35,744 bases of DNA, taken from Ferrimicrobium acidiphilum DSM 19497. GTDB lineage: Bacteria > Actinomycetota > Acidimicrobiia > Acidimicrobiales > Acidimicrobiaceae. The notes under the pieces are model-generated. The model saw only the letters and a program-made list of their open reading frames with translations, did not search any database and was not told where the DNA came from. Position 1 is the first letter of the stretch; the number at the start of each line of letters is the position of its first letter. The translations under genes and the position numbers were made by a program. The stretch is taken from positions 1 to 35,744 of the forward strand of contig NZ_JXUW01000029.1 of NCBI RefSeq assembly GCF_000949255.1, read 5' to 3'. Positions 1 through 35,744 of the stretch are shown here, in pieces.

Positions 1-498
1 ACCCCGAGAGGACTGGAGCGTTCGATGATCATGGGCTTTAGCTCATCTCACTGGGTAGATGCACACCAGAACATTCTGGTCACCGGTCCAACTGGAATAG
101 GTAAGAGTTACCTTGGGTGTGCACTTGCCTACGCTGGGATTCGATCTGGCCATAGTGCACTGTACCGGAGGGCACCAGCTCTCTTTGCGGATCTAGCCAT
201 CGCCAGAGGTGATGGAAGGTATCTGAAGGTACTCGGGAGCCTTTCACGTGCTGAGATACTAGTCATAGACGATTTCGGACTCACACCACTCACAGGGAGC
301 GAACCCTCGGACCTATTGGAAGTATTGGAGGATCGATCTGAACGCAAGTCGACCATCGTCACCTCACAGCTTCCCGTTGACTCCTGGCATGAGGCACTTG
401 GGGATCCGACGCTCTCTGATGCAGTCCTCGATCGTCTCCTGTGTAACGCTCACGTTATCCAGATGAACGGGGCCTCCATGAGGACAAAGAAGTCATGA
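1..498 (+). CDS. istB: IS21-family helper ATPase IstB, 5' end cut by the window edge
   Basis: AAA+-type ATPase that assists the IS21 transposase IstA in target choice. The frame is open from the first base (it reads TPRGLERS before the first ATG at 25), which matches the conserved stretch just before the ATP-binding core of IstB proteins, so the gene enters from outside the window. Visible motifs are Walker A GPTGIGKS, Walker B ILVIDDFG, and the sensor-like VTSQLP followed by an arginine region (DRLL). The C-terminus looks complete (ends MRTKKS). The partner istA would lie upstream and cannot be seen. The stop overlaps the next gene by ATGA, so the two are probably translationally coupled. 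What is seen: the motifs. What is known: IstB family. Whether the IS is still active is unknown. Confidence 0.88.
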   Translation, partial: TPRGLERSMIMGFSSSHWVDAHQNILVTGPTGIGKSYLGCALAYAGIRSGHSALYRRAPALFADLAIARGDGRYLKVLGSLSRAEILVIDDFGLTPLTGSEPSDLLEVLEDRSERKSTIVTSQLPVDSWHEALGDPTLSDAVLDRLLCNAHVIQMNGASMRTKKS

Positions 499-848
499 GT
501 GTGAGCAGCCCAGAACAAACCCAGGAGCCATTACGTAACGTTACGAAACCATCGTTGTCAAGGATCTGCGAGGGGCCGGGATGCACCCAGATACTGGACC
601 AACAACCGAGAGGAAGACCAGCACGGTACTGCTCGGCCGCTTGTCGTATGGCTGCTCATCGACGACGAAAGAGAGGACCGGTCACAGCAGAGGTGCACTT
701 TGGTTCCGCTAGTACAAGAAATCGAAGCGAGGAGCGGTCGTGGATGGTCAAGCTACGTCGCGACAACGACGAACTGATCGTTGTCATCGGTCAGAGCAGA
801 GATGGTGCGCAGTGTCTCGCTAGTCGGCCCAACGATTTTCTCAACTGA
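495..848 (+). CDS. small zinc-finger-like basic protein, coupled to istB
   Basis: A 117-residue protein of unknown function. Residues about 26-60 hold C-x4-C (CEGPGC) followed by a basic stretch and RYCSAACR then HRRRKRG. This is the four-cysteine knuckle with an arginine-rich tail that is common in small actinobacterial proteins thought to bind zinc and possibly nucleic acid. The start ATG overlaps the istB stop in an ATGA junction, which points to co-expression with the transposition helper. The C-terminal third (about 80-117) has no motif that I recognise. It may be a passenger or an accessory protein of the element, or an ordinary chromosomal gene next to an IS insertion. Confidence 0.6.
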   Translation: MSVSSPEQTQEPLRNVTKPSLSRICEGPGCTQILDQQPRGRPARYCSAACRMAAHRRRKRGPVTAEVHFGSASTRNRSEERSWMVKLRRDNDELIVVIGQSRDGAQCLASRPNDFLN

Positions 849-1019
849 GGATACAACCATCCAAGATGGAGTAGAATTCCGACCTTTGGGGTGCACATAA
901 ATCAATCGAAAAGGAGCCAATTCTCGACCCATCAGATATACACTTCAAACAGTCCGTCTCGCGTCCTCTAGGGGGTGGCAAACTTCAGCGAGAACAGGTG
1001 GCAGATTTCGCAGGAATGC

Positions 1020-1521
1020 GCACTCTTCAAAGGTTGAGTCTTCGCTAGCGTTGATAACGATTACCTCAACGCCGAAGTGCTCACAAGGGGAGAACACCAG
1101 TTACGATCCAACACGAAGCAGTCTGTCCTTATGGCTGAGCACCAGTCGCCCAACCTCGCCAGAACGGATCCGAGATACGAGCGGCTTTAGTTCTCGTTTG
1201 TGATGGTTGAGTCCTGACCCTAGATCAGAGATGACCTCGTAGGTCCATCCGTTCGCAGCGCAATAACTCTCTAACAAAGCTACCTGGCGAACCAAGTCGT
1301 CCTTCTGTCCGTTGGTTGACACACGAGCATAAGCAATGGTGGTCCTGGTAGATGGAGTCTTATGAGGTGCAATAGCGCGCAGTTTTGAGAGGTCATAACG
1401 CCTTCTACCTCCTTAGAGTGCGCACAGGAGGATCAATACGTCCCTCTGTTTCCCATCTCCGTAGCGTCATGGGGTGAACTTAGAGTTCCTGTGCTGCTAC
1501 TCCAATGGGAAGTAACCTTGT
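1020..1521 (-). pseudogene. IS607-family serine recombinase (TnpA) remnant, three lesions
   Basis: Reading the minus strand, this is an IS607-type recombinase: a MerR-like helix-turn-helix start (GVAAQEL, then VHPMTLRRWETEGRI), then RRYDLSKLRAIAPHK, then the resolvase domain with YARVSTNGQ (catalytic serine), and SGEVGRLVLSHKDRLLR. It is broken in three places. A TAA at 1482-1480 splits AQEL from VHP. An extra base near 1412-1415 shifts the frame between RTL and GGRRRYDL. A TAA at 1103-1101 follows RLLRVGS, after which the same frame still reads LVFSPCEHFGVEVIVINASEDSTFEE. The usual start methionine is also missing and homology ends near 1020. No adjacent tnpB is visible. Only the 73-residue middle part (1101-1322) remains as an open frame. 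Confidence 0.85.
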
Positions 1522-1547
1522 CGTATAGACATTATGGTAAAGTTCAG

Positions 1548-1937
1548 TCAAGAGTGCTTAAATTGACGGTAGCTGTTATGTAGCCCCGTTACAAACCGAC
1601 GTTCTTGGGTTGAGCTCCTAACCACCTGGCAATGGACGATAAAGCGCAAGTTCTGCCCCAGGTACTCCCAGGCAACACTGCGGTCGTAGTAAGAGGAGAG
1701 CAACTGTGCCACGCGAGTGACGGTATCGGCCACACTTTGGGCGTGCAAGGTTGCCAATGCACCAGATTGCCCTGTTTGAAGCGCGTTGATGAATGTCAAC
1801 ATGCTCTCGGGATCGGCCAACTCTCCAATGATCATTCGGCGCACGTCTTCTTGTAGTCCCCACTTAAAGATCTCATCGAAAGGAATTGAACCGACCCCCA
1901 CAACACCTTTGTAGCTGTTTGCTGTTTGGCCCGCCAT
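1548..1937 (-). pseudogene. C-terminal fragment of a VirB11/CpaF-type secretion ATPase
   Basis: 129 residues against about 350-450 for the family. The part present is the C-terminal half of the ATPase core: RRMIIGELADPESM (Walker-B-like GE box), then ALQTGQSGALATLHA (the His box that reads TIHA in relatives) and ADTVTRVAQLL. The Walker A region and N-terminal domain are absent. The first ATG (1937-1935) overlaps the kgd stop as TAATG, so the fragment begins exactly where kgd ends and could still be translated by coupling. Family members power conjugation, Flp/Tad pili or type II secretion. Without the P-loop this piece cannot be a working motor. It is probably debris from an integration or deletion, like the neighbouring recombinase remnant. 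Confidence 0.7.
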
Positions 1938-4900
1938 TAGCTCAGTGGCTTTGAAACGGCGCGTTCTAGAATGTCACCTTGTTCGAGCGCGTGCATGGCG
2001 GCCGATCCAGTCGCAGGAGATCCGGTGGCGACACGGGAGACGTGCACCAACCGAAGCCGATGTTCCCCGGCCCGATGCAGGCGTGCATGGGCGAAAGGCC
2101 AGGCTCCCATGTTCTCAGGCTCCTCTTGGAGCCAGACGAGCTCGGTCGCTGAAGGATAGCTCTCGATTAGTTCGGCTATCTCGCGCTCTGGCCATGGATA
2201 GAGCTGTTCCACGCGAACAACCGCAGTCGGCACCGTGGTCGTTCGATCCCGTTGTGCGAGCGCCTCATATCCGATCTTGCCTGAACATAGGACGATGCGC
2301 CTAACGTCAAACCGACCGGATTTGTTCGGGGCCCAAGCTGGGTCGTCTAGGAGCGGGCGGAAGCTGCCTTCGGTGAACTCCTCGACTGGGCTCCTCGACT
2401 GCTTGGCACGAAGCAGTGACTTCGGCGTGAGGATGATCAAAGGCCGCTGCGCTTGCCGTGCTACCTGGGCTCTCAGCAGATGAAACAGCTGAGCCGAGGT
2501 GGTTGGATTTGCAATCGTCATATTTGGGCCCGCGGCTAGCGAGAGAAATCGTTCAAGCCTGGCCGATGAGTGCTCTGGGCCCTGCCCCTCGTAACCATGA
2601 GGAAGCATCAGCGTTAGCCCTGACTCCTGCTTCCACTTATCGTGAGCTGCTGCTATAAATTGATCGATGACGATCTGTGCACCGTTGGCAAAGTCACCGA
2701 ACTGTGCCTCCCAGATGGTGAGTGCCTGCTTATGGATCAGCGAATAGCCGTACTCGAAGGCCATCGCTGCGTATTCAGAGAGCGAGGAGTCGTAGATCAT
2801 GAAGCGACCGGCCGTCCCGGAGCTGGGCGCACCCTCGTCATCGCGGATGGATGCGAGTGGTTGATAGGTGGCGCCAGTCTGATAGTCGTAGAGGGCGGCG
2901 TGACGATGTGAGAACGTGCCGCGTCTGCTGTCTTGCCCAGAGAGGCGTACGTCATGCCCGTCGAGCATGATGGTCGCAAAAGCGAAGGCCTCGCCTAGGG
3001 CCCAATCGACCTCGCCATCGGCGTAGAGCTCCGCCCGGCTTTGGAACTGTCTGGCGAGCTTGGGGTGTAAGGTGAAGCCTTCGGGGGTCCTGTTGAGCAC
3101 CTCGACGGTATAGTCAAGCCGTTCCCGGGTCACGGCAGTCGGTACGCTTTGCACCTGTACATTTTGTGGCGGAGGCGCCGGTAGGTCTGTTGGTTTAGGT
3201 GGCGCAGCCTCTCTGGTCTCGACCAATGCCTGTTGTAGCCGCGCTAAATAGGCATCGAGAGCCTGCTCGCCCTCTTCTTCGGTGATCGCTTTCGAGCGCA
3301 CTAGGCGTTCTAGGTAGAGCTTGCGTACCGAAGGTAGCGAGTCGATGACCCGATACATCACCGGCTGCGTGTAGCTTGGCTCATCCCCCTCATTGTGTCC
3401 ATGCCGACGATAACAGATCATATCTACGACGATGTCCTTGTGGAAGGCTTCACGATAGTCCATTGCGATCTGGGCTGCTCTTAGCACGGCTTCCGGATCA
3501 TCTCCGTTGACATGGATTATCGGAGCCTGAATCATCTTGGCGATATCACTGGCATAGACCGACGAGCGAGCTTCGTTTGGGTTGGTTGTAAAACCTACCT
3601 GGTTGTTGATGACCAGGTGAATCGTGCCCCCGGTACGATAGCCGGGCAGCTGGGAGAGGTTGAGCGTCTCGGCTACCACGCCTTGACCGGCGAAGGAGGC
3701 ATCACCGTGCACCAAGATACCGAGCACGGCGAACTCAAACAGGTTGCCTCTCAGGTCTTGGGTGGCCCTGACCATGCCCTCGACCACGCCGTCCACTGCC
3801 TCAAGGTGGGAGGGGTTTGAGGCTAGCGTGATAGGAACAGCGGTCCCATCAGGGGTGTAATAGGTTCCTTCAAAGCCCTTGTGGTACTTCACGTCACCAG
3901 AACCCTGTACCGATGAAGGGTCGAGGTTGCCCTCGAACTCCTCGAAGATCATGCGGTACGATTTTCCAACTATGTTGGCTAGGACGTTTAGCCGCCCTCG
4001 GTGAGCCATGCCGAGCACCGCAGAGGTGACCGATCCACGCACCCCTTCGTTCAGGACCTCAGTAAGGAAAACAATGGCGCTTTCGGCGCCTTCGAGACCG
4101 AAGCGCTTTTGTCCGATGTAACGAGTCGAGAGGAACTTCTCGAAGGCTTCAGCGTCGTTGAGCGTGGTAAGCATACGAAGCTGGTCTTCCTTGCTCGCAC
4201 CAACGTGGATACCCTCGACACGATTCTGTATCCAGTGCTTCTCCTCGGGATTCTGGATGTGCATGTACTCGTATCCAAGTGATCCACAATAACTGTCGCG
4301 AAGAAGCTGTAGAATTTCGGCCAGAGTCAGCTCGGTGCTGTCAGCTAGGCCGTCGGTCAAAAACACTCGGCTTAGATCCCACAGGGTGAGACCGTAGGTC
4401 TCTGGATCTAGTTCCGGACTCATCGTTGGCTTGATGAGGTTGAGCGGATCCAGGCGCGCCAAGAGGTGACCACGTACCCGATAGTTGTTGATAAGCGTTT
4501 GGACATGGATCTGCTTAACAGCACGCTCAGAGGCCTCACCACCAAAGGAGCCACGATCTGGAGACCATATGGCCGGCGGGTAGGCTACACCAAGCGAATC
4601 AAAGATCTCCTGATAGAAGTTCTCCTTGCCCTCCAAGAGAGCAGCAGCGTCGGCGAGGAACTGGCCAGATTCCGCACCTTGAATAATGCGGTGGTCGTAG
4701 GTGGAGGTCAGCGTGACAGTCTTCGAGATACCGAGTTCGCCTAGCGTTCGAGGGTCAGCGGCACCAAACTCTGCCGGGTATCCGATAGCCCCAACACCGA
4801 TGATCGCGCCCTGGCCGTTCATTAGACGTGGAATCGAGTGTTCGGTTCCTATTGTTCCTGGGTTGGTAACGCTGACTGAGGCGCCTTGGAAGTCGTCGAC

Positions 4901-5806
4901 AGTAGCCCTATTCTCACGGACCTTGGCGATCAACTGGTCGTAGGCCGCTATGAACTCGGCGAATGTCTTAGTGTCGATATCTTTTAGAACTGGAACCATG
5001 AGTGTCCGTTGTCCGTCACGCCTCACGATATCAACTGCTACTCCAAGGCTGACGTGTTCGTAAGTGCGAAGCGATGCAGCTGATCCGTCGTGAGCAGGGA
5101 CGAAACTGGCGTTCATACGCGGATGCTTGCTGAGTGATTTGATGATCGCCCAGGTGATGAGGTGGCCAAAGCTGATCTTGGGGCGCCCCTCGCGGCTGAG
5201 TTGATTATTTATGATGGATCGGTTGATCTCGAGTGCCTTTGCAGGAACGGCACGAACGCTGGTGGCGGTCGGCAATAGAAGCGATTGATCCATGTTGCGG
5301 GCGAGCGCGAGTGCAGCCCCACGTAGTGGACTTAGCGTGGTGTCGTTGGCCTCGGCTGGGGGGAGCGTCTTGGCTTTGGGTTCGGCCGGGGCTGGGGTCG
5401 CTGGCGCAGATGCCGGTTGAGCTTGAGCGGAGGCTTCTGCTGTCGCACCGGTGGCAACTGGCGGCTGAGGTTGCCCCTCGGCACTACTGGCAGAGTTTGC
5501 GGGCTGAGGAGTGGAAGCCCTGAAGGACTGGGTCGATGTCGGCGGTTGGGCCGGAGGCACGTCGCTAGCGTGGTTGGTCGGCATCGTCGATCCATCAGAC
5601 CGGGCTAACGGATCCTTGGCGGAGTATCCCTCGGTGGCTACGGCATCGGTCACCGTGCTATTGGCGAATCGTGGTTCGATGTTGCGACTCTTGAAGTACT
5701 GTTGCCAGCTGGATGGGACAGAGTCGGGGTTATCTCGATAGTTGTCGAGCATCTCTTCGACAAGCCAATCGTTCGGTCCAAAGTCGGTTTCAAAGGTATC
5801 TGCCAC
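1937..5806 (-). CDS. kgd: multifunctional 2-oxoglutarate decarboxylase/dehydrogenase (E2-E1 fusion)
   Basis: TCA-cycle enzyme of the actinobacterial KGD/OdhA type. It decarboxylates 2-oxoglutarate with thiamine diphosphate and carries a fused succinyltransferase core that works with a separate E3 and lipoyl protein. Order in the 1289 residues: the short N-terminal helix conserved in the family (about 1-41, DWLVEEMLDNYR), a Pro/Ala-rich linker to about 150 (longer than in mycobacteria), an E2 acyltransferase core with DHRIIQG (His372), then the E1 part with GMAHRGRLNVL (His602), GDASFAGQG near 700, RHGHNEGDEPSYTQP and GQDSRRGTFSHRHA, and a C-terminal FGDFANGAQ / GPEHSSAR region. The start is GTG at 5806; the upstream ribosome site is weak. 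It is transcribed alone, divergent from the EAL gene, with the secretion-ATPase fragment immediately behind it. Confidence 0.96.
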   Translation of the reverse strand: MADTFETDFGPNDWLVEEMLDNYRDNPDSVPSSWQQYFKSRNIEPRFANSTVTDAVATEGYSAKDPLARSDGSTMPTNHASDVPPAQPPTSTQSFRASTPQPANSASSAEGQPQPPVATGATAEASAQAQPASAPATPAPAEPKAKTLPPAEANDTTLSPLRGAALALARNMDQSLLLPTATSVRAVPAKALEINRSIINNQLSREGRPKISFGHLITWAIIKSLSKHPRMNASFVPAHDGSAASLRTYEHVSLGVAVDIVRRDGQRTLMVPVLKDIDTKTFAEFIAAYDQLIAKVRENRATVDDFQGASVSVTNPGTIGTEHSIPRLMNGQGAIIGVGAIGYPAEFGAADPRTLGELGISKTVTLTSTYDHRIIQGAESGQFLADAAALLEGKENFYQEIFDSLGVAYPPAIWSPDRGSFGGEASERAVKQIHVQTLINNYRVRGHLLARLDPLNLIKPTMSPELDPETYGLTLWDLSRVFLTDGLADSTELTLAEILQLLRDSYCGSLGYEYMHIQNPEEKHWIQNRVEGIHVGASKEDQLRMLTTLNDAEAFEKFLSTRYIGQKRFGLEGAESAIVFLTEVLNEGVRGSVTSAVLGMAHRGRLNVLANIVGKSYRMIFEEFEGNLDPSSVQGSGDVKYHKGFEGTYYTPDGTAVPITLASNPSHLEAVDGVVEGMVRATQDLRGNLFEFAVLGILVHGDASFAGQGVVAETLNLSQLPGYRTGGTIHLVINNQVGFTTNPNEARSSVYASDIAKMIQAPIIHVNGDDPEAVLRAAQIAMDYREAFHKDIVVDMICYRRHGHNEGDEPSYTQPVMYRVIDSLPSVRKLYLERLVRSKAITEEEGEQALDAYLARLQQALVETREAAPPKPTDLPAPPPQNVQVQSVPTAVTRERLDYTVEVLNRTPEGFTLHPKLARQFQSRAELYADGEVDWALGEAFAFATIMLDGHDVRLSGQDSRRGTFSHRHAALYDYQTGATYQPLASIRDDEGAPSSGTAGRFMIYDSSLSEYAAMAFEYGYSLIHKQALTIWEAQFGDFANGAQIVIDQFIAAAHDKWKQESGLTLMLPHGYEGQGPEHSSARLERFLSLAAGPNMTIANPTTSAQLFHLLRAQVARQAQRPLIILTPKSLLRAKQSRSPVEEFTEGSFRPLLDDPAWAPNKSGRFDVRRIVLCSGKIGYEALAQRDRTTTVPTAVVRVEQLYPWPEREIAELIESYPSATELVWLQEEPENMGAWPFAHARLHRAGEHRLRLVHVSRVATGSPATGSAAMHALEQGDILERAVSKPLS

Positions 5807-6004
5807 GCCTTGTTAGTCTAGTCATCTTTCCTGGTCGATGAAAACTCGAGCGAAGTCTGGATCGGTGGGGTTCGGGAGCCTCTGAAGTTTCGTAGCGACG
5901 CTGCTGTCATCGGTCATCGGTGGCGGCAGGCATATCCTCAACTTAAAGGCGGCTCTATCGGCGTTCGGGTCAAGTATTTCCTCGCGTACGTCGAAGCTCT
6001 AAGG

Positions 6005-7318
6005 ATGGGTAAAGGAAGACCGCGTTTTGGCGTGATCGATGGATTGGACACAGTCAGGAACATCGAAGACACGCGACAGGATGTACTCAAAATGCGGGAA
6101 TACGTCCGTGAAATTTTGACCGGCGAGCGCTCTTTTTCGATGCGCTTCCAGTCGATTGCGAACGTCTTTGGTCCCAGGGTGGTTGGTTACGAGATGTTGA
6201 CTCGGTTTGATCTTCCCACAAACATTGGTCCAGATCAGATCTTTCTAGAGGCTGATGCCATCGGACTCGGAGCCGAGCTGGAGGCGCTGATCTTGGCTAG
6301 GGCCTTTAAGGAGAGACGTCGAGTTCCTCGTGATTGCTTTGTCACCGTGAACGTCAGTCCCCATCTACTCGGTCAGCCGATATTGCGATCCGTATTTGAT
6401 CGGGATCTGAGCGGAGTGGTGGTGGAGCTCACCGAGCACGTACGCATCGTCGACATAGATGCGCTTCGCGACTCCTTGACCTGGTTGCGGGCGCGTGGTG
6501 CCCTCATAGCCATGGACGATGCGGGATCAGGCTACGCCGGACTTCAGATGATTACCCAAGTCCGTCCAGATATCGTGAAGCTGGATCGTGAGCTGGTAAG
6601 CGGTATCGATACCGATGAGGTGAAGGCGCTCATATGTGCATCCTTCGGAGATTTTGTCGGACGGCTGAACGGATGGCTGCTTGCAGAGGGAGTGGAGACT
6701 CAAGCTGAGTTGGCACGAGTCGTCCAGATCGGTGTTCCACTGGTGCAGGGGTGGGTGATCGGCCGTCCAACACTTCAACCAGAACCGTTGCGAGCCGATC
6801 TAGCCGAGTGGTTGCGCTCCTACGGGGAGTCGAGGCAGATTCGACTTGACTGCTTGACCATTTTGATGGATCCGGTGCTGATTGAGACCGAGACCTCCCA
6901 GCCAACATCGGACGAAAGCACGCCCGATGTCGCCATCAGATCCGGGGAGACGCCCGCTGATGCATTGGTTGCCGACGCCGCGATGGCGAATACCGCAATC
7001 TGTGTGGTCAGCCCAAATCGCGATATCAGACGCGTCCTCTTGCCTGACAGCAGTGGGGTGCGTGTGCTTGCTATGAGCATGGTGGCACACCCGGAGGAGG
7101 GGATACGGGAGGTAGCAGTCCGAGCTATCAACCGTCCAATCGAGACGCGCTTTGATCCCATTGTCTGTGTAAACGAGAACCGGGAGCCAGTCGGGATCAT
7201 TCGCATGGAGAGGATCATCAACTTTCTTGCCGACGTCTTTGCCGACGGTGGCTCCATTGTCGAGGGAGTTGGTCTTGTCGACGGAGTTGGCAACGCCTGC
7301 TCCATCAAGGATAGCTGA
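6005..7318 (+). CDS. EAL-domain c-di-GMP phosphodiesterase with CBS-like C-terminal domain
   Basis: Hydrolyses the second messenger cyclic di-GMP. The EAL domain covers about residues 40-270 and keeps the metal and catalytic residues: E63 (signature reads EML instead of EAL), N in VNVSPHLL, E141 in VVELTEH, D171-D172 in MDDAGSGYAGL, K192 in IVKLD, E228 in AEGVET, and VQGWVIGRP. It should therefore be active. No GGDEF domain is present. Residues about 330-430 resemble a CBS pair (FDPIVCVNENREPVGIIRM), a possible nucleotide or metabolite sensor. A Thr/Ser/Asp-rich spacer lies between. ATG at 6005 is the first available start, although the frame is open upstream. Soluble; no membrane segment. 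It converges on aroK. Confidence 0.88.
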   Translation: MGKGRPRFGVIDGLDTVRNIEDTRQDVLKMREYVREILTGERSFSMRFQSIANVFGPRVVGYEMLTRFDLPTNIGPDQIFLEADAIGLGAELEALILARAFKERRRVPRDCFVTVNVSPHLLGQPILRSVFDRDLSGVVVELTEHVRIVDIDALRDSLTWLRARGALIAMDDAGSGYAGLQMITQVRPDIVKLDRELVSGIDTDEVKALICASFGDFVGRLNGWLLAEGVETQAELARVVQIGVPLVQGWVIGRPTLQPEPLRADLAEWLRSYGESRQIRLDCLTILMDPVLIETETSQPTSDESTPDVAIRSGETPADALVADAAMANTAICVVSPNRDIRRVLLPDSSGVRVLAMSMVAHPEEGIREVAVRAINRPIETRFDPIVCVNENREPVGIIRMERIINFLADVFADGGSIVEGVGLVDGVGNACSIKDS

Positions 7319-7345
7319 CGCCCTTACTCTGTTAACTAGTTGATT

Positions 7346-7900
7346 TCAGGACTGATCGAAGCTGGCGGGGAGTTCAGCAAGTACCCTTGCCAGGGTTACG
7401 GTCGGGAGTTCGTCGTGTGCCTCGAGGATCAATGAGGCGGTGGATCGGTAGATTGGCTCCCTGAGGGCTAGCAGCTCGTCGAGTTGCGCCGATCGAGCAA
7501 GAGGCCTATCGCTCGGGTTGGCTATGCGTGCTCTTGCCGTCTCCGCTGTGATCTCTAGGTAGATCATGTAGGTCGAACACAGTAGCAGTCGCGTACCTGG
7601 GTGCATCAGCGAACCACCTCCGAGCGCGAGCACCGTGCACGGTTGACTTGCGACTGAGGCGATCGCTTGGTGTTCTAGATCGCGAAATCTCGCCTCGCCC
7701 TCGTGGGCAAATAGGTCAGCTATCCGCCGACCGGTGGCAGCCTCGATCAGGCTATCGCTGTCGTAGAAAGGTACGCCGAGGTGCCTTGCCAGCAGAGCGC
7801 CAAGCGTACTCTTACCTGCTCCCATAAAGCCGGTAAGCACGATCTGGGGCCAGTGCGGCCGGCCTTGGATGTCGATATCTGTGCCATTTATGGTGGTCAT
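7346..7900 (-). CDS. aroK: shikimate kinase
   Basis: Phosphorylates shikimate at O3 with ATP in aromatic amino acid synthesis. 184 residues, slightly longer than usual because of about 18 extra N-terminal residues. P-loop GFMGAGKST at 24-32, shikimate-binding DSD at 47-49, FRDLEHQAI, glycine-rich LALGGGSL, and the lid arginine in SDRPLA. It stands alone on the minus strand, about 14 kb from aroC-aroB-aroQ, whereas in mycobacteria aroK sits between aroC and aroB; that gap is empty here. It converges with the EAL gene, with 27 bases between the stops. Confidence 0.94.
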   Translation of the reverse strand: MTTINGTDIDIQGRPHWPQIVLTGFMGAGKSTLGALLARHLGVPFYDSDSLIEAATGRRIADLFAHEGEARFRDLEHQAIASVASQPCTVLALGGGSLMHPGTRLLLCSTYMIYLEITAETARARIANPSDRPLARSAQLDELLALREPIYRSTASLILEAHDELPTVTLARVLAELPASFDQS

Positions 7901-8109
7901 AACTGCTGATAAGCCTATGGGTAGCTGCTGGGATTCTATGTAGCCAGTCGCTAGCTTGGATCTGGTTGAAACGGATTTGAGGTCGATAAAGGTTTAAAAA
8001 GAGTCAAGTGAGACCTCCGTTGAACCGAAAGCTTGATTTACCGAGAGGTGGTAGCGCCAATAGGTGCCAAAATAAGTGGTTACAGTTAGAGAGTGGAGAG
8101 TGTGGCACG

Positions 8110-8286
8110 ATGAAGCGATTTGCATGTGGAGATGTTGTGACTGGTTGTACCTGGACGATGCAGGTGAGCGACGAGGCCGATCTGATGGCACTCATCGCCG
8201 ATCATGTTGCAGTGGCCCACGGTATTGCTACGATTGATGATGAGTTAGTCGCGGTGGTGCGAGAACACATCCAACTCGTGAGCTAA
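8110..8286 (+). CDS. DUF1059 small protein
   Basis: 58 residues, the normal size of this family. It begins MKRFACGDVVTGCTWTMQ, which is the family signature with two conserved cysteines, and ends in a HVAVAHGI stretch. The longer in-frame extension to 8008 was rejected because homology starts at this ATG and a purine-rich ribosome site (GTGGAGAG) lies upstream. The function of DUF1059 proteins is not known to me; many are predicted to be small stress- or metal-related cytoplasmic proteins. Flanked by the divergent aroK and a 328-base gap. Confidence 0.82.
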   Translation: MKRFACGDVVTGCTWTMQVSDEADLMALIADHVAVAHGIATIDDELVAVVREHIQLVS

Positions 8287-8614
8287 CTACTGCCGGTCGT
8301 GGCGTTAACGCCTGACTAGGTGGGTACTTGGTAGCGACATCCTCCTCGCCCTTACAGACGGGGTTTGCGCTTCCGTTCGATCAAGTGCGCCCATGCTTTG
8401 GTGCGCCCATGCTTTGGTGCGGAGATGATTCCGAGAGTCGGTCATGGTGGCTGTCTCCTAGGAGATGGTGGACGATTACCTCGGCGGTTCTGACGCCGAC
8501 CGCTGCTAGATTAAGCTGCCGACAGCAGTGGATGTCGTGAGCCTGCGATCGGGGCAGAGATGACTGAGATTGCAGAGAGTGATCGGACCTAAGTCGGGAG
8601 GAGTATAGGCGACG
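8287..8614. other. 328-base intergenic stretch with tandem duplication and palindromes
   Basis: No convincing gene. It contains a perfect 12-base palindrome GGCGTTAACGCC (8301-8312), a 16-base unit repeated head to tail (8385-8400 and 8401-8416, with GTGCG of a third copy), a second perfect 12-base palindrome TCTCCTAGGAGA (8454-8465), and a CGGCG/CGCCG stem near 8481-8497. The last 20 bases hold the fabZ ribosome site GGAGGAG. Short frames across it resemble nothing I know. Confidence 0.6.
8385..8416. repeat. 16-base tandem duplication
   Basis: GTGCGCCCATGCTTTG occurs twice with no spacer, followed by a partial third copy (GTGCG, 8417-8421). It lies in the non-coding gap before fabZ. It looks like a recent slippage duplication. 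Confidence 0.9.
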
Positions 8615-9046
8615 ATGACAACGCACGATCCACGGGAGTTCATTCCACACCGTCCCCCCTTTTTGCTAGTAGATACGATTACCGAACTTCAACCTGGAGT
8701 ATCGGGTCGTGGCAGTTACGCGGTGCCACACGATCTCGCGATTCTCGCCGGCCATTTTCCGGACAACCCGATCTTGCCTGGCGTCTATCAGGTTGAGGCG
8801 ATCGCCCAGATGGGGGCAGCCGTCGTTTTGAGCGATGAGCGCTACGCCGGGTCTCTCCCGCTCTTTGGCGGTATCGACCGTGCTCGCTTTCGACGCGTAG
8901 TTCGACCAGGGGACGTACTCGAGCTCAGCATCGAGATGACGAGTCTCTCTGCCCGCGCCGGCAAAGGTCAGGGACGTGCAACCGTCGGTGGGGATCTATG
9001 CGCCGACATCAGCCTGTTCTTTATCATTGCGCCAGCTGGTTCCTAG
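8615..9046 (+). CDS. fabZ: FabZ-type 3-hydroxyacyl-ACP dehydratase
   Basis: Hot-dog fold enzyme that removes water from (3R)-hydroxyacyl-ACP in fatty acid elongation. 143 residues, the family's usual size. Starts with HRPPFLLVD (12-20) and carries the active-site signature GHFPDNPILPGVYQVE with His47 and Glu61. A GGAGGAG ribosome site lies 10-11 bases before the ATG. It is one base from the next gene, xth, so the two form an operon without an obvious functional link. A related acyl-CoA or acyl-ACP dehydratase role cannot be excluded from sequence alone, because no other fatty acid genes are nearby. Confidence 0.9.
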   Translation: MTTHDPREFIPHRPPFLLVDTITELQPGVSGRGSYAVPHDLAILAGHFPDNPILPGVYQVEAIAQMGAAVVLSDERYAGSLPLFGGIDRARFRRVVRPGDVLELSIEMTSLSARAGKGQGRATVGGDLCADISLFFIIAPAGS

Positions 9047-9047
9047 G

Positions 9048-9803
9048 ATGCGGTTCGCGACCTGGAATGTCAACTCGCTGCGCGCAAGACGGGACCTAGT
9101 TGCTCTCTGGCTCAATGAACACCAACCTGACGTACTCTGTCTTCAAGAGACCAAGGTTAAAGATGCCGACTTTCCCGAAGAGCTCTTCGAAGAGAACGGT
9201 TACCATGTTGCCCATTGGGGGGTTTCGAGTTGGAACGGGGTCGCTATCGCGGCTCGGCAACCGCTCGACAACCTTATCCTCGGAGTGGTCGACGACTCTG
9301 AGGAGGCACGTTGTATCGCGGCAGATATCGATGGAATCCGGGTATTCTCGGTCTACGTCCCAAATGGCCGTGCTCTCGGGGACCCTCACTACAGCTACAA
9401 GCTTGAGTGGCTCGAGGCGCTCCGAGCGCGCTTGAGTGATGAGATTCAGCGTCGACCGCTGCTGGTTGCGGGAGACTTTAATATTGCGCCGACCGACGAC
9501 GATGTCTATGATCGAGCCGCCCTCGAAGGGGCAACGCACGTGAGTGAGCCCGAGCGTTTGGCGTTGCAGAGGCTGCTTGACCTGGGTCTGGTCGACTGTG
9601 GAGCTAGTGCAGAGGACACTGACTCGAACTTCACTTGGTGGGACTATCGCCAAGGAGCCTTTCGACGCGGAATGGGCATGCGGATCGACCTGGTATTGGC
9701 CTCTCGGTCACTGTCTGGCGAGATGTGTTCATTTCAGGTTGATCGGCTCACTCGTGCTGCCCCAAAGCCATCCGATCATGCACCGGTCATCGTAGAGTTT
9801 TAG
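9048..9803 (+). CDS. xth: exodeoxyribonuclease III (AP endonuclease)
   Basis: Cuts DNA at abasic sites and removes damaged 3' ends in base excision repair. 251 residues. The order of motifs is that of the EEP superfamily: MRFATWNVNSLR (Asn7), LCLQETKV (metal-binding Glu), VYVPNG, VAGDFNIAPTDDDV (Asp/Asn pair), FTWWDYR, MRIDLVL, and the terminal SDHAPVIVEF with catalytic Asp-His. The ATG at 9048 gives the canonical N-terminus and lies one base after the fabZ stop; a longer frame from 8976 would run through fabZ and was rejected. It converges with uvrD2, leaving only eight bases between the stops. Confidence 0.94.
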   Translation: MRFATWNVNSLRARRDLVALWLNEHQPDVLCLQETKVKDADFPEELFEENGYHVAHWGVSSWNGVAIAARQPLDNLILGVVDDSEEARCIAADIDGIRVFSVYVPNGRALGDPHYSYKLEWLEALRARLSDEIQRRPLLVAGDFNIAPTDDDVYDRAALEGATHVSEPERLALQRLLDLGLVDCGASAEDTDSNFTWWDYRQGAFRRGMGMRIDLVLASRSLSGEMCSFQVDRLTRAAPKPSDHAPVIVEF

Positions 9804-9811
9804 CGCTGCTA

Positions 9812-11662
9812 TCACCCGACTCTAGCGAGTTCGGCAAACAAGCGGTCGGCCAGCTCGGGTGATTCGGCTAGCAATGGCGTCGTTACCATGGCCAGCAGTG
9901 ACTCCTTGTCAGATGGGCGAATGCGAGCAAGCTTGCGAAGATCAGCATCGGAGAGGATGAGGTAGGAGGCTAGCCTCCGTTCTTTTGCAACCGCCACTCG
10001 CCAGCGATCCAGGCGGGTGGCTAGCGATGGGGCACCATGGGAGCGAATGCTCTGGGTAGGGGCGTTCTCTTCTCCTCGACCAAGATGTGCTAGTAGAGAC
10101 GATGGAGCAAGGCTCGGCTTCGACCAGGATATGAGCAGAGAGTCCGTCGCTCGAGTCATCGCAACGTACAAGAGCCGACGTTCTTCGGCAAGCGCATCGA
10201 CGGGGAGTCCACGGCGAGACGGGTAGCTTTTGTCGCCGATACCAACGAGGTGAACGTGGTGCCACTGGAGGCCCTTTGCGCGATGGAAGGTAGTAACACT
10301 GACGGCGTCAACCCCTCTGACCTGGAGACCGCGAAGGAGCTCCTCGAGCGCGAGGTAGTCCGCGATCGGATCCTGTCTTCTTAGTTCTGTAGCTACCTCG
10401 AGCAGTATCCGTTGGTTGGCTGCTCGCTCGGGCGATGTGGAGTTCAACGCCTCCTCGACCATGTCGCAGATCTCGGTGATCTGGAGGCGTTCGGTCTTTG
10501 CCGTTCGCATCAGCGCGATCACCTCAGGGGCGGACGCCAAAGGAGTAAGCCCGAGGATGCTATGGGGGATGTCGAGTCGACGCAACGCCTCCTCAATCGG
10601 CGCGAGTTGACGAATCGTTCGGGCGAGCGTTGCCATCGATGAGTATGGAACGCCGCGGTAGTGCAACTCCGCTATCCGCCGTGCTGCGAGTTGAGCCTCG
10701 GCAGCCACGGAGTCGGTGGCTAGAAGTTCCGGGGCTTGACCTCCTTGCCGATGAGCCTGGACTCGCCCAAGCAGTTGGTGGTCGGCTACTGGGTTGGCCG
10801 CCGCCACTAGTGCTGCAGTGCTGCGATAGTTGGTGGAGAGAGCCACTCTAGTTAGTGTTGGAATCCGGGTAGCGAGGCTGGTCATCAGCGCCGGATCGGA
10901 TCCATTCCATCCATAGATGGACTGATTGGGATCGCCTACCACAGTTAGCCCAGAGAGATCGGTCCCCATCCATTGCTCGATCAGTCGAAGCTGGAGCGGA
11001 TTGACATCCTGGAACTCGTCGATGTAGACCCAACGGGCTTGTAGCCGGAGTGCCTCTCCGACGCCGTCGTTGCGCGCAACTAGCTCGGTGGCGATCCTCA
11101 AAACATCAGTGAGGTCCATCAGCCGCTGTCGTGATTTTGCGCGCTCCAGCGTCGAGCACACCGAGATGAGTTCGTGTGGGTTTGGTATCGAGACTAGGTC
11201 TGGGTTCTCTTGAAGACTGGTCAGATCATGGCCACGGGCTCGCAGACGCTCGATCTCGGCGAACACTACCCGTCTGCGAGCCTCCGAGAGTTTGAATCCG
11301 AGATCGCCAAGGAGACCATTTGAGTCGCCGATGAGACGAGGAACTGGTCGACCAAGCATGGCGGAGCCTTCGCGCACGAGTCCGAGTGCGAGTGAGTGAA
11401 AGGTTCCACACTGTGGAGGTGGGCCATCAAGCAGTCGGTATAGGCGGCGCGAGACCTCCCAGGCGGCGGCGCGAGTGAAGCTGATCGCAACCGATTGGGT
11501 GCCTCGAGTGGTTTGCGTCGCGATCTGGTAGGCGATTCGGTGGGTCAGAACACGAGTCTTGCCAGACCCTGCTGCCGCCACTATTAGAAGTGGTGCTTTG
11601 GCGATCACCGCCTCTCGTTGTTGGCTACTTAGGCCCTCAAGCAGGAGGTCGGCGTTAGCCAT
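9812..11662 (-). CDS. uvrD2: UvrD2-like superfamily 1 DNA helicase with HRDC-like tail
   Basis: 3'-5' DNA translocase/helicase of the UvrD/PcrA group, DNA repair. 616 residues. Motifs in order: Q motif LSSQQREAV (11-19), Walker A AAAGSGKT (29-36), FTRAAAWEV, CGTFHSLAL, IDEFQDVNPLQ (motif II), VVGDPNQSIYGWNGSDP (III), LSTNYRST (IV), VTTFHRAKGLQWHHV (V) and LLYVAMTRATDSL (VI). The C-terminus (about 560-616, ASYLILSDADLRKLA...) resembles an HRDC domain, the mark of UvrD2 rather than UvrD1. The four-cysteine motif that mycobacterial UvrD2 has before the HRDC domain is absent. It starts three bases after the stop of the radical SAM gene, so it is probably the third gene of that transcript. Confidence 0.9.
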   Translation of the reverse strand: MANADLLLEGLSSQQREAVIAKAPLLIVAAAGSGKTRVLTHRIAYQIATQTTRGTQSVAISFTRAAAWEVSRRLYRLLDGPPPQCGTFHSLALGLVREGSAMLGRPVPRLIGDSNGLLGDLGFKLSEARRRVVFAEIERLRARGHDLTSLQENPDLVSIPNPHELISVCSTLERAKSRQRLMDLTDVLRIATELVARNDGVGEALRLQARWVYIDEFQDVNPLQLRLIEQWMGTDLSGLTVVGDPNQSIYGWNGSDPALMTSLATRIPTLTRVALSTNYRSTAALVAAANPVADHQLLGRVQAHRQGGQAPELLATDSVAAEAQLAARRIAELHYRGVPYSSMATLARTIRQLAPIEEALRRLDIPHSILGLTPLASAPEVIALMRTAKTERLQITEICDMVEEALNSTSPERAANQRILLEVATELRRQDPIADYLALEELLRGLQVRGVDAVSVTTFHRAKGLQWHHVHLVGIGDKSYPSRRGLPVDALAEERRLLYVAMTRATDSLLISWSKPSLAPSSLLAHLGRGEENAPTQSIRSHGAPSLATRLDRWRVAVAKERRLASYLILSDADLRKLARIRPSDKESLLAMVTTPLLAESPELADRLFAELARVG

Positions 11663-11665
11663 TGG

Positions 11666-13015
11666 CTAGTGGGATTTCGCCGGGGCCGCGCAACAGAACC
11701 AAGGTTCGCTCATGACGACCGGACTTGGGGCTACGACGCTGGGGTAACGAGAGTCTGGAACTGGCAACCCATTGGCTTCGTAGACGGCAGCTGCGATGTC
11801 GGCAAAAGTCGTGCCAAAGCTCTCATCACCTGCATCGGAGGCGATTCGATAGAGGCGGTCGCGTAGCACCGGTAGCCGATCATCTCGGTAACTCACGGTG
11901 TAGCCCATTACCTCGGCATCATATGGCCCAAAGTCGCGATCATTGATGGAGAGCAGAGAGTTCGTGGGTGTTAGGAGTTCGATCGAGTATTGGATCGGTT
12001 CTACCACCTCGATTGCGTCGGAGTCGATGATGAACTCGACGATGTCTACGAGATCGTGCAGCGTACTCCATGGAGTGAATGGGACAAATGTCGGATGCAT
12101 GCCGATGCCATTGGCGTAGAGCAGGTCACGAGCAAGGGTCACGTCGCCGGCGACGTGACCCTTGTCGAGATGAGAGAGGACGTCATCGTTTAGGCTCTCG
12201 ACCGCTGAGATGATGAAGTTAACGTGGCTAGCGGCCAACTCTGGAATCAGGTCTCGATGTCGGAGAATCTCTGAGATTTTGGTGGTAATATCAAAGGTCA
12301 CCCAGCGTGCCTTCTCCGCTAGCGTCTTGATTATCTTGAGCGAGTGCTTGGGCGCATTTAGGAAGTCAGGATCACCAAAGCTGAGGTGGCTGGCGCCGGC
12401 CTCGATCTGTGCGAGACCATCCGCGATCACCGATTCAGCGTCGTTGATAGCGATTCTGCCGTTCCAGACGGCGGCAACAGGGCAGTGAAGGCAGCGGTGA
12501 CGACAACCAATAGAGGTCTCCAAGTAGCCGGTGACGTGATCGACCGCATTGATTTTGACGCTTCGGTAGCTTTCAAGTGGCATGAGTGCCGAACGATTCA
12601 CACGATAGGCTCGGCGGCTGGTGGCGCTTCTTGTTCCCGGTTGGCCGATGGCCGAAGCCGGCTGTAGGAGAGTAGCTATGTCGGTGGCGCTCGCGCGATC
12701 GAGCCAAACTGCCGGTGGCGGAGTTCGGAGCGACTCCTTAAGGACGTTGGCGTAGAGTCCGACGACTATGAGTTGACGCTCACGCTCATCGTGCTCAAGC
12801 GATGCGAGTAGATCGCGGGCTACCAACGCACCGGTCAGCATCGGCGCCGTTAGTATCACCTGGTCAGCGTGGTTGAGGACATCTAGCGCTTGACTGAAAG
12901 GAACCTTAGACATGTCGAGCACCTGAAGGGATCCATCGCCGAGCTCGGCGGCGAGCTCAGCCGCAAGCTGTGGCTGATGGCCGAGTTCGTAAGTTGAGAT
13001 AAAGAGTGCAGACAT
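11666..13015 (-). CDS. radical SAM enzyme with C-terminal Cys-Cys-Ala-Ala-Pro tail (CUAEP/CCAEP type)
   Basis: Uses S-adenosylmethionine and a 4Fe-4S cluster to start radical chemistry on an unknown substrate. With the ATG at 13015 the protein has 449 residues. Residues about 1-110 form a cobalamin-binding-like or Rossmann-like region (LFISTYELGHQP). The cluster motif is C-x3-C-x2-C (CRHRCLHC, 171-178), followed by SFGDPDFLN and HPTFVPFTPW. The tail EPWFCCAAPAKSH matches what I recall as the CUAEP/CCAEP-tail radical SAM family, in which some members have selenocysteine; here both positions are ordinary cysteines (TGT TGC). A GTG at 13036 would add seven residues and overlap the ATP-grasp gene by eight bases; the ATG gives the family-like N-terminus. 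Substrate unknown. Confidence 0.85.
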   Translation of the reverse strand: MSALFISTYELGHQPQLAAELAAELGDGSLQVLDMSKVPFSQALDVLNHADQVILTAPMLTGALVARDLLASLEHDERERQLIVVGLYANVLKESLRTPPPAVWLDRASATDIATLLQPASAIGQPGTRSATSRRAYRVNRSALMPLESYRSVKINAVDHVTGYLETSIGCRHRCLHCPVAAVWNGRIAINDAESVIADGLAQIEAGASHLSFGDPDFLNAPKHSLKIIKTLAEKARWVTFDITTKISEILRHRDLIPELAASHVNFIISAVESLNDDVLSHLDKGHVAGDVTLARDLLYANGIGMHPTFVPFTPWSTLHDLVDIVEFIIDSDAIEVVEPIQYSIELLTPTNSLLSINDRDFGPYDAEVMGYTVSYRDDRLPVLRDRLYRIASDAGDESFGTTFADIAAAVYEANGLPVPDSRYPSVVAPSPVVMSEPWFCCAAPAKSH

Positions 13016-13028
13016 GTCTGCCAGTCTA

Positions 13029-14243
13029 CTAGCCACCCTCGATCACGATGGTGAGAAGGGCGCTTGCACGCTGCAAGGCACGCAGTGTACCAGCTTGACC
13101 AGGTGCTTCGGCGAAGATGAACCCGAGGTAGCGATCGGTAAGCGGTGGTGGGTATACCATGGTTCCCGTGCTCACGGTTATCTCGACTCCGGTGACCCCT
13201 GGGACCGAACGGGCCTGATCTAGGCCGTTGACTTCGCGAAGGATACCCCTAGCGGGAGTTGGAATCATATAGATCCCAACTGCTCGGTTTCTCTGCTTGA
13301 TCTCGCCTCTGTCCCCGAGGGCACGGGCCAAGATAAGGTCTTCCAGACGTTGACCGTCACCGAACTTGATCGCCGCTGAGCAACGACCGCCAATGGAGCG
13401 GGGAGCGATCTCAAGGATGACCGCTCGTCCCTCAGATAGTCGCAGTTCGGCATGAACAGGTGTGTTGGTAAGACCAAGGGCTCTAGCGCCACGCTCGACA
13501 GCATTGATAAGCTCTCGTCGTGCCTTGGCGGAGACCTTGGCTGGCCCTAGATAGGTCGACTCCCAGAAGTAGGGTCCCTCACCTATATCCGGCTTGGCAA
13601 AGATCATTAGAACCTCGAGTTGATCGCCGTTCAGGATCCCCTCGACAGCGAACTCGGGACCCTCAACGTAGCTCTCTAGCAGCAGGGGAGCAGATGGTTC
13701 CTGGATCTCTCGAAGTGGATCAATATCGTCGATCAAGTTGGCAGCATTCACCCGAATGACGCCGCGAGAAGCGGTCTGGCGAGTCGGCTTTACAATGAAG
13801 CTCCCCCCAAAATTGGCGACGAGTGCATCAATCTCCGTGGCCTTCAGGTTATTGAGATCGTGCAGCGTTGTGACTAGGAACTTCGGTTGGCCGAGTTCAG
13901 CCCTCATCAGCGTGGTTCGTAAAGCCACCTTGTCGACCGAGCGCTCGACAGCCTCGGCTTTACCGATAGTAAGCCCGAGCTGATCGCTCAAGCTGGCCGC
14001 AAGCCGGGTGGAGACCTCGTCAACGCCGATGATCAACGTTGCGCCGAGACCAAAGAGGTAATCAATGAGCCGCTGGATCTCGTCATCCGGCGGCATCATG
14101 CTGCTGACATGTACCGTCTGGTCCCCGAGGGGCAGTTGAGCATTGGTTAGCAGGGTGAGTTGCTGGGCTGCTCGCGCTCCCGCCTGCAAAAAGGCATCTG
14201 CGCGATAGCTTTCAGCTGGCACGACGAGGACGATATGTTGCAT
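13029..14243 (-). CDS. ATP-grasp ligase, partner of the radical SAM enzyme
   Basis: 404 residues, carboxylate-amine/thiol ligase fold. The ATP-binding lysine region is GGSFIVKPTRQTASRGV, then LLLESYVEGPEFAVEG, and the metal-binding end reads HAELRLSEGRAVILEIAPRSIGG, the carnosine-synthase/biotin-carboxylase-like subgroup. The N-terminal 100 residues form a PurK-like pre-ATP-grasp domain. Such enzymes join an acyl phosphate made from ATP to an amine, thiol or peptide. It is first in a minus-strand unit with the radical SAM gene (stop and start within about 13 bases) and uvrD2. The pair suggests synthesis of a small molecule or modified peptide. No precursor peptide or transporter is visible next door. 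Exact substrate unknown. Confidence 0.85.
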   Translation of the reverse strand: MQHIVLVVPAESYRADAFLQAGARAAQQLTLLTNAQLPLGDQTVHVSSMMPPDDEIQRLIDYLFGLGATLIIGVDEVSTRLAASLSDQLGLTIGKAEAVERSVDKVALRTTLMRAELGQPKFLVTTLHDLNNLKATEIDALVANFGGSFIVKPTRQTASRGVIRVNAANLIDDIDPLREIQEPSAPLLLESYVEGPEFAVEGILNGDQLEVLMIFAKPDIGEGPYFWESTYLGPAKVSAKARRELINAVERGARALGLTNTPVHAELRLSEGRAVILEIAPRSIGGRCSAAIKFGDGQRLEDLILARALGDRGEIKQRNRAVGIYMIPTPARGILREVNGLDQARSVPGVTGVEITVSTGTMVYPPPLTDRYLGFIFAEAPGQAGTLRALQRASALLTIVIEGG

Positions 14244-14302
14244 GTGTCTAGAATGGTACTACGTACGGTGACGTTTGCGGCAAACTGATGTGGCTATTCG
14301 TC

Positions 14303-14324
14303 TTGGCATCAACAACGATGCCAA
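14303..14324. promoter_or_regulatory. 8-base inverted repeat between ATP-grasp gene and nfuA
   Basis: TTGGCATC - AACAAC - GATGCCAA, perfect arms with a six-base spacer, centred about 66 bases before the nfuA ATG in the divergent intergenic region. A second smaller one, CACTTC-AAC-GAAGTG (14352-14366), sits directly before the nfuA ribosome site. Either could be an operator or a leader hairpin. No known regulator consensus is claimed. Confidence 0.4.
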
Positions 14325-14379
14325 AGGGAGGCCGCTTGGTTGTTAGGAGTTCACTTCAACGAAGTGAGGAATGAGAGTT

Positions 14380-14997
14380 ATGAGCGATTTTCGTGTAACC
14401 GATGTGGCGGTAGAGGTAGTCCTTGAGGCGTTGGCTGACGAAGGTCAGACCGATGCGCTGGCGCTTTGGATCGAGGTTGCTGGGAACGATGGAGCCTCCT
14501 TCATGTATGACGTCTATTTCCAGGAGCTTGCACAAGCCGATCCCGATGATCTGCATCTTCACTTTGGCGAGTTGAATGTAGTAATTCCCAAGACCTCGAT
14601 TGCTCAACTCAACGGTGCGACACTCGAGGTTGGTGGCGATGGAGAGCTCGCGATCACCAACCCAAATACACCGACGCCTGAGGCCTCCGATCTGCCTGAC
14701 CTTGGGCCAGAGGCGCTTGCAAATGATCTCGCCTTACGAGTCAACGCCATTCTGGAGGAGCAAGTGAACCCAGCCATCGCAGCACATGGTGGCTATGCAG
14801 AGCTGGTGGGGGTAGTTGATGCCCGCGCTTACGTGCTTATGGGCGGGGGTTGCCAGGGTTGCGGATTGGCGGCGATGACTCTTTCGCAGGGCATAGCGAC
14901 CGCAATTCAAGAGGCTGTGCCTGAGATCGTCGACATAGTCGACGTGACCAACCACGCGGCAGGGAACAATCCGTACTACCAGCCAGCGAAGAAGTAG
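14380..14997 (+). CDS. nfuA: NfuA-like Fe-S cluster carrier
   Basis: Delivers 4Fe-4S clusters to client enzymes. 205 residues in two parts: an N-terminal HesB/A-type-like domain (about 1-95) that has lost its cysteines, as in E. coli NfuA, and a C-terminal NifU domain with MGGGCQGCG, where Cys158 and Cys161 form the C-x2-C cluster site. Residues about 115-205 include NAILEEQVNPAIAAHGG, the typical start of the NifU domain. The ATG at 14380 was chosen over 14371 because GTGAGGA ends at 14370, giving a spacing of nine instead of zero. Divergent from the ATP-grasp gene; a client such as the adjacent radical SAM protein is possible but not shown. Confidence 0.9.
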   Translation: MSDFRVTDVAVEVVLEALADEGQTDALALWIEVAGNDGASFMYDVYFQELAQADPDDLHLHFGELNVVIPKTSIAQLNGATLEVGGDGELAITNPNTPTPEASDLPDLGPEALANDLALRVNAILEEQVNPAIAAHGGYAELVGVVDARAYVLMGGGCQGCGLAAMTLSQGIATAIQEAVPEIVDIVDVTNHAAGNNPYYQPAKK

Positions 14998-15299
14998 GGC
15001 AGCAGGACAGAGCACGCGTGTCTAATTGGTAGTTCTGGTTTTCCCGCGGTGCTCGACCACAAACCGATCGAGTGGAGGATTGTCTTCGTCGCCGATTTAA
15101 CGCACATCACAAAGAGGGGCCATTCCGTACTCGTAATACGGAATGGCCCCTTGCTTTGCGTTGGTTGCGCACCGATTCTCACCATTAGAGCGGCTTAACA
15201 CCAGCCCCAACAGGAGCTATTGTGCTGCGTTGGCTAAGCAATACCGGTTTGACCCAGCTTTAGCTGGACCAAGAACAGGCCGGCGGCAGCAGTCGCTGG
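14998..15299. other. 302-base gap between convergent nfuA and yceI
   Basis: No gene seen. The only strong structure is the 15-base-pair hairpin at 15115-15151; a short CCAGCT-TT-AGCTGG repeat lies near 15255. I looked for a tRNA-like cloverleaf and found none. Confidence 0.55.
15115..15151. terminator. 15-bp hairpin between convergent nfuA and yceI
   Basis: AGGGGCCATTCCGTA (15115-15129), loop CTCGTAA, and the exact complement TACGGAATGGCCCCT (15137-15151). It is placed between two convergent genes, so a bidirectional terminator is likely, although the tracts after the stem (TGCTTTG on plus, CTTTGTG on minus) are only weakly T-rich. Confidence 0.6.
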
Positions 15300-15854
15300 T
15301 TACGCCTTGACCAGTTCGACCTCGAGATTGATGGTGACCTTATCTCCGACAACGACTCCACCGCCGTCTACTGCAGCATTCCACTCGATGCCAAACTCCT
15401 TGCGCGATAGTTCTCCGGTTGCGCTGAATCCTGTGCGCACACCGCCGTAGGGATCGGGCTGGGTACCGTTGAACTCGAGATCGAGTTCGATAGGCTTGGT
15501 AATCCCACGGATCGTTAGGTTCCCGACCAGCTTCCAGTCGTCGCCGTTGGGGCGGATAGCCGTAGATACGAAGTCAATCGTCGGGTACTTGTCGGACTCG
15601 AAGAAGTCAGCGCTCTTTAGGTGGTTGTCCCGGGCCTCGTCTCGGGTTGTGATCGAAGCCGCTTCGATGGATGCAGACACAGAACTCTTGGTGACGTCCT
15701 CGTCGATGGTGATGTTGGCGGTGAACTTCTCGAAGTGGCCGCGGACCTTAGAAACCATGAGGTGTCGAACCGTGAATTCTACGCTCGAGTGAGATGCGTC
15801 GAGATTCCAAACCCCTGCTTCTATTCCAAGATCTTTTGCTGACGTGCTTGCCAT
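15300..15854 (-). CDS. YceI-family lipid-binding protein
   Basis: 184 residues, the lipocalin-like YceI fold that binds polyisoprenoid or long-chain lipids. Motifs: WNLDASHSSVEFTVRHLMVSKVRGHF near the start, TTRDEARDNHLKSADFF in the middle, YPTIDFVST, VGNLTIRGITKPIELD, and GGVRTGFSATGELSRKEFGIEWN. There is no signal peptide, so a cytoplasmic form, as is common in Actinobacteria. AGGAAGAAGAC precedes the ATG. Divergent from a MarR regulator 71 bases away, which probably controls it. Precise physiological ligand unknown. Confidence 0.92.
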   Translation of the reverse strand: MASTSAKDLGIEAGVWNLDASHSSVEFTVRHLMVSKVRGHFEKFTANITIDEDVTKSSVSASIEAASITTRDEARDNHLKSADFFESDKYPTIDFVSTAIRPNGDDWKLVGNLTIRGITKPIELDLEFNGTQPDPYGGVRTGFSATGELSRKEFGIEWNAAVDGGGVVVGDKVTINLEVELVKA

Positions 15855-15925
15855 GTCTTCTTCCTTTCATTGGTCGGTTAAACTAAAGTCAAGTGTAGAC
15901 GAAATAATTGCGGGTGCAACCAAAT
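15855..15925. promoter_or_regulatory. yceI-marR divergent promoter/operator region
   Basis: 71 bases, AT-richer than the surroundings. On the minus strand TTGACT (from about 15894) could be a -35 box for yceI. The stretch TTAAACTAAAGTCAAG (about 15879-15894) is an imperfect inverted repeat overlapping it, a plausible MarR operator. This is position-based inference; no consensus match is claimed. Confidence 0.3.
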
Positions 15926-16381
15926 ATGCAGGAATGTGCTAGTTCAAAGGTAAAAACGGCGACGCTTGGCGCCTTTAGGTCTCTGTTAGGCGCGCATGCG
16001 CGCCTGCTGTGGCAGCTCGATCTTGAGCTCAATGCGAGCCATGGCTTGAGTTTTGCTGATTTTGAGGTTTTGTTGCACCTCTATTCGGCCGAAGGAGGAG
16101 AGCTTCGCCTCTCCGAACTCGCGGAGCTTGCGTTAGTTTCACGAAGCGCACTTTCGAGACGGATCGACTCTCTGGTGGGCCAAGGGTGGGTATCTCGGCG
16201 TAGTTGCCCCACCGATCGCCGTGGCACCTTTGCGGTTCTCACTGAGACCGGCAGAATGAAGGTCGATGAGTCGGTGGTCACCCACGATGCAGTTTTGACC
16301 CGCATGCTGAGTAAGCGCCTCGGTGACGAAGATTTGGGCACATTGCAGAAGATGCTTGACGAGGTAGTCGATCGAGAGTGA
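15926..16381 (+). CDS. MarR-family transcription regulator
   Basis: Winged helix-turn-helix regulator, 151 residues from the ATG at 15926. The central region LRLSELAELALVSRSALSRRIDSLVGQGWV (about 59-88) is the recognition helix region and SCPTDRRGTFAVLTETG is the wing with the conserved Asp-Arg-Arg. N- and C-terminal helices make the dimer interface. TTG at 15908 and GTG at 15914 are possible earlier starts, with no clear ribosome site for any. It probably represses the divergent yceI and itself in response to a hydrophobic or phenolic ligand, as is typical for the family; the ligand is not predictable. Confidence 0.85.
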   Translation: MQECASSKVKTATLGAFRSLLGAHARLLWQLDLELNASHGLSFADFEVLLHLYSAEGGELRLSELAELALVSRSALSRRIDSLVGQGWVSRRSCPTDRRGTFAVLTETGRMKVDESVVTHDAVLTRMLSKRLGDEDLGTLQKMLDEVVDRE

Positions 16382-16626
16382 AGCGTCACCGCGACTGACC
16401 TGGCTTAAGTGTTGATGGTGCGGAACCCAGTTCCCTTGCACCCTGGTGACGGCGAGGCTACAGCGCTCGTCTTCAGGGGGGCTGGTGTAAAGCCGTTTTG
16501 ATCACCAAAGATCCACGGCTACTCTCATCTGCTTCGAATTGGCGATGGGCCGACCTTCAACTATAGGCAGGAGTGGCAGGCGGTCGACAACCCAAATCTG
16601 TCGACAACCTAGATCTAGAGTCAGCG

Positions 16627-17388
16627 CTAGCGTGGTCGCTCAGGTGCGGTAAACGCGTACTTAAACCGCTCGAGATCGCCTCTATCTAGGCCAATTTCGA
16701 CGAGATAGTCGCCGACCGATCCGTAGTTCTCATCGATAAATTCGAGAGTCGCTAGCGCGGTGGCCGGGGTCGAGCCGATGACACTTTGGGGTAGATCCCT
16801 CCAACTGACTGGGTCGAGCTCTGGATCGTTGGAGGCAAGGACACCGCGAAGCGCATGTTCGGTCAGCGCGTAGTCGGCTGCGATCAGGTCGTTGGATACA
16901 TGGGCCAAGGAGAGGGTTAACATCGCTACGATCCCGGTTCTGTCCTTGCCAGCCGCACAATGAAAAAGCAGAGGCCAGTTGTCTGGATTCACAATGGTTG
17001 ATATCGCTTCGCGAAGCGAGTGAGGCTGGCTGATCAGGATTGCGCGGTAGACCTTGGCTAGGTAGTCTGGCTGCGCTCGATCGAGATCGGAGCCCAAGGA
17101 GACGTCAAGCAGTGGAAGGTGAAGGAGGCGTTGCCCGTCGCTGGTCTCAACGAACCCCTGGTCTTGGCGCTCTTGTTGAGATCGCAGGTCGATGATCGTA
17201 GTGAGATGCAGGCTTTGAAAGAGGTCTTCTCTTGATTCGGCGGAGAGCCGAAAGAACGCCTCTGAACGAAAGAGGATGCCGCTTCGAGTGATGCGTCCGT
17301 CAGTGGTCGAGTAGCCACCGAGGTCACGAAGGTTGTAGAGGCCGTCCCAGGGGAGGAACTGGGTGGGTAGATCGGTCATGGGTCCCAT
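16627..17388 (-). CDS. PtpB-like protein tyrosine/lipid phosphatase
   Basis: 253 residues, the Y_phosphatase3 (PtpB/LipA-like) group. N-terminal NLRDLGGYSTTDGRITRSGILFRS is the family signature, TTIIDLRS follows, and the active-site loop is HCAAGKDRTG (His143, Cys144, Lys148, Asp149, Arg150). Lys-Asp in the loop is typical of members that also act on phosphoinositides. The enzyme forms a phosphocysteine intermediate. Cytoplasmic by sequence, without a signal peptide. ATG at 17388 or, nine bases later, 17379. A stable hairpin lies directly before the start. It is downstream of the pilin on the same strand. Substrate unknown. Confidence 0.9.
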   Translation of the reverse strand: MGPMTDLPTQFLPWDGLYNLRDLGGYSTTDGRITRSGILFRSEAFFRLSAESREDLFQSLHLTTIIDLRSQQERQDQGFVETSDGQRLLHLPLLDVSLGSDLDRAQPDYLAKVYRAILISQPHSLREAISTIVNPDNWPLLFHCAAGKDRTGIVAMLTLSLAHVSNDLIAADYALTEHALRGVLASNDPELDPVSWRDLPQSVIGSTPATALATLEFIDENYGSVGDYLVEIGLDRGDLERFKYAFTAPERPR

Positions 17389-17394
17389 GCTAGA

Positions 17395-17425
17395 GGCCGA
17401 CCCCTCACAATGAGAGGGGTCGGCC
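17395..17425. terminator. 12-bp hairpin between pilin and phosphatase genes
   Basis: GGCCGACCCCTC (17395-17406), loop ACAATGA, GAGGGGTCGGCC (17414-17425). It lies 45 bases after the pilin stop and 6 bases before the phosphatase ATG on the minus strand. No T-tract follows the stem. The right-hand arm in the minus-strand RNA contains GAGGGG, the only Shine-Dalgarno-like run near the phosphatase start, so it could also act as a translational lock. Confidence 0.55.
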
Positions 17426-17470
17426 CAATTGATCTAACGCTACTTGCAGTCTCAGCGAGCTAAGCCCCGA

Positions 17471-18007
17471 TTACCAGCCAGCGGCGGTAGCTGAGCTATG
17501 GAAGCCGTTGCTTAGCGGTGTTGCCGAGCAGCTAGGCGCGCTGGTTGATCCGTTGCCAAAGTAGTAGGTTCCCGCAGTGGTCGTGCTGGTACTGGTAGCG
17601 ACGTCCTCGACCCCGAAGTAGGTACCTGACGATGACTGTTCCCAGAGGCAGACAAAGGCAGGAGTAGTGGCCGTGCTGGCAGTCGCCGCAACGGTAACGG
17701 CGGCGGGTGTGGTCGTTCCCGAAGCTGAAGTAGTCGAAGTCAGCTCCTTGGTATAGGCCGGGTCTAGCTTGACCAGACCGGTGGCATTCACATAGTTTTG
17801 CCCATTGGTGTATGCGACCGACTCCGAGGTTAAGAGGTTGCGCAGATCTGTCTCTGCCGCCTTGTTCTGGGCCGAGGTTCGCGCTCCGAGAAAGGTCGGG
17901 ATCGCGATCGCGGCGAGAATGCCCATGATCAAGATCACAACCATCAACTCGATGAGTGTGAATCCCGAGTCATCACTTCTTGTCAATTTCCGATAGGTCT
18001 GAGACAT
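17471..18007 (-). CDS. type IV pilin-like protein (major prepilin)
   Basis: Structural subunit of a type IV pilus or pseudopilus, 178 residues from the ATG at 18007. Prepilin cleavage site after Gly15, then the N-methylated FTLIELMVVILIMGILAAIAIP with Glu at mature position 5. The leader is short and basic. The rest is Ser/Thr/Ala-rich with two C-terminal cysteines (FVCLW and APSCSA) that could form the D-region disulfide. Start chosen because AAGGAG lies six bases before this ATG; the frame opens eight codons earlier without a ribosome site. Divergent from the peptidase gene that would process it. A major pilin by its size and position; a minor pilin is possible. Confidence 0.9.
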   Translation of the reverse strand: MSQTYRKLTRSDDSGFTLIELMVVILIMGILAAIAIPTFLGARTSAQNKAAETDLRNLLTSESVAYTNGQNYVNATGLVKLDPAYTKELTSTTSASGTTTPAAVTVAATASTATTPAFVCLWEQSSSGTYFGVEDVATSTSTTTAGTYYFGNGSTSAPSCSATPLSNGFHSSATAAGW

Positions 18008-18141
18008 CCTTTTCTCCTTGCTGGCTCTCAAGTTCTCAATGCCGGTTATCCGGCACTCACTTTGCTTCGGCGTCGCAGGTGTGAAAACTTAAGCAAAATC
18101 AACGTGGAGAGTGATAAAAATGAGAATGGCTAAAGCCCTGA

Positions 18142-18951
18142 ATGAGGGGAGAGGACGATAACTTAACTCCTCAGCGGTTCTCTCCGAAACCTCTTGTTAT
18201 GTATCTCGTCGTCGTAGGTCTTGTCTTTGGGTTGATTGGCGGATCGGCGGTGACGGCGTTATCATTTCGGATTCCTGCTGGAATGCCGTTGTTGATAGAT
18301 CGTTCCAGGTGTCCGGTTTGCTCTCACCCTATTCGAGCACGCGACAACGTGCCAGTATTTGCTTACCTGTGGCTCCGTGGTCGATGCAGGGACTGTTCGA
18401 CCTCGATCCCCCTGCGCTATCCACTCATTGAGTTGGCCGGCGGCGCCATAGGAGTAGTTGCCGCCCTCTATCCGGTTGACGGTATCGACAAAGTCAGCTG
18501 TGGTCTCGCACTCCTGATAGGCCTTACAGCTGCTCTTATCGACCAGAGGACGTTCCGTATCCCAAATCGTTTGACCTATCCCTCGGCGATTCTATTGCTA
18601 CTTCTCGGGGTAGTGAACGCGTTATCGACCGGCCGGTGGACATCATTTGTCGCTACCGTCAGCCTGGCGATAGCCGTACTCGCCTTCTTTATCGTGATCC
18701 GGTTGGTCTCACGTGGTGGTATGGGCTTGGGTGATGCCAAGTTAGCGGCGGTACTGACCCTCGGGTTAGCATCGCTAGGGATATGGAGTGTGGCGTTGGC
18801 GATTCTCGCAAGCTTCTTCGCCGGGTCAGTCGTTGGCGTAAGTCTGATGGTTGTGAAGCGGTCTAGCTTGCGTACGCAGATGCCATTTGGTCCTTTTCTT
18901 ACGTTGGGATTCGTAGTCACTGCCCTGGGTGCTGGAATATATCACTTATAG
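18142..18951 (+). CDS. pilD: prepilin leader peptidase / N-methyltransferase
   Basis: Integral membrane aspartic protease that cleaves the pilin leader and methylates the new N-terminus. 269 residues. Cytoplasmic zinc-like loop with C57PVC60 and C82RDC85, catalytic Asp134 (ALIDQRTFRIPN) and Asp198 (GMGLGDAK), and about seven hydrophobic segments. It lies 134 bases from the divergent pilin. The first ATG has no good ribosome site; Met20 (18199) just before the first membrane segment is an alternative start. Complete in all motifs required for both activities. Confidence 0.92.
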   Translation: MRGEDDNLTPQRFSPKPLVMYLVVVGLVFGLIGGSAVTALSFRIPAGMPLLIDRSRCPVCSHPIRARDNVPVFAYLWLRGRCRDCSTSIPLRYPLIELAGGAIGVVAALYPVDGIDKVSCGLALLIGLTAALIDQRTFRIPNRLTYPSAILLLLLGVVNALSTGRWTSFVATVSLAIAVLAFFIVIRLVSRGGMGLGDAKLAAVLTLGLASLGIWSVALAILASFFAGSVVGVSLMVVKRSSLRTQMPFGPFLTLGFVVTALGAGIYHL

Positions 18952-19020
18952 CGGGGAATATGGTCAACTTTTTACCCGATTACGTCGATAGCCCTTACGG
19001 AGTTTAGCGAGGTTTCAAGG

Positions 19021-20745
19021 ATGGAAAAACTCATACTCTTGGAGATTGGAGCATTCTCCATGAAGGCGTGCGAGATCGAGATCGGTCGTCGCTCGCGTCC
19101 TCCGCTCTGGCTAGCGCACCGCGTCTTGCCGGACGGTGCTGACCAAGATCAAGAGAAGATAGTAGAGACACTCCGTGGGCTCCTGAAAGATGTTGGGACG
19201 CACACGAAGTCCACCCGTCTTGTGGTGACAGACCCGGATCTGGTTGTACGAAGCCTAAACGTTCCAAGTTCGGACAAGAACGAGCTTGAGATGACCTTCG
19301 GTTTCGCGATGACCGAGGTATTGCCGTTGCCCCTCGATGAGCTCGTGGTTGACTACGAGACTACCGCTCAGGGTAGATCTGCAAACTCGAATGTTGTGAT
19401 GGCGGGGGCACCAAAGGCTATCATCTCCAAGTCGATCGACGTTGCTGAGCGGAGTGGTCTTCGGGTTGACTGGGTGGATGTCGGTCCTTTGGCCGCCGCT
19501 CGCGCTGTAAGCGAACTCTCGAGAACGCCTGGCGACGGTTACTACTTGGTGGTAGTCGGTGCAACCACTACCACGATCGAGGTGGTGGTTGGTGATCAAC
19601 CACAGTTGGTGCGTTCGATCAAATTGGGTGGTGAGCTCATCACGCGAGAGATTGCCACCAGCCTTGAGGTCGGTTACGAGGCTGCTGAGGGTCTAAAGAG
19701 GGCAATAGCTAGCGTAGGTTCGGAGGCGGGTAACGCTCTAGGCCTTGAGATGCTACACGTTACTGGGTTGGAGACCGCGAACGACATCGTCGCCGAGGGC
19801 GTGCACTCGATCGTGCGAGAGGTCGCCTCTTCGATTGACTATTTTGCCATTCAAAGGGGATATACCGACATCGATCGCCTCGTGCTGGTTGGTGGTTCGT
19901 CAGCAGTCGACCGACTTGGAGTAGAGCTCGGTGAGAAGCTGCAGCTTAGAGTCGAGCGACCAGGACCGCGTCAGCTCCTAAGGCTAATCGAGGCTGACTC
20001 TTTCGTTGAGGAATCTTCGAGCAACTGGGTAGAGATCACCGGTGCGGTGATGCGTGCTCGTACTCAGAGCAAGGATGCCAAATTTGTCAATCTCCTTCCC
20101 GCACGTGTTCGAGCACGTCGCTTGCGCCGTCGTCAGCTCATGCTCGCTGGCGTCATGGGAGTGGTCCTGGTCGCTGCAGGAGCGTTCGTGACCGTTCAAC
20201 GCTATGACCAGCTACGCCAAGTTGACGCAGCGCAGGTGTCGCTCGGGACGCAGCTGAACGTGCTAAGCGGTCAGATGTCGCACTATGCCAAGTATGGTGC
20301 CCTCGCCCAGGGCGTCGCCTCGGAACGGTCCACGCTGACCTCGCAGCTCAAGTCCTCCGTCGACTTTCCACAGTTGTTAACTCAGATAGCCGCTGCCACT
20401 CCGTCTGACTCGTGGCTCACGAGTCTCAGCATCCAGGCTCCAACTAGCTCGGTAACCGGATCTTCAGGTCTCGGTGTCACCTTCAGCCTTGAGGGCTGTT
20501 CGCAGCTCGCCCCTGCTCATTGGCTCAACTCGATGGCCAAACTCGATTTCTTGGCCAATCTATGGGTGTCAACATCTACATTGACGCCCGCGGGCTCTGG
20601 CTCCACATCCTCGTGCAGCGTTGGTGTGCCCTCGAGTGAGGTGGTGGAGTCCGGTATGACGACGTATCAAGGTTCGGCCGTCATCTCCAACACCTTTGGA
20701 CAGTATCGTAGTGCATCTTACCTAAGCCATTTGGGAGTGTCGTGA
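19021..20745 (+). CDS. PilM-PilN fusion, type IV pilus inner platform
   Basis: 574 residues that join two proteins normally encoded separately. Residues 1 to about 350 are the actin-like cytoplasmic PilM (LEIGAFSMKACEIE phosphate loop, VVVGATTTTIEVVVG second ATP-binding loop, LVLVGGSSAV). After the basic linker (RARRLRRRQ) one membrane segment at about 373-392 (LMLAGVMGVVLVAAGAF) starts the PilN part, with a coiled periplasmic-type stretch and a ferredoxin-like Ser/Thr-rich domain. In Gram-negative pili PilM binds the PilN tail on the inner face, so the fusion makes that contact permanent. The stop overlaps pilO (TGATG). Probably first gene of a pilus operon that reads into aroC. Confidence 0.85.
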   Translation: MEKLILLEIGAFSMKACEIEIGRRSRPPLWLAHRVLPDGADQDQEKIVETLRGLLKDVGTHTKSTRLVVTDPDLVVRSLNVPSSDKNELEMTFGFAMTEVLPLPLDELVVDYETTAQGRSANSNVVMAGAPKAIISKSIDVAERSGLRVDWVDVGPLAAARAVSELSRTPGDGYYLVVVGATTTTIEVVVGDQPQLVRSIKLGGELITREIATSLEVGYEAAEGLKRAIASVGSEAGNALGLEMLHVTGLETANDIVAEGVHSIVREVASSIDYFAIQRGYTDIDRLVLVGGSSAVDRLGVELGEKLQLRVERPGPRQLLRLIEADSFVEESSSNWVEITGAVMRARTQSKDAKFVNLLPARVRARRLRRRQLMLAGVMGVVLVAAGAFVTVQRYDQLRQVDAAQVSLGTQLNVLSGQMSHYAKYGALAQGVASERSTLTSQLKSSVDFPQLLTQIAAATPSDSWLTSLSIQAPTSSVTGSSGLGVTFSLEGCSQLAPAHWLNSMAKLDFLANLWVSTSTLTPAGSGSTSSCSVGVPSSEVVESGMTTYQGSAVISNTFGQYRSASYLSHLGVS

Positions 20746-21317
20746 TGAAAATCTCTCGTTCCAGGATTATTGCAGTACTCGCTGGGGTGCTCGTGATCGT
20801 CATCGGGGCTGGTTGGTACTTTGGGGTCTATGCGTCGCTCTCCAACCGTATCGCCGCCAAGCAGGCCCAAATTGGCCTGGACCAGACCCAGCTCGCCAAC
20901 GACCGGGTACAGCTCGCTCAGCTCGTCCACGATAAGCGCAACGCGTCATTGTTAGCAGTTGAGTCCAAGGCTTTGCAGTCGACGTTGCCGGCTAAGTTCT
21001 CGCTTGCAACCTTCATTAGCCAAGCAGACGTGGTGGCCAGCGCGGCCGGAGTGCCGCTGCTGCAGATCACTCCGACTCAGCCAGGTTCGGTGGCGACGAC
21101 TACAGGAGGTTCGGGGGCTGTTCCTGGGGTAAGTTCGATTTCGTTTACTGCTCAAGCCACTGGGACCTTTGTTGGTCTGATGCACTTCCTGCATGGTCTA
21201 GATCATCTCACCGAGTTGGTTAACCTGCAGACGATGCAGCTCTCTGCACTCTCAGGGGGCGGGGCAAACCCGAAGATCAACCTGTCGTTTACCGGATCGG
21301 TATACTACCGCAGTTAG
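20745..21317 (+). CDS. pilO: PilO-like pilus assembly protein
   Basis: 190 residues. Basic N-terminus, one membrane segment (IIAVLAGVLVIVIGAGWYFGV, about 9-29), a coiled coil to about 75 rich in Gln/Leu/Asp, and an alpha-beta ferredoxin-like domain with GTFVGLMHFLHGLDHLTELVNL near 145-166, the typical PilO ending. It pairs with PilN in the periplasmic-side lattice of the platform. The ATG at 20745 overlaps the previous stop, with GGGAG seven bases upstream, and is preferred over GTG at 20742. Confidence 0.82.
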   Translation: MKISRSRIIAVLAGVLVIVIGAGWYFGVYASLSNRIAAKQAQIGLDQTQLANDRVQLAQLVHDKRNASLLAVESKALQSTLPAKFSLATFISQADVVASAAGVPLLQITPTQPGSVATTTGGSGAVPGVSSISFTAQATGTFVGLMHFLHGLDHLTELVNLQTMQLSALSGGGANPKINLSFTGSVYYRS

Positions 21318-21328
21318 GAGAGGCCAAG

Positions 21329-21700
21329 ATGACCAGTATGGAGATCCGTTCGCTTCTTGAGGAGTCCGAGCCGCCGGAGTTGGAGGAGGGTGGACGGGTT
21401 CGCCATCGTTCACGCCAGCTGCTCCTTGTGGCTTTGGCGCTCGTCGTGCTCGTCGTTGGCCTTGTTGGCTACTTTGTCCTTGCTAGTCATCCAGCCCCAG
21501 TTGGTGCAACCACTACCACCAGTGCCACAGGGACGAAGGTGGCTCCTTCGACTCCGGGCCAGGCTTCAGCGCCGATCGGGAGCCGCTCCTCCACTGGAGT
21601 GCCGGTACCGACCAGTCAGTACTTTAGTGTCAAGAACCCATTCGTGCCAAAGATCTCTCAATCCGGATCGTCCTCATCGGTTGCTACTACCAATGGCTGA
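21329..21700 (+). CDS. small membrane protein in the pilus operon, PilP-like tail
   Basis: 123 residues. N-terminal acidic cytoplasmic part (1-28), one membrane helix (QLLLVALALVVLVVGLVGYF, about 30-50), and a Ser/Thr/Pro-rich outside stretch ending in FSVKNPFVPKISQ. The NPF-x-P motif is seen in PilP and related pilus and secretion proteins, but no folded PilP domain follows. GGAGAGG lies five bases before the ATG. From its position after pilO it is most likely an accessory of the pilus platform; a secretin (PilQ) would be expected in Gram-negatives and is absent here. Confidence 0.65.
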   Translation: MTSMEIRSLLEESEPPELEEGGRVRHRSRQLLLVALALVVLVVGLVGYFVLASHPAPVGATTTTSATGTKVAPSTPGQASAPIGSRSSTGVPVPTSQYFSVKNPFVPKISQSGSSSSVATTNG

Positions 21701-21741
21701 ACTCGTCTGAGCGGAGAACCTGCGGCTGCTAATCTCTAGCC

Positions 21742-22962
21742 ATGCTTAGGTACCTAACGGCCGGTGAATCCCATGGACAATCACTTGTAGTGATTGTGGA
21801 GGGTTTGCCCGCCGGTCTCAGTGTCACAACCGAGCAACTAGGGGCTGAGCTGGCCCGTCGAAGGCTGGGATACGGCCGTGGTCCGCGCATGCGCTTTGAG
21901 GCCGACGATTTGGTCCTGCTCTCTGGGGTGCGCCATGGTCGTACCCTTGGTTCACCGGTAGCCGTTGAGATCAAGAATTCGGAGTGGGCACGCAAGTGGA
22001 CTGAGGAGATGTCTCCAGCTCCAGGTCTCCCAACCAAGAAACTTACCAAACCGCGCCCCGGTCATGCTGACCTCGCAGGAATGCTTAAGTATGGCTTTGA
22101 TGACGCGAGGGACGTTCTTGAACGTGCTTCCGCCCGGGAGACGGCGGCCAGAGTCGTTGCAGGGGCTCTCGCCAAGGCATTAGTCGCCGAGATTGGAATC
22201 CAGATCTTGTCGCACGTGGTACAGATAGGTGAGGTCAAGACAGAGAGGACGAGTATTCCGTCCCCTGGAGATCTGGAGCGTATCGATAGCTCCGAGGTCC
22301 GTTGCCTTGATGAGCGAGTCGAGCAGCTGATGATTGCTGAGATTAAGTCTGCGGCGAAGGTGGGCGACTCCCTTGGCGGATCAGTGGAGGTTGTTGGGCA
22401 TGGAGTTCCAGTTGGTTTAGGCAGTCATGTCCACTGGGATCGAAAACTCGATAGTCAGCTAGCGGGGGCGTTGATGTCGATTCAGGCTGTGAAGGCGGTC
22501 AGCATCGGTGCAGGGATTGAGGTGGCAAGGCGCCGTGGTTCTGATGCCCATGACGCGATTAAATTTGACTCAGAGAGTGGACAGTACTCTCGCCCAACAT
22601 GGTTGTCTGGTGGGATCGAGGGGGGGATCTCGAATGGTGCTCCGCTGGTAGCAGAGGTATGGATGAAACCACTAGCTACCTTGAATCGTCCCGTGCTCGA
22701 GACTGTCGATACAGCTACGAAGGAGCCGGCGCTCTCCTTCAAGGAGCGTACGGATGTGGTTGCAGTCCCTGCGATGGGTGTAGTCGCTGAGGCCATGGTG
22801 GCGCTCGTATTAGCGAACGAGGCGACTCGTAAGTTCGGGGGCGATTCTGTGGCCGAGTTCGTTCGCAATTGGGAGGGGTTTTGCAATCATCTCTCAGCCA
22901 CACCGTCTGCAGTCTTCGCCGACCAGAGTGAGTCACTCGGGGCTGGCGAGGCTGACGATTGA
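21742..22962 (+). CDS. aroC: chorismate synthase
   Basis: Last step of the shikimate pathway, anti-elimination of phosphate from EPSP using reduced FMN. 406 residues. N-terminal MLRYLTAGESHGQSLVVIVEG, then RRRLGYGRGPRMRFE, GSPVAVEIKN, KPRPGHADLAGMLKYG, RASARETAARVVAGA, GSHVHWDRKLDSQLAGA, GGIEGGISNG and LNRPVLETVDTATKEP are all the family signatures in order. The start follows the pilus operon after 41 bases with no strong ribosome site, so co-transcription with pil genes is possible. The stop lies four bases before aroB. Confidence 0.97.
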   Translation: MLRYLTAGESHGQSLVVIVEGLPAGLSVTTEQLGAELARRRLGYGRGPRMRFEADDLVLLSGVRHGRTLGSPVAVEIKNSEWARKWTEEMSPAPGLPTKKLTKPRPGHADLAGMLKYGFDDARDVLERASARETAARVVAGALAKALVAEIGIQILSHVVQIGEVKTERTSIPSPGDLERIDSSEVRCLDERVEQLMIAEIKSAAKVGDSLGGSVEVVGHGVPVGLGSHVHWDRKLDSQLAGALMSIQAVKAVSIGAGIEVARRRGSDAHDAIKFDSESGQYSRPTWLSGGIEGGISNGAPLVAEVWMKPLATLNRPVLETVDTATKEPALSFKERTDVVAVPAMGVVAEAMVALVLANEATRKFGGDSVAEFVRNWEGFCNHLSATPSAVFADQSESLGAGEADD

Positions 22963-22966
22963 GCTC

Positions 22967-24073
22967 ATGAACCACTCTAATCGTGCATCTATCGCTGCCC
23001 TTTTGGCGGAGGAGGTCGACCGTCGATCGGTATTGCGTTATGAGCTAGATCTCGGTGATACTGCATTTCCGGTTGTTGTTGGGGCTGGCGTTTGGGACCA
23101 GCTTGAGACGCTGATTCCGTCCAGTTGGTCGCGGGTGGTTATAGTTACCCAAGCAGCAATCCCAGGGAGCTTTGAGGTACCGTTCGATGCATGCTGGGTT
23201 GTCTTGCCATCGGGCGAGTCTGCTAAGCGTCCCCGAGTCGCTGAGGGCTTGGCTGAGAGGCTCGTTAGGCTGGGGGCAGACCGCCAAACTGGGTTGATTG
23301 CCGTCGGTGGCGGTGTCGTCACCGATCTCGTTGGATTTGTCGCCTCCACGTACATGCGAGGGATTGAGTACCTAAACGTACCAACGACCCTGCTTGGCAT
23401 GGTAGATGCAGCCATTGGGGGAAAGACGGCGGTGAACTTGATCGGCGGGAAGAACCTGTTCGGTACCTTTTGGCAGCCAAAGGGCCTGCTGTGTGACCTT
23501 GCCCTTCTCGAGACACTTCCTAAGCGTGAGTGGTTGAGTGGTGCTGGCGAGTTGGCCAAGTACAGTTTCCTCACATCGGATCCATTTGCTGAACTCAAGC
23601 TGGTAGACCAGATCGTCAAAGCACAACGCCTGAAGGAGTCCTACGTGGCAGGTGACGAGCGTGAGGCGGGTCGTCGTAGCCTGCTCAACTACGGCCATAC
23701 GCTTGGTCATGGCATCGAGGGAGCCTACCTCGGGAGGGGAATGGAGGGGAGCGTCTCGCATGGTGAGGCGGTCGCTGTTGGTCTCGTCTTTGCTGCTCGT
23801 CTAGCTGAACGCTTGGGTCGGATCGATCAAGCTCGTGTTGACCAACACCACCGAGTATTAGCAAGCTATGGGCTCGACTTCAGACTCCCGGGTGAACTGA
23901 CGGTCGATGAGGTACTCGGTTACATGAGAGCGGATAAGAAGAACCGTGGAGGCATGAGCTTCGTTTTGGATGGATCCAACGGACTTGAACTTGTCCACCA
24001 CATAGATGAGGCGCTTATCCGGCAAGTGCTTGACGAGTATCCGAGAAGGGGAGGTGTTGGTGGGCGCGCATAA
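22967..24073 (+). CDS. aroB: 3-dehydroquinate synthase
   Basis: Second step of the shikimate pathway, DAHP to 3-dehydroquinate, NAD- and metal-dependent. 368 residues from the ATG at 22967 (a frame from 22928 would overlap aroC by 35 bases). NAD-binding GGGVVTDLVGFVASTYMRG, then NVPTTLLGMVDAAIGGKTAVN, and the metal ligands in ESYVAGDE, NYGHTLGHGIE and SHGEAVAVG, with RADKKNR further on. The order aroC-aroB without aroK between differs from mycobacteria. The next gene, aroQ, begins 22 bases after this stop. Confidence 0.96.
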   Translation: MNHSNRASIAALLAEEVDRRSVLRYELDLGDTAFPVVVGAGVWDQLETLIPSSWSRVVIVTQAAIPGSFEVPFDACWVVLPSGESAKRPRVAEGLAERLVRLGADRQTGLIAVGGGVVTDLVGFVASTYMRGIEYLNVPTTLLGMVDAAIGGKTAVNLIGGKNLFGTFWQPKGLLCDLALLETLPKREWLSGAGELAKYSFLTSDPFAELKLVDQIVKAQRLKESYVAGDEREAGRRSLLNYGHTLGHGIEGAYLGRGMEGSVSHGEAVAVGLVFAARLAERLGRIDQARVDQHHRVLASYGLDFRLPGELTVDEVLGYMRADKKNRGGMSFVLDGSNGLELVHHIDEALIRQVLDEYPRRGGVGGRA

Positions 24074-24095
24074 GTCTCAACAGGGGCAGGTTGCC

Positions 24096-24554
24096 ATGCG
24101 ACCCTCTATCGCGCTGGTGCATGGACCCAACCTCAACCTACTTGGTGAACGCCAGCCGGAGATCTACGGTATGGGCACCCTTGACGACTTGACGCAGCTG
24201 GCGAGAGAGGCCGCCGTCGAGCATGGATACGAGCTTGCTAGCCTCCAGACCAATAGCGAGGCCGAACTCATAGAGGCGATACATGGCCTCGACTCCTCTA
24301 CTGTTGCCCTGATTTTGAATGCCGGAGCCTTCACACACTACTCGTGGGCTATCGCTGATGCGATTGCATCAAAGAACGTACCGACGATAGAGCTTCATAT
24401 CTCAAACCCGGCTGCCCGCGAGAACTTTCGGACGTTGTCGGTGTTGGCTGCAGTCGTGAGTGGTTCGATCTCTGGCTTTGGCGAGATCGGTTATGTGTTG
24501 GCAGTCCAGGCAGCTGCCCTTTTGGATCAGGGTGTGGACAGTCGCCGCGGATGA
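24096..24554 (+). CDS. aroQ: 3-dehydroquinate dehydratase, type II
   Basis: Third step of the shikimate pathway, dehydrates 3-dehydroquinate. 152 residues, dodecameric type II form. VHGPNLNLLGERQPEIYG with the catalytic Arg/Tyr, LQTNSEAELIEAIH, LILNAGAFTHYSWAIADAI with Asn, and VPTIELHISNPAARENFR with catalytic His. A frame from 24006 adds 30 residues and overlaps aroB; the ATG at 24096 follows GGGGCAGG and gives the family N-terminus. Third gene of the aro block. Confidence 0.96.
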   Translation: MRPSIALVHGPNLNLLGERQPEIYGMGTLDDLTQLAREAAVEHGYELASLQTNSEAELIEAIHGLDSSTVALILNAGAFTHYSWAIADAIASKNVPTIELHISNPAARENFRTLSVLAAVVSGSISGFGEIGYVLAVQAAALLDQGVDSRRG

Positions 24555-24728
24555 GGATTGGCTGGGTATCGGTCGTATGTATCCAGATAACCTTCCAGTC
24601 CGGATTAGGATGGTGCGAGGGTTCCCCGACTCATGACGAGGCAGATATGGACCCCGGCAGCCCAAGGTTTGTGTCATTGAGGGTTGTTGGCGGTGTCCCA
24701 AATGATTGGGATCTACTAAAGGAGAGCT

Positions 24729-25385
24729 GTGTCGTCGAGACCGCGTAATAGAGCTGACTACACCCTTCAGGATGAGACCCCTAAGAGGCGTAGACGTCGA
24801 CTGTTGTGGGTGGCGGCGGTGATCGTTGTCGCAGTCATTATCGAATTAGTCATCGTCTATCCAAACAAAATTACCAAGACCCAGCAGCAGGCTGATTTTA
24901 AGTCCTTCGTGGTCTCAATGCGTACCGATGTTCTCGGTTGTCAGGTAGCGCTGCAGGACGGCTATCATGCTTTGGCTCGTATCCATGGCGGTGATACTAA
25001 ACAGTTGAGCACCGCTACTACGATTCTCCAACAGGACGAGGCTTACTGCACCCTGGCTGTCAACTCAGACCTCTACAACTTGGCAACACTCTCGCCACCT
25101 AATGACCTGAATAAATTCAACCTAACCCCAGTAGCCCACAATCTCTACGCTTGGGCATACCCGGGAGCGGCGGGGATCTTGGCCGACTCTGAGACCCTTT
25201 TGACTCAGCCGAACAATCAGGCTGCGATTCGCAACCTCAGCACGCGCATCCACAACATGGATTTGCTGCTGGGCTCTGTGAACTCTGACCTTAGCAAGGT
25301 GTCCGCACAGCTCGGCCTCTCTCCCCAGACCGTGAAGCTGAGCCCGATGACGGCCATGCCCTCCTTTGTTCGAGCACAGCTCTAA
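24729..25385 (+). CDS. single-pass membrane protein of unknown function
   Basis: 218 residues, not recognised. Basic N-terminus with a KRRRRR cluster, one membrane helix (LLWVAAVIVVAVIIELVIV, about 25-43), and an extracytoplasmic helical domain with two cysteines (LGCQVAL, AYCTLAV) that could form a disulfide. GTG start, AGGAG seven bases upstream. It lies between aroQ and the convergent nusB. In mycobacteria an unrelated-looking membrane gene (Rv2536) also separates aroQ from pepQ-efp-nusB; I see position, not proof of homology. Confidence 0.7.
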   Translation: MSSRPRNRADYTLQDETPKRRRRRLLWVAAVIVVAVIIELVIVYPNKITKTQQQADFKSFVVSMRTDVLGCQVALQDGYHALARIHGGDTKQLSTATTILQQDEAYCTLAVNSDLYNLATLSPPNDLNKFNLTPVAHNLYAWAYPGAAGILADSETLLTQPNNQAAIRNLSTRIHNMDLLLGSVNSDLSKVSAQLGLSPQTVKLSPMTAMPSFVRAQL

Positions 25386-25394
25386 TAAAGTTCG

Positions 25395-25412
25395 CGTTCC
25401 GAAGTAGGAACG
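25395..25412. terminator. short hairpin between convergent membrane-protein and nusB genes
   Basis: CGTTCC-GAAGTA-GGAACG in the 31-base gap between two stops. Six base pairs only, followed by no T-run; a weak bidirectional terminator at best. Confidence 0.35.
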
Positions 25413-25416
25413 AGTG

Positions 25417-25857
25417 CTAAGAGGGCACCACGGGGGCCTTGGTGCGACATTGATTGGCGACCGCCGCGAGCACTCCGTTCAAGAACTTTGGTGACTCCTC
25501 GGTTGAGAGGAGGTCGGCGAGCCTAATAGCCTCCGAGATGATCACTGATGTCGGGAGATCTGGCTTGAAGCTTAGCTCCCATACCGCTAGCGTCAGAATG
25601 GAGCGATCGACAGGGTTGAGGCGCTGAAGGCTCCAATCGTAGAGGTTCTCACTGATCGTCGCCTCTATGATCGCCTGCTGCTGGTCGATCGCTTCGATTC
25701 GCTCGGTCACAAACGCCGGATAGGAGCGCGCCTTGTCCCCGAGTGCCTCCATTGGTCGGACCTTGCGTAACAGCGATTCATAGAGAAGGCTGATCACTTG
25801 CTCTCGCAGGACTCGTGAATGTTCGATCGCGTCAACGTGTGAGCGGTGCTGGGTCAT
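25417..25857 (-). CDS. nusB: transcription antitermination factor NusB
   Basis: Binds boxA RNA with S10 (NusE) and helps rRNA transcription. 146 residues from the ATG at 25857, all helical. Family features: VISLLYESLLRK near the start and the C-terminal LNPVDRSILTLAVWELSFKPDLPTSVIISEAIRLADLLSTEESPKFLNGVLAAV block. A GTG at 25869 would overlap the efp stop. Third gene after pepQ and efp on the minus strand. Convergent with the membrane protein gene. Confidence 0.94.
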   Translation of the reverse strand: MTQHRSHVDAIEHSRVLREQVISLLYESLLRKVRPMEALGDKARSYPAFVTERIEAIDQQQAIIEATISENLYDWSLQRLNPVDRSILTLAVWELSFKPDLPTSVIISEAIRLADLLSTEESPKFLNGVLAAVANQCRTKAPVVPS

Positions 25858-25861
25858 TGAT

Positions 25862-26428
25862 TTAGGCACGAGTTAGGTAGTCGCCGCTTCTGGTATCTAC
25901 CTTGATGCGATCTCCCTGATTGACAAAGAGGGGAACCTGTAGGACATGTCCAGTCTCCAGCGTGGCCGGCTTTCGGGCTCCAGAGACTCTGTCTCCTTGG
26001 AGACCAGGTTCCGTGGCGGTGATCGTGAGTTCTACGGCGGCAGGCAGCTCGACCCCGACGATCGTGCCCTCATAGGTCGAGATTGTCGCAGTCGCATTCT
26101 CGATCAGGAAGTTCTTGGCTGTCCCGAGAGCTGATTCGGGAACGTTTAGCTGCTCGTAGGTTTGCGAATCCATGAAGATGTAGTCGATGCCGTCGTTGTA
26201 GAGATACTGCATCTCTCGTTTTTCGATGATCGCTTGCTCGATCTTCTCATCCGCACGATAGGTCCGGTCGATCACGGCCCCGGTACGCAGGTTTTTAAGC
26301 TTGGTGCGCACAAAAGCACCGCCCTTGCCTGGCTTGACATGTTGGAATTCAACGACGGTAAAAAGCCCATCGGAGATCTCAAGGGTCATTCCATTCTTAA
26401 GATCGTTGGTAGTGGTTGAGACCGACAT
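25862..26428 (-). CDS. efp: translation elongation factor P
   Basis: Relieves ribosome stalling at consecutive prolines. 188 residues, three beta domains. [30 protein letters not shown] has the loop lysine that many bacteria modify, here the central Lys of [18 protein letters not shown] and the C-terminal [24 protein letters not shown] are standard. GAGGAG seven bases before the ATG. In the block pepQ-efp-nusB. The modification pathway is not seen in the window. Confidence 0.97.
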
Positions 26429-26514
26429 AGATTACTCCTCATTTTGGCTGGCTGCGAATGTTAGGTCTGGGGTGAGAGCGACCGTCCCCTCATTCTAGTT
26501 GCCGGGCTGCGGAT

Positions 26515-27684
26515 TCAGCCGAAGGACACTCCCTCGCCCGACGAGTTGGTGAGCGATATCGGTGTCGCGGCCGTAGTCAGGTAGAGATCTTCGAGTCGGA
26601 TCCCAAAGTCGTGCGCATAGTAGAGGCCGGGTTCAACAGTAATGCACATGTCGGGCTCGACGGCGACGTCGATAGCCGATGCAGTGAATGGATACTCGTG
26701 GATCTCGAGCCCCACACCGTGTCCCACGCCATGTAGGAGGTACTCCTCAACTTTGTGGGCCCGGAGATAGTCACGAGTGGCCCGCTCGACGGCATGAACG
26801 GTGTTGCCTGGTCGGAGCTGTGCCACACCTGCAGCCTTTGCCGCCGTCACTATCTCGTAGGTCCGTTGATAGTTAGTCGGAGGTTCTCCGAAGTAGAACG
26901 ATCTTGTCGAGTCCGAACAGTAGCCGTCAACCATGGCGCCAAAGTCGATGACCATCGGCGTAGGGGCGACGATGCGTTGCCGAGTTGGCTGGGCGTGTGG
27001 AAGCGAGGTGCGCGATCCGGAGGCGATGATGGTTGGGAACGATACGCCTTCTGCACCACACTCGCGTACGTAATACTCGAACCAACCGGCAAGCTCAAGC
27101 TCCGTCGGTGAGTCCTTTAGGTGGCTGAGAGTCTGTGTGATAGCTCGATCGGCCACCGTGGAGGCTTTGGTAATAGCAGCGATCTCGGCAGCATCCTTGT
27201 GGGCTCGCATGTCAGCTAACGATGCGGACACGTCCACCAGCGGTTTGCCAGACTCTTTAAGCTGCAAGTAGTTGGTGAGGTTGAGAGAACTCATGTCCAC
27301 AGCGATCACCATCTGTTTTCGATGTGTTGTTATTATGCCGTCTGGACCCAGGATAGGTCTAGTGTCGATTGATATATCGATACCGTGCTCCTTGGCTTGA
27401 AAAGCTGCCTGTTCAAGGTAGCGCCCATCTGTACACAGATAGGGTGATTCACCTGGATGCCTGCTCACGAGGAGAGAACCGTTGGATCCACGGAAGCCAG
27501 TGAGGTAGTGGATGAGCTGTAAATGGTCACTGAACAGGAGATCTGCCTGGACAGTCTCAAGGAGGTTCCGGAGGCGGACAAGACGGGCAGCACCGCTGGA
27601 TGTCAGGGTGTCCTCTGAGGACTGACTGTGAATTGACAGAGAATTAGAGGTTTGCGTATGCAAATAATTCCTTGGCTTCGTCAT
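26515..27684 (-). CDS. pepQ: M24 Xaa-Pro peptidase
   Basis: Metal-dependent aminopeptidase P/prolidase that cleaves before or after proline. 389 residues with about 30 low-complexity N-terminal residues not usual in the family. Metal ligands: Asp in VIDFGAMVDGYCSD (two), His in HGVGHGVGLEIHE, Glu in ITVEPGLY and Glu in GIRLEDLY. The N-terminal creatinase-like domain contains YLTGFRGSNGSLLV. GGGAGA lies seven bases before the ATG. First gene of pepQ-efp-nusB and divergent from ctaB. Confidence 0.93.
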   Translation of the reverse strand: MTKPRNYLHTQTSNSLSIHSQSSEDTLTSSGAARLVRLRNLLETVQADLLFSDHLQLIHYLTGFRGSNGSLLVSRHPGESPYLCTDGRYLEQAAFQAKEHGIDISIDTRPILGPDGIITTHRKQMVIAVDMSSLNLTNYLQLKESGKPLVDVSASLADMRAHKDAAEIAAITKASTVADRAITQTLSHLKDSPTELELAGWFEYYVRECGAEGVSFPTIIASGSRTSLPHAQPTRQRIVAPTPMVIDFGAMVDGYCSDSTRSFYFGEPPTNYQRTYEIVTAAKAAGVAQLRPGNTVHAVERATRDYLRAHKVEEYLLHGVGHGVGLEIHEYPFTASAIDVAVEPDMCITVEPGLYYAHDFGIRLEDLYLTTAATPISLTNSSGEGVSFG

Positions 27685-27720
27685 CTGGCGTCTCCCTGTG
27701 TGCTAGATTGATTCATATTG

Positions 27721-27733
27721 GTAGAGACTCTAC
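27721..27733. promoter_or_regulatory. palindrome in the pepQ-ctaB divergent region
   Basis: GTAGAG-A-CTCTAC, a perfect 13-base palindrome, 37 bases before pepQ and about 94 before ctaB, in a GT-rich 142-base divergent region. Candidate operator; no regulator assigned. Confidence 0.3.
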
Positions 27734-27826
27734 TGTGTGCTGAGGGTGTTCCAAGGGTGTCCTCGTGGAGTGTTGAGTGTGTTGCAGGGGCTGTGTGTGT
27801 GGATTCGCGAAGAGGATGAGGTTTAG

Positions 27827-28732
27827 ATGAGAACCTTGCCGTTGTCTGAGGGCAATTGGGACTGGACAAAGACCGTCAAGGGTTACGTTGGCCTTACCAA
27901 GCCGCGAATTATCGAGCTATTGCTTATCACCACGGTTCCAGCTATGGTCGTGGCTAAACATGGATTGCCATCGCTCTGGTCGATCGTTATCACCGTCGCA
28001 GGTGGTACGTTGGCAGCAGGCGGTGCTAACGCTGTCAACATGTGGTATGACCGCGACATAGACGCGCTCATGAAGCGCACAAAGAACCGGCCGCTTGTGA
28101 CCGGAGCCGTATCTCCCACTGGTGCGCTTATTTTCGCTATCGCCTTGGAGGCGGTTGCTTTTGCAATGCTCTCGTTTGGAGACAACGTACTATCGGCCTC
28201 GCTGGCCCTCTTGGCAGCGCTGTTCTACGTCTTCATCTACACGATGTGGTTGAAGCGCTCAACTTCGCAGAATATAGTCATCGGTGGTGCTGCGGGCGCT
28301 GTCCCTGTGCTCGTTGGCTGGGCGGCGGTCACCGATTCGCTTTCGTTGGCGGCTTGGCTCATGTTTCTTGTCATCTTTATTTGGACTCCGCCACATTTTT
28401 GGGGACTAGCGTTCCGGTACTCTGATGACTACAGCGCCGCTGGAGTTCCTATGCTTCCTTCAGTCGCGACCAGAAAGCGCTCCGCTCGAGACATTCTGAT
28501 CTACACGTTTGTGTTAGCGATTACTACCGGCGCACTTGGGTTTGCCGCTCACCTTGGTTGGGTGTATGCAGTTGCAGCTGTCGCCTTAAATGCTGGGTTT
28601 ATCGGTTACGCGCTCAAGCTGTATCGAGATCTGACCCCCAAGGTTGCTATGCGCCTGTTCTCCTACTCGATAACTTATCTATCACTGCTATTTATCGGGA
28701 TGGCCGTCGATGTCGCGGTGCGAGGTCACTGA
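27827..28732 (+). CDS. ctaB: protoheme IX farnesyltransferase (heme O synthase)
   Basis: UbiA-type membrane prenyltransferase that adds a farnesyl group to heme B, the first step to heme O/A for the oxidase downstream. 301 residues with eight to nine hydrophobic helices. Active-site loops: NAVNMWYDRDIDALMKRTKNRPL with the first Asp-rich motif, YTMWLKRSTSQNIVIGGAAGAVP, and WTPPHFWGLAFRYSDDYSAAGVPMLP. First gene of the respiratory cluster; its stop overlaps the next start (TGATG). Heme A synthase (ctaA) is not in the window. Confidence 0.95.
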   Translation: MRTLPLSEGNWDWTKTVKGYVGLTKPRIIELLLITTVPAMVVAKHGLPSLWSIVITVAGGTLAAGGANAVNMWYDRDIDALMKRTKNRPLVTGAVSPTGALIFAIALEAVAFAMLSFGDNVLSASLALLAALFYVFIYTMWLKRSTSQNIVIGGAAGAVPVLVGWAAVTDSLSLAAWLMFLVIFIWTPPHFWGLAFRYSDDYSAAGVPMLPSVATRKRSARDILIYTFVLAITTGALGFAAHLGWVYAVAAVALNAGFIGYALKLYRDLTPKVAMRLFSYSITYLSLLFIGMAVDVAVRGH

Positions 28733-29355
28733 TGGCCGTCCATGAGCCGCTCGATCGAAGGCGGATATCCCGCTTCGGGCCCAGGGTGTGGATTTTTCTG
28801 CTGCTGGTTTCGGTTATTGTTGTGGTGGCGTATGCGGTCTATGCAGCCTCACTGTCTGATACCACCTCCACGACCGCGTCTGCGTCGCTTGGGTCGCTCT
28901 CCCAGGTTCAGTCTGGAAAGTCACCGTTGGTTGGCAAACCGGTGCCGAACTTCTCGTTGCCAGAGCTTACTCAGAATGCGAAGCCGTCCTCAGGCTCGGT
29001 CTCCCCGTCGGAGTTTGTGGGCCATCCGCTGGTGATCAACTTCTTCGCCTCCTGGTGCACAGCGTGTCAGGCGGAGACCCCGATGTTGGCCTCTGTCGCT
29101 CAAGGTCTTGGGCATAAGGTCGATTTCCTGGGCATCGATGAGAACGATACTGAAACCACCAAGGCTCTGGCGTTCATCGCGAAAAACCATGTCGACTATC
29201 CAGTGGTCACCGATCACGCCTCTCTTCAGGGCAAGTATCTCCTTATTGGGTTACCGACGACGGTCTTTGTCGCATCTAGTGGGAAGGTTGTCGGTGTGGT
29301 TCAGGGTCAGATGAGCAAGAGTGTGCTGGAGCATTGGATATCTCGGATTGATTGA
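28732..29355 (+). CDS. TlpA/ResA-like membrane thioredoxin
   Basis: 207 residues. Basic N-terminus, one membrane helix (VWIFLLLVSVIVVVAYAVYA, about 19-38), a Ser/Thr linker, then an extracytoplasmic thioredoxin fold with ASWCTACQAETP, Cys109 and Cys112, and the cis-Pro loop GLPTTVFVA. This group reduces apo-cytochrome c or copper-site cysteines outside the membrane. Its place between ctaB and a CuA-bearing subunit II suggests keeping the CuA or cupredoxin cysteines reduced for metal insertion. A frame open from 28558 overlaps ctaB and was rejected; the ATG is coupled by TGATG. Confidence 0.88.
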   Translation: MAVHEPLDRRRISRFGPRVWIFLLLVSVIVVVAYAVYAASLSDTTSTTASASLGSLSQVQSGKSPLVGKPVPNFSLPELTQNAKPSSGSVSPSEFVGHPLVINFFASWCTACQAETPMLASVAQGLGHKVDFLGIDENDTETTKALAFIAKNHVDYPVVTDHASLQGKYLLIGLPTTVFVASSGKVVGVVQGQMSKSVLEHWISRID

Positions 29356-29478
29356 GTCAAGTTTCCGGTGAGTGATTGCCGGAACCGGCTAGTGGATCGA
29401 TGAGATTGCTAGCCGCAACCCCGAAGGGGGGTGCCAGGTTGGATATGGGAAATTTGGGATTAAGAAAGGGGGTGAAGG

Positions 29479-30159
29479 TTGAATAAGGGCGCAAGAATAA
29501 CTATTGTTCTTGTCTCCGCCGCAGTCGCTGTTGGATTGATTTTGTTTGGTATCTTCGGGTATCTGCGAACCTATCCGCCAACGGTTGTGTTTACGCCTTC
29601 TCCTACGCAACCACATACGGTTGACGTGACGTTACAGGTTGATGGAGCAGTTGGAACAGGACCTCACCCGGCATGGGTGGGCTGGTACGCTAAGGACGCA
29701 CAGGGTAAGTGGGTTCGCACGACGTTGTACCAGGTTCCTGAGAAGACCTATGTGCATGTGACTGTCTTGGAGTATGATAGCGGCGGTCCGCTGCGTAACC
29801 CATACTGGGGCAAGATCACGGGCACGGTCGGCAATAATGCTGTACTGAATGGAAAGGCCGTTAGCCTCCTGAATGCGGCAGCCGGCAACGGCATTGCGCA
29901 CACCATGGTTGCTCCTGCGTTAAATCTTTCGGTACCTATGTGGGGTCTGTCAGGCACAGAAAAGACATTCTGCCAGTCAGGTCCTTGCACTATTAATAAT
30001 GCCCATAACACCGAGAGCTTTACCTTCTACACAGGTAACCATCCACACAACTATCGCTGGCAGTGCTTCGTGCCCTGCGGCGCTGGTTTCTTGAATGGTA
30101 ACGGCGGTGCTATGGCATCGACTGGCTACATGGCTGGGTTCTGGAAGGTGGTGGCCTGA
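29479..30159 (+). CDS. membrane-anchored cupredoxin-like protein of the oxidase cluster
   Basis: 226 residues. One N-terminal membrane anchor (ITIVLVSAAVAVGLILFGIFGYL, 7-29), then a beta-rich extracytoplasmic domain. Possible copper ligands: His141 (GIAHTMVAP), His188/His190 (NHPHNYRWQ), Cys196 and Cys200 (CFVPC), Met212 (GGAM). Cys-x3-Cys recalls CuA, but the CuA histidine after the second cysteine is missing (CGAGF), and the spacing is not that of type 1 blue copper either. TTG start after GGGGGTGA. The stop overlaps the subunit II start. It may carry electrons to the oxidase or be an extra subunit. Similar to cupredoxins I recall next to oxidases of acidophiles; exact redox centre unknown. 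Confidence 0.75.
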   Translation: MNKGARITIVLVSAAVAVGLILFGIFGYLRTYPPTVVFTPSPTQPHTVDVTLQVDGAVGTGPHPAWVGWYAKDAQGKWVRTTLYQVPEKTYVHVTVLEYDSGGPLRNPYWGKITGTVGNNAVLNGKAVSLLNAAAGNGIAHTMVAPALNLSVPMWGLSGTEKTFCQSGPCTINNAHNTESFTFYTGNHPHNYRWQCFVPCGAGFLNGNGGAMASTGYMAGFWKVVA

Positions 30160-31076
30160 TGGCGATGACCGAAGAGGAGATGAACGAGCGTAGGGAATAC
30201 GCGAAAAAGGCGGGTTGGAAGATCTTTGCCATATGGCTAGTTCTTTCGATCATCGCCGTCGCGTTGATTCTCTACGTCTGGGGACCACATATGCCGCCAG
30301 GCGATATGACTACCTCAGCCGCGAGCCAGCAGTTCGACTTCAAGGTGCTCACCGCCATGGTGGCGCCGGTGTTGTTGATGGTCTGGGTCTATGGTGGCTG
30401 GTCGTTGATCAACTTCCATGCGACCAAGACCGATCGCGGAGACGGTATCCCGTTGCGAGGAAATCGCAAGGTACAGGGCATCTGGTATGTTGGCTCCGCC
30501 GTACTGGTCCTCTTCTTGGCCGGTTTCGGTACCTATGAGTTGATCAATGGCAATGGCGTTGGTACCGGTGAAGGGCCGTCGCCGATTTGGAAGCCAACTG
30601 CGAAGCACATGTTGGTCGTGCAGGTTATCGCCCAGCAGTGGCGCTTTACCTATCGGTGGCCGCAGTTTGGCGGTATGGAGACGACCTCGATCAACCTTCC
30701 AGCCAATACCACGGTTCAGTTCGATGTGACCTCTCTGGATGTAATCCATGACTTCTGGGCCTACCAGCTTGGAGTCAAGGCGGATGCCAACCCAGACGTC
30801 AATAACGTGGCTTACACCACGACGTCGAATCAGCTGGGACGGTTTACCGTTCGCTGCGATGAGCTATGCGGGATCTGGCATGGTGCCATGTATAACTACG
30901 GCCACGTCGTCTCGAAGTCGGCCTTTTATAGCTGGGCCTCGAACATGGAGGCGAAGAATGCCTCGGTAACGAAGCTGCTCCCGCCGTTTGCCACTACTTA
31001 CACCCCGTCGTACTCCGGTGCTGGCGGTGGTTACTATCCGTCGTATGACCCAAACGGTCATGCGGTGACGTACTAG
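30159..31076 (+). CDS. coxB: cytochrome c oxidase subunit II (CuA)
   Basis: 305 residues. Three hydrophobic segments (about 21-43, 67-88, 106-128; one more than the usual two) then the cupredoxin domain. Complete CuA site: His197 in VIHDFW and Cys233, Cys237, His241 and Met244 in CDELCGIWHGAM, with Glu between the cysteines. QQWRFTYRWPQFGG is the usual aromatic region facing the donor. The Gly/Tyr/Pro-rich tail is not a cytochrome c domain. It receives electrons and passes them to heme a. Coupled to the cupredoxin gene before it and 13 bases ahead of subunit I. Confidence 0.93.
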   Translation: MAMTEEEMNERREYAKKAGWKIFAIWLVLSIIAVALILYVWGPHMPPGDMTTSAASQQFDFKVLTAMVAPVLLMVWVYGGWSLINFHATKTDRGDGIPLRGNRKVQGIWYVGSAVLVLFLAGFGTYELINGNGVGTGEGPSPIWKPTAKHMLVVQVIAQQWRFTYRWPQFGGMETTSINLPANTTVQFDVTSLDVIHDFWAYQLGVKADANPDVNNVAYTTTSNQLGRFTVRCDELCGIWHGAMYNYGHVVSKSAFYSWASNMEAKNASVTKLLPPFATTYTPSYSGAGGGYYPSYDPNGHAVTY

Positions 31077-31089
31077 AAGGAGCTTGTAA

Positions 31090-33039
31090 ATGGCAATTGA
31101 CATGACGCCAGCCGCCGGGGTCGGTGCTCCTACCGATCTCGAGGCTCGGGGCCTCAAAGCCGCCAAGCCGTGGTTTACGGGTAACCTGCTGACTGCTCTC
31201 ATTGGTGGAGCAATCGGCTATGCCTTTGGCCATTGGCTCGGGAACGCCATCGCTTCGAACTATTCGATCGTAGCCAGTGGTGCCCAAAACGAGGTGGCTA
31301 TCTACCTCTCGTTGATCATCGGTTGCGTCGGCTGGTTCGCGGGGCTTGGTACCTTCAACTATCCGATTCAGAAGCTGCTAGGGCTCGAGCCTATCGATCC
31401 TCCGAAGAGCGAGAAGCGGACGTTCTGGGAGCATTTCAGCTACTCGACAGATCACAAGGTTGTGGGAGTTCAGTACCTTTTTGGTATGCTGCTCTACTTC
31501 CTCGTTGCAGGACTGTTAGCGCTTGGTATTCGTACCGAGCTGCTCTCTCCGGTGAACCACATTTGGGCGCCGGATACCTACATCGAGATAGTGGGCGAAC
31601 ATGGCACCATGATGATGATGATGATGACATCTGTCGTCATGGGACCATTCGGTAACTACCTGATCCCACTCATGATTGGGTCGAAGAAGATGGCCTTCCC
31701 TCGGCTCGAGGCTGCCTCGTTCTGGTTTACGGTACCGTCCTTCTTGATCCTTCTGTCTGCTCTGTGGCAGGGTGGTTTCCAGTCTGGTTGGACCGGTTAT
31801 GCCCCGCTGTCGATTCAAGGGGGCCCGGGTCAAAGCGACTATGATGTCGCCTTTGCACTGATGGCCTTTTCGATGATTTGTGCCTCCATCAACATGGTGG
31901 CCACGATCATCAACTATCGTGCGCCCGGACTGCGCTGGTCTAGGATGCCGATCTTTGCATGGGGGATGATTACGGTCGCCTTCACCATGCTGTTGTCGGT
32001 ACCAGTGCTAATAGATGGACTCTATGTAATGAGCCTCGACAGAGGCGTGCGCACAGCGATGCTCTATGCAGGGCATGGCGGTAGCTCGTTCCTGTGGGAG
32101 AACCTGTTCTGGTTCTTTGGCCATCCAGAGGTCTACCTACTAGCGTTGCCTGGATTCGCACTCACCGTTGAGTTGTTGCCGGTCTTTGCTCGTAAACCTG
32201 TGTTTGCGCTAAAGACCTCCACTGCTGGACTCATTGGTGTGGCGGTATTGAGCTTCTTTGTGTGGCAACATCACCTGTTCATGTCCGGTATGAATCCGGA
32301 TATGCGACCGTTGTTCATGTTGACCACCGAGCTGATCTCTATCCCGACCGGTTTCCTATACCTTGTGGCTATGGGTACGGTTTGGAGAGGTAAGATCCGC
32401 TTCGAGGTCCCGATGCTCTTCTTGCTGGCGGTGTTCTGGAACTTCCTCTGGGGTGGCGTCACTGGCGTCTACAACTCAGACGTTCCTGTGGATGCCCTGG
32501 TGCACGGAAGCTTCTTCGTTATGGCGCACTTCCACTTTACGATTATGGGGCAGCTGATCTTTGCGGTCTTTGCCGGGGTGTACTACTACACGCCGTTGAT
32601 CTTCGGTATTAGGTTGAACGACAAGCTCGGGAAGATCAGTTTCTGGATCATCTTCGTGGCCTTCAACTCGACCTTCCTGCCGTTGTTCATGATTGGACTG
32701 CTTGGACAGCCTCGACGTGTGTTTGAGTACGCAGTGCGTCTACAGCACCTAAACCAATGGGTCTCTGTATCTTCATACGTGCTCGGCTTCGGTATTTTGC
32801 TGTACGTGATCAACCTGGTGTGGTCGCTGGCCGTGACCAGGACACCTGCTGGGCCGAATCCTTGGGAGTCGCGTGGGTTGGAGTGGCAGGTTGGCTACCC
32901 AGTACCACGTGACAACTTCGAGAAGATTCCGGTCGTGCATCGTGATCCGTACGGTTATGGCACCGGTGATGATACTCCGGTGGCAGACTTGAATCCGGTC
33001 GGTGATAAGGCCGCTGTAGTGACTGGGGGTGATGCATAG
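31090..33039 (+). CDS. coxA: heme-copper oxidase subunit I
   Basis: 649 residues, about 14 membrane helices including two N-terminal extra ones (about 40-60 and 75-95). Heme a ligand His171 (GEHGTMMMMMM), CuB ligand and cross-linked tyrosine in H345PEVY349, CuB His394-His395 (WQHHLF), and heme ligands His480 and His482 in AHFHF. Glu347, the end of the D channel, is present. The D-channel entrance Asp (GAPDMAFPRLN in standard enzymes) is replaced: GSKKMAFPRLE has Lys200 and Glu207. The K-channel lysine of PTG-x-K is Leu423 (PTGFL). AAGGAG lies seven bases before the ATG. The oxidase reaction is secure; proton pumping is open. Confidence 0.95.
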   Translation: MAIDMTPAAGVGAPTDLEARGLKAAKPWFTGNLLTALIGGAIGYAFGHWLGNAIASNYSIVASGAQNEVAIYLSLIIGCVGWFAGLGTFNYPIQKLLGLEPIDPPKSEKRTFWEHFSYSTDHKVVGVQYLFGMLLYFLVAGLLALGIRTELLSPVNHIWAPDTYIEIVGEHGTMMMMMMTSVVMGPFGNYLIPLMIGSKKMAFPRLEAASFWFTVPSFLILLSALWQGGFQSGWTGYAPLSIQGGPGQSDYDVAFALMAFSMICASINMVATIINYRAPGLRWSRMPIFAWGMITVAFTMLLSVPVLIDGLYVMSLDRGVRTAMLYAGHGGSSFLWENLFWFFGHPEVYLLALPGFALTVELLPVFARKPVFALKTSTAGLIGVAVLSFFVWQHHLFMSGMNPDMRPLFMLTTELISIPTGFLYLVAMGTVWRGKIRFEVPMLFLLAVFWNFLWGGVTGVYNSDVPVDALVHGSFFVMAHFHFTIMGQLIFAVFAGVYYYTPLIFGIRLNDKLGKISFWIIFVAFNSTFLPLFMIGLLGQPRRVFEYAVRLQHLNQWVSVSSYVLGFGILLYVINLVWSLAVTRTPAGPNPWESRGLEWQVGYPVPRDNFEKIPVVHRDPYGYGTGDDTPVADLNPVGDKAAVVTGGDA

Positions 33040-33698
33040 TGGCTACTGATGTTCAGTCAGCAGACGCGCAGCCAGTAATTGATGAGGAGCAGTACTACCA
33101 CGATGCCCAGCTTGGGGCGTTGTGGACGGCTTCTCGTACGTTGATTCCGGTCGTTGCAGCTGCCTTCGGTGGTATCTATTTCGCATACTTCTATTTGAGG
33201 TCCCTGAACTCGAATGGGCTTTGGGATCCTCATGGGCAGACGGCATCGAAGATTATTGGGCTATCCATCCTGCTGTTGGTGGTTGCTGGGACGGCGATGC
33301 AACTGATGGCATCGAGGAGATTGCGCCGTGGTTTCAGTACTGACTTCATCGTCGGTACTGCGGCCAACGTGTTGTTCCTCGTGATCGCGACTGGCCTACA
33401 GATTTGGGAGCTCACCCGGCTTCCATTTCCCCCAGCTGCCAGTGGCTATGCTGGTGTGTTCATCGCCTTCGCGCCGGTCAATGCACTCTGTATAGGTCTT
33501 AGTGCCTATTGGGTGTTTACGTTGATGATGCGGGCTATTCGAAGCTATAGCTTCTATCGTGCAGACGGTGGTATCGGGGTCTCGGCCCATCGTGCCGCCG
33601 AGAACTTCAGGGCTAACCTCGACGGTTTTGGCGCTTATGGCATATTCTTTATGCTGCTGTCGATTCTGTCTTGGTACCTGTTCTATGTGCTGCACTAA
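33039..33698 (+). CDS. cytochrome c oxidase subunit III-like protein
   Basis: 219 residues with five hydrophobic helices. GIYFAYFYLRS (about 45-55) matches the FAYFYLR stretch of bacterial subunit III, and the end FFMLLSILSWYLFYVLH is the terminal helix. Divergent from textbook CoxC. GTG start, overlapping the coxA stop as TAGTG. It should stabilise subunit I in the membrane. Confident as a subunit by position, less so as a strict homologue. Confidence 0.82.
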   Translation: MATDVQSADAQPVIDEEQYYHDAQLGALWTASRTLIPVVAAAFGGIYFAYFYLRSLNSNGLWDPHGQTASKIIGLSILLLVVAGTAMQLMASRRLRRGFSTDFIVGTAANVLFLVIATGLQIWELTRLPFPPAASGYAGVFIAFAPVNALCIGLSAYWVFTLMMRAIRSYSFYRADGGIGVSAHRAAENFRANLDGFGAYGIFFMLLSILSWYLFYVLH

Positions 33699-33792
33699 CT
33701 GGGAGTAGTAGTTCGAAGTTAGTTGGTCGTGCGATTGAGGAACCGGAGTTAAGAGTAGTGAATACGAGAGCGAGCAGGAAGGTGGTCGGTAG

Positions 33793-34584
33793 ATGTTTTC
33801 ATTTGTGATCGTTAGCCTCCTCTCGCTCTCGTGTCTTCTAAAGGGTGGACTCATCATCCGTCAAGCTGGTGGTATTCGTGGAATCAAGGGTCGCCTTGGT
33901 CTGAGTATCGTCGCCTTGGGCGTCTTGATGGATCCCTTTGCGGTCGACTACGCTGCTCGTTCGCTCTGGTTCCATTCGCTCTTGCTGGTGGTTGCATCGC
34001 TCTGGCTCATCCTGGTCGTACTCTCTAAGGAGGTAATACGGGGTGTCGATCTCATCAAGGATCGTGGTCGATTCGCCGTGTTGGGACTTCAGTGGGTATG
34101 GGGCCTCGTGGTGTTGCAGGATATTCTGCTTTGGGTTGGTTTCCAGGTAGGTTTCGAACGCCTCGCTCTCCGTGAACCGATTGTGTTGGCCCTTCTCACC
34201 TACGTCGAGGCTGCAGTCTCTGGAGTAGTGGTCTATCTACTCTCTGGAGACGGGCGTCCTAGGGTAACCCATGTGAGACAGGTGATCATCGCCTGGTCCT
34301 CTGCAATGGTTGTTATGTCCCTAGGGGTTTCGCTCGGGTTGTCGGGTCCGTGGTTTGGGTTCTTAGCCGGTTCGGCCGCCGCGCTTCATCAGATGACCGA
34401 ACAGCAGATTGCAGCCGCGATATTCGTCATTCTGGGGGGTGCTCCTTGGTTCGTGATCGGTACACAAAAGATGCGACTATGGTTGGAGGCTGAGGAGCGT
34501 GAGCCGGTTGGAGGTTTTATCGCTCCCGTACAGCGCTTTGGGCGTTCTGTTAAGGTCAACCAGGTGAGACGGGGGCGGTCTTGA
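33793..34584 (+). CDS. CtaG-like polytopic membrane protein
   Basis: 263 residues with about seven hydrophobic segments. The C-terminal LHQMTEQQIAAAIFVILGGAPWFVIG resembles the DQQ...AG...W-PG segment of caa3-type CtaG, a copper-delivery/assembly factor. Other CtaG marks, such as the His-rich helix, are weak (LWFHSLLLVVASLWLIL). AGGAAGGTGG precedes the ATG. Its place behind subunit III fits assembly of the oxidase. Function inferred from position and one motif. Confidence 0.6.
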   Translation: MFSFVIVSLLSLSCLLKGGLIIRQAGGIRGIKGRLGLSIVALGVLMDPFAVDYAARSLWFHSLLLVVASLWLILVVLSKEVIRGVDLIKDRGRFAVLGLQWVWGLVVLQDILLWVGFQVGFERLALREPIVLALLTYVEAAVSGVVVYLLSGDGRPRVTHVRQVIIAWSSAMVVMSLGVSLGLSGPWFGFLAGSAAALHQMTEQQIAAAIFVILGGAPWFVIGTQKMRLWLEAEEREPVGGFIAPVQRFGRSVKVNQVRRGRS

Positions 34585-34594
34585 AGGGAGGTGA

Positions 34595-34723
34595 ATGATG
34601 TTCGGAAGTGTAACTGGTTATACGGCTGGCGCTGATATGACTTTTGCTATCCCGCTAGGTATCTTTGCTTTGTCGGTGCTCTATGGGTTTTTCGCAAGAA
34701 AGAAGCTGACCAGGCGCCGTTAG
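34595..34723 (+). CDS. 42-residue membrane protein at the end of the oxidase operon
   Basis: Read directly: MMFGSVTGYTAG..., one hydrophobic helix (TFAIPLGIFALSVLYGFFA, about 16-34) and a basic tail KKLTRRR. A near-perfect ribosome site GGGAGGTGA precedes it; ATG 34598 is equally possible. It follows the CtaG-like gene by 10 bases and precedes a terminator, so it is a translated part of this operon. It resembles in build the one-helix CcoQ/CtaF-type accessory subunits of heme-copper oxidases, without sequence proof. Confidence 0.7.
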   Translation: MMFGSVTGYTAGADMTFAIPLGIFALSVLYGFFARKKLTRRR

Positions 34724-34741
34724 GCTTAGCTGATCTGTAAG

Positions 34742-34770
34742 GAGGGCTCCGGGATCACCCCGGGGCCCTC
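34742..34770 (+). terminator. rho-independent terminator of the oxidase operon
   Basis: GAGGGCTCCGGG (34742-34753), loop ATCAC, CCCGGGGCCCTC (34759-34770): 12 pairs with one G-U, followed shortly by TGCTGTTTT. It is placed 19 bases after the last gene of the cluster. Confidence 0.75.
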
Positions 34771-34794
34771 TGCTGTTTTCCTGGCTGGAAATAT

Positions 34795-35342
34795 GGCTCT
34801 ATTGACATTCATGTGGATAAACTCGCCCTTTCATAGGGTAACTTTAAGTCAATCGGTCCACAAGCTAGCATCACCAGGGCCAGGGTAGCCTTGGCGGAGT
34901 GAAACCCATACGAGCGGGCAATGATGGAGCGAACTTTGGTGTTGAGTCCCTCGACCCTCCCATTGGATACCCCAAGTCTGATGGAGGCAAGTATCCCGTC
35001 TCGATGAGTTCGGATGGTCTTTGAGAGTCGGATGAAACTCGATAGTCGTGAGCGTGAGGCTCGCTTGCACCAGTGATCGAGCATCTCATTCACCTCGTCG
35101 ATTTCGAGGTCTCCAGCAAAGATCGCCCGTAGGGACTCCTTCATCTCATAAGCCCGCCATAGGGCTCCCCCTCGTTGTTTGACAGCTAAGAGGGCTAGTC
35201 CTTGACGCTTGGTTAGGGTTCCTGGATTCTTCAACAGTGCCCACCGTGCCCCGGCGAACTTACGGGCAAAGGTAGGAGAGGGAAGCTTTCTCATCTCCCG
35301 CCAGAGATCCTTGCGTACCTCCTCTAGGGCCTCGGTTCCCAA
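34795..35342 (-). mobile_element. ISL3-family insertion sequence, right-hand part
   Basis: Begins with GGCTCTATTGACATTCATGTGG (34795-34816), which looks like the terminal inverted repeat of an ISL3-type element; the element's coding frame ends 34809 inside this repeat region. The inner boundary at 35342 is where a group II intron begins. The left end and the first half of the transposase lie beyond the window. A target duplication cannot be checked. Confidence 0.65.
34809..35342 (-). pseudogene. ISL3-family transposase, C-terminal exon
   Basis: The 3' part of a DDE transposase. LGTEALEEVRKDLWREMR then FAGARWALLKNPGTLTKRQ, YEMKESLRAIF, HWCKRASRSRLSSFIRL and NGRVEGLNTKVRSIIARSYGFHSAKATL (with the last acidic catalytic residue in RVEG). 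In ISL3 proteins this segment directly follows the DPFHVV strand. The open frame continues upstream to 35492, but those 50 codons are translated intron RNA (domains V and VI), not transposase. Without splicing the protein is inactive; with splicing to an exon outside the window it may be whole. Confidence 0.85.
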
Positions 35343-35405
35343 GTAGGGTCGAACCAGAGCGCCCTGCCAACGTTTCCGCTGGTGGGTTTCTCTGGTCCGC
35401 CCTCC

Positions 35406-35439
35406 GAACCGGACTTGCGACTTCCACCGCATCCGGCTC
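35406..35439 (-). ncRNA. group II intron domain V
   Basis: 34 nucleotides beginning GAGCCGGATGCGGTGGAAG and ending CCGGTTC, the catalytic hairpin with the AGC triad (group IIB-type) near its start and the GTGGAAGTCGCA-like tip. It matches the well-known consensus GAGCCGTATGCGATGAAAGT... in form and length. It lies 22 bases after the maturase stop, the normal place. Confidence 0.9.
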
Positions 35440-35461
35440 TCCCCGAACCCATGCCATCTGG

Positions 35462-35744
35462 CTAAGATGCCTTCTCCTCTATCCCCGCCCACGGTGAAGG
35501 GATTGCCGCACCACGATAGCGGTAACGGGTCACTTGGACTGACCTGCAGTCAAAGAGTACTTCACCGTCTTGCTCGGGCATCCAGGCGTTGGCCAGGTAA
35601 TGCCGTCGCAACCACCCCCAGTTCGCACGGCGATATTTCCGCCGTAGCCAGTGCACTACCCTTAGCCAGGTGTACTGGTGTAGGTAGGCGAAGCTATCTT
35701 TGGATACGCCATGTCGGAAGTAGTTTGTCCAGCCCCTCAGAACG
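35462..35744 (-). CDS. ltrA: group II intron reverse transcriptase/maturase, C-terminal end
   Basis: Partial; it runs off the right edge. Reading the minus strand: LRGWTNYFRHGVSKDSFAYL, then HWLRRKYRRANWGWLRRHYL, and the end VTRYRYRGAAIPSPWAGIEEKAS. These are the maturase (domain X, GIIM) signatures; the reverse transcriptase palm with YADD lies outside. The protein binds its intron to help splicing and makes the DNA copy for retrohoming. No HNH endonuclease domain follows before the stop, so the protein is of the endonuclease-lacking type or the nuclease was lost. Confidence 0.88.
   Translation of the reverse strand, partial: VLRGWTNYFRHGVSKDSFAYLHQYTWLRVVHWLRRKYRRANWGWLRRHYLANAWMPEQDGEVLFDCRSVQVTRYRYRGAAIPSPWAGIEEKAS

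Follow-up and report, generated by a model that had tools for sequence, protein, structure and literature searches.

A putative functional unit of an ATP-grasp ligase, a cysteine-tailed radical SAM protein and an Nfu iron-sulfur carrier whose lysine tail appears and disappears with the ligase gene

The CUAEP/CCAEP-tail radical SAM (seleno)proteins (NCBIfam NF040546) form a family whose name states no function, and the named enzyme closest to the protein described here is ArsL (NF040542), the radical SAM enzyme of arsinothricin, for which cleavage of SAM towards the 3-amino-3-carboxypropyl side has been proposed (PMC8552651). L-amino acid ligases (LALs), such as BL00235 (PDB 3vot) and BacD, are ATP-grasp enzymes, while other ATP-grasp enzymes, such as RimK, LysX (acting on LysW) and tubulin tyrosine ligase, modify protein tails. 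Nfu proteins are iron-sulfur cluster carriers; in the LipB/LipA/NfuA lipoyl pathway NfuA renews the cluster of lipoyl synthase, a radical SAM enzyme that works on an octanoyl-lysine. Here we describe a locus of Ferrimicrobium acidiphilum DSM 19497 in which a CUAEP/CCAEP-clade radical SAM gene, a LAL-type ATP-grasp gene and an nfu gene are neighbours. The window analysed is 35,744 nucleotides long (NZ_JXUW01000029.1, positions 1 to 35,744; assembly GCF_000949255.1).

The initial annotation had reported adjacent ATP-grasp and radical SAM genes, the latter encoding a protein with a CCAAP tail, and this observation is confirmed. Both ORFs lie on the minus strand: the ATP-grasp at 13029-14243 (404 aa) and the radical SAM protein at 11666-13036 (456 aa from GTG). 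Since most relatives align from M8, the likely start is the ATG at 13013-13015, which gives the 13-base gap between the genes. The annotation stopped at 14243, but the nfu gene at 14371-14997 on the plus strand, divergent from the ATP-grasp gene and separated from it by 127 nt, belongs to the finding. A scan for promoters found nothing.

The radical SAM protein matches Pfam Radical_SAM and, over its whole length, NF040546 (E 2e-100, 336.7 bits, below the curated cut-off of 500). Its CX3CX2C [4Fe-4S] site (C178, C182 and C185; 12482-12505) is invariant in 50 of 50 aligned rows, four of them ArsL-type, and its end is MSEPWFCCAAPAKSH. The C-terminal tail, SEPWFCCAAP, occupies 11681-11710, with the Cys pair, which is aligned in 50 of 50 rows, at 11690-11695; compared with C[CU]AEP the Cys pair, the A and the P are kept and the E is replaced. 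To determine whether the tail is conserved, we collected distinct non-ArsL sequences with the motif region complete, the window's included, and found that 67 of 67 read E-x-W-[FY]-C-[CU]-[AS]-[EA]-P, which excludes chance. This set was picked out by a pattern for the last five residues, with identical rows removed. Five profile matches failed the pattern: three (L062, L098 and L100; L numbers denote individual loci or sequence rows) run to a locus or contig end, and two (L044 and L045) are weak paralogues from one genome (94 and 78 bits) that lack the tail. The annotation placed selenocysteine (Sec) at the first position of the pair; in fact, in-frame TGA is the second residue in 25 of the 67 sequences and the first in none. 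The window's protein has no Sec. In a tRNA-Sec search all 198 genomes of the class sample matched at E 0.001 because other tRNAs match, so that only strong matches are informative: nine class genomes whose Sec tails we read (G121, G058, G013, G105, G113, G076, G030, G046 and G183; G numbers denote genomes) have best E between 1.2e-11 and 3.2e-16, while the window's genome has 2.8e-7. This fits with, but does not prove, the window's organism not inserting Sec.

In a quick tree the protein groups among the 67 tail-bearing rows, split with support 100 from four ArsL-type rows. The ArsL clade is its sister; 24 invariant columns and the C-terminal Cys pair are shared. However, the protein scores only 179.2 bits (E 1.5e-52) against NF040542, below the curated 450, and ends FCCAAPAKSH, while four of four ArsL-type rows end RCCLKC. 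Fold searches put the predicted structure nearest to AprD4 (Z 23.2, rmsd 4.3, 393 aligned residues) and OxsB (Z 21.6, rmsd 5.0, 407 aligned), with CysS, MgmA, TsrM, RimO and MiaB at Z 20-21; no ArsL structure was among these matches, and this tells the fold only. A sequence search of the PDB gave nothing better than E 0.42. The suggestion that the tail acts as a redox arm remains conjecture, as the model is not confident there (mean pLDDT 61 for the last block).

The ATP-grasp protein carries ATP-grasp_4 (80.6 bits, Pfam cut-off 27) and LAL_C2 (58.5 bits, cut-off 29.4), and its predicted fold is that of solved LALs: the best match is 3vot (Z 37.2, rmsd 3.4, 375 aligned residues, 21-22% identity), with the next row at Z 32.1. 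Unlike BL00235, it is found with an Fe-S carrier and a radical enzyme. The Nfu-type protein has a NifU domain (PF01106, 69.3 bits, cut-off 27) with a CxxC motif (CQGC, 14851-14862) and an end like TDHAxGxNPYY, but scores 91.1 bits against NfuA (TIGR03341), below the curated 269.35. After NPYY it carries a C-terminal tail, QPAKK (14980-14994); a Klebsiella NfuA, in contrast, stops at HSYY.

We next addressed the coupling of the ATP-grasp and radical SAM genes. In the class sample, 73 of 76 genomes with the radical SAM gene (E <= 1e-20) have the ATP-grasp, as compared to 17 of 122 others, although the genes are adjacent in only 33 of the 73. Conservation of the tail and linkage of the ATP-grasp gene had been named beforehand as tests of the initial interpretation, and neither outcome refutes it. 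In one genus, g41, where the two genes lie 66-68 kb apart in the seven genomes that have both on one contig, 15 of 42 genomes have both, none has the radical SAM gene only, two have the ATP-grasp only and 25 have neither. In a phylum sample, counted by hand, the ATP-grasp accompanies the radical SAM gene in 21 of 22 genomes; five of the 22 are also in the class sample, and 28 of 50 matching genomes (about 101 bits or less) were not counted as this family. On named contigs of several phyla the ATP-grasp is adjacent in 15 of 18 and elsewhere in the genome in the other three. On the Nfu tree, however, association of the radical SAM gene with the ATP-grasp is not significant by independent pairs (nine pairs: 4.5 same way, 0 opposite, 4.5 no difference; median p 0.06), nor is that of the radical SAM gene with the Nfu tail (p 0.125). 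The simple ORF caller missed genes in L006, L014, L019, L066 and L071 as well as several nfu genes, which were found by six-frame profile, BLAST or tail searches.

The nfu gene is a third partner. It lies within 500 nt of the ATP-grasp gene in at least 78 of 90 genomes, and Nfu beside an ATP-grasp ends PYYxxxK[KQ] in 54 of 55 sequences read, as compared to 1 of 41 others; the exception, G159, is a 66%-complete assembly. The 41 rows are 35 chosen by hand from 64 rows without ATP-grasp, with their match ends known to us, plus six second Nfu copies from ATP-grasp genomes (L121-L125 and L146), all six of which lack the tail. The ATP-grasp-side rows are those in the stretches retrieved, and four rows missed by an earlier pattern were included; in L057 the Nfu match is in two frames. 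In one genus, ten genes lie in the same order around nfu in G017, G112, G005 and G011; G005 and G011 lack only the ATP-grasp, and their Nfu ends ASH rather than KK. A Gemmatimonadetes genome has nfu (ending AASKK) followed by the ATP-grasp, and 10 of 10 Rhodospirillales loci with nfu beside the pair read NPYYxx[GS]K. There are, however, exceptions. Two Anaeromyxobacter MAGs have both enzymes but no NifU-domain match, and the one Nitrospirales genome has a single NifU match, in a different, Rieske-like protein without this tail, and so Nfu cannot be an obligate substrate everywhere. In Rhodospirillales up to six residues follow the lysine, and in three relatives the last residue is Q, so the C-terminal carboxylate is not the common feature. 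G123 (tail EASAK) and G024 (EPAK, no ATP-grasp found) are partial exceptions. An ORF beside the ATP-grasp in L054, L064, L066, L072 and L073 was first considered as a partner replacing Nfu, but it lies on the opposite strand of nfu in all five loci and is an artefact of the ORF caller.

Could the tail be a neutral clade marker, with the three genes neighbours merely by descent? The counts are inflated by shared ancestry, and the Nfu tree offers only seven well-supported independent pairs for tail and ATP-grasp; of these, on average 5.9 go the same way, 0 the other way and 1.1 do not differ (median p 0.03). Yet on this tree the tail changes at least 12 times and the ATP-grasp state 13 times, concordantly, unlinked genes co-occur in g41, the tail recurs in another phylum and second Nfu copies in the same genome lack it. 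We therefore consider mere inheritance of gene order very unlikely.

The tail follows the ATP-grasp rather than the radical enzyme. In the class, 17 genomes have the ATP-grasp without a detected radical SAM match and three the reverse; since G079 is a weak match (77 bits) and G112 and G120 are 77% and 74% complete, the asymmetry is smaller than 17 to 3. Of the Nfu rows from genomes of the former kind (class and phylum), 17 of 17 keep the tail, among them one from a single-contig genome, G022. This argues against a docking alternative, in which the lysine tail would recruit a dedicated Nfu to the enzyme pair to load or renew the [4Fe-4S] cluster of the radical enzyme, while the two enzymes make an unknown small molecule. 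The tail is short, basic and tolerant of change (KK, KQ, or GK plus more residues), as docking tails may be, and systems without a tailed Nfu exist; however, the partner that the tail follows, the ATP-grasp, has only one invariant cysteine in its 15-row alignment. Docking remains possible, although we hold it only tentatively.

An arsinothricin-like route, in which the radical enzyme would move 3-amino-3-carboxypropyl from SAM to arsenic or another soft element held by the Cys/Sec tail and the ATP-grasp would then couple the amino acid to another, giving a peptide-type antibiotic or a detoxified form, finds little support. In its favour are the kinship to ArsL and the fact that, of four ArsL-type plasmid regions viewed, three (Alicyclobacillus, Priestia and Klebsiella) carry an ATP-grasp of the same broad superfamily, 24-25% identical. 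These score only 69-116 bits with the profile of the present family, as compared to 540-691 for rows of the named contigs (nearly all used to build it) and 469-479 for three genomes not used; the fourth region (Pseudomonas) has no ATP-grasp within 5 kb. ArsL has ars genes around it, while no arsenic gene was found among the five neighbouring proteins scanned in the window. In the class sample, arsM is present in 21 of 76 radical-SAM genomes as compared to 22 of 122 others (p 0.12), acr3 in 11 of 76 as compared to 24 of 122 (counted by hand) and arsS (E <= 1e-20) in 0 of 198; the window's genome has no match to the three (arsM at E <= 1e-40, acr3 at E <= 1e-30). Against our reading, arsM is commoner in genomes with the ATP-grasp (28 of 90 as compared to 15 of 108; p 0.005, not corrected for kinship). 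The ATP-grasp-only genomes argue against a radical-first order. We consider this route unlikely.

Literature searches found papers on arsinothricin with ArsL or ArsM and on 3-amino-3-carboxypropyl transfer by radical SAM enzymes with arsenic (PMC8552651 and PMC12159101 were consulted), and, for radical SAM selenoproteins in arsenic biosynthetic gene clusters, only a paper unrelated by its title. Nothing was found on the CUAEP or CCAEP tail, arsenosugar and ArsS radical SAM cysteines, Nfu with ATP-grasp and radical SAM, arsinothricin with ATP-grasp, or Sec in radical SAM proteins, although only open-licence papers were covered, so that this is no proof of absence.

Taken together, the initial interpretation is partly supported: a family of the proposed name exists, its tail is conserved and the ATP-grasp is coupled to it, but the Sec position was wrong, and the statement that no precursor peptide is visible, which had favoured a metabolite over a RiPP, overlooked Nfu. 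We propose that the three genes form one functional unit, which we regard as very likely, with a nested order: a core of ligase and Nfu, acting through the lysine tail, and the radical enzyme as an add-on acting later. What the analysis shows for the core is co-conservation and coupled gain and loss only; the chemistry, i.e. peptide-type ligation, any covalent change of the Nfu tail and the radical step, is inferred. In the most likely step, the ligase would activate a small carboxylate, in the manner of LALs, and join it to the conserved tail lysine of Nfu, or make its product while Nfu is held by that tail; ligation on Nfu as such is doubtful, as the solved relatives of the ATP-grasp are amino acid ligases and protein-tail-modifying ATP-grasps are a working analogy only. 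The radical enzyme would act after, or on, that product, binding a soft atom or substrate with its Cys-Cys/Cys-Sec tail and, inferred from kinship to ArsL only, probably cleaving SAM towards the 3-amino-3-carboxypropyl side. Nfu may also renew its cluster, as NfuA does for lipoyl synthase. We put the probability of this explanation as a whole at about 0.4. A more speculative, rather unlikely version is that the ATP-grasp acylates the tail lysine and the radical (seleno)enzyme then remodels the attached group in place, as lipoyl synthase does on octanoyl-lysine; this would be a new protein modification and a new cofactor on the Fe-S delivery pathway, present in genomes of about 1 Mb as well as in Ferrimicrobium-type bacteria.

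The CUAEP/CCAEP radical SAM family is common, being found in 76 of 198 sampled genomes of the class, and its name states no chemistry; the finding gives it two genetic partners and an order, as well as one small, easily measured object, the C-terminal peptide of Nfu, where a modification or a docking event can be looked for. To our knowledge no described system connects amino-acid ligation with Fe-S cluster delivery, and literature searches on Nfu with ATP-grasp and radical SAM and on NfuA C-terminal tails showed none; if a ligase marks an Fe-S carrier, it would link the two.

On the minus strand, an ATP-grasp gene (13029-14243) is followed by a radical SAM gene (11666-13036; since most homologues align from its eighth codon, the likely gap between the two is 13 bases). 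Three bases after the stop of the radical SAM gene comes a gene for a UvrD-type helicase with an HRDC domain (9812-11662, minus strand); the same helicase type follows the radical SAM gene in five other loci (L002, L003, L004, L040 and L041). On the plus strand, 127 bases from the ATP-grasp start, lies a gene for a 208-aa Nfu-type Fe-S carrier (14371-14997). Far from this group, we also found a group II intron match on the minus strand (35343-35441; 58.1 bits against a gathering threshold of 40, E 4.6e-9) inside the span of a 227-aa ORF (34809-35492).

The radical SAM protein matches the NCBI profile NF040546 (CUAEP/CCAEP-tail; E 2e-100, 336.7 bits, i.e. below the cut-off of 500) and, more weakly, NF040542, the profile of ArsL (E 1.5e-52). 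In a quick tree of 71 proteins it sits among 67 tail-bearing rows that are split from four ArsL-type rows with support 100. Its nearest rows are L002 (titled Ferrimicrobium sp.), two MAGs titled Actinomycetes bacterium (L003 and L004) and G014, a genome of its own family. Of 67 distinct tails, including that of the protein under study (L001), 37 read CCAEP, 24 CUAEP, five CCAAP and one CUSEP, all within E-x-W-[FY]-C-[CU]-[AS]-[EA]-P. Sec is the second residue of the pair wherever it occurs, and at least nine Sec/Cys changes are needed on the quick tree, although 26 of its 68 inner branches are poorly supported. The 50-row alignment with ArsL has 24 invariant columns, among them the three cluster cysteines and the C-terminal Cys pair. 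The predicted structure (mean pLDDT 86.7) is nearest to AprD4 and OxsB. The domains, sequence and predicted fold of the ATP-grasp are those of L-amino acid ligases. Each of the 90 positive genomes of the class contains exactly one match at E <= 1e-20, so it is a distinct single-copy family there.

To determine whether the two genes are coupled, we scored both in a sample of 198 genomes of the class. At E <= 1e-20, 76 genomes match the radical SAM family and 90 match the ATP-grasp: 73 have both, three have radical SAM only, 17 have ATP-grasp only and 105 have neither (Fisher p 1.8e-33, not corrected for kinship). Of the three radical SAM-only genomes, G196 has only weak paralogues without the tail; of the 17 ATP-grasp-only genomes, G079 is a weak match (77 bits) and G112 and G120 are incomplete assemblies. 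The two genes lie within 1.5 kb in 33 of the 73 genomes, further apart on one contig in 16 and on different contigs in 24. In genus g41 (assemblies of 0.6-1.1 Mb), 15 of 42 genomes have both genes, none has radical SAM only, two have ATP-grasp only (74% and 77% complete) and 25 have neither; seven have both on one contig, 66-68 kb apart. In the phylum sample, 21 of 22 radical SAM genomes have the ATP-grasp (read by hand; five of these genomes are also in the class sample). Of 18 named contigs (Actinomycetota, Nitrospirales, Rhodospirillales, Gemmatimonadetes and Anaeromyxobacter), 15 have the ATP-grasp adjacent, and the genomes of the other three have it elsewhere. A Thermomicrobium megaplasmid carries the radical SAM gene and no ATP-grasp match, in a search that covered the megaplasmid and not the chromosome.

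A DUF169-type protein recurs near the pair in two phyla (L046:5270-5995, and also in loci L005, L007, L054, L055, L057 and L082; the Pfam assignment rests on L046 only). A thiamine diphosphokinase-type gene lies directly downstream of the ATP-grasp where the radical SAM gene is elsewhere or not found (L077:7196-7819, with relatives in L070, L080 and L083). In a genus without a detected radical SAM partner, a TldD-like metalloprotease gene takes the position directly downstream of the ATP-grasp (L069:5161-6621, and its relative in L075). Finally, in a genome of about 1.1 Mb the radical SAM gene lies between a luciferase-like monooxygenase and a flavin reductase gene (L050:5889-8772).

Nfu itself matches 172 of 198 genomes at E <= 1e-10 and is, therefore, not special to this system. 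However, 78 of the 90 ATP-grasp genes have an Nfu within 500 nt; one more lies at 506 nt, one Nfu is on another contig (the ATP-grasp being at a contig end), and for ten no Nfu row was listed. For seven of those ten (G164, G129, G066, G105, G038, G062 and G127) the DNA around the ATP-grasp shows an Nfu with the tail. The matches reach the last residue of the Ferrimicrobium Nfu in 75 of 78 ATP-grasp-adjacent cases, against one of 64 listed rows from genomes without ATP-grasp. Reading the ends shows why: Nfu beside the ATP-grasp ends NP[YF][YF]xxxK[KQ] with few variants, while the others mostly end NP[YF][YF] plus zero to a few other residues. In a selected set of 96 rows, the tail is present in 54 of 55 rows on the ATP-grasp side and in one of 41 others. 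The one positive among the latter, G159, is a 66%-complete assembly of g41, and the one negative among the former, G123, ends EASAK; G024, which has no detected ATP-grasp, ends EPAK and is a further partial exception. On the Nfu tree, which was built without the tail, the ATP-grasp state changes at least 13 times and the tail 12 times. Of seven well-supported independent pairs, on average 5.9 go the same way, none goes the other way and 1.1 do not differ (median p 0.03).

The cleanest case is g41. Ten genes lie in the same order in G017, G112, G005 and G011, and G005 and G011 lack only the ATP-grasp between nfu and the thiamine diphosphokinase-type gene (that neighbour is itself 36-38% identical to the one in G017, and 46% in G112). 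With the ATP-grasp, Nfu ends YFEASKK or YFESSKK; without it, YFASH; the Nfu proteins are 76-82% identical. In the genomes with a second Nfu copy, the one away from the ATP-grasp lacks the tail in six of six cases read. A Gemmatimonadetes genome has nfu ending YFAASKK directly upstream of the ATP-grasp, and ten of ten Rhodospirillales loci with an nfu beside the pair read NPYYxx[GS]K. In the latter order Nfu is longer and looks two-part: in L010:7126-8001, residues 1-183 align with ordinary Nfu, while residues 187-291 hold a NifU domain with CQGC and the tail.

The ATP-grasp without a detected radical SAM match is common (17 genomes of the class, at least three of them doubtful) and the reverse is rare (three genomes, one of them a paralogue), while the tail is kept in 17 of 17 rows of the ATP-grasp-only kind (class and phylum rows). 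The simplest reading is that ATP-grasp and Nfu form the core and that the radical enzyme acts later. This order is inferred from presence and absence, and none of these data shows a chemical reaction. Furthermore, by independent pairs on the Nfu tree the radical SAM gene is not significantly tied to the ATP-grasp (p 0.06) or to the tail (p 0.125). Two Anaeromyxobacter MAGs have both enzymes and no NifU-domain match, and one Nitrospirales genome has both enzymes and only a NifU match in a protein that looks Rieske-like by eye and is without this tail.

Since the radical SAM protein is akin to ArsL, we considered a role in arsenic chemistry. In addition to this kinship, such a role is suggested by ATP-grasp neighbours in three of four ArsL-type plasmid regions viewed and by a weak association of arsM with the ATP-grasp (28 of 90 genomes against 15 of 108, p 0.005, uncorrected). 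The three plasmid ATP-grasp genes (L106:2451-3683, L107:1105-2328 and L108:6715-7779) lie inside arsinothricin-type clusters, with an RCCLKC radical SAM protein, on Alicyclobacillus, Priestia and Klebsiella plasmids, and possibly point to a peptide form of arsinothricin; a search of open-licence papers returned none mentioning both arsinothricin and ATP-grasp. By contrast, arsM tested against the radical SAM gene (p 0.12), acr3 and arsS give no support.

Taken together, the ATP-grasp and radical SAM genes singled out in the initial annotation are a real and conserved pair, whereas the reading placed on them there is only partly supported. The radical SAM family is already named, though unassigned. 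What is new is the system: an ATP-grasp, a radical SAM enzyme and an Nfu whose C-terminal lysine tail comes and goes with the ligase.
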